NCBI RefSeq assembly: GCF_003667825.1
Contig: NZ_CP033043.1
Coordinates: 5,154,501 to 5,218,500 of the forward strand
Length of the DNA: 64,000 nucleotides
Direction: 5' to 3'
Origin: Metabacillus litoralis
GTDB taxonomy: Bacteria > Bacillota > Bacilli > Bacillales > Bacillaceae
How positions within the stretch are numbered: the first letter of the stretch is position 1; every line of letters begins with the position of its first letter. Below are positions 1 through 64,000 of the stretch, piece by piece. The translations under genes were made by a program, and so were the position numbers. Under the pieces are notes generated by a model that did not search any database, was not told the DNA's origin, and saw only the letters and a program-made list of their open reading frames with translations.

Positions 1-42
1 AACTAAATAAGAAATTGCCTAAAGAAACAAAATGTGAAAGCT

Positions 43-70
43 GCGCTCATTAATTGATGGGCGCTTTTTT
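43..70 (+). terminator. Rho-independent terminator of a gene left of the window
   Basis: Arms GCGCTCAT (43-50) and ATGGGCGC (57-64) pair over 8 bp with one G-T wobble and a 6-nt loop, followed by six Ts. It must end a plus-strand gene that lies outside the window. Confidence 0.8.
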
Positions 71-141
71 ACGATTAACCCAGGTTACCCGTAATTTAGA
101 AGGGAATCATAAGCCTATAAATGCTGTATATGACATTTATG

Positions 142-220
142 TGACACCTTGTCATTTCGAATGGACATATGACATGATGTCATATATGATTAAGGTATAG
201 AGAATTATGACACCTTGTCA
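142..220 (+). promoter_or_regulatory. Promoter and three operator dyads of the TetR gene
   Basis: A sigma-A-type promoter is visible: -35 TGGACA at 162-167, a 17-bp spacer and -10 TATGAT at 185-190. The perfect dyad ATGACATGATGTCAT (169-183) fills the spacer almost exactly. Two identical copies of TGACACCTTGTCA flank it at 142-154 and 208-220. All three share TGACA/TGTCA half-sites. The arrangement suggests autorepression by the TetR protein encoded just downstream; that protein-site match is an inference. Confidence 0.75.
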
Positions 221-245
221 CTTACGCGGATAGGAGTTCAATAGC

Positions 246-860
246 ATGCCAAAACAAACGTTTTATCACTTACCCAAAGAGAAGAAGGATACATTAATAC
301 ACTCCGCAAAAAAAGAATTCTCACGGGTACCCCTTCATGAGGCATCAATTGCCAATATTATAAAAAGTGCAGGGATACCAAGGGGAAGTTTTTATCAATA
401 TTTTGATGATAAAGAGGATTTGTACTTTTATTTGTTAGATGAATTTACACAAAACACGAATAGAAGAGTAATGACCATTTTAAGAAGAAAACAGGGTGAT
501 TTGACAGAGACCTTGATTGATCTTTTTCAACATATTGTCCAGAGCCAGCATAATCAGGATAATAAAGCTTTTTTTAAAAATGTATTTTTAAATATGAATT
601 ATAAAATTGAAAATACGTTGGCTAGAAGTATGTATGAAAAAAGTCAAAAATCTCATTACCTAAGTTTCCTAAAATTAGTGAAAATAGATCATTTGAACAT
701 TAAATGTGAACAAGAATTGATTGATATGATTGAAATAATGGTCTCAGTGACAATTCATAATTTAGTTCGTGTGTTCGTTCTAAACTTATCTGAAGAAGAA
801 GCTCTAACCAAATATATTAATCAAATCGAATTACTTAAAAAGGGATTTCAAAAGGAGTAA
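246..860 (+). CDS. TetR/AcrR family transcriptional regulator
   Basis: This 204-residue protein has the usual TetR layout. Residues about 8-55 form the N-terminal helix-turn-helix (ANIIKSAGIPRGSFYQYFDDK is the recognition region, ending in the typical YxYF motif), and the all-helical remainder is the ligand-binding and dimer domain. The ATG follows TAGGAG at a good distance. Operators lie in its promoter, so it probably represses itself. No transporter or enzyme is adjacent in the same direction except a 39-codon ORF, so the ligand and wider target are unknown. Confidence 0.9.
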   Translation: MPKQTFYHLPKEKKDTLIHSAKKEFSRVPLHEASIANIIKSAGIPRGSFYQYFDDKEDLYFYLLDEFTQNTNRRVMTILRRKQGDLTETLIDLFQHIVQSQHNQDNKAFFKNVFLNMNYKIENTLARSMYEKSQKSHYLSFLKLVKIDHLNIKCEQELIDMIEIMVSVTIHNLVRVFVLNLSEEEALTKYINQIELLKKGFQKE

Positions 861-864
861 AACT

Positions 865-984
865 GTGGGAACTGATCTTGTAAAGACTAAGATTGATTTT
901 AAAAGCATAGTAAAAAAGCTACAAAAGCAAGGCATTAATGCTCAATTAATCAGAAGACCTACAAAAACAATTCATTTAAAATAG
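865..984 (+). CDS. Possible 39-residue protein, unknown function
   Basis: A GTG codon 7 nt after a strong AAAGGAG site opens a 39-codon frame that ends in TAG. The ribosome site overlaps the stop region of the TetR gene, which suggests translational coupling. The product is strongly basic (many Lys and Arg) with no signal peptide or membrane segment. It could be a true small protein co-expressed with the regulator, or the remnant of a longer gene. I recognise no family. Confidence 0.45.
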   Translation: MGTDLVKTKIDFKSIVKKLQKQGINAQLIRRPTKTIHLK

Positions 985-1032
985 AAGGTTAAACATTCTC
1001 TTAATAAGCTTTTATAAAGGAGTACTAACAAT

Positions 1033-1767
1033 TTGGATACATTAAGTGTTAGAGATCATGACGAAATCAAAATGGATACATTAGAACTTGTAAAGTTTAT
1101 TATGACCTATAAATTTGCTGTTAATGAAATCACCACAAAGCTTAATATTTTGAATGAAGAATTTAAGTATGTTCATGACTATAATCCAATTGAAAATATA
1201 AGCTCAAGAGTTAAAACACCTGAAAGTATTTTACAAAAAATGAAAAGAAAGAATTGTGATTTAACAATAAAGTCGATAAAAGAGAATATTAAAGATATAG
1301 CTGGTGTCCGAATAACATGTTCTTTTATTTCTGATGTTTATAAAGTGTATGAGATGCTTCAAAAGCAAAAAGATATAGATGTGGTTCAATGTAAAGATTA
1401 TATTAAACATCCAAAACCAAATGGGTACCAAAGTCTTCATCTTATTATAATCATTCCGGTTTTTTTGTCTGATCGAGTAGAAGACACCTATGTTGAGATT
1501 CAAATAAGAACAAAAGCAATGGATTTTTGGGCAAGTCTAGAACATAAGATCTATTACAAATTTGGGAAAGAAATTCCGGAGAATTTAACAAATGAATTAA
1601 AAGAAGCAGCTTTATCTGCTATTGAACTGGACAAGAAAATGGAGAGACTTCATGAAGAAGTAAAACTTATAAAAAATATCAAAAATGTTAATGAACCAAT
1701 CATTAACATCCAGGTAAATGGATCGAATCTTAGTCAATTATTAGAAGAAATTGATCATACATGTTAG
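1033..1767 (+). CDS. ywaC: Small alarmone synthetase, SasA/RelP (YwaC) type
   Basis: The product is a single-domain RelA/SpoT-type (p)ppGpp synthetase, transferring pyrophosphate from ATP to GDP or GTP. It closely follows B. subtilis YwaC along its length, including SRVKTPESI, DIAGVRITCSFISDVY, KPNGYQSLHLI and the EIQIRTKAMDFWASLEHK block that carries catalytic and substrate residues. There is no HD hydrolase, TGS or ACT domain, so it should only synthesise. At 244 residues it is longer than the roughly 210 usual for the family, through a C-terminal tail of about 30 residues. The TTG start follows AAAGGAG with a 10-nt gap; an ATG 13 codons later lacks such a site. Confidence 0.92.
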   Translation: MDTLSVRDHDEIKMDTLELVKFIMTYKFAVNEITTKLNILNEEFKYVHDYNPIENISSRVKTPESILQKMKRKNCDLTIKSIKENIKDIAGVRITCSFISDVYKVYEMLQKQKDIDVVQCKDYIKHPKPNGYQSLHLIIIIPVFLSDRVEDTYVEIQIRTKAMDFWASLEHKIYYKFGKEIPENLTNELKEAALSAIELDKKMERLHEEVKLIKNIKNVNEPIINIQVNGSNLSQLLEEIDHTC

Positions 1768-1778
1768 GAGGAAAAGTA

Positions 1779-2207
1779 TTGAAACTTACCAACATAGAAT
1801 TGCCGAATTTTGCAAAGAAAGAGGTTGAGAAATTACATGAAGTCATCTCTCCGTTTGTAAAAAAAGCTTCCCGGTATGTTTTCTGGTCCTTTCCTTTAAT
1901 CACTTTATCCATTTTTAATATCCTATCTATGTTATTTGGAAACGGTTTAAACGAAACAATGATCTCTTCTTTAGTAGTGTATGCGATAATAGGTGCGATA
2001 GGCATGGCTCTTTCGAAAGAAGCAAAACTTCAACAGGCAGAGATCCAAAAGGTAAGTATGGACTATATCATTGAACGAATAAAGAAAAGTGAGATTGCAA
2101 CGGACCGTGTTAAGGAGAAATACATTTCATTAGTAAAAGAAAATCCGTTACAGACTTTGAATCATTTTGTAAACTTTTTAGAAGTAGAGAATAGAGTGAT
2201 GAATTGA
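1779..2207 (+). CDS. Small membrane protein, DUF5392 (YwnF)-like
   Basis: I place the start at TTG 1779, 8 nt after a perfect AGGAGG; an upstream in-frame ATG at 1761 lies before that site and overlaps the end of the alarmone synthetase gene. The 142-residue product has an N-terminal soluble stretch with FAKKEVEKLHEVISPF, two membrane helices (about residues 32-52 and 63-80) and a charged helical C-terminus. This layout recalls YwnF of B. subtilis (DUF5392), from memory only. Position and overlap imply co-transcription with ywaC. Function is unknown. Confidence 0.65.
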   Translation: MKLTNIELPNFAKKEVEKLHEVISPFVKKASRYVFWSFPLITLSIFNILSMLFGNGLNETMISSLVVYAIIGAIGMALSKEAKLQQAEIQKVSMDYIIERIKKSEIATDRVKEKYISLVKENPLQTLNHFVNFLEVENRVMN

Positions 2208-2266
2208 ACGTAGAGTGTAGCAAACTTGGGGAAACACAACTCTAATCAAAAAATAAAGAGGAAAGA

Positions 2267-2311
2267 ACAAAGGCTTATCATTTAGGGTTGGTGATAAGTC
2301 TTTGTTTTTTT
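2267..2311 (+). terminator. Rho-independent terminator after ywaC operon
   Basis: Arms around GGCTTATCA (2272-2280) and TGATAAGTC (2292-2300) form a stem, extended by A-T pairs, with a run of Ts at 2301-2311. The rest of the gap to 2517 is AT-rich; I see no other element in it. Confidence 0.8.
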
Positions 2312-2516
2312 ATTAATAGGGTGACAACAACTATTGTTCTTCCGTTATTTTTGGTTATTAAGGGGATATTTTAAAAAATTAAAAATGGGAATAGGTAATT
2401 TATGTTAAAATGAATAAGAGAATTTAATAATCTAATATTCGTTAACGAGTAGTTAAAGGAACTAATCTAGAAGAAAATTATTATGGTATATATTTGAATA
2501 GGGTAGGGGGCTACAG

Positions 2517-2864
2517 ATGAAATATTTTTTTGATTTTATTCTAGCTGTATCTTTGAATGGTTTTTCCTATTACATTGCCAGCTTAATTCTTAAAAATGGA
2601 TTACCTCTTTGGCAAGCAATAATAATAGGTTTTTCCGTTGTTTCACTAGGAGCTTTAACAGAAGCCTTAGGAAGTCCAATGTGGTTAATAGTATTAGTTC
2701 CTTTTCCAGTAGGAATGTTCTTACTATACTCATTTCTTAACGTTACTGTTCCTCAATGGTTTCTGACTTATATAATTACTCTTTCAATTTACACAGTTAT
2801 ACATATACCTATGAGTTATTTTTTTAATTTCCATTCATTAATTCCAGCCTGGAAACTCTCATGA
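2517..2864 (+). CDS. Small integral membrane protein, unknown
   Basis: The 115-residue protein is almost wholly hydrophobic, with about four predicted membrane helices and only a few charged residues. The ATG follows a G-rich site (TAGGGTAGGGGG). It is flanked by terminators on both sides, so it is probably a single-gene unit. I do not recognise the family. Confidence 0.7.
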   Translation: MKYFFDFILAVSLNGFSYYIASLILKNGLPLWQAIIIGFSVVSLGALTEALGSPMWLIVLVPFPVGMFLLYSFLNVTVPQWFLTYIITLSIYTVIHIPMSYFFNFHSLIPAWKLS

Positions 2865-2904
2865 TTTTGCTGATATATTACTCAATAAAAAATTGTCTAA
2901 TTCT

Positions 2905-2936
2905 AAAAGCTCAGAGCATAAACCCTGAGCTTTTTT
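2905..2936 (+). terminator. Rho-independent terminator
   Basis: AAAAGCTCAG and CTGAGCTTTT pair over 10 bp around a 10-nt loop, followed by Ts. Confidence 0.85.
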
Positions 2937-3059
2937 CGTGTATTTACTTTGTGATGTAATCTGTGAATTATAATGTTATTTTGCGTATTATTTCTTTTTT
3001 GTACGTGGTATGATGATTCAAAATCTAGTTGGAAGTTTTATAGAAAGGTAGGGAAGAGT

Positions 3060-4355
3060 ATGCCACAGAAAGAAAGTGGAAAGGTGTTAGACGACCAAAC
3101 AGACTCGATACATTCTTCAGAAAAACGAAAAATGTTATACAAGCGGACATTACTCGTTGTAAGTATTTCACAAATTTTTGGTGGTGCAGGGTTAGCTGCT
3201 GGAATTACTGTGGGGGCCCTTCTTGCCGAGCAAATGCTCGGTACTGAAGCGTTCGCTGGGCTTCCTTCAGCATTACTTACTTTAGGGTCAGCAGGAGCAG
3301 CTTTATTTGTTGGGAGACTTTCACAGGCGTTTGGACGTCGAATCGGTCTGACAGCTGGGTTTTTAATTGGTGGACTCGGAGCGATAGGAGTCATAATGGC
3401 TGCAATCATAAATAGTGTTTTTCTTTTATTTACTTCCCTTCTTGTGTATGGTGCGGGATCAGCAACGAATTTACAAGCTCGTTACGCAGGGACTGACTTA
3501 GCGAATCGTAAACAGAGAGCAACTGCTATTAGTACGACAATGGTTTTTACGACATTTGGTGCAGTTGCAGGTCCAAACCTAGTAAATGTGATGGGGAAAT
3601 TTGCCCTTTCTATTGGCGTGCCATCACTTGCAGGTCCTTTCATTTTAGCAGGAGCAGCATACATCTTAGCTGGTGTTGTCCTTTTGATCATGCTTCGTCC
3701 TGATCCATTACTTATAGCAAGAACGATTGAAGCGTCCAACTTAGATTCTAGTGATAAAGGAAGGTATGCAACTGCTGAAAATACAGAAAACAAAAGAGGC
3801 ATATTTGTTGGAGCAACGATTATGGTGCTTACTCAAATTGTTATGGTTGCTCTTATGACAATGACTCCAGTTCATATGAGAGATCATGGACACAGCTTGG
3901 GTGCAGTGGGTCTTGTCATTGGGTTTCATATAGGTGCGATGTATCTCCCTTCTTTGTTTACTGGTATCCTTGTTGATAAGTTGGGTCGTACTGCGATGGC
4001 TATTGCCTCTGGCGCAACGTTACTTTTAGCAGGTTTAATCGGAGCATTTGCACCAGGAGATTCTATGGTTCTTTTAGTAGTCTCTCTTTCTTTACTTGGA
4101 TTAGGATGGAATTTTGGGTTGATAAGTGGAACTGCCCTTATTGTTGATTCAACTAAAGCTTCCACAAGAGCTAAAACTCAAGGTACAGTTGACGTTTTAA
4201 TTGCGTTATCAGGAGCAGCTGGCGGAGCATTGTCTGGAATGGTTGTGGCTGGTTCTAGTTATCTAACGCTGTCATTAGTTGGAGGGTTTTTATCTTTATT
4301 ACTGATTCCAGTGGTGATATGGTCACGAAGGGGTGAAAATAATAAGGCTATTTAA
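3060..4355 (+). CDS. MFS transporter
   Basis: The product is a major facilitator superfamily transporter with about 12 membrane helices. The motif GRLSQAFGRRIG after the second helix is the MFS loop 2-3 signature (G-x3-D/Q-x2-GRR). The start at ATG 3060 gives 431 residues and follows an AGGTAGGG site; an earlier in-frame ATG at 2973 would add a non-conserved hydrophobic stretch. A LysR gene follows 19 bp later on the same strand, so the two probably form an operon. The substrate is unknown; small-molecule export is the usual role of such pairs. Confidence 0.85.
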   Translation: MPQKESGKVLDDQTDSIHSSEKRKMLYKRTLLVVSISQIFGGAGLAAGITVGALLAEQMLGTEAFAGLPSALLTLGSAGAALFVGRLSQAFGRRIGLTAGFLIGGLGAIGVIMAAIINSVFLLFTSLLVYGAGSATNLQARYAGTDLANRKQRATAISTTMVFTTFGAVAGPNLVNVMGKFALSIGVPSLAGPFILAGAAYILAGVVLLIMLRPDPLLIARTIEASNLDSSDKGRYATAENTENKRGIFVGATIMVLTQIVMVALMTMTPVHMRDHGHSLGAVGLVIGFHIGAMYLPSLFTGILVDKLGRTAMAIASGATLLLAGLIGAFAPGDSMVLLVVSLSLLGLGWNFGLISGTALIVDSTKASTRAKTQGTVDVLIALSGAAGGALSGMVVAGSSYLTLSLVGGFLSLLLIPVVIWSRRGENNKAI

Positions 4356-4374
4356 ATGAGGAAGGAGGATGGAA

Positions 4375-5247
4375 ATGAATGAACGCGATTGGCATATTTT
4401 AAAGGTTCTTTATGAGAAAAAAAACATTACAAAAACAGCACAAAGTTTATTTATATCACAGCCTTCATTAACAAAAAGAATTCAACAAATAGAAAAAGAG
4501 TTCGATTTAGCAATTATTAGTCGCGGTACAAAGGGTATACAGTTTACACCTCAAGGAGAATTTTTAGCAAAATGTGCTGATGAAATGCTTATGCGTATTC
4601 GTCACATTAAAGAATCTGTTCAAAATATGGATCAAGAGGTCAGTGGTACTTTGAGGTTAGGGGTTTCGAATTATACGACGAGACATAAGCTACCAAAACT
4701 TTTAAAGCTTTTTCGTGAACAATTTCCAGATGTAAACTATAAAGTTACAACGGGGTGGAGTCGGGAAGTCTTCAATTTAGTTTATAACGGTGATGTACAT
4801 GTTGGTATTGTTCGTGGAGACTATCATTGGTCAGAATCTAAACAGCTTCTTTTTGAGGAAAATATATGTATCGTATCTAAAGAGAAAATTGAGCTTGAGG
4901 ACTTGCCATCATTGCCAAGAATAGAGTATGAGACAGATACTGCATTGAAGGCGATTATTGACAATTGGTGGACTGGTAATTTTTCAGTACCTCCTTTCAT
5001 TGGGATGGAAGTAGATAAGGCTGATACATGCAAAGAAATGGTACTAAACGGTTTAGGATATGGCATCCTCCCAAGTGTACTAGTTGAAGATCAGCCAAAT
5101 ACATATCAAATTCATTTGAAAAACGAAAAAGGAGAGACTCTTAAAAGGAAAACATGGATGTTTTATCACAATGAGTCTCTTGAATTGAAGGTTGTTAAAG
5201 AGTTTGTTGAATTTGTTGGGAAATTAGATTTTAAACATGATATTTAA
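4375..5247 (+). CDS. LysR-family transcriptional regulator
   Basis: Residues 1-60 form a winged helix-turn-helix typical of LysR proteins (NITKTAQSLFISQPSLTKRI). Residues from about 88 form the substrate-binding domain that senses a co-inducer. I choose ATG 4375, 6 nt after AGGAGG; the upstream ATG at 4369 abuts that site. The gene lies directly downstream of the MFS transporter gene and probably controls it. Confidence 0.9.
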   Translation: MNERDWHILKVLYEKKNITKTAQSLFISQPSLTKRIQQIEKEFDLAIISRGTKGIQFTPQGEFLAKCADEMLMRIRHIKESVQNMDQEVSGTLRLGVSNYTTRHKLPKLLKLFREQFPDVNYKVTTGWSREVFNLVYNGDVHVGIVRGDYHWSESKQLLFEENICIVSKEKIELEDLPSLPRIEYETDTALKAIIDNWWTGNFSVPPFIGMEVDKADTCKEMVLNGLGYGILPSVLVEDQPNTYQIHLKNEKGETLKRKTWMFYHNESLELKVVKEFVEFVGKLDFKHDI

Positions 5248-5249
5248 TG

Positions 5250-5279
5250 GAAGCGCGGAGACTTTTCGTGCTTCTTTGT
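5250..5279 (+). terminator. Short terminator after the LysR gene
   Basis: GAAGCGCG and CGTGCTTC pair over 8 bp with one wobble and are followed by a weak T tract (TTTGTT). Confidence 0.55.
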
Positions 5280-5375
5280 TGTGGTTATTCCTTTTTTGAA
5301 TACATATCGATAGTTTATTTGTATTTTAATTAAAATCATATCGTTTTTATAATTAATGAATAAGGGAGGAGACAA

Positions 5376-5684
5376 ATGAAGAAAATTGCAAAACAACTTT
5401 TAACATTATTTAAAAATAATGAGGGGAAAAACTTTGATGCAACCTTACATGACAACATGGAAAAGAAGGCAGGATTTAGTTTTATGAGCTTTATTAAAGC
5501 AGGAGAAGTCCATTTTCGGAATGATCGAATTTCAGTTAGCGAACCATTAACAGGGAGATATTTCTGTCTACCGTTTACTGGAATTAAAGAAATCGTTGAT
5601 GAGTCCACAGGAGAATATGACATAGCATTTACCGTAAGATACAAAAACTATAATGTTTATATACAAATATTTGAAGCATGGTAA
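5376..5684 (+). CDS. Hypothetical 102-residue protein
   Basis: The ATG lies 7 nt after GGGAGGAG, so translation is well supported. The product is soluble, with a basic amphipathic start and a beta-rich second half (FTVRYKNYNVYIQIFEAW at the end). There is no signal peptide or membrane helix. I recognise no family. It has its own upstream AT-rich region and no close operon partner. Confidence 0.65.
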   Translation: MKKIAKQLLTLFKNNEGKNFDATLHDNMEKKAGFSFMSFIKAGEVHFRNDRISVSEPLTGRYFCLPFTGIKEIVDESTGEYDIAFTVRYKNYNVYIQIFEAW

Positions 5685-5774
5685 AGGCAAGAAAACAGTT
5701 TTTCTATAGTGTCTCCATTATATTGGAGGAATGTTGTTTTATTCTGTAATAGAATATAGTGGGGGTTTTAAGAA

Positions 5775-6698
5775 ATGAATGTGTTTTTAACTATTTTATT
5801 AAATGTGATCTTACCCGTTTTTTTACTTATTGCAATTGGTGCATTTCTTCATCGAAAATTTACATTTGATATGGGAACTTTATCAAAATTAAATTCATAT
5901 CTACTTATGCCAGCAGTAGGTTTTGCTAATGTTTATCAAAGTAAAATGGGAGGAAATACACTCCTTTTAATTATTAGTATTTTAATAGTACAAAGTATGT
6001 TTCTAATGATCGTAAGTTCACTACTTTCAAAAATGTTTAAATTAGAAAACGGGTTATCCTCAGCGTTTAAGAATAGTGTTGTATTAAGTAACTCTGGCAA
6101 TTTTGGATTACCTGTAAGTCAACTTGTTTTTCAAAATAATCCTTTAGGCTTATCAATACAAATTGTTGTCATGATCTTTCAAAACCTACTTACCTACACC
6201 TATGGGTTATTTAATACAGTATCTGTTAATAAAAAAGGAATGCAGGCATTAAAAATTTTTTTAAGAAACCCGGTATGTTATGCCTTTTTATTGGGAATGT
6301 TCTTTCAAATTACTTCTTTAAGACTACCTGGGTATATTTGGGTTCCGATTGAAAATATATCCAATGCCTTTTTGGCGATAGCACTTATAACACTTGGGGC
6401 ACAGAGTGCTTTTATAAAAATAACCCGTTTGTCCAAACCATTGATCCTAAGTCTTTTAGGTAGATTAATAGTATCTCCTACAATTGCATTCATTGTTATT
6501 TTCCTTTTTAACATAGAAGGAACAATAGCACAGGCATTGTTTATTGCAAGTTCGTTTCCAACCTCTAGAAATAGTTCCCTTTTTGCATTGGAATATAATA
6601 ATTATCCCGAATATGCTGCCCAAGCTGTATTGTTGTCGACCTTATGCAGCATGTTCACAGTGACGATCGTTGTGTATTTGTCGGAGATTTTGTTTTAG
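5775..6698 (+). CDS. AEC-family (auxin efflux carrier-like) transporter
   Basis: This 307-residue membrane protein has about ten helices in the two-halves arrangement of the AEC/mem_trans family (PF03547). Typical features are NSYLLMPAVGFANVYQ in the first half, SNSGNFGLPV in the fourth helix region and ASSFPTSRNS near the end. Bacterial members move organic acids or other anions; the substrate here is unknown. The ribosome site GTGGGGGT precedes ATG 5775. Confidence 0.85.
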   Translation: MNVFLTILLNVILPVFLLIAIGAFLHRKFTFDMGTLSKLNSYLLMPAVGFANVYQSKMGGNTLLLIISILIVQSMFLMIVSSLLSKMFKLENGLSSAFKNSVVLSNSGNFGLPVSQLVFQNNPLGLSIQIVVMIFQNLLTYTYGLFNTVSVNKKGMQALKIFLRNPVCYAFLLGMFFQITSLRLPGYIWVPIENISNAFLAIALITLGAQSAFIKITRLSKPLILSLLGRLIVSPTIAFIVIFLFNIEGTIAQALFIASSFPTSRNSSLFALEYNNYPEYAAQAVLLSTLCSMFTVTIVVYLSEILF

Positions 6699-7067
6699 AA
6701 ATGTTAAGTATTATTTCTAATATCTCCTCTCTTATCATTTAATTTTTTCTTGTAATTTTTCTATCAGGCATAATTATATTTTATTAGAAAATTAGAAAAC
6801 CAAGAGTATCTATCATAGATAAAGGAAAAGATAGGTACTCTAGCAGAACAAATGGAACACTATTTATTCCGAACCACTCCTGAAAAAGGAAAATATAACC
6901 ATGAAATCACTCCTTCAAATAATAAAACATGCCTCCCGTTCTATCTTCATATCGTTCTTCTGCCATTATATATGTAACTTTCACAAACATACTTTCTAGA
7001 TTGAAAGAACCTGAGAGTTGTGGCTAGCAAAGAAAGTTACACACATTCAGATTGCCGTTTCATTTTG
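6699..7067. other. Gene-free 369-bp gap with two inverted repeats and a micro-ORF
   Basis: Two hairpins are visible. The first has 12-bp arms (AGAGTATCTATC at 6803-6814 and GATAGGTACTCT at 6830-6841, one wobble). The second has 10-bp arms TGTAACTTTC and GAAAGTTACA about 60 bp apart, around 6971-7043. On the minus strand a 19-codon ORF runs from 6966 to 6907, without a convincing ribosome site. I see no clear riboswitch or sRNA signature. Confidence 0.35.
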
Positions 7068-7868
7068 TTAGTTGAAAATTAATCTATATTGCTTTGGGGT
7101 AACAGTCATATATTTTTTGAACCCCTTATAAAAATGTGCTTCATCATAGTAGCCTTGACTATCGATAATGTCGTTAAGACGATGAGGCATATTTAGTAGC
7201 TTATTTACTGTATATTGTAATCTTACAATTTGACTGAATTGCTTAGGAGAAAATCCAATTTGGTCTTCGAATTTCTTTTGGATATATCGAGAGGAATATC
7301 CAGTTTCTGAGGATAGTTGTTTAATATGGACTAATCCCTCTGTCTCATAAATTTTGTTTAAGCAAAAATGGATAATGTTTTGATTGAAGTCAGCTTGAAG
7401 TGGTTGTTTTTTCAGAAAATTTTTGAACCATACTATTCGTTCATTGAATGTAGTGCAAGTATAGAAATCTTCAAATAAAGAATAATATCCATCTAGCACA
7501 TCAAATAGGGGTATCTGTTTTTGTTGGATGATTTCTTTAATGGAACATTTAAACATAATGCTGGTTTGCTCTGGATATAATCTCACTCCGAAATGGACAA
7601 TGTTTGGTTTAAATTGATAGAAACACCGTTCTTCTGGGCTAGTGGCAATAATGGCAAACGGGTCAGAAGGGTCGCAGGAAAATAGTAAATCAATACAGCC
7701 GTCTGGAATAACAGATAATTCTCCAGATGAGTTTTCGTCTGTTTTGAATTGATAGTATAAGGATACATCCTGACTCATTGTACATTTTGGTTTGGATTCC
7801 ATATAAATTGGACAATGAGGCTCCATTTCAGGTTGGATCGGATTGAAAAAATAACTCCCTGTTATCAT
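7068..7868 (-). CDS. AraC-family regulator, probably of the amine oxidase cluster
   Basis: The C-terminal part (about residues 165-265) carries the two AraC-type helix-turn-helix motifs, including SSETGYSSRYIQKKFEDQ and the family signature around YYDEAHFYKGFKKY. The N-terminal part with LSVIPDGCIDLLFSCD matches the sensor-like domain (DUF6597-like) found in a subgroup of AraC proteins. The ATG follows AGAGGAG. It is transcribed away from the amine oxidase gene, sharing a 182-bp intergenic region, so it most likely senses an amine or its aldehyde product and activates that operon. Confidence 0.88.
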   Translation of the reverse strand: MITGSYFFNPIQPEMEPHCPIYMESKPKCTMSQDVSLYYQFKTDENSSGELSVIPDGCIDLLFSCDPSDPFAIIATSPEERCFYQFKPNIVHFGVRLYPEQTSIMFKCSIKEIIQQKQIPLFDVLDGYYSLFEDFYTCTTFNERIVWFKNFLKKQPLQADFNQNIIHFCLNKIYETEGLVHIKQLSSETGYSSRYIQKKFEDQIGFSPKQFSQIVRLQYTVNKLLNMPHRLNDIIDSQGYYDEAHFYKGFKKYMTVTPKQYRLIFN

Positions 7869-8050
7869 TTATTAATCTCCTCTCAGCTTGATAAGTCAAA
7901 TGTAATTCAAACCTCCCGGAAAAACAGAGATTTTGTCACCGAATCTTACATGCTTTTTTAGGATAACCTTCAATTCGTTCCGTTTTTTACAGTGAAATTC
8001 ATCAATAATCGATATAAGCTAAGAGAAATCAAATAAGGGAGGAATTACTT

Positions 8051-10009
8051 ATGCAAGTCAATGAACAAATCATTAATGCAGTAAAACATCCTTTAGAACC
8101 TCTAACAGCTGATGAGATTAATATTGCTGTTAAAACTTTAATAACGGAGAAAAATTTAAGTGAGCAAGTAAGATTTTCTACAGTTGTGTTAAATGAGCCA
8201 GCAAAGGATATTGTGCTTAGCTTTGCAGCGGGTGATCCGATTGAACGGGAAGCCTTTATCATTGTTTTAGACAATGAAACGGAGAAAACGTATGAAGCGG
8301 TTGTTTCCGTAACGAAGGAGGCGGTTATTAGTTGGACATATGTTCCTGGAGTTCAACCTGCTGTTATGTTAGATGAATTTGAAGAGTGTGAACAGGTTGT
8401 GAAAAACTATCCTGAATTCCAAGAAGCATTACTGAAAAGAGGAATTACGGATGTTAATTTAGTAATGGTTGACCCTTGGTCTGCTGGTTATTACGGAATT
8501 AAAGAAGATGAAGGCAAGCGGTTGGCTCGAGCAATTTGCTGGGTACGAAAATTCTCTAATGACAATGGCTATGCGTATCCTTTAACAGGAATTGTCGTTT
8601 ATGTTGATCTTAATAGAATGGAGGTTCATCGATTTGAAGACCATGGTGTTCGGCCGATTCCACCAACGGATGCAAATTATACACCAGAAACATCAGATAG
8701 CATTCAGGTAAGGGAAGATTTAAAGCCGTTAGAGATTATTCAACCTGAAGGGCCAAGCTTTGAAGTAGATGGTCATAATATTAAGTGGCAAAAATGGAAT
8801 ATTCGTTTTGGATTTACACCAAGAGAAGGGTTAGTGCTTCATACCGTTGGATATGAAGATAAAGGAAAAATTCGTCCAATATTATACCGCGCAGCTCTAT
8901 CGGAAATGGTTGTCCCATATGGTGAAGGAACTTTTTCTCATAATACACAAAATGCTTTTGATTGCGGTGAATATGGTTTAGGACAGCTGGCAAACCCGTT
9001 AACATTAGGATGTGATTGTTTAGGAGAGATTCGCTATTTTGATGCAGTAATGACAGACAGCAGAGGGAATGTTCGTACCATCCCAAATGCTGTATGTCTG
9101 CACGAAGAGGATTATGGGGTAGCTTGGAAACATACTGATTGGCGCACAGACCAAGTGGAAGTACGTCGCTCTAGACGATTAGTTCTATCATTCTTCTGTA
9201 CAGTAGGGAATTACGATTATGGATTTTATTGGAGTTTCTATCAAGAAGGAACGATAGAGAACGAAGTAAAGCTTACTGGCATGTTAAATACAGGAACATA
9301 TGATGAGAGCGGAAAATCGAAGTATGGTACGGAGATCGCTCCACAGTTAAACGCAACATATCATCAACACTTTTTTAATTATCGATTAGACACGATGTTA
9401 GATGGAATAAAGAATTCAGTAGTGGAAGTGAGTACCCTACCAGAGTCAGAAGGTGCTCATAATCCGAATAACAATGCCTTCTATATTGATGTGAAAACGT
9501 TAAAAACGGAACAAGAAGCTCAGCGTACCATTGATTTAGCATCTCAACGTACATGGAAGATTATTAATCCCAATTCTTTGAATGCTGTTGGCACCCCTGT
9601 TGGCTACAAAATTCAAGTTGGTGAAAACTGTCTGCCATTTGCAAGCGATAAATCAAGCGTAATGAAACGGGCTGGCTTTTTGAAAAATCATTTATATGTT
9701 ACTCAGTACGATAAAGATGAAATGTATGCAGCCGGTAACTATCCAAACCAACATAAGGGAGGAGATGGATTACCAAAATATGCTGCAGCAAATCGGAATA
9801 TTGAAAACGAAGATATTGTTGTTTGGTATACAATGGGGCATCATCACATTACAAGACCAGAGGATTGGCCAGTTATGCCAACTGCATATATCAATTTCCA
9901 ATTGAAACCAGTGGGCTTCTTTGATCGAAATCCAGCATTAGACTTACCTCGTCCAAAAGCAAAAACATCAGCTTGTCATTCAAATAATGGTGGTTCTAGT
10001 TGTCACTAA
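8051..10009 (+). CDS. Copper amine oxidase (TPQ cofactor)
   Basis: The enzyme oxidises primary amines to aldehydes with release of ammonia and H2O2. The 652-residue product has two N-terminal alpha/beta domains and a large catalytic domain. Tyr388 in TVGNYDYG is the residue that self-converts to topaquinone. Copper ligands are His438 and His440 (YHQHF) and His599 in GHHHITRPEDWP. The catalytic-base Asp lies in NAFDCGEYG. These match the Arthrobacter globiformis enzyme closely. No signal peptide is present, so it is cytoplasmic or exported by a route not visible. The C-terminus carries an extra CHSNNGGSSCH tail. The ATG follows AGGGAGG. Confidence 0.95.
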   Translation: MQVNEQIINAVKHPLEPLTADEINIAVKTLITEKNLSEQVRFSTVVLNEPAKDIVLSFAAGDPIEREAFIIVLDNETEKTYEAVVSVTKEAVISWTYVPGVQPAVMLDEFEECEQVVKNYPEFQEALLKRGITDVNLVMVDPWSAGYYGIKEDEGKRLARAICWVRKFSNDNGYAYPLTGIVVYVDLNRMEVHRFEDHGVRPIPPTDANYTPETSDSIQVREDLKPLEIIQPEGPSFEVDGHNIKWQKWNIRFGFTPREGLVLHTVGYEDKGKIRPILYRAALSEMVVPYGEGTFSHNTQNAFDCGEYGLGQLANPLTLGCDCLGEIRYFDAVMTDSRGNVRTIPNAVCLHEEDYGVAWKHTDWRTDQVEVRRSRRLVLSFFCTVGNYDYGFYWSFYQEGTIENEVKLTGMLNTGTYDESGKSKYGTEIAPQLNATYHQHFFNYRLDTMLDGIKNSVVEVSTLPESEGAHNPNNNAFYIDVKTLKTEQEAQRTIDLASQRTWKIINPNSLNAVGTPVGYKIQVGENCLPFASDKSSVMKRAGFLKNHLYVTQYDKDEMYAAGNYPNQHKGGDGLPKYAAANRNIENEDIVVWYTMGHHHITRPEDWPVMPTAYINFQLKPVGFFDRNPALDLPRPKAKTSACHSNNGGSSCH

Positions 10010-10018
10010 ATAAAATGA

Positions 10019-10056
10019 GCGGTTCAAAAGATATTCTTTTTGAACCGCCAATTTTT
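10019..10056 (+). terminator. Terminator, possibly partial, within the amine operon
   Basis: GCGGTTCAAAA (10019-10029) and TTTTGAACCGC pair over 11 bp around a short loop, followed by CAATTTTTT. The downstream gene starts only 20 bp later and has no obvious own promoter, so this may attenuate rather than end transcription. Confidence 0.7.
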
Positions 10057-10075
10057 TAGAGTTGGGAGGGAGTTT

Positions 10076-10669
10076 ATGTTACTAATTATTAGCTTAATCA
10101 TGGTCTTGGGATATAGCGCTTATTTTTATAAAACAACTCGTGGAAGAAATACCAAGATTGTCAGCTCATTAAGTAAATGTGTTCCGATGGCATTGGGGAT
10201 GACTAGTAGTGTTACAGTTGGATTGGTAATAGCAGCTTGGATTCCGCAGATGCTAGCTCTTTCTACGATTCTCTCTATCCTTTTTAGTGCGATTATTGCC
10301 TTATTTATTGGTGTAGGTTTTGGCATAAATGGCATTATTGAAGCTCAAGCGTCGAGTATGATGGGAGCTATGATGGGCGCAATGTTAGGTGTGATGCTGG
10401 CCCCCGAAGAAATGATTATCATGCTAGCTGTAATGGATTTAGTATATCTTGTAAGTTTTTATTTGCTAACGTGGGCTTTAATGAAATCCTTTGTAGATAA
10501 GAAGGAAAGAGTTTTGCACAGAAAATCCGCAATCTATTACATGACCTTCGTCTTAAGTGTTAGCGTTATCTGCACAATCGGTTTCTTGCAAGCTACAGGT
10601 GATGGGGATTCTACAGAAGAGGAAACTATTACACATCATCATGATGATGCGAATGAACATCAACATTAA
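10076..10669 (+). CDS. Membrane protein with Met-rich helix and His-rich tail
   Basis: I place the start at ATG 10076 after GGGAGGG; an upstream TTG lies inside the terminator. The 197-residue product has about five membrane helices. Residues 94-107 (SSMMGAMMGAMLGV) form a Gly/Met-patterned helix, and the last 11 residues (HHHDDANEHQH) are a His-rich cytosolic or external tail. Such patches commonly bind copper or other soft metals. It lies between a copper enzyme and a permease gene. Supply of copper to the oxidase is an attractive guess, but I recognise no family and no function is shown. Confidence 0.75.
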   Translation: MLLIISLIMVLGYSAYFYKTTRGRNTKIVSSLSKCVPMALGMTSSVTVGLVIAAWIPQMLALSTILSILFSAIIALFIGVGFGINGIIEAQASSMMGAMMGAMLGVMLAPEEMIIMLAVMDLVYLVSFYLLTWALMKSFVDKKERVLHRKSAIYYMTFVLSVSVICTIGFLQATGDGDSTEEETITHHHDDANEHQH

Positions 10670-10716
10670 ACTTTTTATGTTTCATTAAAATATGATGAAA
10701 ATGGAGTTGGTGTTAA

Positions 10717-12123
10717 ATGGCAAAATTAAAGAAAAAGTTAGGGTTTTGGCAGGCATATGCAACGGCTACTGGGTTAGTAGTATCTGGATCAACAATGGTG
10801 ACACTTGCTTACAGTATGGGACTAGTAGGTCCAGCATTTATTATTTCAGCATTAATTGCAATGATTATAAGTATTATTATTGCTTTGTCATATGCGGAGC
10901 TTGCCTCGATTATCCCTGGCTCTGGCATGGTAGGTGACTATACATCTGTTGCGATGGGGAAATTTATGTCTATTATTGCAGTGCTTGGTGGATATTTCGT
11001 ATTGTCTGTTATGGTTGGAGCAGCAGAAACTATGACAGCAGGGTTTGCAGCGCAATCTCTCTTTCCGAATATAAATGTAACAGTTGTTTCGCTCCTATTA
11101 TTAACCATATTTTTGGTGATAAATGTATTAGGAGTTGAGATTTTTGGCTCAATTCAAGTTGTTTTGACATTAGGACTAATGATCACTCTATCGGTTATGG
11201 GCTTATTTGGACTATTTGATGTCTTTACAGCAACCGCTCAACTACCAGTAGATTTTACATTGAATGGCTGGGGAACTGTATTTCAATCAATTGCTTTAGG
11301 AATTTGGCTGTTTATCGGGATTGAATTTGTTGCACCAATGGTTGAAGAAGTGAAAAATCCTAGTAAAAATATACCAAGAGCAATGATATTTGGCTTGCTT
11401 TCTATTTTCGTGGCCGATATGTTATTCGGACTAGCGATTATCCGCTATATTGATCCAAGCATTTTAGTAGGTTCAAGTATCCCGCAAATTGATGGAGCAG
11501 GAGCGATGCTAGGTGAAAAAGGTGCAACATGGATGATGATTGTCACTTTATTTGCGGCTGCTAGTTCAATTAATTCCATGTTTGCTGCAGTGCCTCGAAT
11601 GTTTTATGGTATGGCCAGAGATGGATTACTACCGAAGCAATTTTCCTATCTACACCCTAGATTTAGAACGCCAATGGTAAGCATTATAGCTGTATTCCTT
11701 CTCTTTGCCTTGCCACTTTTCTTATTAAAAATGACACCGGAAATGTTTAACATATTAATCTTATCGGCATGTATTACTTGGATCATTTCATATATGATTG
11801 CTCAATTAGATGTCATTATTTTAAGAAAACGTTATGCAAATATAGAGCGTCCTTTTAAATCACCATTCTACCCATATACACAAATTATTGGCATTTTAGC
11901 ATGTGTGTATTTAATCATTACGATCCATCCTGAAACAGCAGTGAAGATGCAAATTTACGGGCTGGCAGGTAGCTTCTTTATTGGAATTTGCATATATGCT
12001 TTCCTTTGGCTTAAATTTAAAAATCAACCTCTATTTCAACCCGTTGCTTTATCTGAGAAACGAATTATGATGGATCTCGAAGAAGACAAAGAAGATTATA
12101 TTCCAGCAAGAAAGGCAGAATAA
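10717..12123 (+). CDS. APC-family amino acid/amine permease
   Basis: The 468-residue protein has about 12 membrane helices and the amino acid-polyamine-organocation fold: helix 1 with ATATGLVVSGSTMV (the unwound glycine-containing segment) and the conserved loop EEVKNPSKNIPRAM after helix 6, followed by PRMFYGMARDGLLPK. It lies downstream of the copper amine oxidase, so uptake of the oxidase's amine substrate (polyamine or biogenic amine) is the likely role; the exact substrate is not readable. Confidence 0.88.
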   Translation: MAKLKKKLGFWQAYATATGLVVSGSTMVTLAYSMGLVGPAFIISALIAMIISIIIALSYAELASIIPGSGMVGDYTSVAMGKFMSIIAVLGGYFVLSVMVGAAETMTAGFAAQSLFPNINVTVVSLLLLTIFLVINVLGVEIFGSIQVVLTLGLMITLSVMGLFGLFDVFTATAQLPVDFTLNGWGTVFQSIALGIWLFIGIEFVAPMVEEVKNPSKNIPRAMIFGLLSIFVADMLFGLAIIRYIDPSILVGSSIPQIDGAGAMLGEKGATWMMIVTLFAAASSINSMFAAVPRMFYGMARDGLLPKQFSYLHPRFRTPMVSIIAVFLLFALPLFLLKMTPEMFNILILSACITWIISYMIAQLDVIILRKRYANIERPFKSPFYPYTQIIGILACVYLIITIHPETAVKMQIYGLAGSFFIGICIYAFLWLKFKNQPLFQPVALSEKRIMMDLEEDKEDYIPARKAE

Positions 12124-12150
12124 CAAAGAAAATAAGGTGGTTGATCATTA

Positions 12151-12696
12151 ATGAAGTTCTTCGGAGGGATACATGAACGAGCACATAAGTATTTTCTTAT
12201 GACAGTAAAAATGTTTCAGCTAAAATCAACTAAAGAAAGTGATTTTGAGTATCATAGTGAAGAGGCTAATGATTCAACATGGCGTTTCAAGTTTCTGATA
12301 AACAGGAATTTTATATCAAGAGTATATAAACTATCAGTCTCTTACGAAATATCTGAGTCTTCTGATAATATTTTCCCGGAAACAATCTCATGGAATTTTC
12401 TGAAAAAAGAATGGCAGCCAAAAGGACAGAGCACCTCATATTGTCAATTGTTAAATCAGCATAAACAACTTAAGAAAATTGTCCAGGCAGTTGATTATGA
12501 ATCGATAGAGATTGGGCAAGTTGGTGGAAAATATCAAATTACAATGGTTCCTATTCCTGGCTCCTATGTTTTTATCTTGCTTCCTCCGTTACAATATTTT
12601 GTTAAAATGAAAAATGAAGAGATGATAAAAATAAAAGAGCTAGCGTACAAGGTTCAAGAGACGATAATAGATTATCAGAAAAAGACAGCAGGTTAA
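12151..12696 (+). CDS. Hypothetical protein at the end of the amine operon
   Basis: This 181-residue soluble protein begins 27 bp after the permease gene behind AAGGTGG, so it is probably co-transcribed. It has no signal peptide or membrane helix; the middle is beta-rich, the end (KIKELAYKVQETIIDYQKK) helical. I recognise no family. Its role in amine use is suggested by position only. Confidence 0.65.
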   Translation: MKFFGGIHERAHKYFLMTVKMFQLKSTKESDFEYHSEEANDSTWRFKFLINRNFISRVYKLSVSYEISESSDNIFPETISWNFLKKEWQPKGQSTSYCQLLNQHKQLKKIVQAVDYESIEIGQVGGKYQITMVPIPGSYVFILLPPLQYFVKMKNEEMIKIKELAYKVQETIIDYQKKTAG

Positions 12697-12876
12697 GTCT
12701 TGCTTTAGCTACCTCCTAATCCATATACCTAAACAACTAACCACCACATTTAACATTTTGTTAAAAATCCTTGGATCATTCCAGTTGGGTTTATGGCAAT
12801 TAATTATACATTGTCATTTAACCTTTTTTTTGATAAAATCGTTTCATAGCTAACGATTAAATTAATAATCAAGAAG

Positions 12877-13398
12877 GTGTTTGACATTCATATAAATAAT
12901 GAAGATGGAGAATTGCTTCCTGAAGAGGTTGATACAATTAGTCAACTAACGAAACTACCATTGAATTCACTCAATTTAGATGCAATTGCTGTTGTGACAA
13001 ATATATATCGGGTAGCTCAGGGGTTAAGAAATAAAATGGAACAAGAAGTTCTTTCTGAATACGGACTATCTTGGACTTCATTTTCGATTCTATATGATTT
13101 ATGGATTGGTGGCTCTCTTGAAACAAAAAAACTAGCTGAATCAGCGGGAGTTTCAAAAGCGACAATAAGTAATATCACAAACACATTAGAGAAAAAGGAC
13201 CTTTGTTATCGAAAAGTTGATCACAGAGATCGAAGAAATACCTTTGTTTTACTCACTGATAAGGGAAAGCAAGTCATTGAGGAGCTCTATCCCCGTTTTC
13301 ATTCGGGAGAGGTTGATATTGTTTCGAGTCTTGATGTAACAGAGAAAAAAATACTGGCTACGTTACTAAGAAGAGTCATTAGGGAAAATGAATTTTAA
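12877..13398 (+). CDS. MarR-family regulator, YwaE-like
   Basis: The protein has a winged helix MarR domain (LAESAGVSKATISNITNTLEKK, then the wing KVDHRDRRNTFVLLTDKG). A MarR gene just upstream of tyrZ matches the B. subtilis ywaE-tyrZ order, which supports the name. The start is uncertain: GTG 12877 overlaps the only Shine-Dalgarno-like site (AAGAAGG), and no ATG or TTG in frame is better placed; ATT 12886 would be well spaced but is a rare start. In B. subtilis the target is not well defined. Confidence 0.85.
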   Translation: MFDIHINNEDGELLPEEVDTISQLTKLPLNSLNLDAIAVVTNIYRVAQGLRNKMEQEVLSEYGLSWTSFSILYDLWIGGSLETKKLAESAGVSKATISNITNTLEKKDLCYRKVDHRDRRNTFVLLTDKGKQVIEELYPRFHSGEVDIVSSLDVTEKKILATLLRRVIRENEF

Positions 13399-13409
13399 AA
13401 GTGAATAGT

Positions 13410-13653
13410 CAATAAGTGATGAGAGGAAACATGAGTAGCAGTTATCTCCCTGTTTGCAGAGAGTCGATGGTTGGTGTGAATCGACACATAGATAACGCGA
13501 ATTACAGTCCTTGAGCTTTTCTTTGTTACAACAATAGCAAAGAACGGACGATCCGTTAATTCGTTGAGTGGAAGAATATTATTATTCTTCAATAAGGGTG
13601 GTACCGCGTGAAATAGTCTAACCACGTCCCTTTTTAGGGATGTGGTTTTTTTG
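13410..13653 (+). promoter_or_regulatory. Tyrosine T-box leader with terminator
   Basis: The untranslated leader of tyrZ shows the parts of a T-box riboswitch. Stem I is closed by GTTATC (about 13441) and GATAAC (13491-13496). The specifier codon is TAC at 13503-13505 (tyrosine) in GCGAATTACAG. The T-box AAGGGTGGTACCGCG is at 13594-13608, whose TGGT pairs with the ACCA end of uncharged tRNA-Tyr. A strong terminator (ACCACGTCCCT with AGGGATGTGGT, then Ts) spans about 13621-13652. Uncharged tRNA would stabilise the antiterminator and switch on tyrZ. Confidence 0.95.
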
Positions 13654-13678
13654 TTTACAAAAAAAATAGGAGGAAATC

Positions 13679-14926
13679 ATGATGAGTGAATCAAATAAGA
13701 AGTTAACTGAAGAACAATTACAAGAAGTAAAGAGGCAGCTTACTATATACTCTCAAGGCGTACAAGAAATTATTCCAACTGAAGAGCTAGAAGCAAAAAT
13801 AGCAAAATCAGTATATGAAAATCGCCCACTTAAGATAAAACTAGGATTGGACCCTTCAGCACCGGATGTTCATCTTGGTCATACGGTTGTTCTTAACAAG
13901 ATGAGACAGTTCCAAGAAAATGGTCATGTTATTCAGCTAATTATTGGTGACTTTACTGGAAAAATAGGTGACCCGACAGGAAAGTCAGTAGCAAGAAAAC
14001 AGCTAACAGATGAAGAAGTAAAACATAATGCTAAAACATACTTTGAGCAGTTTGCAAAAGTGATTGATATGGACAAAGTTGAATTACACTATAACTCTAA
14101 ATGGTTATCTCAGCTTAATTTTGAAGATGTTATCCAACTAGCAGGAAAAATAACAGTAGCCAGGCTTTTAGAAAGAGATGATTTTGAGGAAAGAATCGCT
14201 TTTAATAAGCCGATTTCTCTTCACGAATTCTTCTACCCATTAATGCAAGGCTACGATTCAGTGATGTTGGAATGTGATATTGAGTTAGGTGGAACAGACC
14301 AGCATTTTAATATTCTAATGGGCAGACATTTCCAAGAAAAGTACGGAAAAGAAAAGCAAGTTGCATTATTAATACCGTTATTAGAAGGTCTTGATGGTGT
14401 GGAGAAAATGTCTAAATCGAAGAAGAATTACATTGGAATTGATGAAAGTCCTCAAGAAATGTACGGAAAAGCAATGTCAATTCCAGATGAATTGATGAGT
14501 AAATACTTTGAATTAGTAACTGATTTTACACCAGATAAAGTAAAAACAATAAAAGGAGATTTAAAAAGTGACATACTTCATCCTAGAGATGCAAAAATGT
14601 TACTTGCTAAAACGATTGTGAGAATGTACCACGGAAAAGCTGAAGCAGAAAAGGCAGAGGAACATTTTGTTACTGTTTTTCAGAAAGGAACAATGCCTGA
14701 TGAAATTCCTGTTGTAACTTGGAAGGGACAGGATGAGCTATCGATTTTAGATCTAGTTGTTAAGTTAGAACTACTAAGTTCAAAGAGTGAAGTACGAAGA
14801 ATGATTAACAATAATGGTATTAAATTAAATGGAGAAAAGGTAGAAGATCCACAAATGGAAGTTTTAATCACAGACGAATTAGTTGTTCAGGTGGGGAAAC
14901 GTAAATTTATTAAGATAAAGAAGTAA
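13679..14926 (+). CDS. tyrZ: Tyrosyl-tRNA synthetase, TyrZ type
   Basis: The enzyme charges tRNA-Tyr. The 415-residue product has a class I catalytic core with the HIGH motif as HLGH (in [14 protein letters not shown]) and the KMSKS loop intact ([12 protein letters not shown]), plus a C-terminal S4 RNA-binding domain ([19 protein letters not shown]). Sequence is of the TyrZ group rather than the TyrS group of B. subtilis, which has HIGHL. Two adjacent ATGs (13679, 13682) follow TAGGAGG; the second has the better spacing. Expression is controlled by the upstream T-box. Confidence 0.95.
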
Positions 14927-14956
14927 CTTTCGAAATCTAGTAATTGGCTGTATAGC

Positions 14957-15001
14957 AAAAAGTTCGAATTTCCTCAAGTTTAGAGATTCGAGCTTTTTTA
15001 T
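14957..15001 (+). terminator. Terminator of tyrZ
   Basis: AAAAGTTCGAAT and ATTCGAGCTTTT pair with one wobble around a loop, followed by a T run. Confidence 0.85.
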
Positions 15002-15169
15002 TTTTGTGGAAAAGGTTTATTATGATGATACATAGGGCTACAAAGAGCAATTTGGTGTATGCTTAAGTTAATTCTATTAAAGCACTGTAAAGGAAGTTTT
15101 TTAATGAACAACGGAATTCAAATTCTCACAATGAGATTATTATATAAAAATAGGGAGGAGAAAGAAGGG

Positions 15170-16495
15170 ATGCTAAGGTGGCGGATCGTAACATCTCCAA
15201 TACTAGTCTTGATGATGATCATTAGTTTACTTTTATCAGGTTGTAAAGGAGAGGAATCCCAATCCAATGAAAAAGCAACGGAAAAGGTGAAGATTACTTT
15301 TTGGGATGATAATGCTGGTCCACAGCGAACACCCCTTTGGAATGAATTAATTAGAAAGTTTGAACAAGAAAATCCCACAATTGATGTAGAGTATGTTGGT
15401 TTACCTAAAGATTATGCTAAGTCAAAGTTTGACGCAGCGATTGCCGCTGAAGATATGCCTGATATAGCTAGTGTCTATACCAGTTGGCTTCCTGAGTTTT
15501 CTCATCGCGATGCATTATTACCCTTGGATTCCTTTTTTGAGAATTGGAGTGAAAAGGACCAAATAAACAAAGAAGCGATCATGTTTAATAGGAGAATTGT
15601 AAAGGATCATAAGTTATATGGAATTCCATATACACAAAATCTCGATATTCTTTGGATTCGGTCAGATTGGTTTAGAGAAGCTAATTTAAAGATTCCCCAA
15701 ACATGGGAGGAATTCTTCCTGGCTGTTGAGACATTAACAGATAAATCAAGTGGACGGTATGGTTTTACAATTCGGGGAGGTGCAGGTGGGTCATTTCAAC
15801 TACAAAGGATGATGTATGCCTATTCAGGAATTGAGGATTATTTTAAGGATGGGAAAAGCACGATTAATGATCCAAAGCATGTTCAGTTTTTAAAAAGATA
15901 TTTTGGTTTGTACCAAAAGTTTACTCCGAAGAGTGATATTACAAATGATTATAAGGCAATGCTTGCTAATTTTGATATGGGAGTCTCCGCTATGGTCCAG
16001 CATAATATTGGCTCTTTTGCTGAGCATCATGAAGGATTAAATACTGATCAATTTCAGGCTGTCCCTTTACCGAAGTCAATTAACGGTCCTTATGTGGCTG
16101 AAGCGGGCAATACAATCGGGATAAGTATATTTAAAGAAACAAAGCATCCAGATGAGGCATGGAAATTTGTTCAGTTCGTTAATTCAAAAGTTGCACAAAA
16201 TTTATGGAATCAAAGTGTAGGTCAAATCCCGACACATTTAGGTGTAATGGAAGAGGATTGGATAAAAGACTCTCCGCATATTCAGATTTCTGCCCTAGTC
16301 TATAATGATCATGAAACGATTCTTTATGAGCCACCATTTTATTTACCGGAATATCGAACGATTCTCAATACAATAGTTGATCCTGGTATCCAAGAGGTAT
16401 TAAGTGAAAAGACAACTGTTGAGGACTTTTTAAATAAGTGGGCAAAAGCGATGGAAACAGCTCAAGAGCAGTTCGAAGGTAAACTTACAAATTAG
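15170..16495 (+). CDS. ABC sugar-binding lipoprotein, first of two paralogues
   Basis: This is an extracellular solute-binding protein of the carbohydrate ABC class (family 1). ATG 15170 gives 442 residues and a lipoprotein signal ending LLLSGC; the longer frame from 15059 would bury this signal. It is a clear paralogue of the binding protein at 20931, sharing VKITFWDD/ENA, NPTIDVEYVG, YGIPY.QNLD, RYGFTIRGGAGGSFQLQR and EPPFYLPEYR. No permease genes follow directly, so it probably feeds the permease pair at 19.1-20.9 kb, perhaps with a different pectin oligomer preference. No ATCTTAAAAT boxes precede it. Confidence 0.9.
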   Translation: MLRWRIVTSPILVLMMIISLLLSGCKGEESQSNEKATEKVKITFWDDNAGPQRTPLWNELIRKFEQENPTIDVEYVGLPKDYAKSKFDAAIAAEDMPDIASVYTSWLPEFSHRDALLPLDSFFENWSEKDQINKEAIMFNRRIVKDHKLYGIPYTQNLDILWIRSDWFREANLKIPQTWEEFFLAVETLTDKSSGRYGFTIRGGAGGSFQLQRMMYAYSGIEDYFKDGKSTINDPKHVQFLKRYFGLYQKFTPKSDITNDYKAMLANFDMGVSAMVQHNIGSFAEHHEGLNTDQFQAVPLPKSINGPYVAEAGNTIGISIFKETKHPDEAWKFVQFVNSKVAQNLWNQSVGQIPTHLGVMEEDWIKDSPHIQISALVYNDHETILYEPPFYLPEYRTILNTIVDPGIQEVLSEKTTVEDFLNKWAKAMETAQEQFEGKLTN

Positions 16496-16511
16496 TTACT
16501 CTTATAAAAGG

Positions 16512-16535
16512 AGGAAAGGGAAATTTCCCTTTCCT
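16512..16535. terminator. 24-bp perfect palindrome between convergent genes
   Basis: AGGAAAGGGAAA and TTTCCCTTTCCT form an uninterrupted 24-bp palindrome between the stop codons of the convergent binding-protein and esterase genes. It probably ends transcription from both sides, though neither side has a good T run. Confidence 0.45.
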
Positions 16536-16536
16536 G

Positions 16537-17325
16537 TTAATATCCTTGTTTCTTTAACCATTTTTCACATAACTTCTTCCATTGTCCTACGATTTGATCG
16601 TCTTCTGCAAGTCCTAATCCATGACGGCCGTTTGGGAAGATATGCATTTCGTAAGGAATATTGGATTTTGATAAAGCTTTTGCATATAAAAGGCTATTTT
16701 CAACAGAGACAGACGCATCATCTGAGGTATGCCATAAAAATGTCGGCGGTGTCTTAGAGGAGACATTTAATTCTGCTGATAATAAAGTTCTAAGCTTTTT
16801 AGTGGAATGATCTCCAAGTAAGTTATGGAGGGATCCTTCATGATAATTTTCTAATAAAGAAATTACCGGATAGCAAAGAATGGCGATATCAGGTTGACTG
16901 CTTTCAAGATCAATCTGATCACTTGGCTCATAAGAACAAAAAGTAGATAGTGTTGAGACGGAAGCTGCTAAATGTCCTCCTGCTGAAAAGCCGAGAATCC
17001 CTATTTTCTCTTTATCGAGGCTCCATTCTTCAGAATAAAAACGTACAACACGAATTGCACGCTGGGCATCTGCCAGTGGAGCAGGGTGTTTATTAGGAGA
17101 CACTCGATAATTTACTACAAATGCTGAGATCCCTAGAGTGTTTAACCATTTTGCAACTGGTTCCCCTTCATGGTTTGCCCGGCGTTGATAGCCTCCACCA
17201 GGACAAATAATGATAGCACCACGATTTACGGATTCCTTAACTAGATAGGGAGTCAAACTTGGAAGAGTTTCCTCATCCTCTTCTTTAAAAAAGGGTGGTG
17301 AACCTGACCATAAAAAGTATGCCAT
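16537..17325 (-). CDS. Alpha/beta-hydrolase, probable pectin/xylan acetyl esterase
   Basis: The 262-residue protein has the alpha/beta-hydrolase fold: oxyanion region CPGGGY (41-46), nucleophile Ser114 in GFSAGG, an acid Asp in HTSDDASV and a His in NGRHGLGLA near the end. No signal peptide is seen, so it acts inside the cell, likely removing acetyl groups from imported oligosaccharides. Related enzymes are annotated as acetylxylan esterases. Its promoter carries the same boxes as the pectin ABC and lyase operons (17399-17464, minus strand), which ties it to pectin use. Confidence 0.85.
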   Translation of the reverse strand: MAYFLWSGSPPFFKEEDEETLPSLTPYLVKESVNRGAIIICPGGGYQRRANHEGEPVAKWLNTLGISAFVVNYRVSPNKHPAPLADAQRAIRVVRFYSEEWSLDKEKIGILGFSAGGHLAASVSTLSTFCSYEPSDQIDLESSQPDIAILCYPVISLLENYHEGSLHNLLGDHSTKKLRTLLSAELNVSSKTPPTFLWHTSDDASVSVENSLLYAKALSKSNIPYEMHIFPNGRHGLGLAEDDQIVGQWKKLCEKWLKKQGY

Positions 17326-17398
17326 TCTGAAACCCCCTTCACATTAAACCTTATTATTCAAATTTGTTTCCTTCTCATTATATGTACTTATTTATTTT

Positions 17399-17464
17399 AT
17401 TTTATATGAATGCGCATTCTGGAATAATAAAAGATTTTAAGATGAATGAGTAAAATTTTAAGAT
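17399..17464 (-). promoter_or_regulatory. Pectin-regulon promoter A (drives the esterase)
   Basis: Read on the minus strand: ATCTTAAAATT (17464-17454), 10 bp, ATCTTAAAATC (17443-17433), 12 bp, the dyad box AGAATGCGCATTCA (17420-17407; cre-like with three mismatches), 2 bp, then -10 TAAAAT (17404-17399). All distances equal those in promoters B and C. The first codon of the esterase gene is 73 bp downstream. Confidence 0.8.
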
Positions 17465-17555
17465 AAGTAGGCAGTTTTTCAATTATTCGTTGAGAGAGGA
17501 TGAAGATTGATTTAAACTATCGTTACTGCTTCAAAGCTTAAATAGTTTTTTGAAA

Positions 17556-17569
17556 TGATAACGTTAACA
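17556..17569 (+). promoter_or_regulatory. cre-like site before the oxidoreductase gene
   Basis: TGATAACGTTAACA fits the CcpA consensus TGWAANCGNTNWCA at 13 of 14 positions and is nearly symmetric. It lies 24 bp upstream of the chosen start of the Gfo/Idh/MocA gene. CcpA binding is inferred; a LacI-family repressor could also use it. Confidence 0.55.
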
Positions 17570-17593
17570 AATTATAAGTGGGGGGATATTAGT

Positions 17594-18895
17594 ATGAAGA
17601 AGTATGTCATCTGCGGAGTTAGTAACCGGGCATTACAAATGTTTATCGGCCCAATTATAAACGAATTTTCAAGAGAAAGTGAGATTGTTGGATTATTGGA
17701 CTCAGACCCTTACCGATTTACTGTATGTGCAGAAAAATACCCCAACCTAGAAAAAATTCCTACGTTTTCCCCAGAACAGTTTGACAAGATGATTGACCAA
17801 ACACACCCGGACTATGTGATTGTTGCCGGTAGGGATGATACTCATGTTGATTATATTCTAAGTGCGTTAAGGAAGCAGGTTGATGTGATAACAGAAAAGC
17901 CTATGGTGACAAATGCTCAAGATGCATATAAGGTCATGCAGGCAGAAGCAGAAAGTGATGCAAGAGTGATTGTCACATTTAATTATCGTTACAGTCCATA
18001 CCACCGTAAAATCAAAGAAATGATTCTTGAAGGAAAAGTTGGAAGAATTACATCTATTGATTTAAATTGGTCTATTGATACTTTTCATGGATCTAGCTAC
18101 TTTAGAAGGTGGAACCGAGATAGGGATATCTCAGGTGGGTTGTCGGTTCATAAATCAACTCATCATTTCGATCTTGTAAATTGGTGGCTGGATCAAAAGC
18201 CAGAAGAAGTGTTTGCGTATGGAGGCTTACATTATTTTGGTAAGGAGGGAGAGTTGAATCCTCGAAAAGAAACAAGTCGTTTTTGCGGAACGTGTGATGA
18301 TCAAAATAATTGTGCTTATTTTAGAAGATGGAATCCACGTAGTGGTTCCAGCAGTTATAGAGATGATCATCTTTTGGCAGGCGTGTATGAAAAAATTCCC
18401 TATACGAATTATAGACCTGATGCCTGTATTTATGACGAAGAAATTAGCATTGAAGATACGTATGTGGCCACGGTTAAATATAATAGAGGAAGTTTACTAA
18501 GTTATTCAATTAATTTTTCAGCTCCGTATGAGGGATATCGTCTTGCTATTAATGGAACAAAAGGCAGGATTGAAACGACTGAATTCCATGAGCCAACTAG
18601 AATCCACTTTAAATATCCAGAACAAACAATTGACTATTTTCCACTTTTTGGTGCAAAAGAAACAATAGAGCTTGTAAAAAATCCTGGAGGTCATGGAGGA
18701 GGAGATCCAATATTGCTTGAAGATCTTTTTCTTGGACCTGACCCAACACGTCCATATCCAATTTTAGCTGGTTCAGAAGCAGGTGCCTATTCGATTGCAG
18801 TTGGAGAAGGGGTATGGAGATCTGTAAAGGAAAGAAAGCCAATTAATATTAACGAACTTTTGTATCCTTCTAAGAAAGTCATGAACAATCAATAG
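17594..18895 (+). CDS. Gfo/Idh/MocA-family oxidoreductase
   Basis: The N-terminal half is a Rossmann NAD(P)-binding domain; the conserved EKP (in VITEKPMVTN) is the family signature. The C-terminal half is the alpha/beta substrate domain with GGLSVHKSTHHFDLVNWWL. A cysteine cluster FCGTCDDQNNC lies in the second half and may bind a metal. I use ATG 17594 (after GGGGGG), giving 433 residues; ATG 17555 would overlap the cre-like site. In this locus it probably acts on a sugar acid or deoxysugar derived from pectin; the substrate is not identifiable. Confidence 0.85.
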   Translation: MKKYVICGVSNRALQMFIGPIINEFSRESEIVGLLDSDPYRFTVCAEKYPNLEKIPTFSPEQFDKMIDQTHPDYVIVAGRDDTHVDYILSALRKQVDVITEKPMVTNAQDAYKVMQAEAESDARVIVTFNYRYSPYHRKIKEMILEGKVGRITSIDLNWSIDTFHGSSYFRRWNRDRDISGGLSVHKSTHHFDLVNWWLDQKPEEVFAYGGLHYFGKEGELNPRKETSRFCGTCDDQNNCAYFRRWNPRSGSSSYRDDHLLAGVYEKIPYTNYRPDACIYDEEISIEDTYVATVKYNRGSLLSYSINFSAPYEGYRLAINGTKGRIETTEFHEPTRIHFKYPEQTIDYFPLFGAKETIELVKNPGGHGGGDPILLEDLFLGPDPTRPYPILAGSEAGAYSIAVGEGVWRSVKERKPININELLYPSKKVMNNQ

Positions 18896-18904
18896 GAAGT
18901 TTTT

Positions 18905-18949
18905 AAAACATACGAATTCCTTTCAATAGGACTACTCGTATGTTTTTTT
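18905..18949 (+). terminator. Terminator of the oxidoreductase gene
   Basis: AAAACATACGA (18905-18915) and TCGTATGTTTT (18936-18946) pair over 11 bp and are followed by Ts. Confidence 0.85.
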
Positions 18950-19008
18950 GTATGTAAGTAAAATAGTTTCATAAAAAGGCAGACTAGTAAATTTTTAAAA
19001 TTGGAAAT

Positions 19009-19074
19009 ATCTTAAAATTTTAATCAATCATCTTAAAATCTTTAATTACCAAAGAAACCGTTTACATTTACAAT
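19009..19074 (+). promoter_or_regulatory. Pectin-regulon promoter B (ABC transporter operon)
   Basis: ATCTTAAAATT (19009-19019), 10 bp, ATCTTAAAATC (19030-19040), 12 bp, AGAAACCGTTTACA (19053-19066; 13 of 14 positions fit cre), 2 bp, then -10 TACAAT (19069-19074) with a weak -35 at 19046-19051. The first box pair sits just upstream of the -35, as expected for an activator; the cre-like box lies between -35 and -10, as expected for CcpA repression. Confidence 0.85.
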
Positions 19075-19098
19075 TAAAGCAAGAAAGGAGGAAACGAT

Positions 19099-20040
19099 AT
19101 GAGTTATTCACAAGGGTTTCCTGAAACGGCTGTCGATAGTAAAAAGGTGATTCATAAAAAGAAAATGAAGAAAGAAAAATGGATTCCTTATCTTTTTATT
19201 TTACCATCATTCCTCATTATAGTAAGTTTTCTTTTTTACCCTATTGCAACTGTATTCTACTATAGTCTTCAAAATTATGATGTATCTGCACCATACTATA
19301 ATGGGTTTGCGGGTTTTGATAACTTCGTCAAGATCTTTACACAAGATCAAATGTTTGTCCCGAGTTTAATAAATAGTTTGAAATGGGTTGTAACAGAAGT
19401 AGGCCTTCAATTAACATTTGGGATGATTTTGGCTTTACTACTGAATCAAACCTTTAAGTTTAGAGGGCTTGCACGAGCGGTTGCCTTTATTCCATGGGCG
19501 ATCTCTGGAGTACTTGCTTCGGTTATGTGGTCAATGATGCTAAATGAACATATGGGTGTTATTAATGACATGCTTATGAAAGTTGGTCTAATTAATGAAC
19601 CAATGGCATTTCTAGCAAGTACATCAACAGCTTTTGGAGCTGTGGTCATCGCCGAATTATGGAGAGGGATTCCTTTCTTTGCCATTACTTTGTTAGCTTC
19701 CTTGCAAAGCATACCAAACGAATTATATGAAGCAGCTAGGGTAGATGGTGCTAGTAGATGGAAAACATTTATTTATGTTACGCTGCCGCAATTAAAAAAT
19801 ACAATTGTCTTAACAACTTTACTGAGAGTTGTTTGGGAATTTAATAATGTTGACTTAATTTTTAATTTAACAGGCGGTGGTCCAGCACATGCTACCACTA
19901 CACTAACGATGTATATTGCTGATTTGGCAGTACATGGAAGTAATTTCGGTTACGGCTCAGCCTTAACTGTTGTATCATTTGGGATTCTATTAATCTTTGC
20001 CATCTTGTATTTGAAACTATCTCGTTATGAAAAGGAGTGA
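19099..20040 (+). CDS. ABC sugar permease, MalF-like subunit
   Basis: This 313-residue protein has a basic N-terminus and six membrane helices. It carries the EAA loop that contacts the ATPase (ELYEAARVDGASRWKTF, then LPQLKN). It pairs with the next gene to form the membrane channel of a binding-protein-dependent sugar importer. The start follows AAAGGAGG. No ATPase gene is present in the window; such systems often share an MsmX-type ATPase encoded elsewhere, as the pectin importers of B. subtilis do. Confidence 0.93.
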   Translation: MSYSQGFPETAVDSKKVIHKKKMKKEKWIPYLFILPSFLIIVSFLFYPIATVFYYSLQNYDVSAPYYNGFAGFDNFVKIFTQDQMFVPSLINSLKWVVTEVGLQLTFGMILALLLNQTFKFRGLARAVAFIPWAISGVLASVMWSMMLNEHMGVINDMLMKVGLINEPMAFLASTSTAFGAVVIAELWRGIPFFAITLLASLQSIPNELYEAARVDGASRWKTFIYVTLPQLKNTIVLTTLLRVVWEFNNVDLIFNLTGGGPAHATTTLTMYIADLAVHGSNFGYGSALTVVSFGILLIFAILYLKLSRYEKE

Positions 20041-20048
20041 TTTGAGGG

Positions 20049-20885
20049 ATGTTATCAAAAAATAAAAAATTAGACAAACTCTTAACTCTTTATCTACCTT
20101 TAGCGTTGATGCTTAGTTTTACGATGTTTCCAATCTACTGGACAATTAATACAGCATTGAAGCCGGAAGGAGATATTATTCAGCGTCCTCTGCAATATTT
20201 GCCGGCCAATCCAACCGTTGAAAACTTTGTCTTTGCCTGGACTAATATTGGGTTTGCAACATTCTTCAAAAATAGTTTAATCGTTGGTTTCTTTACGGTT
20301 ATTATCGTTCTCATTTGCTCAACTTTATCTGGATACGCTCTTTCTAGATATCAATTTAAAGGGAAAAAAAGCTTCATGCTGATGCTACTCTGTACTCAAT
20401 TTATCCCTCGGGCAATGATGATCATACCATTGTTTATCATTTTCAAGAATTTAGGATTAATTAGTCATCCTTTATCACTGATTATCACTTATACAGCAGT
20501 TGAGATACCTTTTACTACGATTCTAATGGCAGGATTTATTTCTAATGTACCAAAAGAACTGGAAGAGGCTGCTATGATTGACGGCTGTTCAAAAATGCAA
20601 TCCTTACGTCATGTTGTGTTCCCATTACTGCTACCAGGGATTGTAGCAACAGGAGTATTTACTTTCATTTATACTTGGAACGAATTTTTATTAGCATTAA
20701 TGCTGACAAATCAACAATCCAAGTTCACACTTCCTGTGGGACTAAGTTCAATGATGGGTGAATTTAACGTGAACTATGGAGCTTTGGCGGCTGGAAGTGT
20801 AATCGCTTTAATTCCTGCAGTTATATTATTTGCCTACGCACAAAAGCACCTTGTTAATGGCATGGGTGGAGCTGTAAAAGGCTAA
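20049..20885 (+). CDS. ABC sugar permease, MalG-like subunit
   Basis: The 278-residue protein has six membrane helices and the EAA motif (ELEEAAMIDGCSKMQSLRHV). It starts 9 bp after the MalF-like gene, so translation is tightly linked. Together they should import oligogalacturonides or rhamnogalacturonan fragments, judged from the enzymes around them. Confidence 0.93.
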   Translation: MLSKNKKLDKLLTLYLPLALMLSFTMFPIYWTINTALKPEGDIIQRPLQYLPANPTVENFVFAWTNIGFATFFKNSLIVGFFTVIIVLICSTLSGYALSRYQFKGKKSFMLMLLCTQFIPRAMMIIPLFIIFKNLGLISHPLSLIITYTAVEIPFTTILMAGFISNVPKELEEAAMIDGCSKMQSLRHVVFPLLLPGIVATGVFTFIYTWNEFLLALMLTNQQSKFTLPVGLSSMMGEFNVNYGALAAGSVIALIPAVILFAYAQKHLVNGMGGAVKG

Positions 20886-20930
20886 TTTTATAAAAATTAT
20901 TATGGGTAAAATTTTAAGGGGGGCAACATA

Positions 20931-22271
20931 ATGTTTAAGAAAAAATGGACAAATTCTGTTTTAGCACTTTCGATTGCTTCAGGAATGCTACTTGCGGGCT
21001 GTAGCGGTGGAGATGAAAAAGCTTCAACACCAAAGGATTCAGGGGGGAATTCAGATGAACCTGTGAAGATTACCTTCTGGGATGAGAATGCAAGTCCAGA
21101 ACGTACACCTTTATGGGAAGAGGTTATTAAACAGTTCGAGGAATCAAATCCAACGATCGATGTTGAGTATGTTGGAATTCCAAATAAGTCGGCAAAGTCT
21201 AAATATGACGCAGCTATTGCAGCAAATGATACACCGGATGTTGGATCTGTTCAAACAACATGGTTGCCAGAGTTCGCCATTCGCGATGCATTACTACCTT
21301 TGGATGAGTATTTTAGTAAGTCTGAATTAAAGGATAAAATTAACTCAAACGCAATTGATATTAATAAAAAAATCACACAAGATGGCAAACTTTATGGTAT
21401 TCCATATGCTCAAAATTTAGATACAATCTGGATTCGTACAGATTGGTTTGAGGAAGCAGGAGTAAAAGAACCAGAAACATTTGATGAGTTTTTTACAGCT
21501 GTTGAAAAAATGACGGACAAAGAAAATGGACGCTATGGATATACAATCCGTGGAGGGGCAGGAGGATCTTTTCAACTACAGCGTTTAATGTTTGCTTATA
21601 GTGGCTTAGATTATTTTGCTGAGGATGGCACTGTAAACATCAATGACCCTAAACACGTAGAATTCGTTGAAAAATATCTCTCTTATTATGAAAAGTATAC
21701 TCCGAAGAGTGATATCACAAATGGCTATAAGGAAATGATCGCTGGATTTGATACTGGTGTAGTCGCAATGGTACACCACAATGTTGGTTCTTATGGAGAG
21801 CATAAGAAGTCATTGGAAGAAGGGACTTTTAAGACCATACCCCTTCCTAAGACAGAAGATGGTAAATACGTAGCTGAAGGTGGAAACGCTGTCAATGTTG
21901 CGGTCTTTAAGAAAACAGAACATCCTGATGCTGCTTGGAAGTTTGTTGAATTTGTTAACTCTGTAGAAGCCCAAAGCTTATGGAATGAGTCTACAGGACA
22001 AATCCCAACAAATGCCGATGTATTAGATGATGAATGGGTACAAAATGCACAGCATATCAAGGTAGCATTTGAAGTTTACGAAAATCCTGACACAAAACTT
22101 TACGAACCACCTTTCTATTTACCAGACTATCGTTCGATTCTTGATAATATCGTAGATCCTGGAATTCAACAAGTAATGAGTAAAGAAAAATCTGCACAAG
22201 AATTTCTGGATGAATGGGCAAAAGCAATTGAAGATTCAAAAACAAAATATGATGAAACGTTTAACAAATAA
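20931..22271 (+). CDS. ABC sugar-binding lipoprotein, second paralogue
   Basis: The 446-residue protein starts with a lipoprotein signal ending LLAGC, followed by a Ser/Asp-rich linker and a family 1 carbohydrate-binding fold. It lies in operon with both permease genes and so is the cognate binding protein. Similarity to the protein at 15170 runs end to end, so the two arose by duplication. GGAGG-like site GGGGGG precedes ATG 20931. Confidence 0.93.
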   Translation: MFKKKWTNSVLALSIASGMLLAGCSGGDEKASTPKDSGGNSDEPVKITFWDENASPERTPLWEEVIKQFEESNPTIDVEYVGIPNKSAKSKYDAAIAANDTPDVGSVQTTWLPEFAIRDALLPLDEYFSKSELKDKINSNAIDINKKITQDGKLYGIPYAQNLDTIWIRTDWFEEAGVKEPETFDEFFTAVEKMTDKENGRYGYTIRGGAGGSFQLQRLMFAYSGLDYFAEDGTVNINDPKHVEFVEKYLSYYEKYTPKSDITNGYKEMIAGFDTGVVAMVHHNVGSYGEHKKSLEEGTFKTIPLPKTEDGKYVAEGGNAVNVAVFKKTEHPDAAWKFVEFVNSVEAQSLWNESTGQIPTNADVLDDEWVQNAQHIKVAFEVYENPDTKLYEPPFYLPDYRSILDNIVDPGIQQVMSKEKSAQEFLDEWAKAIEDSKTKYDETFNK

Positions 22272-22287
22272 TCGTTAACGTCAAAAC

Positions 22288-22324
22288 ATTCATTCAGTGA
22301 GGCATTGTCTTCACTGAATGAATC
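22288..22324 (+). terminator. Strong hairpin between binding protein and GH105 gene
   Basis: ATTCATTCAGTGA and TCACTGAATGAAT pair over 13 bp around a 10-nt loop. No T run follows, so it may be an mRNA-stabilising or partial-stop structure that lowers expression of the downstream gene or protects the binding-protein message. Confidence 0.55.
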
Positions 22325-22433
22325 ACTTTGGTAGAGATGGTAGATCAATCCACCTTTAAGTTTTTAGTGTTAGGTCATATGAATGGTTTTGACTATTTTT
22401 CAAGGAAAATTTTCAAGCAAAGGGGAATGAGTA

Positions 22434-23543
22434 ATGAAAAACACAAAAGAAAAAATGGTAACGGAAACTCCTTTATTAATGGCGGAAAAGGCATGTCAAG
22501 CTTTAATGCAAACCTTTCGTCCAGAGGAACTGCCACCAGTCAATGAATTCCATTATCATCAGGGTGTATTTCTGTATGGAATGTATAGAGTCTATCAAGC
22601 TACTGGTAAAAAAGAATACTTTAATTATGTGAAAGGCTACTTTGATCACTTAATTGATGAGTATGGAAATGTCCGTTTTGAAAGAGACCAGTTAGACTCT
22701 ACAATGGCAGGAATTCTCTTGTTTCCATTATATGAAGAAACAAAAGATCAAAGATATATGATTGCAGCGAAACGTTTAAGAAGCGCACTTGATACAATTA
22801 ACAGAACTTCTGAGAATGGATTCTGGCACAAGGAAAAATATCCTTATCAAATGTGGCTAGATGGACTATTTATGGGTGGACCGTTCATGCTTCTTTATAG
22901 CCAGCATTTTCATGAAGAAGAACTAATTCAAACGGTACTTTTACAAGAAAAGCTGATGCGAAAGCACATGATGGATGAAAAAACGGGTCTGCTTTACCAT
23001 GCCTGGGATGAGAAGAAGGTTCAGCCATGGGCAAATTCTGAAACAGGTTGTTCACCAGAATTTTGGGGGCGTTCCGTTGGCTGGTACGGCACGGCGTTGA
23101 TTGACTTATTAGAGATCTTAGCTGATAGGAAGAGAGGACAAGAAGAGTTAATTCAATCTCTCCAACATTTTATATCGGCAATAGTAAAATTCCAAGAAGA
23201 TAAAACGGGTTTATGGTATCAAATTGTTGATAAAGGTGATCTTGAAGACAACTGGTTAGAATCCTCTAGCTCTGCATTGTTCATCTATTTTATAGCAAAA
23301 GCTCTTAAACATGGCTATGTTGATGACTCCTATCGCCAAGTAGTAGATAAGGCTTATAAAGGATTATTAGAGCACATGGTGGTAGAAAATGAAACAACAC
23401 TCACGTTAAGTGGAATTTGTATTGGAACTTCTGCTGGGGTGTATGATTATTATGTTGAACGTCCAACTTCCGAAAATGACTTACATGGAATGGGTGCGTT
23501 TATTTTGGGAAGCATGGCGTATTACGATCTTATTAAGGAATGA
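22434..23543 (+). CDS. GH105 unsaturated rhamnogalacturonyl hydrolase
   Basis: The 369-residue protein matches the YteR/YesR family, which removes the 4,5-unsaturated galacturonate left by pectin lyases. The catalytic Asp143 lies in MWLDGLFMGGPF, at the same residue number as in YteR, and other conserved parts are WGRSVGWYGTAL and ESSSSALFIY. No signal peptide is present, so it acts on imported oligomers. It follows the ABC operon and is closed by a terminator at 23581. AAAGGGG lies 8 nt before the start. Confidence 0.93.
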   Translation: MKNTKEKMVTETPLLMAEKACQALMQTFRPEELPPVNEFHYHQGVFLYGMYRVYQATGKKEYFNYVKGYFDHLIDEYGNVRFERDQLDSTMAGILLFPLYEETKDQRYMIAAKRLRSALDTINRTSENGFWHKEKYPYQMWLDGLFMGGPFMLLYSQHFHEEELIQTVLLQEKLMRKHMMDEKTGLLYHAWDEKKVQPWANSETGCSPEFWGRSVGWYGTALIDLLEILADRKRGQEELIQSLQHFISAIVKFQEDKTGLWYQIVDKGDLEDNWLESSSSALFIYFIAKALKHGYVDDSYRQVVDKAYKGLLEHMVVENETTLTLSGICIGTSAGVYDYYVERPTSENDLHGMGAFILGSMAYYDLIKE

Positions 23544-23580
23544 TTTTGGGCAAAACATTTTTAATATCAAGGGAAGTTAT

Positions 23581-23626
23581 GAAACTTTACTTATTTCTTT
23601 ATGAGGCATAAGTAAAGTTTTCTCTA
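23581..23626 (+). terminator. Terminator after the GH105 gene
   Basis: GAAACTTTACTTA (23581-23593) and TAAGTAAAGTTTTC (23609-23622) pair almost perfectly, followed by a T-rich stretch. Confidence 0.8.
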
Positions 23627-23679
23627 TATTATCAAGGTAAAACATTATTGGATATATTAACTTCTCATAACGAATAGAG

Positions 23680-23714
23680 AAGCTTCCACACCACGTCAAT
23701 GGAAGCTTTTGTTT
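23680..23714 (+). terminator. Second terminator-like hairpin
   Basis: AAGCTTCCA and TGGAAGCTT pair over 9 bp and are followed by TTTGTTT. It separates the two-component genes from the GH105 transcript. I see nothing else in the gap from 23544 to 23851. Confidence 0.65.
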
Positions 23715-23851
23715 CAACTATAGGAAGGAAGATTTAGAAGGGACTATATATTAAAAATTAAGAAAATTTTGTTTACCGCATACATATTATCGGTTATTGT
23801 TGAAGTAGAAGAGAGTCTGACTTCTATTTTTGTTTTTATAGGAGAACATAT

Positions 23852-25648
23852 GTGATGATTATAAAAATAAAGAATTTTATTCGAAAATATCTTTTATACT
23901 CGATTAAATCCACGATTAACACTCTCTATTTACCTATCATTATTATTTTTATATCCGTTTCGGGATGGGTATCATCTATGCTTGCCACCGCACAAATTGA
24001 AGAAAATGCATATAAAAATGTAAATGATACGATTTTCCAAACAAAAAATTATTTGGATTATATGCTTTCGGATGTTTTTCAGCAACTAGTTTCTGTTTCT
24101 AGTGATCCAAGAATTTTAAACTTAGTTGGCATGATAGAGTCAGAAATTAAACCAGAGTATTATGTAGAGATTGACAGGAGCTTACAGCTTGTATATTCCC
24201 GCTATAATGTCATACTTGAATCCGTCCTAATAGATCTAAATCAAGGTGAGTTTTTGCTTTATCATAGTGATCATTCCTCTAACCCGTTTGTTCCATATGA
24301 TCAATATTTTGAACAATATAATGGAAGCAAAGAGGGGTTTTATTGGAGAAATATCCATGAAGATCAAATATTTAATACAAATGATCAAGTGATGTCAGTA
24401 TTTAGATTAATTGAAACAGCAGATAAAGGAATCATACTATTTAATTTACGGGACGAGTTTTTTGAACAGGTGTTGAACAAATCATTAATTGGAAAAAATG
24501 GCTATCTCACCCTTATCAGTCCAAATGGTAATTATGAATCTAAAGTTGTTCAAAAGGAATATCGACTAGATCATGAAACTCTTTCTTCTCTTCAGAATAC
24601 AAAAAAAGAGAGCGGGCAATTCACTTATGAAAGCGCTACCGGAGAAGATGTAATTGTGATTTATGATACAATCGAGGCGAATAATTGGAAATTAGCAGCA
24701 GTCGTACCTGAAAATGAAATTTTAAATAAAGTAGACTATATTAAACATTCCACTGTTTTTTTTATCTTAATGATGGTTGTAAGTGCAATATTTTTAACAA
24801 GCTTAGTTGGTAAATATATCTCAAAACCATTTGAAAAAATGGCTGAACACATGCGCACAATTAATAAAAAAAACCTAGAATTTTATGATGAAACATCTGG
24901 TCCGGAAGAAATGAAAATTCTTCATAAAGGTTTTAAAGAATTGTTTTACCGAATTCAGACATTAATGGATCAGATCCGATTAGAGCAGGAGGAAAAACGG
25001 CAATTAGAATTTGCTGTTATGCATGCCCAAATTAATCCACATTTTCTTTATAATACGCTTTATTCAATTAAAGGTTTATGTGATATGGGTCTTAATAAGG
25101 ATGCTAGTCAAATGGTAAGTGCTCTCTCAAGCTTTTTCCGGATCGGTATAAGTAAGGGGAAAGAGATTATTTCTATTAAGGAAGAGATTGAACATATTGA
25201 GCATTATTTATTCATTCAGGAAATGCGTTATGGTGATGACTTCTCTTACGAGGTTAGCATTGATCAAGAAATTCAATCATATAACATTATTAAACTTTCA
25301 TTGCAGCCGCTAATTGAAAATGCTATTTACCACGGTGTTAAACAAAAAAGAGGTCAAGGTAAGATTATAATTAGGGGTTTTCAAACAGATGAAACGATTT
25401 GCTTAGAGGTTGCTGATAATGGAAATGGAATCAATAAAGAAAAATTAATAGAAATTTCAAGAGAAATGGAAGCTTCCTTTCAAGAAAAAAAGAGTTATAT
25501 TGGGATAGGACTAAAAAGTGTGAATGAACGTATTAAAATTCACTTTGGAAAAGAGTACGGTTTATCGATTTCCAGTGAGCCTGCTAAAGGGACAGTGGTG
25601 AGTATTATTATTCCCAAAACAAAAGGGGAGATGAACGAGAATGTATAA
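23852..25648 (+). CDS. Sensor histidine kinase, YesM-like
   Basis: The 598-residue membrane kinase has a first helix near residues 22-45, an extracellular sensor domain to about 300, a second helix, a HAMP domain and the His_kinase/HATPase module. The phosphoacceptor His lies in HAQINPHFLYNTL (PF06580 class). N and G boxes are LQPLIENAIYHGV, VADNGNGI and GIGLKSVNERI. YesM-like kinases sense sugars outside the cell. GTG 23852 and ATG 23855 are both possible after AGGAGA. It overlaps the response regulator gene by 8 bp. Confidence 0.93.
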   Translation: MMIIKIKNFIRKYLLYSIKSTINTLYLPIIIIFISVSGWVSSMLATAQIEENAYKNVNDTIFQTKNYLDYMLSDVFQQLVSVSSDPRILNLVGMIESEIKPEYYVEIDRSLQLVYSRYNVILESVLIDLNQGEFLLYHSDHSSNPFVPYDQYFEQYNGSKEGFYWRNIHEDQIFNTNDQVMSVFRLIETADKGIILFNLRDEFFEQVLNKSLIGKNGYLTLISPNGNYESKVVQKEYRLDHETLSSLQNTKKESGQFTYESATGEDVIVIYDTIEANNWKLAAVVPENEILNKVDYIKHSTVFFILMMVVSAIFLTSLVGKYISKPFEKMAEHMRTINKKNLEFYDETSGPEEMKILHKGFKELFYRIQTLMDQIRLEQEEKRQLEFAVMHAQINPHFLYNTLYSIKGLCDMGLNKDASQMVSALSSFFRIGISKGKEIISIKEEIEHIEHYLFIQEMRYGDDFSYEVSIDQEIQSYNIIKLSLQPLIENAIYHGVKQKRGQGKIIIRGFQTDETICLEVADNGNGINKEKLIEISREMEASFQEKKSYIGIGLKSVNERIKIHFGKEYGLSISSEPAKGTVVSIIIPKTKGEMNENV

Positions 25649-27185
25649 GTTGATTGTTGTTGAAGATGATCGCATTATTCGGCGGGGAATTTGTCAGTCA
25701 ATCAAATGGGAAGACCATGGTTTTATTGTTGCAGGGGAAGCAGGAGATGGCGAGGTAGCACTCGATTTAATAAGAAAAGAGCAGCCGCAAGTTGTCATAT
25801 CTGATATTAATATGCCATTTATGGATGGATTAGAAATGGGGAACAAAATAAAAGAAATTAGTCCGAAAACAAGAATTATTTTTCTATCAGGATATGAAGA
25901 TTTCAAATATGCTCAACAAGCTATAAAACTCAAAGCGTTTGATTATTTATTAAAGCCAGTCGATTCAGAGCAATTGCTTAACAAAGCCAAAGAAGCAGCG
26001 TCAGATTGGGAAATGGCGACGAGAGAAGAAATGAAAATCAAAGAATCCTTGCCATATCTTCAACAAAAATTTTTTCAAAGGCTGATAAATGATGGAGATC
26101 AGCGAATAGACGTGGAGAAAGAATTAGCTGAGTTAGGAGTTGAACTAGAGGGACCATATTATGCTGCTATTCTTATTCATTCTTCTATTCGTTTAGATGA
26201 AGAAAGGAAAAAAAGCCTCATAGATATCAGTTCCTCTCTTTTCTCAAATGGAAGTTTTAGTGTAGTAAGAATTGATTCAAATGAGTGTACTGTTTTTTTA
26301 TCACTAAAAGATGAAGGTGATGTAAGGAAAGGACAGTTAGCTCAAAAGATAATTGAGTCCTTAAATTTTGTAGAAGATGCTGTCACAATTACGCTTGGTC
26401 GATCATACCCAAATGTATTTGAAATCGGAAAGTCTCTAGTAGAAACCCGATTAGCGATGGATTTAAAACATATTATGGGAAAAGGTAAGGTTTTTTCTTT
26501 TGAAGATACCGTATCAAGTAAAGAAGAAAAAGAGTGCTTAAAAGAGCTAGAATCAGAGTTAGAAAGTCAGATTAAATTAGGTATACCTGATAAGGTAAGT
26601 GAGGCACTTGATCAACTAAATAAAGCAATTGTTGAAAGGAAGTCATTGCCATTAACTGATTTAAAAATCCTTGCTTTAAAGTTTAGTACGATGCTCTTTT
26701 TTGAAGTTGAGAAGTGGAAACAAGAGGAGCTAAAGAGCTTTAACACATCTGACGTTTATCAAGATATCCTCAAAATGGAAACCCTTTCAGAAATGATGAA
26801 AATTCTTAACAGCCTTATTTTTCAATGGCGCAAAGAAATGAATAAAAAAGATGATAAAAATCACTTTAGCCATGTTGACCAAGCGATTAAATATATCAAG
26901 CAACATTTCCATGATAGTACGTTAACACTAAAAAAAGTTGCTGAGTATATCCATGTTAGCACTCCATATTTAAGCAATTTATTTAAACTCGAAAAAGGGT
27001 TTAATTTTGGAGACTATTTGTTGGAAATAAGGATGAAGAAAGCGATGGAAGAATTGCGAGAAGCTGATATAAAAACGTATGAAGTATGTGAAAAAGTCGG
27101 CTATAACAACCCACAATATTTTAGTATTTGTTTTAAAAAATTCACTGGTTATACTCCTGCCGAGTATAAAAAGCAGTTTAAATAA
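25641..27185 (+). CDS. Response regulator, YesN-like with AraC DNA-binding domain
   Basis: Residues 1-120 form a receiver domain with acidic residues at 9-10, phosphoacceptor Asp55 (VVISDINMPFMDG) and Lys105 (LLKPVD). The C-terminal hundred residues are an AraC-type pair of helix-turn-helix motifs (STPYLSNLFKLEKGFNFGDYL, then KVGYNNPQYFS). It is the natural candidate for binding the paired ATCTTAAAAT boxes in the three pectin promoters: AraC-type proteins bind direct repeats about two helical turns apart. Confidence 0.93.
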   Translation: MYKLIVVEDDRIIRRGICQSIKWEDHGFIVAGEAGDGEVALDLIRKEQPQVVISDINMPFMDGLEMGNKIKEISPKTRIIFLSGYEDFKYAQQAIKLKAFDYLLKPVDSEQLLNKAKEAASDWEMATREEMKIKESLPYLQQKFFQRLINDGDQRIDVEKELAELGVELEGPYYAAILIHSSIRLDEERKKSLIDISSSLFSNGSFSVVRIDSNECTVFLSLKDEGDVRKGQLAQKIIESLNFVEDAVTITLGRSYPNVFEIGKSLVETRLAMDLKHIMGKGKVFSFEDTVSSKEEKECLKELESELESQIKLGIPDKVSEALDQLNKAIVERKSLPLTDLKILALKFSTMLFFEVEKWKQEELKSFNTSDVYQDILKMETLSEMMKILNSLIFQWRKEMNKKDDKNHFSHVDQAIKYIKQHFHDSTLTLKKVAEYIHVSTPYLSNLFKLEKGFNFGDYLLEIRMKKAMEELREADIKTYEVCEKVGYNNPQYFSICFKKFTGYTPAEYKKQFK

Positions 27186-27331
27186 AATGACTAAGTAAAG
27201 AACATTAGCTATGAAAGAGAAGTTGGTCAATGTAAACCAATTAGTCTTTCCTGCTGATGTTTTTTTAGTTTAGAAGAAGCTTTTCAACCTTAAGGTAATC
27301 AAACATAATTCGCTGTTTATTTTTAAAGAAT

Positions 27332-27397
27332 ATATAAAAATACTAAACAATCATCTTAAAATATTGAATATAAAATGTAAGCGTTTTCCTTTAAAAT
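27332..27397 (+). promoter_or_regulatory. Pectin-regulon promoter C (lyase operon)
   Basis: A degenerate box ATATAAAAATA (27332-27342) lies exactly 21 bp before ATCTTAAAATA (27353-27363). After 12 bp comes TGTAAGCGTTTTCC (27376-27389; 13 of 14 fit cre), then 2 bp and -10 TAAAAT (27392-27397). The geometry equals promoters A and B. The whole gap between the regulator gene (27185) and this promoter otherwise holds a weak hairpin near 27212-27250. Confidence 0.82.
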
Positions 27398-27501
27398 GAA
27401 GTTTACTGATGGAAAGCAGAGGTGATGCGATTGTAACTCTTTCGGACTTTCTTTTTCTCTAAGCCAGATTAAACTCTAACCATAACGGAAGGGGGAATAA
27501 A

Positions 27502-28659
27502 ATGATTGGCAAGGAGTTTTCTTCAGAAATCAAGGAGTTTTTTGATGAAAAGACAGGAAACATTGTTAAACAGTTAACATCTGATGGCTCTAATAACTTC
27601 CATTTTTATTTTACTGATAACTCTTTTTGTAAGGGTGATCAAGAAATCTATTTTTTATCGGATCGTTCATCTGAATGGCCTGAAGTCTATAATCTTTTTA
27701 AAATGAACTTAAGTAATGGGAAAATGCAGCAGTTAACGGATGAATTAAAGGGCATCACCCCCAGCTTTCATACGAAAACTCCTGATGGTGACATAGTCGT
27801 ATATGTAACAGGAAATTCACTTAAAAAGATAGAGATTTCAACACTCAAAACCACAGTGCTTTATGAAGAAAAACTAGGTATTCAATTAGGACACCCTCAT
27901 ATTTCTGCGGATAAAAGGTATGTTGGTATGGCTCGGAATGAAGTTGTTCCGATAGAAAGAGGGGCTAATTATAAGGGCTTTAAAGAAACAATGTATGGAA
28001 TAAAAAAAGGTTGGATTACATTGATCAGCATGGATGGGAAAGAGGTTTTTGATGTTTTTGAAGATACCCATTGGCTTGGGCATTTTCAGTTTTCTCCAAT
28101 AAATAGTAGCTTGGCAATATTTTGTCATGAGGGACCGTGGAATCTTGTTCATCAACGGATTTGGCTATTAGATCTTCGTTCACGTTCACCTAAGCCCCTT
28201 TATAGGCAAGGGGAAGATGATTGTATCGGCCATGAATTCTGGACCAGTGATGGGAAAATCTTTTTTGATAATCGCCGTAAAGGTCATGATGGTACGATTA
28301 CGATTCATAAAACACAGGCAACCATTCAGAATGCACCTTTATCGGGTCAGATTCCATTTGTGGGATTAGCCGATGATAAAGGAAACTTAATTAAACAAAT
28401 AGATTTGCCTTTTTACTGCAATCACTATCATAGCAATTATAACAATACCCTGTTAATTGGTGATGAAGTCGATGATTTAGTTTTAATAGATTTATCAGGA
28501 GAGAAGGCGACCATTAAAACGTTATTTTCTCACAATACGAGTTGGAACACTCAAAAAACTCACTGCCATCCTACCTTCAGCTGGAACAATGAATTGATTT
28601 TATTTACTTCTGACCGCGAAGGAGCATGTAATCTTTACTTAATTGAATTACCTAAGTAA
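27502..28659 (+). CDS. ogl: Oligogalacturonate lyase (PL22)
   Basis: The enzyme splits unsaturated or saturated digalacturonate by beta-elimination in the cytoplasm. The 385-residue product is a seven-bladed propeller type without signal peptide. The Mn-binding group is recognised in Gln351, His354 and His356 (TQKTHCHPTF), matching Q350/H353/H355 of the Yersinia enzyme; a further His lies in CNHYHSNYNN. FCHEGPWNLVHQRIW is also typical. It is first in an operon with kdgF and the pectate lyase. The ATG follows AAGGGGGA. Confidence 0.93.
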   Translation: MIGKEFSSEIKEFFDEKTGNIVKQLTSDGSNNFHFYFTDNSFCKGDQEIYFLSDRSSEWPEVYNLFKMNLSNGKMQQLTDELKGITPSFHTKTPDGDIVVYVTGNSLKKIEISTLKTTVLYEEKLGIQLGHPHISADKRYVGMARNEVVPIERGANYKGFKETMYGIKKGWITLISMDGKEVFDVFEDTHWLGHFQFSPINSSLAIFCHEGPWNLVHQRIWLLDLRSRSPKPLYRQGEDDCIGHEFWTSDGKIFFDNRRKGHDGTITIHKTQATIQNAPLSGQIPFVGLADDKGNLIKQIDLPFYCNHYHSNYNNTLLIGDEVDDLVLIDLSGEKATIKTLFSHNTSWNTQKTHCHPTFSWNNELILFTSDREGACNLYLIELPK

Positions 28660-28674
28660 ATAAGGAGTGATACT

Positions 28675-29007
28675 ATGTTTAAATATGGAAAAAGCATTGA
28701 GGCTATTTCTGTAGATGAAGGGGTACAACGGAAGCTTTTAGGCTACGGAGGAAGCCTGATGATGACAGAGGTAGCCTTTAAAAAAGATGCTGTTGGAAGC
28801 AACCATTCTCATCCTCATGAACAGGTGAGTTATATCATTCAGGGAAGTTTTGAGTTTAATCTGAATGGAAATGTCCAAATTGTTGAAAAGGGAGACAGTG
28901 TCTACATCCCAGCAAACACACTTCACGGTGTAAAAGCTCTTGAGGACGATTGCATTATTTTAGACGTTTTTACACCACAGCGCGAAGACTTTTTAGAAGA
29001 AAAGTAA
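28675..29007 (+). CDS. kdgF: KdgF cupin, pectin degradation
   Basis: The 110-residue protein is a single-domain cupin. HSHPHEQVSYIIQG supplies the metal-binding His and Glu, and the second cupin motif is IPANTLHGVKAL. KdgF opens unsaturated galacturonate made by Ogl and GH105 enzymes to a linear ketouronate. It begins 15 bp after ogl with AAGGAGTG ahead of the ATG. Enzymes for the later steps (KduI, KduD, KdgK, KdgA) are not in the window. Confidence 0.92.
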   Translation: MFKYGKSIEAISVDEGVQRKLLGYGGSLMMTEVAFKKDAVGSNHSHPHEQVSYIIQGSFEFNLNGNVQIVEKGDSVYIPANTLHGVKALEDDCIILDVFTPQREDFLEEK

Positions 29008-29035
29008 ACGAAACCAGAGGGGATAGGTGTAATCT

Positions 29036-30364
29036 ATGAAAAAGGCAATTAGTACAATGTTAGCAGCATCTTTATTCAGTTTTGGTCTTTCTTCCGTGTC
29101 GGCTGCTTCAAACGATTTAGGAAAAGAAGTTTTGCAATCAAAGGATGGCTGGGCCTCTTATGGAAATGGGACAACAGGTGGAAGTCAAGCTGATGAACAT
29201 CATATTTATACTGTAACAAATAGAGAAGAATTGATTCGAGCACTAGGCGGTGACAATAAGACGAACGGTCAGAATCTTACACCGAAGATCATCTATGTAA
29301 AAGGAACAATCGAGCTTAATGTAGATGAACATAATAATTTAGTTGGACCAGAATACTATGCTAATGGGACAGGGTATGATTTTAATGATTACCTTGAGGC
29401 TTATCATCCTGAAACATGGGGTTATGAAGAGGAAGTAGAAGGTAATCTTGAGGATGCACGTGCTGGGGCTCAACAAAAACAAAAGGAACAAATTGTTATT
29501 AATGTTGGTTCAAATACATCGATCATCGGAATTGGCAATGATGCCAAGATAATTGGGGGAAGTCTTATCTTAAGTAGAGTGGAAAACATCATTATACGCA
29601 ACATAGAGTTTGAAGCACCGCGTGACTTCTTTCCACAATGGGATCCAACAGATGGAACATATGGTGAGTGGAATTCTGAGTATGATAATGTATCGATCAC
29701 CAATGGAACTGAAAACGTATGGATCGATCATAATACATTTACTGACGGAGAACATACAGACGCTTCTTTTGGAAAATATTTTGGCCGTACCTACCAACAG
29801 CATGATGGATTGTTAGATGTAACGAACGGTTCAAACTATGTGACTATATCGTATAACAAGTTTGAAGATCACGATAAAGTGATGTTAATTGGGTCGAGTG
29901 ACAGCCGAACGACAGACAAGGAAAAGTTAAAAGTAACAATCCACCATAATTATTTCAAAAATCTAACTCAGCGTTTACCCCGAGTACGATATGGGGAGGT
30001 ACACGTTTATAACAACTATTATGAGTTTACAAATAACTCTGACTACAAATTCGATTATGCACTAGGCGTAGGAGTTGAATCGAAAATTTATGCAGAAAAC
30101 AATTTCTTCAACTTTGATTATGATGTAGATCCTGCTAGTATTATTCACTATTGGAAAGGAACATCTATCTATGAAGAAGGTACATTCATAAATGGAACTA
30201 GCAAGACAAATAGGGTAGACCTAGTTAAAGCCCATAATCAAGGAAATGAAGTGCAATTAAATGAAAATGTAGGCTGGAAACCATCCTTATACACGAAGTT
30301 TCATCCAACCCAGGCTGTTCCTGCCCTTGTAAAGGCAAAAGCGGGTGTAGGGAAAGTAGATTAA
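29036..30364 (+). CDS. pel: Secreted pectate lyase (PL1)
   Basis: The 442-residue enzyme has a signal peptide (residues 1-23, cleavage after VSA) and the parallel beta-helix of polysaccharide lyase family 1. Diagnostic segments are NVWIDHNTFTDGEH (calcium-binding region) and TQRLPRVRYGEVHVYNNYY, where the RxPxxR group carries the catalytic Arg. It cleaves polygalacturonate outside the cell and so makes the oligomers taken up by the ABC importer. It is the last gene of the ogl operon. Confidence 0.95.
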   Translation: MKKAISTMLAASLFSFGLSSVSAASNDLGKEVLQSKDGWASYGNGTTGGSQADEHHIYTVTNREELIRALGGDNKTNGQNLTPKIIYVKGTIELNVDEHNNLVGPEYYANGTGYDFNDYLEAYHPETWGYEEEVEGNLEDARAGAQQKQKEQIVINVGSNTSIIGIGNDAKIIGGSLILSRVENIIIRNIEFEAPRDFFPQWDPTDGTYGEWNSEYDNVSITNGTENVWIDHNTFTDGEHTDASFGKYFGRTYQQHDGLLDVTNGSNYVTISYNKFEDHDKVMLIGSSDSRTTDKEKLKVTIHHNYFKNLTQRLPRVRYGEVHVYNNYYEFTNNSDYKFDYALGVGVESKIYAENNFFNFDYDVDPASIIHYWKGTSIYEEGTFINGTSKTNRVDLVKAHNQGNEVQLNENVGWKPSLYTKFHPTQAVPALVKAKAGVGKVD

Positions 30365-30380
30365 TATCCTAAATTAGAAG

Positions 30381-30409
30381 ACCCGTACAGCTATGCTGAC
30401 GGGTTTTTT
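30381..30409 (+). terminator. Terminator of the lyase operon
   Basis: ACCCGT-A-CAGC pairs with GCTG-ACGGGT around a 3-nt loop, followed by six Ts. Confidence 0.9.
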
Positions 30410-30524
30410 GAGTGCTTGGAAGAATATTTAATTAATGGTAGTTCTATCTCTGTTGTGTTGGATATACATAAGGATATAGATGTTTGTTATAATAAAGTCA
30501 AGCCAAATATTGGAGGTATTTGAA

Positions 30525-30932
30525 TTGGATAGTAAAATTCAGGAAAAAATAAGAAATTTTCTAGTAGAAAAGATTTCTCCAAATTTAATTTACATATTTG
30601 GTTCGACAGTAAAAGGAACAGCGAGTAAGAAAAGTGATATTGATATAGCATATCTTTCTAACCAAAAGATGGATGAATACGAGACCTTTATGTTAGCTCA
30701 AGAACTAGCTAGTAAAATAAATATTGATGTAGATTTAATTGATTTAAGGAAAGCTTCAACTGTATTTCAAAGTCAAGTTGTTAGTACAGGTAAGGTTATC
30801 TACTGTTTAAATGATGAAGTTAGAATGAATTTTGAAATGATGACCTTAAAAATGTATGCAAAATTAAATGAAGAACGGCAAAGTATTATTGATAAAGTAG
30901 AGGAAAGTGGGTCTGTTTTCCATGAAGAATGA
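30525..30932 (+). CDS. MNT-domain nucleotidyltransferase (antitoxin)
   Basis: Start TTG 30525 lies 8 nt after GGAGG and gives 135 residues; an upstream in-frame ATG at 30480 precedes that site. The minimal nucleotidyltransferase motif is complete: Gly26-Ser27 followed ten residues later by Asp38-x-Asp40. In type VII systems this enzyme adds AMP to a Tyr of the HEPN partner and so silences it. It overlaps the HEPN gene by 11 bp. Confidence 0.9.
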   Translation: MDSKIQEKIRNFLVEKISPNLIYIFGSTVKGTASKKSDIDIAYLSNQKMDEYETFMLAQELASKINIDVDLIDLRKASTVFQSQVVSTGKVIYCLNDEVRMNFEMMTLKMYAKLNEERQSIIDKVEESGSVFHEE

Positions 30933-31323
30933 CGTTGTTTTGAATAAGATAAGTATAATTGAACGATGTGTAAAGAGAGTTTGTCAAGAATATGAAAATA
31001 ACCCAGAAAATCTAAAAAATTTTACAAAACAAGACTCTATTATACTCAACCTGCAACGTGCATGTGAAGCAAGTATTGATTTGGCAATGCATATAGTTGC
31101 TGAAAAGAAACTTGGTTTACCACAAAGCAGTCGAGAAGCTTTTACATTACTGGAAAAGGCAAATATCATTACTCCCTCCCTTGAACAAAGAATGAAAGCA
31201 ATGGTAGGATTTAGAAATATTGCTGTCCATGATTACCAAGAGATAAACTTAGTTATCTTACAAAAAATTGTAGAAGAACATCTACTAGATTTCACGGACT
31301 ATACTAAAACCTTATTACGATAA
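30922..31323 (+). CDS. HEPN-domain toxin (HepT-like)
   Basis: The 133-residue all-helical protein carries the HEPN RNase motif Arg98-x4-His103 with Tyr105 two residues later (RNIAVHDY). That Tyr is the known target of AMP addition in HepT/MntA pairs. It follows and overlaps the MNT gene, an arrangement seen in type VII toxin-antitoxin modules. The ATG at 30922 is the best start, though no strong ribosome site precedes it, which fits translational coupling. Confidence 0.88.
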   Translation: MKNDVVLNKISIIERCVKRVCQEYENNPENLKNFTKQDSIILNLQRACEASIDLAMHIVAEKKLGLPQSSREAFTLLEKANIITPSLEQRMKAMVGFRNIAVHDYQEINLVILQKIVEEHLLDFTDYTKTLLR

Positions 31324-31361
31324 ATAGTACTGTTATTATTTTGAGAAAACGGATGCAAATG

Positions 31362-31412
31362 AAACGTCATAAACCTCCTTTTTACAAAAGTAGGTGAGAC
31401 GTTTTTATTTTT
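31362..31412 (+). terminator. Terminator of the HEPN/MNT module
   Basis: AAACGTC (31362-31368) and GACGTTT (31398-31404) close a stem that contains an inner CCTTTT/AAAAG helix; a T-rich run follows. Confidence 0.8.
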
Positions 31413-31872
31413 TTATCTATGAACCTATAGTAATTGGAATGGATTTATGCACAGTGCGAATGTTGGTGCATACTATTATGATCTCTTTACAAAAAACTTA
31501 TCATTTTTTTAAAGGCTACTCTAAATCTATTTTTCAATATATGTAGTTTGAATATAACTAAGAAAGGGTAAGAGTTATCATATCAATTTTTCATTTGATT
31601 TCCCTCCTGATAAGGAAGCTTTTGCAAATATGTCTCTCCAAATTAAGCTTTTCTACCACGATTAGAAATTTTATTGCAATTTGTATTAATATGCAGTCAA
31701 TATGAGCGGTAAGGATAGAAAAATTCTATAGAGAGCTGGAGTTCAACAAGAAAATTGTAATAAACATACTGATTTATGTTTATTTATAAACATCTTAATC
31801 TAGAAAAATTTGCGATATATCTTAAGCTAGGACATAATTAATAGTTGAAAATATCATATGAGGTGAAAATTT
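31413..31872. other. 460-bp leader region upstream of opuD
   Basis: The stretch is AT-rich with no supported gene. A perfect inverted repeat with 10-bp arms AATAAACATA and TATGTTTATT and a 6-nt centre lies at 31759-31784, about 90 bp before opuD; it may be an operator. A further short repeat of ATAAACAT follows. Confidence 0.4.
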
Positions 31873-33411
31873 GTGAACAAAGTTAGTTCAGTTTTTTGGT
31901 ACGCACTCGCGATTTGTGTTGTACTAGTTGTTTGGGGAGCGGTGTCTCCAGAGCATTTACAGACTTTGACGTCAAATCTAACGTCGTATATATCAGAAGC
32001 CTTTGGGTGGTACTATTTATTACTCATCATGTTGTTACTAGCTTTCTGTATATATTTAATGTTTTCCAGGTTTGGAAAAATCAAATTGGGTAAAGAAGAT
32101 GAAAAACCGGAATTTAGTAAACTTTCATGGTTCGCGATGTTATTTAGTGCAGGAATGGGGATGGGATTGGTTTTTTGGACGACTGCTGAACCTATTTCTC
32201 ATGCGTTTAAAAGTCCGCCGAGATTTGAACCTGGTTCTGATGAGGCGATCAAACAATCGCTGCAATATTCCTTTTTTCATTGGGGAGTTCACGCCTGGGC
32301 AGTATATGGCGTTGTTGCGTTAGTTTTAGCTTACTTTAAGTTTCGTAAAGGATATCCTGGATTAATAAGTGCAACACTTATACCTATATTCGGCGAAAGA
32401 AGAATGCGTGGTATGCTGGGGAAATTAATTGATACTCTTGCAATCTTCGCTACAGTCGTAGGTGTCGCTTCCACTCTTGGTTTCGGTTCAGCGCAAATTA
32501 ACGGTGGATTAGCTTATCTATTTGATACGCCAAACAATTATGGGATGCAGTTATTAATTCTTGCCATTTCAACCGTACTGTTTATCTTCTCAGCATGGTC
32601 AGGAATTGGAAAAGGGATAAAATATTTGAGTAATATCAATATGGGTCTGGGGTTTGCTCTTCTGTTAATCCTGTTCATTGTAGGTCCAACACTATATATC
32701 CTGAATATGTTTACAACAACACTTGGTGGATATATTACCAATTTCTTTGATATGAGTTTCCGTCTTTCTCCACTAAATGAAGATGGTCGTTCGTGGATTG
32801 ATGGCTGGACGATTTTTTATTGGGCATGGTGGGTTTCATGGGCACCTTTTGTAGGGATCTTTATCGCCCGTGTGTCTAAGGGAAGAACTGTTAAGGAATT
32901 TTTATTAGGTGTTCTTATTGTCCCGGCACTCGTTTGCTTTATCTTTTTTGCTGTATTCGGTGTATCCGCCTTGAATATCGAGCAAAATGGAATTGATGCT
33001 ATTTCTAAGTATTCTCTTGAAACCACCACATTTGGGGTTCTCCAGCATTACCCACTTGGAGATTTTATGGCATTCTTAACAATAGTCGTTATTGCGATCT
33101 TTTTTATCACATCAGCTGATTCAGCAACATTTGTTCTAGGGGTGTTAAGTACAGGGGGATCAATTAATCCGGCAAATCCGGTTAAGGTCACTTGGGGACT
33201 TGCAATGTCTGCGATGGCAGCTATAATTGTTTACTTTGGCGGCACGCAGGGGCTGCAGAATATGCTAATTATTGCTGCTCTTCCGTTTTCTGTCGTGATG
33301 ATCCTGATGTGTGCTTCCTTTTATAAGGCAGCCCATCAGGAAATTGAAAAAAGAGTAAAAATAAAGGAAAAGAAGAAAAGAGAACCAACGAGTAGTCAAA
33401 TAATAAGTTAA
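31873..33411 (+). CDS. opuD: Glycine betaine transporter OpuD (BCCT family)
   Basis: The 512-residue protein equals B. subtilis OpuD in length and has the 12 helices of the betaine/choline/carnitine family. Landmarks are FSAGMGMGLVFWTTAEP (helix with the substrate-near glycine motif), FFHWGVHAWAVYG and the signature WAWWVSWAPFVGIFIARVSKG, which includes the Trp residues of the substrate box. It imports betaine with sodium to protect against high salt. The GTG start follows GAGGTG. The charged C-terminus is typical of osmosensing members. Confidence 0.92.
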   Translation: MNKVSSVFWYALAICVVLVVWGAVSPEHLQTLTSNLTSYISEAFGWYYLLLIMLLLAFCIYLMFSRFGKIKLGKEDEKPEFSKLSWFAMLFSAGMGMGLVFWTTAEPISHAFKSPPRFEPGSDEAIKQSLQYSFFHWGVHAWAVYGVVALVLAYFKFRKGYPGLISATLIPIFGERRMRGMLGKLIDTLAIFATVVGVASTLGFGSAQINGGLAYLFDTPNNYGMQLLILAISTVLFIFSAWSGIGKGIKYLSNINMGLGFALLLILFIVGPTLYILNMFTTTLGGYITNFFDMSFRLSPLNEDGRSWIDGWTIFYWAWWVSWAPFVGIFIARVSKGRTVKEFLLGVLIVPALVCFIFFAVFGVSALNIEQNGIDAISKYSLETTTFGVLQHYPLGDFMAFLTIVVIAIFFITSADSATFVLGVLSTGGSINPANPVKVTWGLAMSAMAAIIVYFGGTQGLQNMLIIAALPFSVVMILMCASFYKAAHQEIEKRVKIKEKKKREPTSSQIIS

Positions 33412-33516
33412 TGTTGTCTAATAATGTACCACCTTAAGAAGGCTACTTTGATCAGCTGTTAGCTAAAATAAACATAATTTCAAGTTACATTCTTAATTCT
33501 ATAGGGTATAAAGTAG

Positions 33517-33557
33517 AAAGCTTCAATTCTCAGTTTAAAAGAATTGAAGCTTTTTTA
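33517..33557. terminator. Two-way terminator between opuD and the SEDS genes
   Basis: AAAGCTTCAATTC and GAATTGAAGCTTT pair over 13 bp, with Ts after on the plus strand and As before. It serves the convergent genes on both sides. Confidence 0.85.
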
Positions 33558-33576
33558 TTGTATGAGATAAGTAAAC

Positions 33577-34701
33577 TTATAAAGAAAATTGACCTTTACT
33601 GTCTCTTGCACTTGAAGATAAATTCACCAATATGCCTGCTGAAAATAACATGAATACTAGTGAGGAACCACCATAACTGATAAAAGGTAGAGTTATCCCT
33701 GTAATAGGGATTAACCCTGAAACAGCACCTAAATTGAAAATTACTTGAATCATGATTTGAAAAGTAAGACCAATAGCTAATAATTTAGGAAAAGCGTTTG
33801 TATGTTTCCTTGCAGTAGATACCCCACGAAGCATGATAAATAAATATAAAATCGTTACGAATAATAATCCAAATATGCCTAGTTCCTCCAAGATAACAGC
33901 CATAATAAAGTCTGTATGAGCTTCAGGAAGATATCCTAGCTTTTGGATACTATTACCTAAACCTCTTCCCAACACCCCTCCGGATTCAATTGCATAAAAG
34001 GACTGTATTAATTGGTATCCATCACCTAGTGGGTCATCAAAAGGGTTTAGGAAGGACATTAGTCTTCGTAAACGATATGGTGCTGTTATAGCAAAAAAAC
34101 TCACACCTACTAGTGCTGAACTGCCTAAAATAAACAAGTGTATTTTCCTCACACCAGAACATAAAAGAATAATACCACAGGTGAGAAGAATGGAAGTAGC
34201 TGTTCCTAAATCCGGTTGCTTTAGTATTAATAGAAAAACAGATGCCAAAACAAAAAGCGGAGGTAAAACACCTCTATTAAAGTCATGCAGGTAAGTTTGT
34301 TTTTTAGCATAAATGTAGGCGAAGTAGATAGCCATTAGTAGTTTGACAGCTTCAGAGGGCTGTATAACGAATATCCCAAGCTGAATCCATCTCTGAGAGT
34401 TATTTCGCTCCACTCCAATACCTGGAAATAACACTAACAATAACAACATAATTGAGAGCATGACGAATAAAGGGCTAAGTTTTCCATACAATCGATAGGG
34501 TAAGATTGAATTAATAATAAAAACAATAGAACCTATCAAAAACCACCGAAGTTGTTTTGAAAAGAAATAGGTAGGATCTTGATATTTAATTATTCCTATT
34601 GGGTAACTCGCACTATAAACCATGATGAGCCCGAACATACATAACATAAGAAAAGCAAAAAATAATGGAAAATCTACTTTTCTAAAATATTTTAAGACCA
34701 T
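33577..34701 (-). CDS. SEDS-family glycan polymerase, FtsW/SpoVE-like
   Basis: The 374-residue protein has ten membrane helices and the SEDS (RodA/FtsW/SpoVE) signatures NNSQRWIQLGIFVIQPSE, QPDLGTA, PEAHTDFIMAVILEELG with the essential Asp, and PFISYGGSS. GDGYQLIQSFYAIESGG leans toward FtsW/SpoVE rather than RodA. These enzymes polymerise lipid II into peptidoglycan strands. It follows a second SEDS gene 40 bp upstream on the same strand. No class B penicillin-binding partner is encoded nearby. Confidence 0.9.
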   Translation of the reverse strand: MVLKYFRKVDFPLFFAFLMLCMFGLIMVYSASYPIGIIKYQDPTYFFSKQLRWFLIGSIVFIINSILPYRLYGKLSPLFVMLSIMLLLLVLFPGIGVERNNSQRWIQLGIFVIQPSEAVKLLMAIYFAYIYAKKQTYLHDFNRGVLPPLFVLASVFLLILKQPDLGTATSILLTCGIILLCSGVRKIHLFILGSSALVGVSFFAITAPYRLRRLMSFLNPFDDPLGDGYQLIQSFYAIESGGVLGRGLGNSIQKLGYLPEAHTDFIMAVILEELGIFGLLFVTILYLFIMLRGVSTARKHTNAFPKLLAIGLTFQIMIQVIFNLGAVSGLIPITGITLPFISYGGSSLVFMLFSAGILVNLSSSARDSKGQFSL

Positions 34702-34741
34702 TTAACCACCTACTTGTATCGGTTTTAATATGAATTCATGC

Positions 34742-35887
34742 TTAACTAAACATATAATTTCTTGTTCGAATATTGACACTTAAAACTAATCCAATCGCAA
34801 TCATATTGGTTAGCAGTGCACTTCCTCCATAACTCACAAACGGCAGGGCTAATCCGGTAATCGGCATCATACCAATAGTCATTGCTATATTTTGAAATGT
34901 TTGAAAGCTTAATAGCCCAACAGTTCCTATACATATATAAAATCCATAAACACTATTTGAATGGATAGCAATCTTGATAATTCGATACATTAATAAGAAG
35001 TACAAGCTAATAAAAATACTAGCTCCAATAAATCCAAATTCTTCCCCGATAACAGAAAAAATGAAGTCTGTATGTGCTTCAGGTATTCTTCCACTTTGTA
35101 CTTGTATTCCTTGGTTATACCCTGTTCCGGTAAGCTGACCTGACCCTATACCTTGAATTGCTTGTATCAATTGATAACCAAAACTAGATGCATATTCATA
35201 GGGACTTAACCAGCCATATATCCGATCTAATTGGTGAGGTTTTATAATTTTGATAAATACACTAAAAAAATGATTGTGTAGGTAAACTAACAAAAAAATG
35301 AATCCCATAATATTAGCAGATAAAAAAAGGATCATGAGATAGGAAATTCGTGAAACAATTAGTAAAGTATAGAATACGGCTCCGATGACTAGAGCAGACC
35401 CTAAATCAGGCTGAACTAGAATTAAATAGAAGGGGATAATAGTAATGAGAATTAACTTTAAGGTGATCGGTATACTAGCCTTAAATGAAAGTCTTTCGTT
35501 ATCGGATTTATTTAAGATCGCTGCAGAGAATATGATTAAGAACACCTTCATAAATTCAGAGGGCTGTAACTCAAAAAGCCCTAAATTGATCCAACGTTGT
35601 GAACCATTTTTGTATGTACCGAAAAAATGGACGATAATTAACAAAAAGATACAAAATACATATAAAGGTTTAGCCATTCGTTCAAGAAGTTCAAAATCAA
35701 ATGAAGCCACACTTACCATGACAATTATTCCAATGACATACCATATTGCCTGTCTCTTCACAAAGTAAAAGGGATCATGTGTTTGATACTGACCCGAGCC
35801 ACTATACACTGCCAACAAACTAAAAATAAATAATCCAAATAAGATAAATAATAAGTAGTAATCAATCTGGTTTTCTTGTTGTTTCAA
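34742..35887 (-). CDS. SEDS-family glycan polymerase, RodA-like
   Basis: The 381-residue protein has ten membrane helices and the same SEDS landmarks: NGSQRWINLGLFELQPSE, QPDLGSALV, IPEAHTDFIFSVIGEEFG and PFVSYGGSAL. FIFSVIGEEFGFIG is closer to RodA. It is upstream in a two-gene unit with the FtsW-like gene. The pair is probably a lineage-specific extra set beside the essential elongation and division enzymes; which process it serves cannot be read from sequence. Confidence 0.9.
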   Translation of the reverse strand: MKQQENQIDYYLLFILFGLFIFSLLAVYSGSGQYQTHDPFYFVKRQAIWYVIGIIVMVSVASFDFELLERMAKPLYVFCIFLLIIVHFFGTYKNGSQRWINLGLFELQPSEFMKVFLIIFSAAILNKSDNERLSFKASIPITLKLILITIIPFYLILVQPDLGSALVIGAVFYTLLIVSRISYLMILFLSANIMGFIFLLVYLHNHFFSVFIKIIKPHQLDRIYGWLSPYEYASSFGYQLIQAIQGIGSGQLTGTGYNQGIQVQSGRIPEAHTDFIFSVIGEEFGFIGASIFISLYFLLMYRIIKIAIHSNSVYGFYICIGTVGLLSFQTFQNIAMTIGMMPITGLALPFVSYGGSALLTNMIAIGLVLSVNIRTRNYMFS

Positions 35888-36066
35888 AACTATTCAGCCC
35901 TTTTTTCATTAAACTATTACAATATTTTTTCTTGAAAGTAGATCGCCAAACAATAAGTAACGCTAGACTAGTAATTAATGTAGATTCATAAAGTTGATCA
36001 CAAAATGCAAGTAAGTGATGATCATAGGAAATAATAGACTATAAGCACGTTTCACTATAAAAGAGT

Positions 36067-36260
36067 GTTGACAAAATGTCAACGAAATAGATTTACTTTT
36101 GTCAACAAACCTTTTTGAATTAATTGAGTAAAGGTTAACATGAGCATCTTAACGATCATTATTTAGAGTGCACTATAAAAAAACCTGGATTATATGTTGA
36201 CAATTTGTCAAATAATATATATATTGCTTATAGATTTGTTGACAAACATTGTCCATTGCT
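36067..36260 (+). promoter_or_regulatory. Promoter with clustered TTGACA/TGTCAA operators
   Basis: Two perfect dyads lie at 36067-36083 (GTTGACAAAATGTCAAC) and 36197-36211 (TTGACAATTTGTCAA), with half-sites TGTCAAC at about 36100 and TTGACA at 36239. A promoter fits with -35 TTGACA 36197-36202 and -10 TATATT 36220-36225 (17-bp spacer), so the second dyad covers the -35. The cluster precedes an Xre-type regulator gene and suggests autoregulation. The rest of the 36.0-36.3 kb gap is AT-rich. Confidence 0.65.
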
Positions 36261-36292
36261 TCTACATAACCCTGATTGAAAGGATAGAAAAA

Positions 36293-36940
36293 ATGTCAGA
36301 TAAAAATATAGAAAACGAACTTGGACTATTATTGAAGAAATTATTAAAAGAAAGATCGATTTCGATGAGAAAACTTAGTGAACTTACAGAAATTGACACA
36401 GCAACAATTTCGAGGATTGTTAATGGTAAACGGAAGGCAAAGCCTGAACATTTACAAAAGTTTTCTGAATGTTTTGGAGTACCTATCTCTGATTTTTTTA
36501 TTGCTGCAGGGTTCCAAAATGAAGAAAAAAAGGAACTAGATCAGCCAGATATCTTTATGTCTGTTGAGAATATTCAAAGCTTACTTGAGTCCTCTAATGT
36601 TATGGAGAACAAGTTTAGTATTGGTGAGGTTGAACAGCAATTAGCTAATTTTGAAAAATATGTGCAGACAGAAGAGGGGAAAGAAAATATTTTGGAGAGC
36701 TTTACTGATAAGCTGAAAAAAACTGGGAGCATTGGTCCCTTCATAAATCAACTAAAGGATTTGTATGAAAAATTCCGGTTTAAAAAGGGAACACCTAAGG
36801 AATTAGTCATGATTGGGAGTGCATTAATCTACTTTATTGTATCAGTGGATGTTATTCCGGATTATATTTTTCCGCTTGGATATATTGATGATGCAATGGC
36901 TATTCAGATCATCACAAACGTCCTAAAGATAAAGTCGTAA
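36293..36940 (+). CDS. Xre-type HTH regulator fused to DUF1232
   Basis: Residues about 10-65 form an Xre/Cro helix-turn-helix (MRKLSELTEIDTATISRIVNGK). The C-terminal part has GSALIYFIVSVDVIPDYIF, the DUF1232 (YkvA-like) motif with a membrane-inserting helix. ATG 36293 lies after GAAAGGAT; the longer frame starts inside the promoter. A DNA-binding domain joined to a membrane-type domain suggests a membrane-linked regulator. The LCP gene 121 bp downstream may be a target. Confidence 0.85.
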   Translation: MSDKNIENELGLLLKKLLKERSISMRKLSELTEIDTATISRIVNGKRKAKPEHLQKFSECFGVPISDFFIAAGFQNEEKKELDQPDIFMSVENIQSLLESSNVMENKFSIGEVEQQLANFEKYVQTEEGKENILESFTDKLKKTGSIGPFINQLKDLYEKFRFKKGTPKELVMIGSALIYFIVSVDVIPDYIFPLGYIDDAMAIQIITNVLKIKS

Positions 36941-37061
36941 GTATCGGTCCAAGAGATATAAAACGGATTGTTACTAGTAATGAATAATCGGTACTTTAAG
37001 TAATAACTTTTGATATTTTTTTACGTGTATTGGTGTAAAAACGCAGAAGTAGGTGTGAAAG

Positions 37062-37991
37062 ATGGAGAGGACTAGTCGAAGAAAGACGCGTAAGAGAGGG
37101 AAAAGGATATTTCTAATTATTTTTATTATATTGTTTGGTTGTGTAAGTGCTTATGCAACGTATCAATATAAACAAGGGCTTTCACTTGCTAGTGATGGGA
37201 AATTTCTCGAAGATGCTGAGCAAGTTTTTCATGGTGAAGATGTAAAGTTAGGAAAAATCAATGTACTCTTATTGGGGAGTGATTCCCGTGGTGAAGTAAA
37301 TGCTAGAACTGATACAATCATGATTGCCCAATATGATCAAAAGGCACACGAATCAAAGTTAATTTCTATTATGAGAGACATTTATGTAACGATACCAGGA
37401 CATGGTAAGCAAAAAATAAATGCTGCTTATGCATTTGGAGGACCAGAACTTCTTAGACAAACAATAAAAGAAAACTTTCAGATCGATATAAACTACTATG
37501 CTGTGGTTGATTTTGAGGGATTTTCTAAGATCGCAGATGTTCTAGCGCCAGGTGGGATTGAGGTAGATGTCCCTTATGAAATGTCTCATGGTATTGGGAT
37601 AACAATAGAGCCAGGGACACAAATTCTACATGGTAAAGAACTGCTAGGATATGTAAGGTTTAGGCATGACCGATTAAGTGATTTTGGTCGAGTTCAAAGG
37701 CAGCAAGAAATAATTGGAAAACTAAAAGAGGAATCTTTAAGCATTGGGACGATAATAAAGCTTCCGAAGCTTTTGGGTGTAATTGATCCTTATGTGGATA
37801 CGAATATGGATTCGATAACCTTGTTAATGTTAGGAAAAGACTTAATTAAAAATCAATCAAATGACTTAACAACATTACGAATTCCTGTGGACGGCTCCTA
37901 TACAAATGAGCGATATAATAATGTAGGTGCAGTTTTAAATATTGACCTTGAGGAAAATAAGTCTGCTATTGATCAATTTTTATCATCATAA
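37062..37991 (+). CDS. LytR-CpsA-Psr (LCP) cell-wall ligase
   Basis: The 309-residue protein has one N-terminal membrane anchor after a strongly basic stretch, then the extracellular LCP domain. LLGSDSRGEVNARTDTIMI and SIMRDIYVTIPGHGKQKINAAYAFGG carry the Asp and Arg residues that bind the pyrophosphate of the lipid substrate; RFRHDRLSDFGRVQRQQE is the second conserved block. LCP enzymes attach teichoic acids or other glycans to peptidoglycan. Which of TagT, TagU or TagV it equals is not clear. Confidence 0.9.
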   Translation: MERTSRRKTRKRGKRIFLIIFIILFGCVSAYATYQYKQGLSLASDGKFLEDAEQVFHGEDVKLGKINVLLLGSDSRGEVNARTDTIMIAQYDQKAHESKLISIMRDIYVTIPGHGKQKINAAYAFGGPELLRQTIKENFQIDINYYAVVDFEGFSKIADVLAPGGIEVDVPYEMSHGIGITIEPGTQILHGKELLGYVRFRHDRLSDFGRVQRQQEIIGKLKEESLSIGTIIKLPKLLGVIDPYVDTNMDSITLLMLGKDLIKNQSNDLTTLRIPVDGSYTNERYNNVGAVLNIDLEENKSAIDQFLSS

Positions 37992-38049
37992 GCAAATAGC
38001 TCGCGGTGTAGGCTATAAAGGAATTAGAAGATTCTGCAACTACATAAAA

Positions 38050-38081
38050 GGAGAGGAGCCAGAACTCCCTCGTTTTTTTAC
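38050..38081 (+). terminator. Terminator after the LCP gene
   Basis: GAGAGGAG and CTCCCTC pair with one mismatch around CCAGAA, followed by seven Ts. Confidence 0.7.
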
Positions 38082-38130
38082 ATATAGAACATGTTTGACT
38101 CTTAATTGTGTGTCAAACATGATATGGATT

Positions 38131-38856
38131 TTATTCGTTTGATTTTTTATACACCCTTCTCGCTAATTCCTCAAGAATATAAATAACTGGAATTTGAGTT
38201 GTAATATTTGAAGTATCATAAAATTCCTCAGTTACGTAGTAGGATACATTTTTATCTGATAGTTTGGCAATTGTCGATTGTTCGTTGTTGGTAATGCTTA
38301 GAATTTCACTATTTTTTTCTTTCAACTTGTGAATGTGAGGGATCGTATACTCGTTTTCTCCAGACACGGACAAAGCAATGGTAATACTGTTTGTTAAGTT
38401 AGCATGAATGGGCATGTACCAATCTTTTAAGTATGTAGAAAACTTTCCTAAGCTCGAGAAATATCTAGCGCCGTATTCGGCAAGTGTTCCTGAACTGCCT
38501 ATCCCAATGAAATATACATGGTTTGCTTGAAAAATAAAATCGGCGGCATCGTCTAGCTTAGATGTGAAATTATCATTTTGAGTACGCTCAAAAAACTCAG
38601 CTAACACATACTGGCCGCTTTTGATGGTTGTTTCTTTCTTTTCATCAATTAATAGCTTTAGTTTTACTTTAAACTCTGAAAAGCCTTCGCAATTTAACTT
38701 CCTGCAAAAACGCATGATGGTTGAAGTGGACACGTGTGTCTCATCAGCGAGGTCACGGATACGCATATAAATGACTTTTTCTTTATTATGCATAACGTAT
38801 TTGTAAACCAACATCTCTAGCTCATTGAATGTTGCAATTACCTCATTTGTAAACAA
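38131..38856 (-). CDS. RpiR/MurR-family regulator with SIS domain
   Basis: The N-terminal HTH (LADETHVSTSTIMRFCRKLNCEGFSEFK) and C-terminal SIS sugar-phosphate domain (VYFIGIGSSGTLAEYGARYF, then SVSGENEYT) define the family. I choose TTG 38856 because GGAGGGAG lies about 8 nt before it; ATG 38886 (ten codons earlier) has no ribosome site, yet gives the longer frame. No sugar-use genes are adjacent, so the effector and targets are unknown. A TATAAT lies just upstream at about 38890. Confidence 0.85.
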   Translation of the reverse strand: MFTNEVIATFNELEMLVYKYVMHNKEKVIYMRIRDLADETHVSTSTIMRFCRKLNCEGFSEFKVKLKLLIDEKKETTIKSGQYVLAEFFERTQNDNFTSKLDDAADFIFQANHVYFIGIGSSGTLAEYGARYFSSLGKFSTYLKDWYMPIHANLTNSITIALSVSGENEYTIPHIHKLKEKNSEILSITNNEQSTIAKLSDKNVSYYVTEEFYDTSNITTQIPVIYILEELARRVYKKSNE

Positions 38857-39084
38857 ATATTTCTCTCCCTCCATGTGAATTTTCATTAGCTATTATACTT
38901 CAAAAGAGAAACACAGTGTTATTTTTATGAAACAAATGTCTTTAGTTGAAAACAAATCTAACGCTTTCAAAACTATATTGAACTTGTTTGCCATGACACT
39001 TCGTTCCTTCTGATAAAGTAGGACAAAAGCTTGGATGAAGTACTTGAAGCGCATAAGAGTACTTACCAAAGTTTTTTCAGTTGT

Positions 39085-39116
39085 ATAAGAAAAGGCCTAT
39101 GCGCAAGCATAGGCCT
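39085..39116 (-). terminator. Terminator of the small YpzG-like gene
   Basis: AGGCCTATGC and GCATAGGCCT pair over 10 bp around a 4-nt loop; on the minus strand the stem is followed by TTTTCTT. Confidence 0.85.
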
Positions 39117-39149
39117 CTTAAATATCCCTATAGTTGATTGTCATTTATC

Positions 39150-39305
39150 CTAAAACATGCGATGTGCCTTTGCATTTCCTCTTGCTCTAATGGTATTTTG
39201 TGTAACTTGTGTTTCACCATTCACTTGAGAATTTAAATGCTTACGACTTGTCCATCTATGGTGAAATAACTGAGATTGTTGATCTAATTGATCTTTGTAG
39301 CTCAT
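39150..39305 (-). CDS. Small protein, YpzG-like
   Basis: ATG 39305 follows GAGGTGAT and gives 51 residues; the longer frame from 39341 starts before that site. The sequence is polar and basic. HHRWTSRKHLNSQVNGETQ recalls the YpzG-like family of small Bacillus proteins with a W-x3-KH-x-xSQVNGET pattern; this match is from memory. A terminator follows. Function unknown. Confidence 0.7.
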   Translation of the reverse strand: MSYKDQLDQQSQLFHHRWTSRKHLNSQVNGETQVTQNTIRARGNAKAHRMF

Positions 39306-39489
39306 TATTTTATCACCTCGTATTAGGATAATGATATTCAAGGGAATATCACTAGTTATGTTTCGCCAAACGAGAAGAAATTATGTATGAGTTATTATTT
39401 AAAACGAGCCTCTGGATAGGACAAGAAATAAAGCTAATAATATAAATGGGTTGAAAATTCCGTTTTTCTAAAGTGGTTACAGGATTTCT

Positions 39490-39527
39490 TTTATATAAAA
39501 AACATCAATTCTTGGAGGAATTGATGC
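39490..39527 (-). terminator. Terminator of the GbsR-like gene
   Basis: CATCAATTC and GAATTGATG pair over 9 bp; on the minus strand the stem is followed by TTTTTTATAT. Confidence 0.8.
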
Positions 39528-39601
39528 CTGTTCTTTCTTATTGTGGGCTTTTGGATTTTTCTATACTGTTTTTATAAAGTAATCAAAGAAAGTAATTAGT
39601 T

Positions 39602-40153
39602 CTACTCCTTGTGCTTCTCAATAGGAATAAAGTTCAAAATTTCCTTTGTTTCAAAGCTGTCAATGAGTCTATTTTGCCATTCGTAATATTCCATTCTCTC
39701 CTCGAGCTTTTTGACATCTTTTTGTGCATGCTCTCGGGTGTCTTCAGAAGTATCTGGATCAGCAATGAGTTCTTGTAGGTTAGCTATTGATTTTTCCATC
39801 GCACTGCTATTCGTCGTAATGGCCGTTCTCCATTTAATTGAAAAAAAGTCAAAAAAGCACTGATACCAATCTTCTTTGATTGTGTACAAATCCTTTCTTT
39901 CTCCTTTTACCCAGACCTTTTCCACCATATTTAAATCGAGTAAGCTTCTAACTGAATTACTCATACTTGTTTTACTCATTCCGAGTTCTTCCTTCATATC
40001 ATCAAGTGTAAGCGGTTTATCTGAAAAGAATAGGAGACCGTATAACCGCCCGGCAGAAGGGGTGATACCGTAAAGGTTCATATTTTGAGCAATTGCATCT
40101 ATAACCACATTTCGGGTTTTGTTTAATGATTCACTATCTTTCAAAAGATTCAC
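39602..40153 (-). CDS. GbsR/OpcR-like transcriptional regulator
   Basis: This 183-residue MarR-superfamily protein follows the GbsR family: AIAQNMNLYGITPSAGRLYGLLFF and KEELGMSKTSMSNSVRSL are characteristic. GbsR-type proteins sense choline and repress choline/betaine genes. Divergence from opuA suggests that it controls this operon. The start is uncertain: GTG 40153 abuts AGGAT, and TTG 40144 is an alternative. The C-terminal half is a charged helix likely involved in dimer contact. Confidence 0.87.
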   Translation of the reverse strand: MNLLKDSESLNKTRNVVIDAIAQNMNLYGITPSAGRLYGLLFFSDKPLTLDDMKEELGMSKTSMSNSVRSLLDLNMVEKVWVKGERKDLYTIKEDWYQCFFDFFSIKWRTAITTNSSAMEKSIANLQELIADPDTSEDTREHAQKDVKKLEERMEYYEWQNRLIDSFETKEILNFIPIEKHKE

Positions 40154-40265
40154 ATCCTAAAATGTTTTTATTCATATTTTAATTCTACACTACCCATTAA
40201 TAAATAAAATGTAAAGGGTTCCTTTACAGAACAATAGGGAGTATTTTGGAGTAATTATAAGCAAT

Positions 40266-40362
40266 CTGTATGTGTAGTACATACAGTTATTTCTGTACGT
40301 ACTATACATACAATAAACATAATATATACTGTTTGAACTATACTGAATGTTCAGTTTATAAT
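40266..40362 (+). promoter_or_regulatory. opuA promoter with tandem dyads
   Basis: CTGTATGT-GTAGT-ACATACAG (40266-40286) is a perfect dyad with 8-bp arms. A degenerate copy CTGTACGT-ACTAT-ACATACAA lies at 40293-40313, 27 bp on. A promoter follows: -35 TTGAAC 40333-40338 and -10 TATAAT 40357-40362 with an 18-bp spacer that contains the dyad ACTGAA-TG-TTCAGT (40342-40355). The dyads lie between gbsR-like and opuA genes and are probable operators of that regulator. Confidence 0.7.
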
Positions 40363-40400
40363 TAAGAAGTCCTAAGAGACAGATAAAAAGAGGTGAAAGA

Positions 40401-41642
40401 ATGGAAGAAAATAGTATAAAGATTAAGGTCAATGAGGTTACGAAGATCTTTGGTAAATCTTCAAAAAAGGCTTTGCAATTAGTTAAAGAAGGAAAATCAA
40501 AGGAACAAATTTTAAAGGAAACAGGTTCAACAGTTGGAGTTAACCGAGCATCCTTTGAAGTAAAATCAGGTGAGATCTTCGTCATTATGGGGTTATCAGG
40601 AAGTGGTAAATCTACCTTAGTTCGATTGCTTAACCGACTGATTGAACCAACATTAGGTCAGGTTCAAATTGACGGTAAAGATGTCGTCAAGATGAATAAG
40701 GAAGAATTAAGAGAAGTACGAAGAAAGAAAATCAGTATGGTTTTTCAGAAGTTTGCGTTATTTCCACATAAAACAGTCCTTGAAAACACAGAATACGGAT
40801 TAGAAATTCAAGGTGTAGTCAAGGAAGAAAGAAGTGAAAAAGCCTTAGAGGCACTTGAATTAGTTGGATTAAAGGGCTATGAAAATCAATACCCTAGTCA
40901 ACTAAGTGGTGGAATGCAGCAACGTGTTGGACTGGCGAGAGCACTGGCAAATGATCCTGATGTGCTTTTAATGGATGAAGCTTTTAGCGCATTGGATCCA
41001 TTGATTCGAAAAGACATGCAGGATGAGTTGCTAGAGTTACAATCTAATATGGAAAAGACAATTGTCTTTATTACCCATGATTTAGATGAGGCCCTTCGTA
41101 TCGGCGACAGAATTGCCCTTATGAAGGATGGTAACATCGTACAAATAGGAACACCTGAAGAAATATTAATGAGTCCTTCCAACGAATACGTCGAGAGATT
41201 CGTAGAAGACGTTGATCTTTCTAAGGTACTAACAGCACAACATGTTATGAAGCGGGCAGAAACTGTTCAAATCGATAAGGGTCCACGTGTAGCCCTTAAA
41301 TTAATGAAGACTTTAGGGATTTCATCTATTTATGTTGTAGATAAACAGCAGAAACTTCTTGGTGTGATTACAGCAAATGATGCATCAAAAGCGGCTGAAC
41401 AAAATCAATCAATAGAATCCTTCCTAGAAAAAGACATAACGGTTGTTGAAACGGAAACGTTACTAATTGATTTGTTTGAAAAGGTTTCAACTGCAACCAT
41501 TCCTGTTGCGGTTACTGATGAAAAAAATCGCTTAAAAGGAATCCTGATTAAGGGTGCTGTAATTGGTGCACTAACAGGTAACGAACAATATATCAATGAG
41601 GTTGTTGAACCTGAAGCACCCCATGCTAAGGAGGTGATGTAA
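40401..41642 (+). CDS. opuAA: Glycine betaine ABC transporter ATPase OpuAA
   Basis: The 413-residue ATPase has an N-terminal extension typical of OpuAA/ProV, Walker A (MGLSGSGKST), signature (LSGGMQQRVGLARAL), Walker B (LLMDEAFSALD) and switch His (FITHDLDEA). Two CBS domains fill residues about 285-405 and sense ionic strength or cyclic-di-AMP in this family. It drives betaine uptake with OpuAB and OpuAC. The ATG follows AAGAGGTG. Confidence 0.95.
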   Translation: MEENSIKIKVNEVTKIFGKSSKKALQLVKEGKSKEQILKETGSTVGVNRASFEVKSGEIFVIMGLSGSGKSTLVRLLNRLIEPTLGQVQIDGKDVVKMNKEELREVRRKKISMVFQKFALFPHKTVLENTEYGLEIQGVVKEERSEKALEALELVGLKGYENQYPSQLSGGMQQRVGLARALANDPDVLLMDEAFSALDPLIRKDMQDELLELQSNMEKTIVFITHDLDEALRIGDRIALMKDGNIVQIGTPEEILMSPSNEYVERFVEDVDLSKVLTAQHVMKRAETVQIDKGPRVALKLMKTLGISSIYVVDKQQKLLGVITANDASKAAEQNQSIESFLEKDITVVETETLLIDLFEKVSTATIPVAVTDEKNRLKGILIKGAVIGALTGNEQYINEVVEPEAPHAKEVM

Positions 41643-41643
41643 G

Positions 41644-42492
41644 ATGGAAGGACTTTTACCGAAGCTTCCCTTAGCTGATTGGATTGATGCTTTAGTTGAT
41701 TGGATGACAAATACCTTTGGTGGTTTATTTGATGGTATTTCTACTGGGGTAGACTTTTTTGTTGAAGGTATTGTTGCAGGATTAGGCTTTATTCCTTCTA
41801 TTATATTAATTATTCTTTTGAGTTTACTAGCTTGGAAGGTTTGTAATATAAGAATTGCATTATTTGCATTACTAGGCTTATTTCTTATTGATAATTTAGG
41901 GTACTGGGAAGAAATGTTAGAAACACTCGCTCTTGTTTTAACAGCAGTGCTGATTTCTGTTGTGATTGGAATTCCAGTTGGTATATGGGCATCACAGAGT
42001 GAAAGGGTAAGACAATTCGTTACACCGATCCTTGATTTGATGCAGACGATGCCAGCTTTCGTTTATTTACTACCAGCCATCTTTTTCTTCAGTATAGGCG
42101 TAGTCCCAGGGGTTGTGGCATCTGTTATTTTCGCGATGCCGCCAACAATTCGTTTAACGGTCCTCGGAATCAAGCAGGTACCAGCAGATTTAATTGAAGC
42201 AACAGAAGCATTTGGTTCTACAACGAAGCAAAGACTCTTAAAGGTGCAACTGCCATTGGCCATGCCAACAATTATGGCCGGGATTAATCAAAGTATCATG
42301 CTAGCTTTATCGATGGTTGTTATCGCATCCATGGTTGGTGCTCCAGGGCTTGGTACAGAGGTTTATCGTGCTGTTACACAAATAAAAACAGGTGTAGGGT
42401 TTGAAGCTGGTTTGGCAATAGTTGTTATTGCTATTTTGCTAGACCGCATCACTCAAAATATAGGTAAGAAAAAAGAAGGGGGAACAGTTTAA
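41644..42492 (+). CDS. opuAB: Glycine betaine ABC permease OpuAB
   Basis: The 282-residue permease has about seven membrane helices. LLPAIFFFSIGVVPGVVASVIFAM and the EAA-like loop LIEATEAFGSTTKQRLLKVQLPLA are typical of ProW/OpuAB. The start follows the opuAA stop by one base, and the stop overlaps the opuAC start, so the three genes are translationally linked. Confidence 0.95.
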   Translation: MEGLLPKLPLADWIDALVDWMTNTFGGLFDGISTGVDFFVEGIVAGLGFIPSIILIILLSLLAWKVCNIRIALFALLGLFLIDNLGYWEEMLETLALVLTAVLISVVIGIPVGIWASQSERVRQFVTPILDLMQTMPAFVYLLPAIFFFSIGVVPGVVASVIFAMPPTIRLTVLGIKQVPADLIEATEAFGSTTKQRLLKVQLPLAMPTIMAGINQSIMLALSMVVIASMVGAPGLGTEVYRAVTQIKTGVGFEAGLAIVVIAILLDRITQNIGKKKEGGTV

Positions 42493-43403
42493 TGTTTAAA
42501 AAATTACTAGGAGTTACATCGGCATTAACACTAACGCTAGGTTTAGCAGCGTGTGGAGGAAATGAAACGAGTGGATCAGAATCTTCAGAGTCAGAAGGTT
42601 CAACAGCATCGGTAGGGGAACAAGTAGACTATGAGATTGTGGGTATTGATCCAGGTGCGGGACTTATGAAATTGACTATTAATGATGTATTACCTGAATA
42701 TGGTTTAGATGATTGGGAAGTAGTAGAGGGTTCAGGTGCGGCTATGACTGCAGCTTTGAAAAAAGCATACGATAATGAGGAGCCAATTATCGTTACAGGC
42801 TGGAGCCCACACTGGAAATTTGCAAGCTATGACTTAAAATACTTAGAAGATCCAAAAGGTATTTATGGTGGAGCTGAAGATGTTAACACAATTGTTCGTC
42901 TTGGGTTAAAAGAAGACCAACCTGATGCATATAAGCTTCTTGATCAATTTAACTGGGAACCAGAACATATTGAAACAGTGATGAATTTAATTCAAGAAGG
43001 CAACGAACCGGCTGAAGCAGCTGAACAATGGGTAAGCGAAAATGAAGAGTTAGTTAGCTCATGGACGGAAGGGGTTAACGAGGTTGACGGTGAAGAGTTA
43101 AAGCTTCTTTATGTAGCATGGGATGACGTAATCGCAGGATCACATGTTGTTGAAAATGTCTTAGAAAGTGTTGGATACGAAGTAGAGTTAGTTCAAGTTG
43201 ATGCAGGTCCAATGTGGGCTGGTATTGCTGACGGAAGTGGAGATGCAATGGTAGGTGCATGGCTACCAACGACTCACGCAGATTATTATGCTGAGTACGA
43301 AGGTAAGTTTGAAGACCTAGGTGCAAACCTTTCTGGAACAAAGCTAGGGTTAGTTGTACCTGCATATATGGATATTGATTCAATTGAAGATTTAAAAGAA
43401 TAA
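42492..43403 (+). CDS. opuAC: Glycine betaine-binding lipoprotein OpuAC
   Basis: The 303-residue protein has a lipoprotein signal ending GLAAC and a Ser/Glu-rich linker. Tryptophans that build the betaine cage are recognisable in TGWSPHWKF, AGPMWAGI and VGAWLPTTHADYY. It captures betaine (or proline betaine) at the cell surface and hands it to OpuAB. A terminator follows. Confidence 0.94.
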   Translation: MFKKLLGVTSALTLTLGLAACGGNETSGSESSESEGSTASVGEQVDYEIVGIDPGAGLMKLTINDVLPEYGLDDWEVVEGSGAAMTAALKKAYDNEEPIIVTGWSPHWKFASYDLKYLEDPKGIYGGAEDVNTIVRLGLKEDQPDAYKLLDQFNWEPEHIETVMNLIQEGNEPAEAAEQWVSENEELVSSWTEGVNEVDGEELKLLYVAWDDVIAGSHVVENVLESVGYEVELVQVDAGPMWAGIADGSGDAMVGAWLPTTHADYYAEYEGKFEDLGANLSGTKLGLVVPAYMDIDSIEDLKE

Positions 43404-43420
43404 AAACTAACGATTAAGAA

Positions 43421-43450
43421 GGAAGCACTCATATTTGGGTGCTTCTTTTC
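43421..43450 (+). terminator. Terminator of opuA operon
   Basis: GAAGCAC and GTGCTTC pair with T-rich continuation TTTTCC. Confidence 0.85.
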
Positions 43451-43576
43451 CATTTGAAAGTGTTCATTTATCTAAGAGAAAGTTGAGATATAAGTGGTTG
43501 TATAGTCAGGTTAATATGGTATTTTTAAAAATATTTGGAAATAGTAAGAAGGGATGCTGCTCCTTAATAAACCTTT

Positions 43577-43626
43577 TGTAAATTTAATGTAAAGATTTGA
43601 TTAATATATTGTAAATTTAGTGTTAA
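43577..43626 (+). promoter_or_regulatory. PhoP box
   Basis: TGTAAA at 43577 and 43588, TGTAAA at 43610 and TGTTAA at 43621 all lie on one 11-bp grid; the missing grid position (43599, GATTAA) is degenerate. TT(A/C)ACA repeats, here on the opposite strand, with 11-bp phasing are the known PhoP~P binding pattern of Bacillus. The box lies 80-130 bp before the Na/Pi cotransporter gene, so phosphate-starvation control is likely. Confidence 0.8.
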
Positions 43627-43704
43627 GTTATTTTCAACTTATATTTACATTGTTAATATATATGAGTATTTTTATTAATTTTTACTATATAGGAGTGACA
43701 TCAA

Positions 43705-45339
43705 TTGGAGATTAACTATCAGGAAATGCTCTTTCAGTTTTTAGGAGGACTTGGAATTTTCCTTTTCGGAATAAAGTACATGGGAGACGGATTGCAGTCA
43801 GCTGCAGGAGATCGTTTAAAAGATATACTTGACCGTTTCACTACAAATCCTTTTATGGGTGTGTTAGCTGGTTTACTTGTAACAGTTCTAATTCAATCTA
43901 GCTCTGGAACAACGGCTTTAACTGTTGGATTAGTAAGTGCTGGATTTATGACTTTAAGACAAGCAATAGGTGTCATTATGGGGGCAAATATTGGGACAAC
44001 CGTAACAGCCTTTATCATCGGTATTGATGTTGGTGCCTATGCTTTACCTATCATTTCTCTTGGTGCATTTTGTATTTTCTTCTTTAAAAAGAAGGGAATT
44101 ACTTCGTTTGGACAAGTTGCTTTTGGCTTTGGAGCCCTCTTCTTTGGTTTAGAATTGATGAGTGGAGGAATGAAACCATTAAGGTCACTAGAAGCTTTTC
44201 ATGATTTAACAGTAAGTATGGCTAGTAATCCAATTTTAGGTGTCCTAGTTGGTACCATCTTTACAGTTATTGTTCAGAGTTCAAGTGCAACAATTGGTAT
44301 TTTACAGGAATTATTCTCACAGGATGCAATTAGTTTAAATGCTGCTTTACCTGTTTTATTTGGAGATAATATTGGGACTACGATCACAGCAGTACTTGCA
44401 TCTCTTGGGGCTTCAATTGCTGCGAGAAGAGCTGCATTTGTGCACGTTTTATTCAACCTGATAGGAACTGTAATCTTTTTAATTCTATTAATTCCTTTCA
44501 CATATTTAATTACTTATTTACAAGATACATTAAGTTTAAATCCAGCGATGACAATTGCTTTTGCTCATGGAACATTCAATATATCGAATACAATTATTCA
44601 GTTTCCATTTATTTTTGCTTTAGCATGGTTAGTAACAAAATTAATTCCTGGTGAAGATAAATATATTGATACGAAGCCGCAACATTTAAACCCAACCTTG
44701 ATTGAACATTCACCATCTATTGCTCTAGGACAAGCTAAGGAAGAGTTAAAAAGAATGGGAGAGTTTACAGTTAATGGTCTTGGTGAGGCATTTCAATATT
44801 TAAATCTAGGTGAGAAGAAACATGCTGAGAATGCTCTTCAATATGAAACAGGAATCAACAATCTAGATAAAAAAATCACAAGTTATTTACTTGAAATATC
44901 AGCAAAACCTCTTTCAGTCAAAGAAAGAGATGAATTTTCAAACATAGCCGATTCTATAAGAGATATGGAACGAATTGGTGATCACATGGAAAACATCGTT
45001 GAGCTTGTTGATTTTAAAATTAACAAAAAAGTGAACCTATCTAACGATGCAACAAATGAATTAAAGGACATGTATGAATTCACGTTAGTAACGTTGGAAA
45101 CGGCTTATACAGCATTCTTTGAAAATGATGTAGAAAAGGCTAAAGAGGTATTATCTCGTGAAAATGAGATAGACAAGATGGAGAGAGTTCTTAGAAAAAA
45201 ACACATTATGAGATTAAACGAAAGACAATGCTCCGGTGATGCTGGGATAGTGTTCGTTGATATAATAAGCAACTTAGAAAGAATTGCGGATCATTCAGTT
45301 AATATAGCAGAGACTATTTTAACTGTTGAATCGAACTAA
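43705..45339 (+). CDS. Na/Pi cotransporter family protein with PhoU-like domain
   Basis: The 544-residue protein has the two inverted repeats of the NptA/PNaS family, each with the QSSS motif (VLIQSSSGTTA and VIVQSSSATIG) and the GANIGTT/GDNIGTT partner segments that bind sodium and phosphate. The C-terminal 200 residues form a PhoU-like helical domain. It imports phosphate with sodium. TTG 43705 follows AGGAGTGA. The upstream PhoP box fits this role. Confidence 0.92.
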   Translation: MEINYQEMLFQFLGGLGIFLFGIKYMGDGLQSAAGDRLKDILDRFTTNPFMGVLAGLLVTVLIQSSSGTTALTVGLVSAGFMTLRQAIGVIMGANIGTTVTAFIIGIDVGAYALPIISLGAFCIFFFKKKGITSFGQVAFGFGALFFGLELMSGGMKPLRSLEAFHDLTVSMASNPILGVLVGTIFTVIVQSSSATIGILQELFSQDAISLNAALPVLFGDNIGTTITAVLASLGASIAARRAAFVHVLFNLIGTVIFLILLIPFTYLITYLQDTLSLNPAMTIAFAHGTFNISNTIIQFPFIFALAWLVTKLIPGEDKYIDTKPQHLNPTLIEHSPSIALGQAKEELKRMGEFTVNGLGEAFQYLNLGEKKHAENALQYETGINNLDKKITSYLLEISAKPLSVKERDEFSNIADSIRDMERIGDHMENIVELVDFKINKKVNLSNDATNELKDMYEFTLVTLETAYTAFFENDVEKAKEVLSRENEIDKMERVLRKKHIMRLNERQCSGDAGIVFVDIISNLERIADHSVNIAETILTVESN

Positions 45340-45357
45340 ATAACCATTAATACCCTG

Positions 45358-45394
45358 AAATAGGCTGATTCAAACTGAATCAGCCTATTTTGTG
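45358..45394. terminator. Two-way terminator
   Basis: AATAGGCTGATTCA and its complement TGAATCAGCCTATT form a 14-bp stem around a short loop; T-rich on the plus side. It lies between convergent genes. Confidence 0.85.
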
Positions 45395-45454
45395 TTTAAG
45401 AAAAATAAATAAAGTTTGCGAAGAATAGTATATGTAGCACCGTTAATCTGAGTA

Positions 45455-46198
45455 TTATTTACAGAAAATATGTTTCCCAATTCGTTTTATTTGCGGCCTA
45501 CCCCAAATCCACTTACTTGTTGCTGTATCAGGATTGAAATAATAAACCGCATTGGATGTAGGATCCCATCCATTAATAGCATCCAGTACAGCTTTTTTTG
45601 ATGTCTCATTAGGAGTTAGCCATATCTGTCCATCAGCCACCGCGGTAAAAGCTAACGGTTCAAAGATGACACCTGAAACAGTATTAGGGAATGTCTGGCT
45701 CTCAACACGGTTTAAAATAACAGCTGCCACAGCAACTTGTCCAATATATGGTTCTCCGCGTGCTTCTCCATGAACAGCGTTTGCCATAAGTTGAATATCA
45801 TTTTGGGAATATCCTGATGGTACATTTATGGCTGTTGATTTTTGACCTTGACGTTGTCCTTGTCCTGCTCCTTTAGAGTAATCATATTTCGTTACTTTAA
45901 CAAGTTTTTGTCTCGTTTTTAAACCTGCTACCCCATCGACAGTGAGTCCGAATTCAGACTGAAAATTTCGAAGCGCCCAGTAGGTTCCCCAACCAAAAGC
46001 ACCATCAATTTCTCCTTTGTAAAATCCAATATATTTTAGACGAGATTGTAATTCAATAACATCATCACCCACTGCTCCCCGTTGAATGGCTTGATTTGTA
46101 AAGGCATTAGTATTGCTTTCCTGAAGTGTTAAAATCATTGCACTTATAAGAATAACTACAAGGATAGATGTATGTTTCTTCTTTTTTATATAGCTCAT
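45455..46198 (-). CDS. sleB: Spore cortex-lytic enzyme SleB
   Basis: The 247-residue protein has an N-terminal hydrophobic signal, a peptidoglycan-binding domain (GDDVIELQSRLKYIGFYKG, repeated once as WALRNFQSEFGLTVDG) and the catalytic SleB/CwlJ domain (NAVHGEARGEPYIGQVAVAAV with the catalytic Glu, and NAVYYFNPDTA). It is a lytic transglycosylase that degrades cortex during germination. The usual partner ypeB is absent on either side. AGGAGG precedes the ATG. Confidence 0.92.
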   Translation of the reverse strand: MSYIKKKKHTSILVVILISAMILTLQESNTNAFTNQAIQRGAVGDDVIELQSRLKYIGFYKGEIDGAFGWGTYWALRNFQSEFGLTVDGVAGLKTRQKLVKVTKYDYSKGAGQGQRQGQKSTAINVPSGYSQNDIQLMANAVHGEARGEPYIGQVAVAAVILNRVESQTFPNTVSGVIFEPLAFTAVADGQIWLTPNETSKKAVLDAINGWDPTSNAVYYFNPDTATSKWIWGRPQIKRIGKHIFCK

Positions 46199-46321
46199 AT
46201 TTTCCTCCTGATCACCAACATATTGTTATTTTTTGTTTGGAGTAAATTTTTATACAATATAAGGATCAAGCAGCTACAAAAAGTGAGGAATCGTAAAAGT
46301 GCATTTTGGACAAATATAATC

Positions 46322-46352
46322 CAAAAAAGAGGAACTCGTTATGAGTTCCCCT
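46322..46352 (-). terminator. Terminator of the gene at 46369
   Basis: On the minus strand GGGGAACTC and GAGTTCCTC pair (one wobble) and are followed by six Ts. Confidence 0.8.
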
Positions 46353-46368
46353 AAAATAGTTAATCCAT

Positions 46369-46653
46369 TTATTTAATTGATAAAGCAATGTTTTTTAAGT
46401 TTTCAACGATAGATGGTTTATTTTCACCACAATAGAAAGATGTGACCAATTCATAGCACGTATCTTTGTCTATTAAATAGCAGCGGTGTGTTCCCATGTC
46501 ATAGACGAAGTGAAATTGCTCTGCGCCTTTCTTTCCGTCAAATACTTTATATTGCTCTAGTCCAAACAACTCACGAGCCCCATCTTGAGCTAAGACAAGA
46601 AACTCATCTCTTGTTACTTCTCTAATTGCCGCAAATCCCATTGCTTCATTCAT
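46369..46653 (-). CDS. Hypothetical 94-residue protein
   Basis: ATG 46653 follows GGAGG and gives 94 residues; the longer frame from 46701 precedes that site. The product is soluble, mixed alpha/beta (REVTRDEFLVLAQDGARELFG; FHFVYDMGTHRCYLID). I recognise no family. It is a single-gene unit with its own terminator. Confidence 0.65.
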   Translation of the reverse strand: MNEAMGFAAIREVTRDEFLVLAQDGARELFGLEQYKVFDGKKGAEQFHFVYDMGTHRCYLIDKDTCYELVTSFYCGENKPSIVENLKNIALSIK

Positions 46654-46944
46654 ATATATAACCTCCAATATCTTAATTAAAAAGCATTCTTTTATTACCA
46701 ACTATATAGGTTGTTACATCATATTATGCTTGATCGTACTTGCTTTAAAATTTTATCATAAATTACTTTTTAATGAAACTTATTTTATAATAATTATAAA
46801 ATAAGACTTCTTTTAGTTAAAATGAATATATTGAAAGTGGTAGGGAGATGCAAAAATAATATGTATTTGTAGAAAAAATATTTTTGTATTAGAAATGTAG
46901 AAGTTTGGAAAGCGGCGATACGTATTGGGGGTATACTTAAGAGC

Positions 46945-47148
46945 CTATTGATCGCTAGTTTCATGATCCATACCCATTAATTTTTGATATTGAAGGATCA
47001 ATTTATCAAGCTTTTGACTCTGAGAAATAGTCAAAGGATGATTTAAGCCTTTGGCTAAACCTATAGCAATTAGTTCATTTTTGTGGGAGCTAATTCTATT
47101 AATTAATTCAGTTTTTTCATTAGAGTATCTAGAGATTGAACTATTCAA
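46945..47148 (-). CDS. Spo0E-like aspartyl-phosphate phosphatase
   Basis: The 67-residue protein is a two-helix hairpin with the Spo0E signature SQKLD (residues 43-47) followed by KLILQYQKL. Family members remove phosphate from Spo0A~P and so delay sporulation. The TTG start lies 9 nt after AAAGGAG. It is a single-gene unit. Confidence 0.85.
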   Translation of the reverse strand: MNSSISRYSNEKTELINRISSHKNELIAIGLAKGLNHPLTISQSQKLDKLILQYQKLMGMDHETSDQ

Positions 47149-47317
47149 CAGTATAACTCCTTTAATTAAAAATAAATGGTATCGAAATATTATTTTACAA
47201 ATAAATACTAAAATTGTAAATTACTATATGACTGAATCATAGAAAAAAGTATTCTTATAGAAGAAAACGACATTCCAGGAAGAAAATGCCGTCATATGTT
47301 TTAGTTTAGATTTTATG

Positions 47318-47743
47318 TCATATATCATATTCCCATAATCCAAGCTGTCCTTTAGCTGGGATAGATTGGTTCAATATTTTCATACTCTGAACAATCCAAG
47401 CATAATTTCCCTCTCGATAGTCGCCTAGTAAATAGTCATTACCTGATATAATTGTCCCATCTTCTAAAATGGCCCATGACTGATTATTTTCAGTTACTTT
47501 TATACAATTTTTAAGCATACAGACAGCGATAATAGAGCCAGTTGGAAGTAGATCATTTGTTAATCCATGCTTACTCAGCAATTCCTTAATTGTATCTTGG
47601 TTAGCTGCTGTTTTATCTATTTTTTTGCTTGTATGAATGGCTAGGGGCCCACGATATTTCGTGTTCCATGATCTTGTTTCATATTGGGTCTCTCCGAGAG
47701 TAAAAAGACTAGCCCATGGCTGAATCATTGATAGAACTTTCAC
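47318..47743 (-). CDS. ASCH-domain protein
   Basis: The 141-residue protein starts with SMIQPWASLFTLGETQYETRS and YRGPLAIHTSKK, the hallmark of the ASCH fold (PUA-like, possibly RNA-binding). Related stand-alone ASCH proteins are found in bacteria and phages. No partner gene is adjacent. The specific role is unknown. Confidence 0.82.
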   Translation of the reverse strand: MKVLSMIQPWASLFTLGETQYETRSWNTKYRGPLAIHTSKKIDKTAANQDTIKELLSKHGLTNDLLPTGSIIAVCMLKNCIKVTENNQSWAILEDGTIISGNDYLLGDYREGNYAWIVQSMKILNQSIPAKGQLGLWEYDI

Positions 47744-48008
47744 TTATATAGCGCCTCCAACCTTATTCTCTAATACAGCATTTAAAGGTATTCCAAAAGA
47801 TACCTATAATATGTGCTACTTATATCAGTTTCATTGGTCATCATAATAATGAGAGTTAAATCTTTGTAAAAAAATAGACAAATTTAATTTACAATAAATC
47901 CAAAGTTACTTTACTTTCTTTACAATGTTTTATAGAATAGTTGAATGTTACGCAAACCCCAAAAAAATTTATTTTAAAAAAGTAGACAACCGTGAGGTGA
48001 AAGTAAAG

Positions 48009-49961
48009 ATGTTTACTAAAATTAAAAAAAGTCATCTGAGCCTTTTCTTTTTAGCTGTTGTCTTATTATGGATAAAAACATATTTCGTACAACATTCAGA
48101 ATTTAAATTAGGCTTAGATAATAGTTTGCAAGAGTTTCTTTTATTTTTAAATCCACTAGGCTCAGTCCTTTTATTCTTAGGTTTATCTTTATTGTCAACA
48201 AAAAGAAAATTTTTATGGCTCGTTGTTTTTGATTTTATTTTGAGCTTTTTATTATTTGCAAATGTTGTGTATTATCGATTCTTTAGTGATTTTATTACAA
48301 TCCCAACATTAACGCAGACACAAAATTTTGGTGATGTTAGTGGTAGTGTAACCTCTCTTTTAAAACCTTATGATATCTTATTATTCATGGACACACTTAT
48401 TGTACTAGCCGTAGGATTATATGGTAAAAAGAAGGGGATTACAGCGGCAAATATAAAACGCAGAAGTGTTGCGACTGTATTTATAGCTGCTATTCTTATC
48501 ATTTCAGTAAACCTTGGATTAGCTGAAAAAGATCGTCCGCAATTATTAACAAGAACCTTCGATCGTAACTATATTGTAAAATATCTTGGAATGTACAATT
48601 ATACGATTTATGATGCTGTGCTAAGTGCAAATGTATCAGCAAAGCGTGCAATGGCAGATTCAGATGATGTTACTGAGGTTCTGAATTATAAAAGCACAAA
48701 TTACGCAGCTCCTAACCCAGAATATTTCGGTGCTGCAAAAGGAATGAACGTTGTTTACTTTCACCTTGAATCAATACAGAATTTCTTAATTGATTATAAG
48801 CTTCATGGTGAAGAAGTAACTCCATTCCTGAACTCTTTATCTAGAAGTGAAAACATCCTGTATTTTGATAATTTCTTTCATCAAACAGCTCAAGGGAAAA
48901 CGGCTGATGCTGAATTTATGTTAGAAAATTCCTTATTTGGATTACCACAAGGATCTGCATTTTCATTAAAAGGAATGAACACGTATCAAGCTGCACCTGC
49001 GATTTTAGGTCAGAATGGCTACACATCAGCTGTGTTCCACGGAAATAAAGGATCGTTCTGGAACCGCGATGAGATTTATAAATCATTTGGCTATGACAAA
49101 TTCTTTGATTCAAGTTATTATTCATTAAATTCAGAGGACCTTGCAGAGTATGGATTAATGGATAAGCCGTTTTTAGAACAATCACAGCCTTTGCTTGAAT
49201 CTTTGCCACAGCCATTTTATACAAAGTTTATAACAGTAACTCACCATTTCCCTTATAAGATGGATCAAGAACTAGCAACAATTGAACAGCATACAACCGG
49301 TGATGCGTCTGTTGATCAGTATTTCCAGACAGCACGTTATGCTGATGAGGCTTTAAAAGAGTTCTTTGACTATTTGAAGGAATCTGGTTTATATGAAAAC
49401 ACTGTTGTTATCATGTACGGTGATCATTATGGTATTTCAGAAAATCATAATGATGCGATGTCAAAAGTATTAAACAAAGAAATTACACCATTTGAAAGTG
49501 CTGGACTGCAACGAGTACCTTTATTAATTCACGTACCTGGCATAGAAGGCGGTACAATGCATCAATATGGTGGGCAAATTGACTTACTTCCAACTCTAAT
49601 GCACTTACTAGGAATTGAATCAAAACCATATATGCAATTCGGTACTGACTTATTATCAAAAGACCATGATGAGCTTGTGCCATTTAGAAATGGTGATTTC
49701 GTAAGTCCAGAAATCACTTACACTGGTGGTAAATATTATGACTCAACTACTGGTATTGAGATTGAAGCAACAGAACAAGCAAAACAACTGAAGGAAATCA
49801 CTGAAACGAAACTAGGTTATTCTGATAAAGTTGTCGAAGGTGATCTTTTACGCTTCTATACTCCTGAAGGGTTTGTCCCTGTTGATCGTTCACAGTATGA
49901 TTATATTAATCGAAATCCGATTGTAACTGAACAGGATAGTACTGAAACGGAGACTGAATAA
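48009..49961 (+). CDS. ltaS: Lipoteichoic acid synthase LtaS
   Basis: ATG 48009 follows GAGGTGAAAG and gives 650 residues; the longer frame from 47925 lacks a site. Five membrane helices (residues to about 215) are followed by an extracellular sulfatase-like domain. Thr298 in QGKTADAEF is the catalytic nucleophile (Thr300 in S. aureus). Metal ligands lie in FHLESIQNF, TVTHHFPYK and YGDHYGIS. It polymerises glycerol phosphate on a glycolipid. Bacillus has several paralogues (LtaS, YfnI, YqgS); which one this is cannot be settled here. Confidence 0.93.
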   Translation: MFTKIKKSHLSLFFLAVVLLWIKTYFVQHSEFKLGLDNSLQEFLLFLNPLGSVLLFLGLSLLSTKRKFLWLVVFDFILSFLLFANVVYYRFFSDFITIPTLTQTQNFGDVSGSVTSLLKPYDILLFMDTLIVLAVGLYGKKKGITAANIKRRSVATVFIAAILIISVNLGLAEKDRPQLLTRTFDRNYIVKYLGMYNYTIYDAVLSANVSAKRAMADSDDVTEVLNYKSTNYAAPNPEYFGAAKGMNVVYFHLESIQNFLIDYKLHGEEVTPFLNSLSRSENILYFDNFFHQTAQGKTADAEFMLENSLFGLPQGSAFSLKGMNTYQAAPAILGQNGYTSAVFHGNKGSFWNRDEIYKSFGYDKFFDSSYYSLNSEDLAEYGLMDKPFLEQSQPLLESLPQPFYTKFITVTHHFPYKMDQELATIEQHTTGDASVDQYFQTARYADEALKEFFDYLKESGLYENTVVIMYGDHYGISENHNDAMSKVLNKEITPFESAGLQRVPLLIHVPGIEGGTMHQYGGQIDLLPTLMHLLGIESKPYMQFGTDLLSKDHDELVPFRNGDFVSPEITYTGGKYYDSTTGIEIEATEQAKQLKEITETKLGYSDKVVEGDLLRFYTPEGFVPVDRSQYDYINRNPIVTEQDSTETETE

Positions 49962-49991
49962 TATACGAATAAGCTCGGGTGGAATAAACGA

Positions 49992-50030
49992 AAGAGTATT
50001 AATCCAAGAAGGGGTTAATGCTCTTTTTTA
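49992..50030 (+). terminator. Terminator of ltaS
   Basis: AAGAGTATTAA and TTAATGCTCTT pair with one wobble, and Ts follow. Confidence 0.85.
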
Positions 50031-50172
50031 TTGAATAAGAAATTGTACATAGAGTTTTTCAAAGAAGATCATTACATAATAAGACTATGCCTAAAATGAA
50101 ATCAGAGTGTAGTCAAATATGTTCTACCAAGAAAGATAAAACTTACATTTAATAACTGGAGCTGGTACAAGA

Positions 50173-50970
50173 ATGAAGCTACAACAAAAAACACAAACAA
50201 TAGTACGTTACCTTAGTGCTGATGAGAAAGTATATTATGGGATTATTGAAGATGGAGAGATCTTACAATTAACCAGTTCATTCACTGAAATAATAAATGA
50301 CGAAATAACATTTGATGGTGTAAGGCTTAACATTGGTGATGTGAAAATTTTAGAGCCAGTTGTACCACAAAAAGTGATTAATTTCGGCTGGACTTATACG
50401 GAACATGCAAAAGAAACTGGGGGACAGGCTAACCTCAAAGAGCCATTTTTGTTCTTAAAGCCTGCTTCTTCCTTAATTCCTAACGGAGGAGATATCATTC
50501 TTCCTTCTACCAAATTAACCAACCAAGTAGAATTGGAAGGCGAAGTGGCTCTAATCATTGGAAAACGTGGAAAAAACATAAAAGAAGAAGAAGCACTGGA
50601 TTATGTTTTCGGCTGTACAATATTTAATGATGTTACCGCAAGAGATCTTACAAAAACAGATCCCCAATTTACACGTGCAAAAGGCTTTGATACTTTTGGT
50701 CCTCTAGGTCCGTGGGTTGTTACAGGTTTAGATCCAACTAATTTGCAAATCGTTACAACATTAAATGATCAAGTTGTTCAAAATGGCAACACAAATCAAA
50801 TGTCCTTTTCCATCCCATTTCTTATTAGCTGGATTTCACAGGTCATGACATTAGAGCCAGGCGATGTTTTAGCTACAGGCTCTCCATCAGGGAGTTGTCC
50901 TATGAAGTCTGGAGATGTGGTGACTGTAGAAGTAGAGAAGATTGGTAAGCTTTGTAATTATGTGAAGTAG
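50173..50970 (+). CDS. Fumarylacetoacetate hydrolase-family protein
   Basis: The 265-residue protein has the FAH fold. NFGWTYTEHAKE, the metal-binding Glu/Glu pair in VELEGEVALIIG, and Asp in IFNDVTARDL define the active site; the final block is ATGSPSGSC (usually GTPAG). These enzymes hydrolyse or decarboxylate diketo acids such as those from aromatic breakdown; the substrate is not clear. It stands alone and is followed by the first 52-bp array. Confidence 0.88.
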   Translation: MKLQQKTQTIVRYLSADEKVYYGIIEDGEILQLTSSFTEIINDEITFDGVRLNIGDVKILEPVVPQKVINFGWTYTEHAKETGGQANLKEPFLFLKPASSLIPNGGDIILPSTKLTNQVELEGEVALIIGKRGKNIKEEEALDYVFGCTIFNDVTARDLTKTDPQFTRAKGFDTFGPLGPWVVTGLDPTNLQIVTTLNDQVVQNGNTNQMSFSIPFLISWISQVMTLEPGDVLATGSPSGSCPMKSGDVVTVEVEKIGKLCNYVK

Positions 50971-51045
50971 ATACACTTCTTATATTCTAACGGAAGTCCA
51001 TCACACTGTGTTCATAGCAGGTTGGTGTGTGAAATAGAGCATCTG

Positions 51046-51927
51046 GGTGCTAGGAGCAAATTTTAGTCTCGATCCAAGTGGAATCGGGATATTACTCGGT
51101 GCTAGGAGCAAAGTTATGTCCGGATATTAGGGGAATCGGGGCATAACTTGGTGGTAGGAGCAAGTTTCTGTCTCGATACAGGGGGTATCGGGACAAATCA
51201 CGGTGTTATGAGCAAATTTATGTCCCAATACAAGGGGAATCGGGACAAACCCCGGTGGTAGGAGCAAGTTTATGTCCCAATACAAGGGGAATCGGGACAA
51301 ACCTTGGTGGTAGGAGCAAGTTTATGTCTCGATACAAGGAGAATCGGGACAAACCCCGGTGTTATGAGGAAGTTTCTGTCTCGATAAAAGAAGAATCGGG
51401 ACAAACCTTGGTGTTATGAGCAAGTTTCTGTCTCGATACAGGGGGAATTGGGACAAATCACGGTGTTATGAGCAAATTTATGTCCCAATACAAGGGGAAT
51501 CGGGACAAACCTTGGTGGTATGAGCAAGTTTATGTCTCGATACAAGGAGAATCGGGACAAACCCCGGTGTTATGAGCAAGCTTCTGTCTCGATACAGGGG
51601 GTATCGGGACAATCCTCGATGGTATGAGCAAATTTATGTCCCAATACAGGGAGAATCGTGACAAACCCCGGTGTAACGAGCAAGTTTCTGTCTCGATACA
51701 GGGGGTATCGGGACAATCCTCGATGGTATGAGCAAATTTATGTCCCAATACAGGGAGAATCGTGACAAACCCCGGTGTAACGAGCAAGTTTCTGTCTCGA
51801 TACAAGCGGAATCGTGACAAACCCCGGTAGTATGAGCAAGCTACTGTCTCGATACAAGAAGAATCGGTACAAACCCCGGTGTTATGAGCAAGATCCTGTC
51901 GATACAAGAAGAATCGGTACAAACCTC
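51046..51927. repeat. 52-bp tandem repeat array 1 (17 units)
   Basis: Unit starts (GGTG) lie at 51046, 51098, 51150 and then every 52 bp without exception to 51878; the last unit is 50 bp after a 2-bp loss in its left arm. Each has a dyad with arms such as TGTCCCGAT (variants TGTCTCGAT, TGTCCCAAT) and ATCGGGACA around 9 bp, and a linker like GGTGTTATGAGCAAGTTTC. Right-hand units from about 51650 have ATCGTGACA or ATCGGTACA arms. The array is not coding: the period is not a multiple of three. It fills the gap after the FAH gene. Confidence 0.95.
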
Positions 51928-52176
51928 GGTGAATTGGATTTAGTATCTGCAGATTGCAACTTTAATTATTTTGACTTATCAGCTGGAGAAAGCAGGAAAA
52001 TCGCTGTTAAAAAAGAAAGTTTAAGTGAACACCTTAGACTTAATTCTTTTAAAGAGCAGTTAACATCAGGAGTGTTTACGACATTGCATCTTATTTTACT
52101 TACAAGCTTAATTAGGACAGACGTCGTAGATATGCTATTGGCTGCCACTTGGGTTAAGCATGTTCGTTTAAAGTGA
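51928..52176 (+). pseudogene. 3' remnant of a gene truncated by array 1
   Basis: From 51928 an open frame of about 82 codons ends in TGA and has normal protein character (NFNYFDLSAGESRKIAVKK, LHLILLTSLIRTDVVDML). There is no start codon or ribosome site of its own, because the upstream frame is array 1. A strong terminator lies 16 bp after the stop, as for a real gene end. The piece resembles the NYFDL-x-GE pattern of the C-terminal domain in family 2 glycosidases, but this is only a guess. Confidence 0.5.
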
Positions 52177-52191
52177 TGAATTAGTTGTAGC

Positions 52192-52240
52192 ACAGCCACA
52201 ATCTCTTGGGAATTAAGAGGTTGTGGCTGTTTTCTGTTTT
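52192..52240 (+). terminator. Terminator after the remnant
   Basis: ACAGCCACAA-CTCTT pairs with AAGAG-TTGTGGCTGT, then TTTTCTGTTTTTTT. Confidence 0.9.
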
Positions 52241-52411
52241 TTTATAGCAAAATGTTATGAAATATTTGCTTCCTAAGACCTAATCCTAATTCCCTAAAAA
52301 CTTACATATCATACTTATTTCCTCTTTTTCTAAAGATAGGAAAATTCCACCCAAAAATACAGTAATATGTAATCATTGTTATTTTGTTACAGGGTGGAAG
52401 GAGAGAGAAAA

Positions 52412-53791
52412 ATGAAGAGGCTTTTGCTGGGTTTAGCGATGTTATCGTTCATGCTGACAGCTTGTTCTTCTGGTGATGGTAGCCAACCGGCACAAACAGA
52501 TGCTGAACCAAAGGAAACAGAACAAAAAAATAACAGCAAAAAAGAAGAAACATATACTCCTAAGGAAGCAAGTTATTATGAAATGGAAGATTTTGATCGA
52601 GAATTAACAGACATAGAAAAGGAAATGTTCCGAAAACCTGGCGTTTTTAGTGGTGAACAATATGATGAAGCGAAAGTGAAGGAAGCGCTGGATCAATTAC
52701 CTGATGATCTCACAGAAGAGCAATATATGGAGGAGCTTTTATATTTATTAGCTGAAGATTATCATGAAGAAATGCAAACAATGCTTACCTTTGATTCAAC
52801 GGTTGATGTTTCAATTGAACGTCCAGACGAAACTGTAGATGCTCCTACTTTAAAAACAGCCCATTACGCTATTTTAGTAGATGCAAGTGGGAGTATGGCA
52901 GCAAAAGTAGGAAGTAAAACGAGAATGGATGCAGCAAAGGAAGCTGTTTTGGAATTTGCTAAGCAAGTACCGGAGAATGCAACGATTTCGTTACGTGTAT
53001 ACGGTCATGAAGGATCAAATAGTGAAGCTGATAAAAAAGCTTCGTGTAGTAGTACTGAAAACGTATATAATGCCAGTTTTGATGAAAATGCCTTTCAACA
53101 AGCACTGAGTCAGGTAAAGCCTGTAGGATGGACACCAATTGCACTTGGGTTGGAATCTGTGAAGTCCGATATTCCTGAGAATACAGATGATGTAGTTGTA
53201 TACGTTGTAAGTGATGGAATTGAAACATGTGGTGGCGATCCAGTACAAGAAGCTAAAAATCTAGTTTCAGCAGATATTCAAACAGTCGTTAATATTATTG
53301 GCTTTGATGTTGATAATGAAGGTCAAACTCTTTTAAAAGAAGTGGCTGCTGCAGGGAATGGTGAGTTTACATATGTTAATTCAGAGCAAGAGCTGAAGAA
53401 ATATATGAGGGCTCAGTATGAACAAATTCAGAAAAAATGGCTTGAGTGGAAAGAAGCTGGCAAAGAGCAGGCTTTCAAACTGAAGGAAGAAAAAAAGAAG
53501 CTAGCTTTTGACACAAAAGAGAGCATGAAAGAAAAAAGCAATCGTGAGAAAGAACGATTGAAGGAAGCGCAAGCTTATTTAAAAGAGAGATTTGAGGATT
53601 ATGACCACCCTGCATCAAAAATGTTTTCAGCGATTGTAGATTATGGAAATAAAAAATGGCGTTATGCTGTGGATACAGGAAATAGGCTATACAGAGAAAG
53701 TGTTGACAGTGGAAATCAGGAGTATCGTGAATACGTGGACGAAGGAAATGAAAAAATTAGGGAAACCATTGATAAGAAGAATGGGAATTAG
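52412..53791 (+). CDS. VWA-domain lipoprotein (YwmC/YwmD-like)
   Basis: ATG 52412 gives 459 residues with a lipoprotein signal ending MLTAC (Cys18). A charged linker is followed by a von Willebrand A domain with an intact metal site, DASGSM from Asp157, and GWTPIALGL and VVSDGIETCGG. The C-terminal 130 residues are a charged coiled coil and then four 11-residue repeats of the form VD-x-GN-x5-R. It is outside the cell on the membrane. The B. subtilis YwmC/YwmD proteins are the nearest recalled relatives but lack the long tail. Confidence 0.85.
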   Translation: MKRLLLGLAMLSFMLTACSSGDGSQPAQTDAEPKETEQKNNSKKEETYTPKEASYYEMEDFDRELTDIEKEMFRKPGVFSGEQYDEAKVKEALDQLPDDLTEEQYMEELLYLLAEDYHEEMQTMLTFDSTVDVSIERPDETVDAPTLKTAHYAILVDASGSMAAKVGSKTRMDAAKEAVLEFAKQVPENATISLRVYGHEGSNSEADKKASCSSTENVYNASFDENAFQQALSQVKPVGWTPIALGLESVKSDIPENTDDVVVYVVSDGIETCGGDPVQEAKNLVSADIQTVVNIIGFDVDNEGQTLLKEVAAAGNGEFTYVNSEQELKKYMRAQYEQIQKKWLEWKEAGKEQAFKLKEEKKKLAFDTKESMKEKSNREKERLKEAQAYLKERFEDYDHPASKMFSAIVDYGNKKWRYAVDTGNRLYRESVDSGNQEYREYVDEGNEKIRETIDKKNGN

Positions 53792-53831
53792 TAGTTTTGT
53801 TTATTCTTAGCATATGTTCACTATAAGAATC

Positions 53832-53870
53832 AAAGGGTTGCTTTCATTTTTGAAGGCAACTCTTTTGTTT
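53832..53870 (+). terminator. Terminator of the VWA gene
   Basis: AAAGGGTTGC-TTTC pairs with GAAG-GCAACTCTTT allowing wobbles, followed by T-rich sequence. Confidence 0.75.
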
Positions 53871-53956
53871 TCATTTTTTTTCAGAGTTTACGAATGATTG
53901 AATTACTGGTCGCAATAAGCTACACTACTGATTGAATATCTGAGCGAGGTGCAACC

Positions 53957-55882
53957 ATGAACGTGAACGATCGACAAAAGGAATTACTAAGAACGCTTTT
54001 AGTACAAAATGGACAAACCTTAAATATAGTAGATTTGACAGGTCAATTAGGATGTTCGGAAAAAACGGTTCGTAATGACTTGAGTATAATTGAAGATCTT
54101 CTAGCTGAATACCCTGATACTTATTTAAAACGGCAACCAGGGATTGGAATTACCCTTGAAGCGGAAGAAAGCGAGATGTCTGAGATTTTTCAAAAGCTGC
54201 TATCAACTGAACCGAAATCTCAGGAAGATCGTTTTATCGAAATGGCCTATCATTTATTAGTAAGTAATAAAGCGATAACATTGCAAGAGCTATCTAAGAA
54301 GTATTTTGTTCCAAAAGTAACCATAAAAAAAGAATTAGATACCATTGCGGATTGGCTTACAAACTATCAATTAGAGCTTATCTCTAAACCAAGGTTAGGT
54401 AATATTGTTCAAGGGTCTGAACTGCAAAAACGTAGTGCTTTGGCGCATTTATCACAGCTTCTTTCTTCTTTATCAGATAATAAAAATTACGTTCTTGAGC
54501 TTTTTTTACCTTATGAAATAGCAACCGTAAAAAAAGCACTAAACGAATTGCAGCAGAAATATTCCATTGCCTTTACCGATGCTGCGATGGAAAGTTTACT
54601 TGTTCATGCCCTAATAATGATGAAAAGAACAAGGCAAAAATCGCCAGTAACTGTTCCTGATAAGGAAAAGCAGGCTGTATATTCTTATAAAGAATACAAA
54701 TATGCGTTATCCTTTTTTGAACAATTAGAAGATGTTTTTGCAGTTAAATTTCCTGAAGACGAGCGAATCTATTTTACATGGCATTTAATTAGTGGAAAAA
54801 GGAAAAATGACATCATAGAGGATCCGTTTATAAAAAGTGAATACTTATTAAATATCATTTCTGACTTAACAACAAAGCTTAGTAGTATTACTTTATTTCC
54901 ATTTGAAAAGGATGAAATTTTAAAAAGTGGGTTAATTGTACATGTACATTCGGTTATTAACCGAATTAAGTACGGGTTTCCTATTACTAATCCCCTTTTA
55001 CCGAATATCAAAAAAATGTATCCTTATTTATTTAATATGGTGTTACTAGCTTTGAATGAAATTAAAGAAACTTATGAATTGGAAGTTCCTGAGGATGAGG
55101 CAGCTTACTTGGTTCTTCATTTTCAAGCTTCAATCGAGCGATTAAAAGAAAGTCGAGAGAAGCAACGAAGAACATTAATTGTTTGTCATATGGGTGTTGG
55201 GATGTCTCATTTATTGCAGGCTAAGATTGAGCAACATTACCAGGATATACAAGTATCCGCTTGCATTGGAAAAGCGGAATTACGTGATTATTTGCAGAAT
55301 AATGAAGTTGATTTTATCATTTCTACAGTAGAGTTAGAAAAGGTAGGGATTCCTTATATCACGATTTCACCTTTATTGGAAGCAAAGGATAAGGACAAGC
55401 TAAATACTTTTTTAACTGAAATGGAAAATCACCAGCAAGCGGGAAGTAAAGAAAAAGTTCTAACACAATTAGTTAGAGGTGATTTAGTTCATTTACATGT
55501 GGATAAGGAACATCCTTTTCAAGTAATTGAAATGCTAGGAAATGTACTATATGAGAAAGGTTTCGTTCGTAAAGATTTTATTCATAGTGCGCTCCTAAGA
55601 GAAAGAAAATCTTCAACCTCCATTGGTGGATCTATAGCTATTCCACATGGTAGTCCAACAATGGTTAATAGATCGGCTATAGCCATTGCTCTGTTAAAGG
55701 AGCCTTTAGATTGGGGTAATGAACAAGTTTCCATCGTGTTCATGCTAGCCATTACAACTGGGGATCCAAAACTAAATCGCCATGCTGTTGGACAAATTGT
55801 AGGTTATAGTGAAACTCCGTCGTTTATCCAATCATTAAAAGAATCAAAGAATGTAAAAGAGTTCTTGGAGAAGTTAAAATAA
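53957..55882 (+). CDS. manR: PTS-controlled mannose regulator ManR
   Basis: The 641-residue protein has DeoR/Mga-type HTH (LGCSEKTVRNDLSIIEDLL), two PRD domains (about residues 190-390), an EIIB-Gat-like domain (LIVCHMGVGMSHLL with phospho-Cys) and a C-terminal EIIA-like domain (SIAIPHGSPT with phospho-His). Phosphorylation by the PTS sets activity. It activates the adjacent manP-manA operon, as in B. subtilis. It is divergent from nothing and followed by a strong hairpin. Confidence 0.92.
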   Translation: MNVNDRQKELLRTLLVQNGQTLNIVDLTGQLGCSEKTVRNDLSIIEDLLAEYPDTYLKRQPGIGITLEAEESEMSEIFQKLLSTEPKSQEDRFIEMAYHLLVSNKAITLQELSKKYFVPKVTIKKELDTIADWLTNYQLELISKPRLGNIVQGSELQKRSALAHLSQLLSSLSDNKNYVLELFLPYEIATVKKALNELQQKYSIAFTDAAMESLLVHALIMMKRTRQKSPVTVPDKEKQAVYSYKEYKYALSFFEQLEDVFAVKFPEDERIYFTWHLISGKRKNDIIEDPFIKSEYLLNIISDLTTKLSSITLFPFEKDEILKSGLIVHVHSVINRIKYGFPITNPLLPNIKKMYPYLFNMVLLALNEIKETYELEVPEDEAAYLVLHFQASIERLKESREKQRRTLIVCHMGVGMSHLLQAKIEQHYQDIQVSACIGKAELRDYLQNNEVDFIISTVELEKVGIPYITISPLLEAKDKDKLNTFLTEMENHQQAGSKEKVLTQLVRGDLVHLHVDKEHPFQVIEMLGNVLYEKGFVRKDFIHSALLRERKSSTSIGGSIAIPHGSPTMVNRSAIAIALLKEPLDWGNEQVSIVFMLAITTGDPKLNRHAVGQIVGYSETPSFIQSLKESKNVKEFLEKLK

Positions 55883-55898
55883 ACAACTTTCTTTAATA

Positions 55899-55932
55899 AA
55901 CTTCCGGTAATAATTTATTTTTACCGGAAGTT
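55899..55932 (+). terminator. 12-bp inverted repeat between manR and manP
   Basis: AACTTCCGGTAA (55899-55910) and TTACCGGAAGTT (55921-55932) pair perfectly around a 10-nt loop. No T run follows, so it might equally be an operator. A second dyad AATTCA-TGAC-TGAATT lies at 55951-55966, before a -10-like TACAAT. Confidence 0.55.
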
Positions 55933-56020
55933 GTGGTAAAAACAAAAATCAATTCATGACTGAATTCCCATTACAATGAATGTAAGCAATTACAAATAAC
56001 ATTCTTAGGAGGAAAGGTCC

Positions 56021-57931
56021 ATGAAGATCTTAGCTGTCACAGCATGCCCGGTCGGTATTGCTCATACATATATGGCTGCTGAAAATCTACAAAAAGCTGG
56101 CGAAGAATTAGGTGTTGATATAAAGGTTGAAACACAAGGATCAATTGGTGTTGAAAATGCCTTAACAGATCAAGATATTGCAGAAGCAGACGGAATTATT
56201 ATTGCTGCTGATAAAGAGGTATCAAAGGATCGCTTTGTTGGTAAGAAAGTAATCGTTACAGGCGTACAAGATGGTATTCGTAAGCCAAAAGAACTGATTG
56301 AAAAAATTCAAAGTGGTGATGTGCCATTATACAGACCAGACTTGAAATCAGTAGATGAAGTTAAGCAAAAAAGTAAACAAAAAGAAAATCCAATCTATAA
56401 GCATTTAATGAACGGTGTATCGTACATGGTGCCATTCATCGTTGTAGGGGGATTATTAATTGCATTGGCTTTAACTCTTGGTGGTGAACAAACTCCAGGT
56501 GGAATTGTGATTCCTGAAGATTCCATTTGGAAGCAAATTGAAACACTTGGTGCAACATCATTTATGTTCATGATCCCAATATTAGCTGGTTTTATCGCTG
56601 TCAGTATAGCTGACCGCCCAGGTTTAGTACCAGGTATGATTGGTGGGTATATTGCAGCGAATGGAAGTTTTTATGGAAGTGAAGCTGGTGCTGGTTTTAT
56701 TGGAGGCATCATCGCAGGTTTCTTAGCAGGTTATATTGCACTCGCTATTAAGAAAATCAAGGTTCCGAAAGCGGTACAGCCAGTTATGCCGATTATATTT
56801 ATCCCGATTATTTCATCTGTTATCGTTGGACTTTTATTTATTTTCGTAATCGGTGCCCCAGTGGCGCAAATCTTTGAAGGCTTAACATCAATGCTTGCTG
56901 GTATGCAAGGAGCTAGCTCTATTTTATTAGCTGTTATCCTTGGTGCGATGATTGCAGTTGATATGGGTGGACCTTTTAACAAAGTAGCATTCTTATTCGG
57001 CTCTGCCATGATTGCTGAAGGAAACTATGAAATTATGGGACCAATTGCAGTAGCGATTTGTATTCCACCAATCGGTATGGGTCTTGCAACATTAATCAAT
57101 AAGAAAAAATATCTTCCTAATGAAAGGGAAGCTGGTAAAGCATCATTTACAATGGGTCTTTTTGGAATTACAGAAGGTGCAATTCCGTTTGCAGCGCAAG
57201 ATCCACTTCGTGTTATTCCTAGTATTGTTGCAGGTTCAGTTGTTGGATCTGTTATCGCAATGATTGGGAATGTAGGTGATAAAGTAGCACACGGTGGTCC
57301 TATCGTTGCGGTTTTAGGAGCAGTGGATCATGTTGTGATGTTCTTTATCGCAGCCATTGTAGGTGTTCTTGTTACGGCATTTATGGTTAACTTTTTGAAA
57401 AAAGATGTCGAAAGTGCAACTAGTAGCAACGGAAAAGTAGAACGTGCTCCCGAAGAAGCTGAGGAACTAGAAATTAACAAACTAGTAGATATTACAAGTG
57501 CAGATTTGATTCATATCAATCTCGCTGGAACAACTCGTAATGATGTTATTGATGAATTAATTGAAACATTCGATTCACAAGGAATCTTAGATTCTAAGGA
57601 AGCTTTTAAACAGGCAATTCTAAATCGTGAAGCTCAAAGCTCAACTGGTCTTGGCATGAATATTGCGATTCCACATGGTAAGTCAAAGGCGGTAAAACGA
57701 CCTGCTGTTGCTTTTGGAATCAAGCGTGAGGGTGTTGATTGGAGCAGCCTTGACGGTACGGATGCGAAACTTATTTTTATGATAGCTGTACCTGAAGAAA
57801 ATGCTGGAGATGCGCATCTAAAAATTTTACAAATGCTTTCTCGTAAGTTAATGGATGAAGAGTTTAGAAATCAACTATTAAAAGTAGCTTCTAAGAACGA
57901 AGCAATGGCTGTATTAGAGGAAATCAAATAA
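56021..57931 (+). CDS. manP: Mannose/fructose PTS permease EIIBCA (ManP)
   Basis: The 636-residue transporter has an EIIB domain with the phospho-Cys motif TACPVGIAHTYMAA at the N-terminus, an EIIC channel of about ten helices (residues 125-470; FGITEGAIPFAA is the fructose-class motif) and a C-terminal EIIA with phospho-His in NIAIPHGKS. It imports and phosphorylates mannose. The order manR-manP-manA equals the B. subtilis mannose operon. AGGAGG lies 7 nt upstream of the ATG. Confidence 0.93.
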   Translation: MKILAVTACPVGIAHTYMAAENLQKAGEELGVDIKVETQGSIGVENALTDQDIAEADGIIIAADKEVSKDRFVGKKVIVTGVQDGIRKPKELIEKIQSGDVPLYRPDLKSVDEVKQKSKQKENPIYKHLMNGVSYMVPFIVVGGLLIALALTLGGEQTPGGIVIPEDSIWKQIETLGATSFMFMIPILAGFIAVSIADRPGLVPGMIGGYIAANGSFYGSEAGAGFIGGIIAGFLAGYIALAIKKIKVPKAVQPVMPIIFIPIISSVIVGLLFIFVIGAPVAQIFEGLTSMLAGMQGASSILLAVILGAMIAVDMGGPFNKVAFLFGSAMIAEGNYEIMGPIAVAICIPPIGMGLATLINKKKYLPNEREAGKASFTMGLFGITEGAIPFAAQDPLRVIPSIVAGSVVGSVIAMIGNVGDKVAHGGPIVAVLGAVDHVVMFFIAAIVGVLVTAFMVNFLKKDVESATSSNGKVERAPEEAEELEINKLVDITSADLIHINLAGTTRNDVIDELIETFDSQGILDSKEAFKQAILNREAQSSTGLGMNIAIPHGKSKAVKRPAVAFGIKREGVDWSSLDGTDAKLIFMIAVPEENAGDAHLKILQMLSRKLMDEEFRNQLLKVASKNEAMAVLEEIK

Positions 57932-57958
57932 AGTAGAATACCATATTGGAGGTAGTGT

Positions 57959-58915
57959 ATGTATAAAGAGCCAATATTTTTAGAGCCTGTTTTTCAAGAA
58001 AGAATTTGGGGTGGCCAAAAGCTGCAAACTGAATTTGGGTATAGAATTCCCAATGAAAAAACTGGGGAAGCTTGGGTAATCTCTGCACATCCAAATGGTC
58101 CAAGTGTTATCAAGAATGGACCTTTAGCAGGAAAAACATTAGAGGAAGCTTGGAAAGAACACGGAGAGCTATTTAATAAAAATGCATCTAATAATGAAGA
58201 ATATCCTTTGCTTGTTAAAATTTTAGATGCGAATGCAGATTTATCTGTTCAAGTTCATCCAGATGATCATTATGCACGAGAAGTAGAAGGTGTTCCTTAT
58301 GGAAAAACAGAGTGCTGGTATGTTCTCAGTGCAGAGGAAGGTGCCGAGCTTGTTTTAGGACACCATGCAAAAACTAAAGATGAACTTGAGAAAATGCTTC
58401 AAAATCAAGAATGGGAATCATTTTTACGTCGTAAAAAAGTAAAAGCGGGTGACTTTGTTTATGTTCCAAGTGGCACCATTCATGCAATCGGTAAAGGAAT
58501 TGTCATTTTAGAAACACAGCAAAGCTCCGATATTACTTATCGTGTCTATGATTATGACCGTAAGGATGCTAATGGTCAAAAGCGTGACCTACATTTAGAT
58601 CGTTCAATAGATGTAACAACTGTGCCACACCAGGATGTAGAAACCGAACAAAGTGAGAGAATAGTAGGTGGTCTTACTGAGAAAAAATTAGTTGAAGCTG
58701 AATATTTCACTGTCTATCATTGGCAGTTAAGTGGTGATGCTTCATTGACACTCCAGCATGATTTCTTACAGGTTAGTGTAACGGCAGGAAAAGGCACAAT
58801 TACAGTAGATGATCATGTTTTCCTAATTGAAAAAGGAACACATTTTGTTCTTCCACATGGAGTTGGTGAATACCAGCTGTCGGGTGAAGCGGAGTTTGTT
58901 GTATCACATGTTTAA
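57959..58915 (+). CDS. manA: Mannose-6-phosphate isomerase (type I)
   Basis: The 318-residue enzyme converts mannose-6-phosphate to fructose-6-phosphate. Zinc ligands lie in LSVQVHPDD and GKTECWYVL, with a further His in PSGTIHAIGKG, and the family block ETQQSSDITYRVYDYDR is complete. It starts 27 bp after manP behind TTGGAGGT and ends the operon with a terminator. Confidence 0.95.
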   Translation: MYKEPIFLEPVFQERIWGGQKLQTEFGYRIPNEKTGEAWVISAHPNGPSVIKNGPLAGKTLEEAWKEHGELFNKNASNNEEYPLLVKILDANADLSVQVHPDDHYAREVEGVPYGKTECWYVLSAEEGAELVLGHHAKTKDELEKMLQNQEWESFLRRKKVKAGDFVYVPSGTIHAIGKGIVILETQQSSDITYRVYDYDRKDANGQKRDLHLDRSIDVTTVPHQDVETEQSERIVGGLTEKKLVEAEYFTVYHWQLSGDASLTLQHDFLQVSVTAGKGTITVDDHVFLIEKGTHFVLPHGVGEYQLSGEAEFVVSHV

Positions 58916-58921
58916 TATGAG

Positions 58922-58954
58922 AAAAGCCAAATCATTTTGATTTGGCTTTTCTTA
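58922..58954 (+). terminator. Terminator of manA
   Basis: AAAAGCCAAATCA and its complement pair around TTT-type loop, with TTCTTATT after. Confidence 0.88.
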
Positions 58955-58987
58955 TTAAAAGACACCGCGGTTTCAACTATCTTCCTT

Positions 58988-59381
58988 GGAGATGGTCTTC
59001 ACTGGCGGAATGAAGACCACAGTTGCAGTAAATTTAGTCGGAAATGGTCTTCATGGGAGTAATGAAGACCAACGTGGGAGAAATTTTGCTCGGAAATGGT
59101 CATCATGAGAGTAATGAAGACCAACGTGGCAGAAATTTTGCTTGGAAATGGTCATCATGAGAGTAATGAAGACCAACGTGGCAATAATTTTGCTTGGAAA
59201 TGGTCATCATAGGAGTAATGAAGACCATCACAGCAGAAATTTTGCTTGGAAATGGTCATCATGAGATTAATGAAGACCATTACGGCAGAAATTTTGCTTG
59301 AAAATGGTCATCATGAGATTAATGAAGACCAACGTGTCAGAAATTTAGTCGGAGATGGTCATGGAAGTGGCCTTCATGACC
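58988..59381. repeat. 52-bp tandem repeat array 2 (7 units plus a partial)
   Basis: Starts at 58988, 59040, 59092, 59144, 59196, 59248, 59300 (each 52 bp) and a partial unit at 59351. Each has the dyad GGTCTTCAT or GGTCATCAT, seven bases, then ATGAAGACC, and a linker like AACGTGGCAGAAATTTTGC. The partial unit has lost the standard arms but has its own dyad GGTCATG/CATGACC. The sequence is unrelated to arrays 1 and 3 except in period and layout. It lies between the convergent manA and SDR genes. Confidence 0.95.
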
Positions 59382-59464
59382 TGCAATAAATTTGTTAACC
59401 CAATAATATGTAAAGGATCTATTTCCATTTAGAAATAGATCCTTTTTCGTTTAACTTCCTATTT

Positions 59465-60181
59465 TTAAGGATTTGTTGACCATAATCCAGCGCCCTTAAG
59501 AACGACTCTTGGATTAAGCTTTAATCCAGCTACCAGTAGTTCTGCCAGATCTTCAGGCTGCATTACATTCTCTGGATTTCCACTTATTAAATTTGTTTCT
59601 ACTGCTAAGTCTGTTGCAACAGTACTTGGTGTTAAAGCTGTTACACGAATGTTTTTCTTTCTAACTTCAAGCATGAGTGATTCTGTTAACCCCAACACAG
59701 CAAATTTAGATGCACTGTATGCACTTGTTACAGGAGCTCCTTTTTGGCCAGCTGTTGAAGAAATATTAACAATATCTCCGGAGTTTTTCTCAAGCATATC
59801 AGGTAACACAGCTCTTGTTACATTATAAACACCCATTAAATTAACTCGAATAATGTTTTCCCACTCTTCAGGAGATAAGTCAAGGAAGCCACCAAATTTA
59901 GCAATACCAGCATTATTAACGAGTATATCAATAGAACCTAGTTCCGATTTGATATGCTCTACAGCATGAGTAACTGCTTCAAGGTCAGATACATCAGCTG
60001 TTGCAGCAGAAATTGTAATATCGTATTGTTCTAATTCAGAAGTTAGTTTTTCAAGATTTGACATGGTTAATCCGATTAAACCAAGGTTAACTCCTTCTTT
60101 TGCTAAAGCAATGGCAGTTGCTCGTCCAATTCCTCTACCTGCTCCTGTAATTACAGCATTTTTTCCTTTTAATGAAGTCAT
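59465..60181 (-). CDS. Short-chain dehydrogenase/reductase (FabG-like)
   Basis: The 238-residue protein has the SDR fold: GAGRGIG for NAD(P) binding, NNAG, the catalytic Ser in NISSTAGQ and YSASK with Tyr and Lys. Such proteins are annotated as 3-ketoacyl-(acyl carrier protein) reductases, but the substrate is not established. It lies downstream of hxlAB on the same strand, separated by 77 bp. Confidence 0.88.
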
Positions 60182-60258
60182 ATCATCATTCCTTATACAA
60201 ATTTTTATGTAGTCATACTGAAGACCGCAAGTAAAAGATTGCGGTCTTCACATACCTA

Positions 60259-60816
60259 TTATTCAAGATTGGCATGTTTGCCATACATCTTATTTGTATC
60301 ATACCCCTTTTTCTCCATGAACCTCAAGATAATAGCATCATAGAAAAGTAACAAAGTTTGTTCAAAAAGGGATCCCATAGGTTGAATCGTTTGATAATCG
60401 CCTTCAGATTGGTCTTTCGGCGATCCAGGCATTTTTATTGTAAAATTAGCTAATTGTCCAATTGTAGATTCTGGGAATATCGTAACAGCAGCAATTTTAC
60501 CGCCTATGTTGTGGGCCTTTTCAGCCATCGAAACTAAGCTTTTCGTTTCTCCTGAGCCAGACCCGATGATTAAAATATCATCTTTTTCAAAATTAGGTGT
60601 GGTGGTTTCACCGAGAACATATGCATCAATTCCCATATGCATCATCCGCATAGCAAAGGATTTTCCCATGAATCCTGACCTACCAGCACCTGCGACAAAA
60701 ACCTTCTTGGCTTCTAAAATCCCATTAACCAATTTTTCAGCATCTTCATCTAAAATAAGGCTTGAAGATTGCTGAAGTTCATTTAGAATTTTAGTTAGAT
60801 ATTGAGTCGTTTGCAT
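60259..60816 (-). CDS. hxlB: 6-phospho-3-hexuloisomerase HxlB
   Basis: The 185-residue SIS-domain enzyme isomerises D-arabino-3-hexulose-6-phosphate to fructose-6-phosphate. FVAGAGRSGFMGKSFAMRMMHMG, IGSGSGETKSL and MPGSPKDQS match the family closely. It follows hxlA with a 7-bp gap and completes the RuMP formaldehyde-fixing pair. Confidence 0.95.
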   Translation of the reverse strand: MQTTQYLTKILNELQQSSSLILDEDAEKLVNGILEAKKVFVAGAGRSGFMGKSFAMRMMHMGIDAYVLGETTTPNFEKDDILIIGSGSGETKSLVSMAEKAHNIGGKIAAVTIFPESTIGQLANFTIKMPGSPKDQSEGDYQTIQPMGSLFEQTLLLFYDAIILRFMEKKGYDTNKMYGKHANLE

Positions 60817-60823
60817 TCCTGCG

Positions 60824-61468
60824 TTACCCTACTGATACATTTTCTTTAATCATTTGTTGCATTTTTGCCGCTGCAGCCTTTTTATCTTCTTGACCAGTAA
60901 TTCCGCCACCAACAATAACAAGATCTGGTTGTACGTTAATTACTTCAGCAAGAGTATCTAATTTAATTCCGCCTGCGATAGCAGTTTTTGCGTTCTTTAC
61001 AACACTTTTAATTGTTTGAAGATCTTCAAATGAATTTTTACCAACTGCTTGAAGGTCATAACCTGTGTGTACACAAATATAGTCAACACCTAAAGCGTCT
61101 ACTTCCTTTGCACGGCCAGCAAGATCTTTTACAGCAATCATGTCAACAAGAATCTTTTTCCCTTGCTTTTTCGCTTCTTCAACCGCACCTTTAATTGACA
61201 TATCTTCAGCTGCGCCAAGAATTGTTACAATATCTGCTCCTGCTTCAGAAGCTTTCATCACTTCATAACCAGCTGCATCCATAATTTTAAGGTCAGCTAG
61301 AACCTTTAAGTTAGGGTATGCTGCTTTAACTTCCTTCACAGCACGAAGGCCCTCATTGATCACAACTGGTGTTCCAATTTCAACGATATCAATATGATCC
61401 TCAACTTCTTTTATCAATTCAATTGCTTCTGGGATATTGACTAAATCAAGTGCTAATTGTAATTCCAT
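60824..61468 (-). CDS. hxlA: 3-hexulose-6-phosphate synthase HxlA
   Basis: The enzyme joins formaldehyde to ribulose-5-phosphate. The product is an (alpha/beta)8 barrel of 214 residues from ATG 61468, which has GAGGAG about 8 nt upstream; GTG 61477 is too near that site. MELQLALDL, EIGTPVVINEGL, LADLKIMDAAGYEVMKA and AIAGGIKLDTL agree with B. subtilis HxlA. It detoxifies formaldehyde. Confidence 0.95.
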   Translation of the reverse strand: MELQLALDLVNIPEAIELIKEVEDHIDIVEIGTPVVINEGLRAVKEVKAAYPNLKVLADLKIMDAAGYEVMKASEAGADIVTILGAAEDMSIKGAVEEAKKQGKKILVDMIAVKDLAGRAKEVDALGVDYICVHTGYDLQAVGKNSFEDLQTIKSVVKNAKTAIAGGIKLDTLAEVINVQPDLVIVGGGITGQEDKKAAAAKMQQMIKENVSVG

Positions 61469-61593
61469 ATTTGTCACTCCTCATTTGAATTATAACGAAC
61501 CGCACTAATGATTCTAAAGAAGATAATGTAGTCCTATCCAAGTTTTCATCAATAGCGGTACTCTATTAGTCTAATAGGTATTAATTTTTTTAT

Positions 61594-61647
61594 GAAGTAC
61601 GCACTTTTTTCTTACATAGTGACAAAAAGTATACTATGTGCTATTCT
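61594..61647. promoter_or_regulatory. hxlA-hxlR intergenic control region
   Basis: A promoter for hxlR fits as GTGACA (61619-61624), 17 bp, TATTCT (61642-61647). An inverted repeat ACATAGT-N12-ACTATGT (61614-61639) overlaps it, and AGTACGCAC (about 61597) and AGTATACTA recur as near-direct repeats. B. subtilis HxlR binds two repeats in this position to activate hxlAB; the exact boxes here are inferred. Confidence 0.5.
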
Positions 61648-61670
61648 ATGTAAAAATTGGAGGTGGTTAA

Positions 61671-62033
61671 GTGTCACGTATGAATGATAAGACGTTTAAC
61701 TGTGAAAAAGAATTAACCCTCTCGGTTATCGGTGGTAAATGGAAAATGCTTATTTTATGGCATTTAGGCAAAGAGGGTACAAAGCGTTTTGGTGAGCTAA
61801 AAGCACTTATGCCGGGCATTACTCAAAGAATGCTTGTTAATCAATTACGCGAGTTAGAAGAAGACCTTATTGTAGAGAGAAAAGTGTATCCTGTTGTGCC
61901 TCCGAAGGTTGAATATTCATTGACGAAACAAGGAGAAACACTAATGCCGATCCTCGATTCTATGTACGAATGGGGAAAGAACTATATGAATAATGTTATT
62001 GATCCTGAAGATAAAAATGTATCGGTAAAATAA
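61671..62033 (+). CDS. hxlR: Formaldehyde-responsive activator HxlR
   Basis: The 120-residue winged-helix protein is the founding type of the HxlR family. [20 protein letters not shown], the conserved Cys (residue about 10, formaldehyde sensing) and [14 protein letters not shown] match B. subtilis HxlR nearly exactly. The GTG start follows GGAGGTGG. It is divergent from hxlAB and should activate them. Confidence 0.95.
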
Positions 62034-62038
62034 TAATA

Positions 62039-62077
62039 TAAACCCCAAGTGATAGGAGACTACTACTCGGGGTTTTT
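62039..62077 (+). terminator. Terminator of hxlR
   Basis: AAACCCC and GGGGTTT form the stem base, with partial pairing inside, followed by TTTTT. Confidence 0.75.
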
Positions 62078-62184
62078 ACGTGAGAAAAGAAATTCAGCTT
62101 TTAGGAAGGAATCTAGGTCGGCTTTGTTTAAATTAAAGGAGGATAAATGCACTTAGATCGAATAAAACAGTAAGGGAGGATAAT

Positions 62185-63087
62185 ATGACACACATCATTA
62201 ACCGTTCACAACCAATTTACGCTTTTAGTAAAGAGCATTCTCCAATTTCGAATATCAATTCTGGAGAAACAGTGATCATTGAAACCTATGATTGCTTTGA
62301 AAACCAAATCACCTCAGCTGATTCTACATATGAAAGCCTAGACTGGAGTAAGGTCAATCCTGCAACAGGTCCTGTTTATGTGGAAGGGGCAGAAGTGGGA
62401 GATATTCTTGAAGTGACAATTGATGATATAAAATTAGAAGATCAAGGTGTGATGGCCGTTAGTCCAGGAATGGGCGTTTTAGGTGAAAAGATCACTAATT
62501 TTGAAGCAAAACTTATTCCAATTGAAAACGGAAAAGCTATCTTTAATGAAAACATTCACATTCCATTAAATCCAATGATTGGTGTAATTGGAGTCGCTCC
62601 ACAAGGTGAACCAATCTCTTGCGGCACACCAGGCTCTCACGGTGGAAATATGGATAATAAAATGATTACAAAAGGAACAACGCTATATTTTCCAGTGTTT
62701 CAACAAGGTGCGCTCTTTGCATTAGGGGATCTTCATGCTGCAATGGGGGATGGAGAGATTTGTGTAACTGGTATTGAGATAGCTGGACAGGTTACTGTCA
62801 CTTTAAAGGTGATAAAAGGAAAATCACTATACAATCCAGTTTTAGAAACAGATGAATTTATCGGTACAATTGTATCAGCAAAAACACTAGATGAAGCCGT
62901 TAAATTGTCCGTAGAAGATATGGTTGAATTACTTCAGGATAAACTAAACTTACCACTTAGTGAATTAACGATGCTATTAAGTGCTGTGGGACAAACTGAA
63001 ATTTGTCAGGTTGTTGATCCACTAGTGACAACGAGATTCTTAGTTCCAAAATGGGTTCTGGAAAAGAACAAAGTCTCCTTATTCTAA
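62185..63087 (+). CDS. Acetamidase/formamidase-family protein
   Basis: The 300-residue protein belongs to the FmdA/AmdA family, which hydrolyses short amides to acid and ammonia. VGDILEVTI, GTPGSHGGNMDNK, and GDLHAAMGDGEICVTGIE, with metal-binding His and Glu, are typical. GGGAGGA precedes ATG 62185. It lies after hxlR; formamide hydrolysis would be linked to one-carbon metabolism, but the neighbourhood is only suggestive. Confidence 0.9.
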   Translation: MTHIINRSQPIYAFSKEHSPISNINSGETVIIETYDCFENQITSADSTYESLDWSKVNPATGPVYVEGAEVGDILEVTIDDIKLEDQGVMAVSPGMGVLGEKITNFEAKLIPIENGKAIFNENIHIPLNPMIGVIGVAPQGEPISCGTPGSHGGNMDNKMITKGTTLYFPVFQQGALFALGDLHAAMGDGEICVTGIEIAGQVTVTLKVIKGKSLYNPVLETDEFIGTIVSAKTLDEAVKLSVEDMVELLQDKLNLPLSELTMLLSAVGQTEICQVVDPLVTTRFLVPKWVLEKNKVSLF

Positions 63088-63296
63088 TAAGGGGGGTGTT
63101 GTTCTTTTTTTGGTTTCAGGTACAACCTGTGATTCCATTTATGAATTTATGAAAGATGTTATAAGTTGAAGATGTTTACTAAGGTGAGTGTGTTTTATTG
63201 GAAAAGTAGTTGCTTTTGTTAGTTTTAATTTTGGAACAAGAGCATTGGAAAACATGTTGTTCCCTGGAATGGAAATAGCTAATACGTCTTAGTTCA

Positions 63297-64000
63297 GAAT
63301 CGAGACAAGATGAGGAAGAGAATGGGGTTCTTGTCTCGATACCTGGAGAATCGGGACACACCCGAGGAAGCAAAGCGAGAATGAGTCCCGATACCCGTGG
63401 AATCGGGACACACCCGAGGAAGCAAAGCGAGAATGAGTCCCGATACTCGGAGAATCGGGACACACCCGAGGAAGCAAAGCGAGAATGAGTCCCAATACTC
63501 GGAGAATCGGGACACACCCGAGGAAGCAAAGCGAGAATGAGTCCCAATACCCGTAGAATCGGGACACACCCGAGGAAGCAAAGCGAGAATGAGTCCCGAT
63601 ACTCGGAGAATCGGGACACACCAGAGGAAGAAAAACGAGAATGAGTCCCGATACCCGTGGAATCGGGACACATCAGAGGAAGCAAAGCGAGAATGAGTCC
63701 CGATACCCGAGGAATCAGGACACACCCGAGGAAGCAAAGCGAGAATGAGTCCCGATACCCGTGGAATCGGGACACACCAGAGGAAGCAAAGCGAGAATGA
63801 GTCCCGATACCCGTGGAATCGGGACACACCCGAGGAAGCAAAGCGAGAATGAGTCCCGATACTCGTAGAATCGGGACACACCCGAGGAAGAAAAACGAGA
63901 ATGAGTCCCGATACCCGAGGAATCAGGACACACCCGAGGAAGCAAAGCGAGAATGAGTCCCGATACCCGAGGAATCAGGACACACCCGAGGAAGCAAAGC
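63297..64000. repeat. 52-bp tandem repeat array 3 (13 dyads, runs off the window)
   Basis: Dyads begin at 63333, 63385, 63437 and so on every 52 bp to 63957; a degenerate right arm at 63297 opens the array. Each has GTCCCGAT (or GTCTCGAT, GTCCCAAT) and ATCGGGAC arms and a linker like CCGAGGAAGCAAAGCGAGAATG. Homogeneity is higher than in array 1: several units differ by only one to five bases. It begins 210 bp after the acetamidase gene, and the stretch between holds nothing I recognise. Open frames seen on the minus strand are artefacts of repeats. Confidence 0.95.

What the first reader, a model, noticed from the sequence alone, without database searches (positions are those of the whole stretch)
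51046..64000. Three arrays, one 52-bp geometry
All three arrays repeat at 52 bp, and each unit consists of one dyad (8-9-bp arms around a 7-9-bp centre) plus a linker of about 25 bp. Fifty-two bases is five turns of B-DNA at 10.4 bp, so all dyads would face one side. Array 2 has a different sequence from 1 and 3, so the period and layout are conserved without sequence identity. That suggests selection or a copying mechanism that fixes geometry, such as a protein lattice, transcript hairpin array or chromosome-organising element.
Basis: partly seen in the sequence, partly recalled or inferred. Interest (0 to 1): 0.9.

Follow-up and report, generated by a model that had tools for sequence, protein, structure and literature searches.

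The report
Fixed-length 52-bp repeat arrays in Bacillaceae
Many Bacillus-like bacteria carry stretches of repeated DNA whose letters differ from place to place but whose repeat length is almost always exactly 52 bases; this oddity was already published without an explanation, and the pattern seen here suggests that the exact length, five turns of the DNA helix, is what matters.

Summary
In detail: three 52-bp arrays (51046-51931, 58985-59362, 63333 to about 64229). The chromosome (Metabacillus) holds hundreds more units in three dyad families, A, B and C; in 20 evenly spaced 20-kb stretches five of the six arrays with at least 5 copies have period 52, one has 21. But the phenomenon is published: Subirana & Messeguer (2021, PMC8161180) describe constant-size 52-nt repeats of variable sequence in Bacillus, and their B. 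litoralis families contain my dyads C and A. So: already known, function open. I add: each unit is a 10-7-10 dyad plus 25-bp linker; arms covary; in genome G282 spacing stays 52 though neighbouring loops differ like random ones; indels are about 15-fold depleted inside arrays; linkers are purine-rich on the leading strand and carry A-tracts about one turn apart (predicted curvature); no array lies between divergent genes (0 of 34); a REP transposase is not required (9 of 51 array genomes lack a hit). Best reading: a helically phased, curved double-stranded DNA lattice for an unidentified symmetric protein. Protein and function are inferred, not shown.

The parts
51046..51931 (+). Array 1: 17 units of 52 bp, dyad family A (GTCYCGATA-N7-AATCGGGAC) with linker AAACCTCGGTGTTATGAGCAAGTTTAT (consensus); between a + strand FAA-hydrolase gene and a + strand VWA gene
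58985..59362 (+). Array 2: 7.3 units of 52 bp, dyad family B (GGTCWTCAT-N7-ATGAAGACC) with linker AACGTGGCAGAAATTTTGCTTGGAAAT; between convergent genes (mannose-6-phosphate isomerase +, short-chain dehydrogenase -)
63333..64000 (+). Array 3: family A dyads with a linker unlike that of array 1 (ACACCCGAGGAAGCAAAGCGAGAATGA); 12.8 units in the window, 17.2 in all, ending at window coordinate about 64229; downstream of an acetamidase/formamidase gene
50173..50970 (+). FAA hydrolase family gene, upstream neighbour of array 1
   Evidence: Pfam PF01557
57959..58915 (+). Mannose-6-phosphate isomerase gene, left neighbour of array 2
   Evidence: Pfam PF20511 and PF21621
59465..60181 (-). Short-chain dehydrogenase gene, right (convergent) neighbour of array 2
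   Evidence: Pfam PF00106
62185..63087 (+). Acetamidase/formamidase family gene, upstream neighbour of array 3
   Evidence: Pfam PF03069

Best explanation
The arrays are double-stranded DNA platforms. Every five helical turns they present one dyad (10-bp arms, 7-bp centre) on the same face of the helix, joined by a 25-bp purine-rich linker whose A-tracts lie roughly one turn apart and so bend the axis in one direction. I think an unidentified two-fold symmetric DNA-binding protein sits on the dyads and polymerises along or is wrapped by the curved array, making a compact nucleoprotein body in the space after gene 3' ends and between convergent genes, as a nucleoid-organising or insulating element. 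SHOWN by computation: the geometry and its constancy over differing sequences and many genera, the covarying arms, the depletion of indels, the replication polarity of the linker, the gene-end location, and local change in copy number. INFERRED: that the constraint is selection on helical phase, that a protein binds, and that the role is nucleoid organisation (also proposed in PMC8161180).
For: Spacing is exactly 52 for 2943 of 3095 core pairs (37-67 allowed) in 36 genomes. In G282 neighbours with loops as different as random ones keep 52 in 33 of 35 spacings of 51-53. Inside own-genome arrays 1739 substitutions go with 17 units of other length, while intergenic flanks of the same loci show 263 substitutions and 38 indel events against G002/G007. 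4 of 7 B-C junctions are at exactly 52, the others at 103, 104 and 154. Arm positions 6-10 form Watson-Crick pairs in 50, 52, 50, 63 and 49 of 78 loci, each above the maximum of 1000 shuffles, and fall within shuffle range from position 11. A-rich stretches at the start, middle and end of the linker recur in 80 Bacillales loci and in families A, B, C of this genus (the third is weak in A). Predicted compaction is higher than with dinucleotide-shuffled linkers (80 loci p 3e-5; 44 arrays p 0.013) and peaks at unit length 52-53. Linker purine on the leading strand averages 0.68 against 0.52 in 331 non-array intergenic regions; 13 of 13 convergent-gene arrays agree. Layout is 13 convergent, 21 co-directional, 0 divergent.
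Against: No binding protein was identified, and no experiment was done. One genome carries at least three arm sequences, so one sequence-specific protein would need relaxed specificity or paralogues. Off-register spacings are not clearly helix-phased (22 spacings, Rayleigh p 0.06 at 10.4 bp, 0.02 at 10.2); junctions of family A with B or C are at 40, 64, 94 and 126. One genome uses mostly 51 bp and one array in G014 mixes 51 and 52. The wedge parameters were recalled, and a repeat of any bent sequence peaks near 52-53 in that model. Within the genus the arrays are patchy: none in 18 stretches of other congeners or in 10 evenly spaced stretches of G002. Covariation also fits RNA hairpins or quasi-palindrome correction. 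A published RNA-seq analysis reports transcription (PMC8625621, passages).
Confidence: 0.45

Rival explanations
1. The arrays work as transcripts: tandem RNA hairpins in 3' untranslated regions or small RNAs that protect mRNA ends or soak up an RNA-binding protein.
For: Arms covary. Two units of each window array fold better than shuffles (z -4.3, -2.8, -2.9). Arrays lie at gene 3' ends. In co-directional contexts pairs that wobble on the transcribed strand outnumber the reverse 147 to 37. Repeats of B. coagulans are reported as transcribed in PMC8625621 (passages).
Against: RNA hairpins do not explain a constant linker length between neighbours that are not recent duplicates. By array the wobble bias is only 11 to 7. 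Purine polarity follows replication in 13 of 13 convergent arrays. No Rfam match lies in the arrays.
Confidence: 0.25
2. The arrays are REP-like mobile or selfish palindromes spread by a single-strand (Y1/RAYT) transposase acting on the lagging-strand template; the fixed unit length is set by the copying enzyme.
For: Gene 3'-end location, replication polarity, and an association with RAYT genes (41 of 50 array genomes tested against 185 of 347 others, p 1e-4; 42 of 51 after a correction). The own genome has one RAYT.
Against: 9 of 51 array genomes have no RAYT hit at E 1e-10, including three with 69-103 tandem pairs. Units are head-to-tail, whereas REP dimers are mostly inverted (PMC3733652, passages). 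No array dyad was found in the 3.3-kb locus of the own RAYT. Orthologous loci differ by copy number, as in local amplification. The association may be phylogenetic.
Confidence: 0.15
3. The arrays are neutral satellites: local slippage and unequal recombination homogenise them, quasi-palindrome correction keeps the arms complementary, and 52 is an old accident frozen by homogenisation.
For: Copy number varies between orthologous arrays, one array of 8 units corresponds to a partial single unit in G002, and loops and linkers are homogeneous within an array. Linkers within a family keep weak similarity.
Against: Indels are about 15-fold depleted relative to substitutions. 52 is kept in G282 without homogenisation and over 25 of 136 genera sampled. 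Array linkers are far more strand-biased than other intergenic DNA.
Confidence: 0.12

Closest known systems
Constant-size 52-nt tandem repeats of Bacillus (Subirana & Messeguer 2021, PMC8161180; and J. Bacteriol. 2020, which I could not read)
   Same: Same phenomenon: constant 52-nt repeats, several families per genome with different sequence, short signals often present with their reverse in one repeat, 51/53 occasional, patchy species distribution, partial conservation between strains. By eye, their B. litoralis families 42_52_9 and 77_52_5 contain my dyads C and A.
   Different: A word search of that paper's main text finds no palindrome, hairpin, curvature, leading strand or A-tract. The 10-7-10+25 anatomy, covariation, replication polarity, gene-end layout, indel depletion and non-homogenised neighbours are additions here; I cannot say whether the 2020 paper has any of them.
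20-21-nt constant-size tandem repeats of the same papers
   Same: Generally non-coding, two helical turns long; a repeat of this kind occurs in this genome (TTATCTTCGATT, periods 21/41/62).
   Different: Shorter unit; no relation to the 52-bp dyads was tested.
REP/BIME elements and RAYT transposases (PMC3733652, passages)
   Same: Short palindromes, many copies, several families per genome, mostly outside genes.
   Different: Head-to-tail at fixed 52 bp instead of mostly inverted dimers; no fixed GTAG/CGTC tag seen; RAYT not required.
Nucleosome-length satellites of eukaryotes (recalled comparison)
   Same: Repeat length set by a DNA-packaging geometry while sequence turns over.
   Different: Bacterial, 52 bp, packaging protein unknown.

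Membership tests
Subirana-Messeguer 52-nt Bacillus tandem repeats | Repeat size 52 (51-53) nt, at least four repeats | tested here: met
Subirana-Messeguer 52-nt Bacillus tandem repeats | Several families of the same length and different sequence in one genome | tested here: met
   Families A, B, C
Subirana-Messeguer 52-nt Bacillus tandem repeats | Non-coding, unit not a multiple of three | tested here: met
   52 is not a multiple of 3; three array ORFs scanned gave no Pfam match above its cut-off
Subirana-Messeguer 52-nt Bacillus tandem repeats | Sequence match to published families of B. litoralis | tested here: met
   By eye: Table 1 consensus of 42_52_9 contains dyad C and 77_52_5 contains dyad A; no match for B was seen in the two listed families
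REP/RAYT system | GTAG or CGTC tetranucleotide tag beside the palindrome | tested here: inconclusive
   No fixed tag is seen in the array consensus list; no formal test was made
REP/RAYT system | Dedicated RAYT gene in the genome, flanked by the elements | tested here: not met
   RAYT present in G000 but no array dyad found in its 3.3-kb locus; 9 of 51 array genomes without RAYT hit
CRISPR array | Identical repeats separated by unrelated spacers | tested here: not met
   Linkers repeat within each array
Known structured RNA (Rfam 15) | Match to a covariance model at gathering score | tested here: not met
   Window: only a T-box elsewhere; at E up to 1 four matches in 50900-64000, none inside an array
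Nucleoid protein lattice | A protein that binds the dyads and spreads | not testable with these tools
   needs pull-down or ChIP

The most novel reading that the evidence does not exclude
The 52-bp arrays are a bacterial analogue of packaging-length satellites: curved, helically phased dyad lattices, oriented by the direction of replication, whose length is fixed by an unknown architectural protein that reads two-fold symmetry and spacing rather than sequence.
Probability: 0.35. Interest if true: 0.85.

Novelty: already known. Interest (0 to 1): 0.5.

Why it matters
A repeat length held across many genera (25 of the 136 sampled carry the TTCAT-core form) without sequence conservation has been an open puzzle since the 2020-2021 reports. 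The anatomy found here turns it into a testable statement: change the unit by half a helical turn, or swap arms symmetrically, and see whether binding, DNA shape or function is lost. If a protein is responsible, it would be an unknown chromosome-organising factor in a large group of bacteria that B. subtilis, reported to lack 52-nt repeats (PMC8161180), cannot reveal.

Tried and rejected
Rfam: no array match. RAYT as necessary agent: associated, not required; the TGTCCCGATAG next to the RAYT palindrome lies in the gene's 3' coding end. Phages and plasmids as carriers: the core tandem pattern occurs in 3 stretches of the viral collection (not followed up), and array 3 has no match in plasmids. 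CsrA-like GGA loops: dropped by eye, since loops differ between arrays. Helical phase of off-register spacings: 22 spacings, p 0.06 at 10.4 bp, 0.02 at 10.2, 0.15 at 10.5, inconclusive. Extended-loop dyads in G282 with 40-42 extra bp at four loci: striking but few, and common descent is not excluded. RNA-type wobble bias: 147 to 37 by cell but 11 to 7 by array along genes, and 214 to 112 by cell but 18 to 15 by array along the leading strand, weak.

Corrections and limits. One search used a terminus boundary of 1.31 Mb, one search used 1.30 Mb; the array at 1,302,512 disagrees under the stricter boundary, so the count is 35 of 38 or 34 of 38 arrays with more than half purine on the leading strand. 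The automatic layout count caught only 19 arrays (7 convergent, 12 co-directional, 0 divergent); 13/21/0 comes from the list (34 of 38 arrays with both neighbours known), tested against the background. Genes were called by a crude ORF rule (at least 90 aa). One search was given 38 of those 51 genomes (mostly those with more pairs). The 44 arrays are 40 of G000 and 4 of relatives (L072, L089, L090, L091); the same 4 are among the 48 arrays and the A-frequency lines. In G282 some of the 35 spacings belong to larger duplicated segments (L319, L320, L321) and one locus (L323) is a homogeneous array; 6 further spacings under 160 bp are 104, 105 and 144-146. Of 20 requested stretches of other congeners 18 were delivered, and none held a 52-bp array; of 10 random stretches each, G002 had none and G014 one. 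One search was cut and gives no count. The 80 loci were chosen by a 52-bp pattern, so outside the genus only searches test spacing without that bias, and only for dyads with the TTCAT or CTTCAT core; one search lists places for two of its ten genomes only. Within-array counts treat copies as separate although they descend from each other. Dyad detection allowed at most 3 mismatches, which flatters arm conservation.
Full report
OBSERVATION. Tandem Repeats Finder reports three 52-bp arrays in the window and no other array of more than 3.1 copies. Arrays 1 and 3 carry dyad A, GTCYCGAT(A)-N7-(A)ATCGGGAC; array 2 carries dyad B, GGTCWTCAT-N7-ATGAAGACC. Array 3 runs on to about window coordinate 64229. 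The window lies at 5,154,501-5,218,500 of a one-contig genome of 5,230,624 bp. The genus is Metabacillus by a contig-length match: G005:C1 and NZ_KV917371.1 (M. halosaccharovorans) both have 2,975,153 bases; agreement with published B. (now Metabacillus) litoralis families suggests that species or a near one.

GENOME-WIDE PICTURE. Dyad A matches 309 places on the forward strand (1 mismatch allowed, control 1), dyad B 132 (2 mismatches, control 0). A third family C, GTCGTTCAT-N7-ATGAACGAC, was found without a pattern in 20 evenly spaced 20-kb stretches and matches 135 places exactly (control 0). In those 20 stretches TRF finds six arrays of at least 5 copies: five with period 52 (L059, two in L069, two in L071) and one with period 21 (L065); a 144-bp repeat of 4.7 copies is in L052. 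In 49 own-genome stretches 431 of 464 successive dyad spacings under 330 bp are exactly 52, 10 are 51, 5 are 53. These stretches were partly chosen by dyad matches, but not by spacing.

SEQUENCE VERSUS GEOMETRY. Each array has its own loop and linker; arms are shared. Within-family linker identity averages 0.43, 0.39 and 0.48 for A, B and C (shuffled 0.30, 0.30, 0.32), and 2 of 373 pairs reach 0.70 (4 of these 48 arrays are from relatives). B and C units occur in one array: of 7 B-C junctions four are at 52, the others at 103, 104 and 154; the four junctions with A are at 40, 64, 94 and 126. Orthologous loci in held stretches of G002 and G007 could be compared for 17 arrays: 15 have dyads of the array families there, usually with another copy number and often with changed linkers; one array of 8 units corresponds to a partial single unit, and one to a longer interval without detected dyads. 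Divergence from the array consensus is 2.9% in arms, 13.4% in loops and 10.0% in linkers; 1739 substitutions in 417 units accompany 17 non-52 units, against 263 substitutions and 38 indel events in 3148 columns of intergenic flank in 24 segments.

BEYOND THIS GENOME. Of the 21 genomes of the genus, dyad A (exact) is in 3, C in 4, B in 6, the own genome included. Eighteen 20-kb stretches (one shorter) of other congeners held no 52-bp array; ten of G002 held none and ten of G014 one. In 397 genomes of the order it occurs in 51 (25 of 136 genera), control 0. With spacing free from 37 to 67, in 38 of these 51 genomes, 2981 of 3209 pairs are exactly 52; without G054 and G383 it is 2943 of 3095. G054 uses mostly 51. 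A search with free loop length (4-12) in ten genomes gave 14-377 matches against 0-10 for controls; the listed array members of G068 have loop 7. In G282, short runs of 2-6 dyads have neighbouring loops as different as random ones (0.34 against 0.29), yet 33 of 35 spacings of 51-53 are 52. There the arm pair at position 8 covaries inside dyads: G-C 23, T-A 15, G-A 12, T-C 1, T-T 1 (p 6e-5 without the last).

DYAD AND LINKER ANATOMY. Over 78 loci, arm positions 6-10 (not fixed by the search) pair in 50, 52, 50, 63 and 49 cases, each above the maximum of 1000 shuffles (47, 48, 42, 56, 42); positions 11-15 give 26, 25, 27, 37 and 31, inside the shuffle range, position 15 close to its top of 32. 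This supports 10-bp arms, though the loci are not phylogenetically independent. Linkers, oriented by purine content, show A-rich stretches at their start, middle and end; the third is weak in family A. A wedge model with recalled parameters predicts more compaction than base-shuffled and dinucleotide-shuffled linkers (56 of 80 loci and 28 of 44 arrays above their median), with a maximum at unit length 52-53; that maximum is partly a property of any repeated bend.

POLARITY AND POSITION. dnaA lies at 4,164,176 and GC skew changes sign near there and near 1.3 Mb. Linker purine on the leading strand averages 0.68 over 38 arrays against 0.52 in 331 non-array intergenic regions; 35 of 38 exceed 0.5 (34 with the stricter terminus boundary), including 13 of 13 between convergent genes, where transcription gives no direction. 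In 80 loci of other Bacillales the purine-rich strand agrees with local GC skew in 62 (p 4e-7), where gene direction is a possible confounder. Of 34 arrays with both neighbours known, 13 lie between convergent, 21 between co-directional and 0 between divergent genes; background 65/346/99 (p 0.0003 for convergent, 0.0019 for divergent).

MECHANISM. A fixed length over differing sequence, in-register family changes, depletion of indels and a predicted intrinsic bend point to double-stranded DNA geometry, hence to a protein lattice or wrap; the symmetric arms suggest a dimer. The RNA rival explains covariation and gene-end position but not the linker length; wobbles favour the transcribed strand 147 to 37 by cell but only 11 to 7 by array. 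A RAYT agent is associated (41 of 50 tested, p 1e-4; 42 of 51 after correction) but missing from 9.

PRIOR WORK. Eight literature searches missed it; one search found PMC8161180. I read its Introduction, part of the Methods, the first of two parts of the Results, the Discussion and the tables, and passages besides. It reports 1886 tandem repeats of 51-53 nt among 4029 in 176 Bacillus genomes, several families per genome, species-specific short signals often with their reverse, and proposes a nucleoid protein or small RNAs. Its B. litoralis families contain my C and A dyads. PMC8625621 (passages) reports transcription in B. coagulans. The 2020 J. Bacteriol. paper is not held, so I cannot say that the features I add are absent from it. 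The finding is therefore already known; the explanation is still open.

Noticed in passing
L065 2567-2704, L130 19672-19767, L134 14738-14893, L141 9458-9555, L155 4181-4282 (own genome); L164 14793-14918 (G007); L103 1007-1185, 5508-5749, 9955-10154 (G015): A second repeat kind with core TTATCTTCGATT (AATCGCGGATAG in G015) and periods 21, 41-42 and 62-63, close to 2, 4 and 6 helical turns; probably the 20-21-nt class of PMC8161180.
   Followed up: no
L319, L320, L321, L328 (G282): Intervals of 144-146 bp between dyads contain a dyad whose loop is 47-49 nt instead of 7, that is 40-42 extra bp, close to four helical turns.
   Followed up: partly
L311 1081-1923 (G000:3,734,584-3,735,423): A RAYT-like gene (NCBIfam NF047646 below its cut-off, E 1.5e-16) with GGGACA/TGTCCC palindromes at its ends, which share TGTCCC with dyad A.
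   Followed up: partly
window 51814-52176: A 120-aa open frame begins inside array 1 and continues about 80 codons beyond it; only a sub-cut-off Pfam match. It may be a gene remnant or chance.
   Followed up: no
window 13410-13634: T-box leader, 135 bits.
   Followed up: no
G054 (for example C15:149627-150051): A genome in which most core arrays have period 51 instead of 52, often with T5 after the right arm.
   Followed up: partly
L191 2176-2376 (Heyndrickxia acidiproducens): A 52-bp array with another dyad, TGTCTAATTA-N7-CAATTAGACA, just before a TTCAT array.
   Followed up: no
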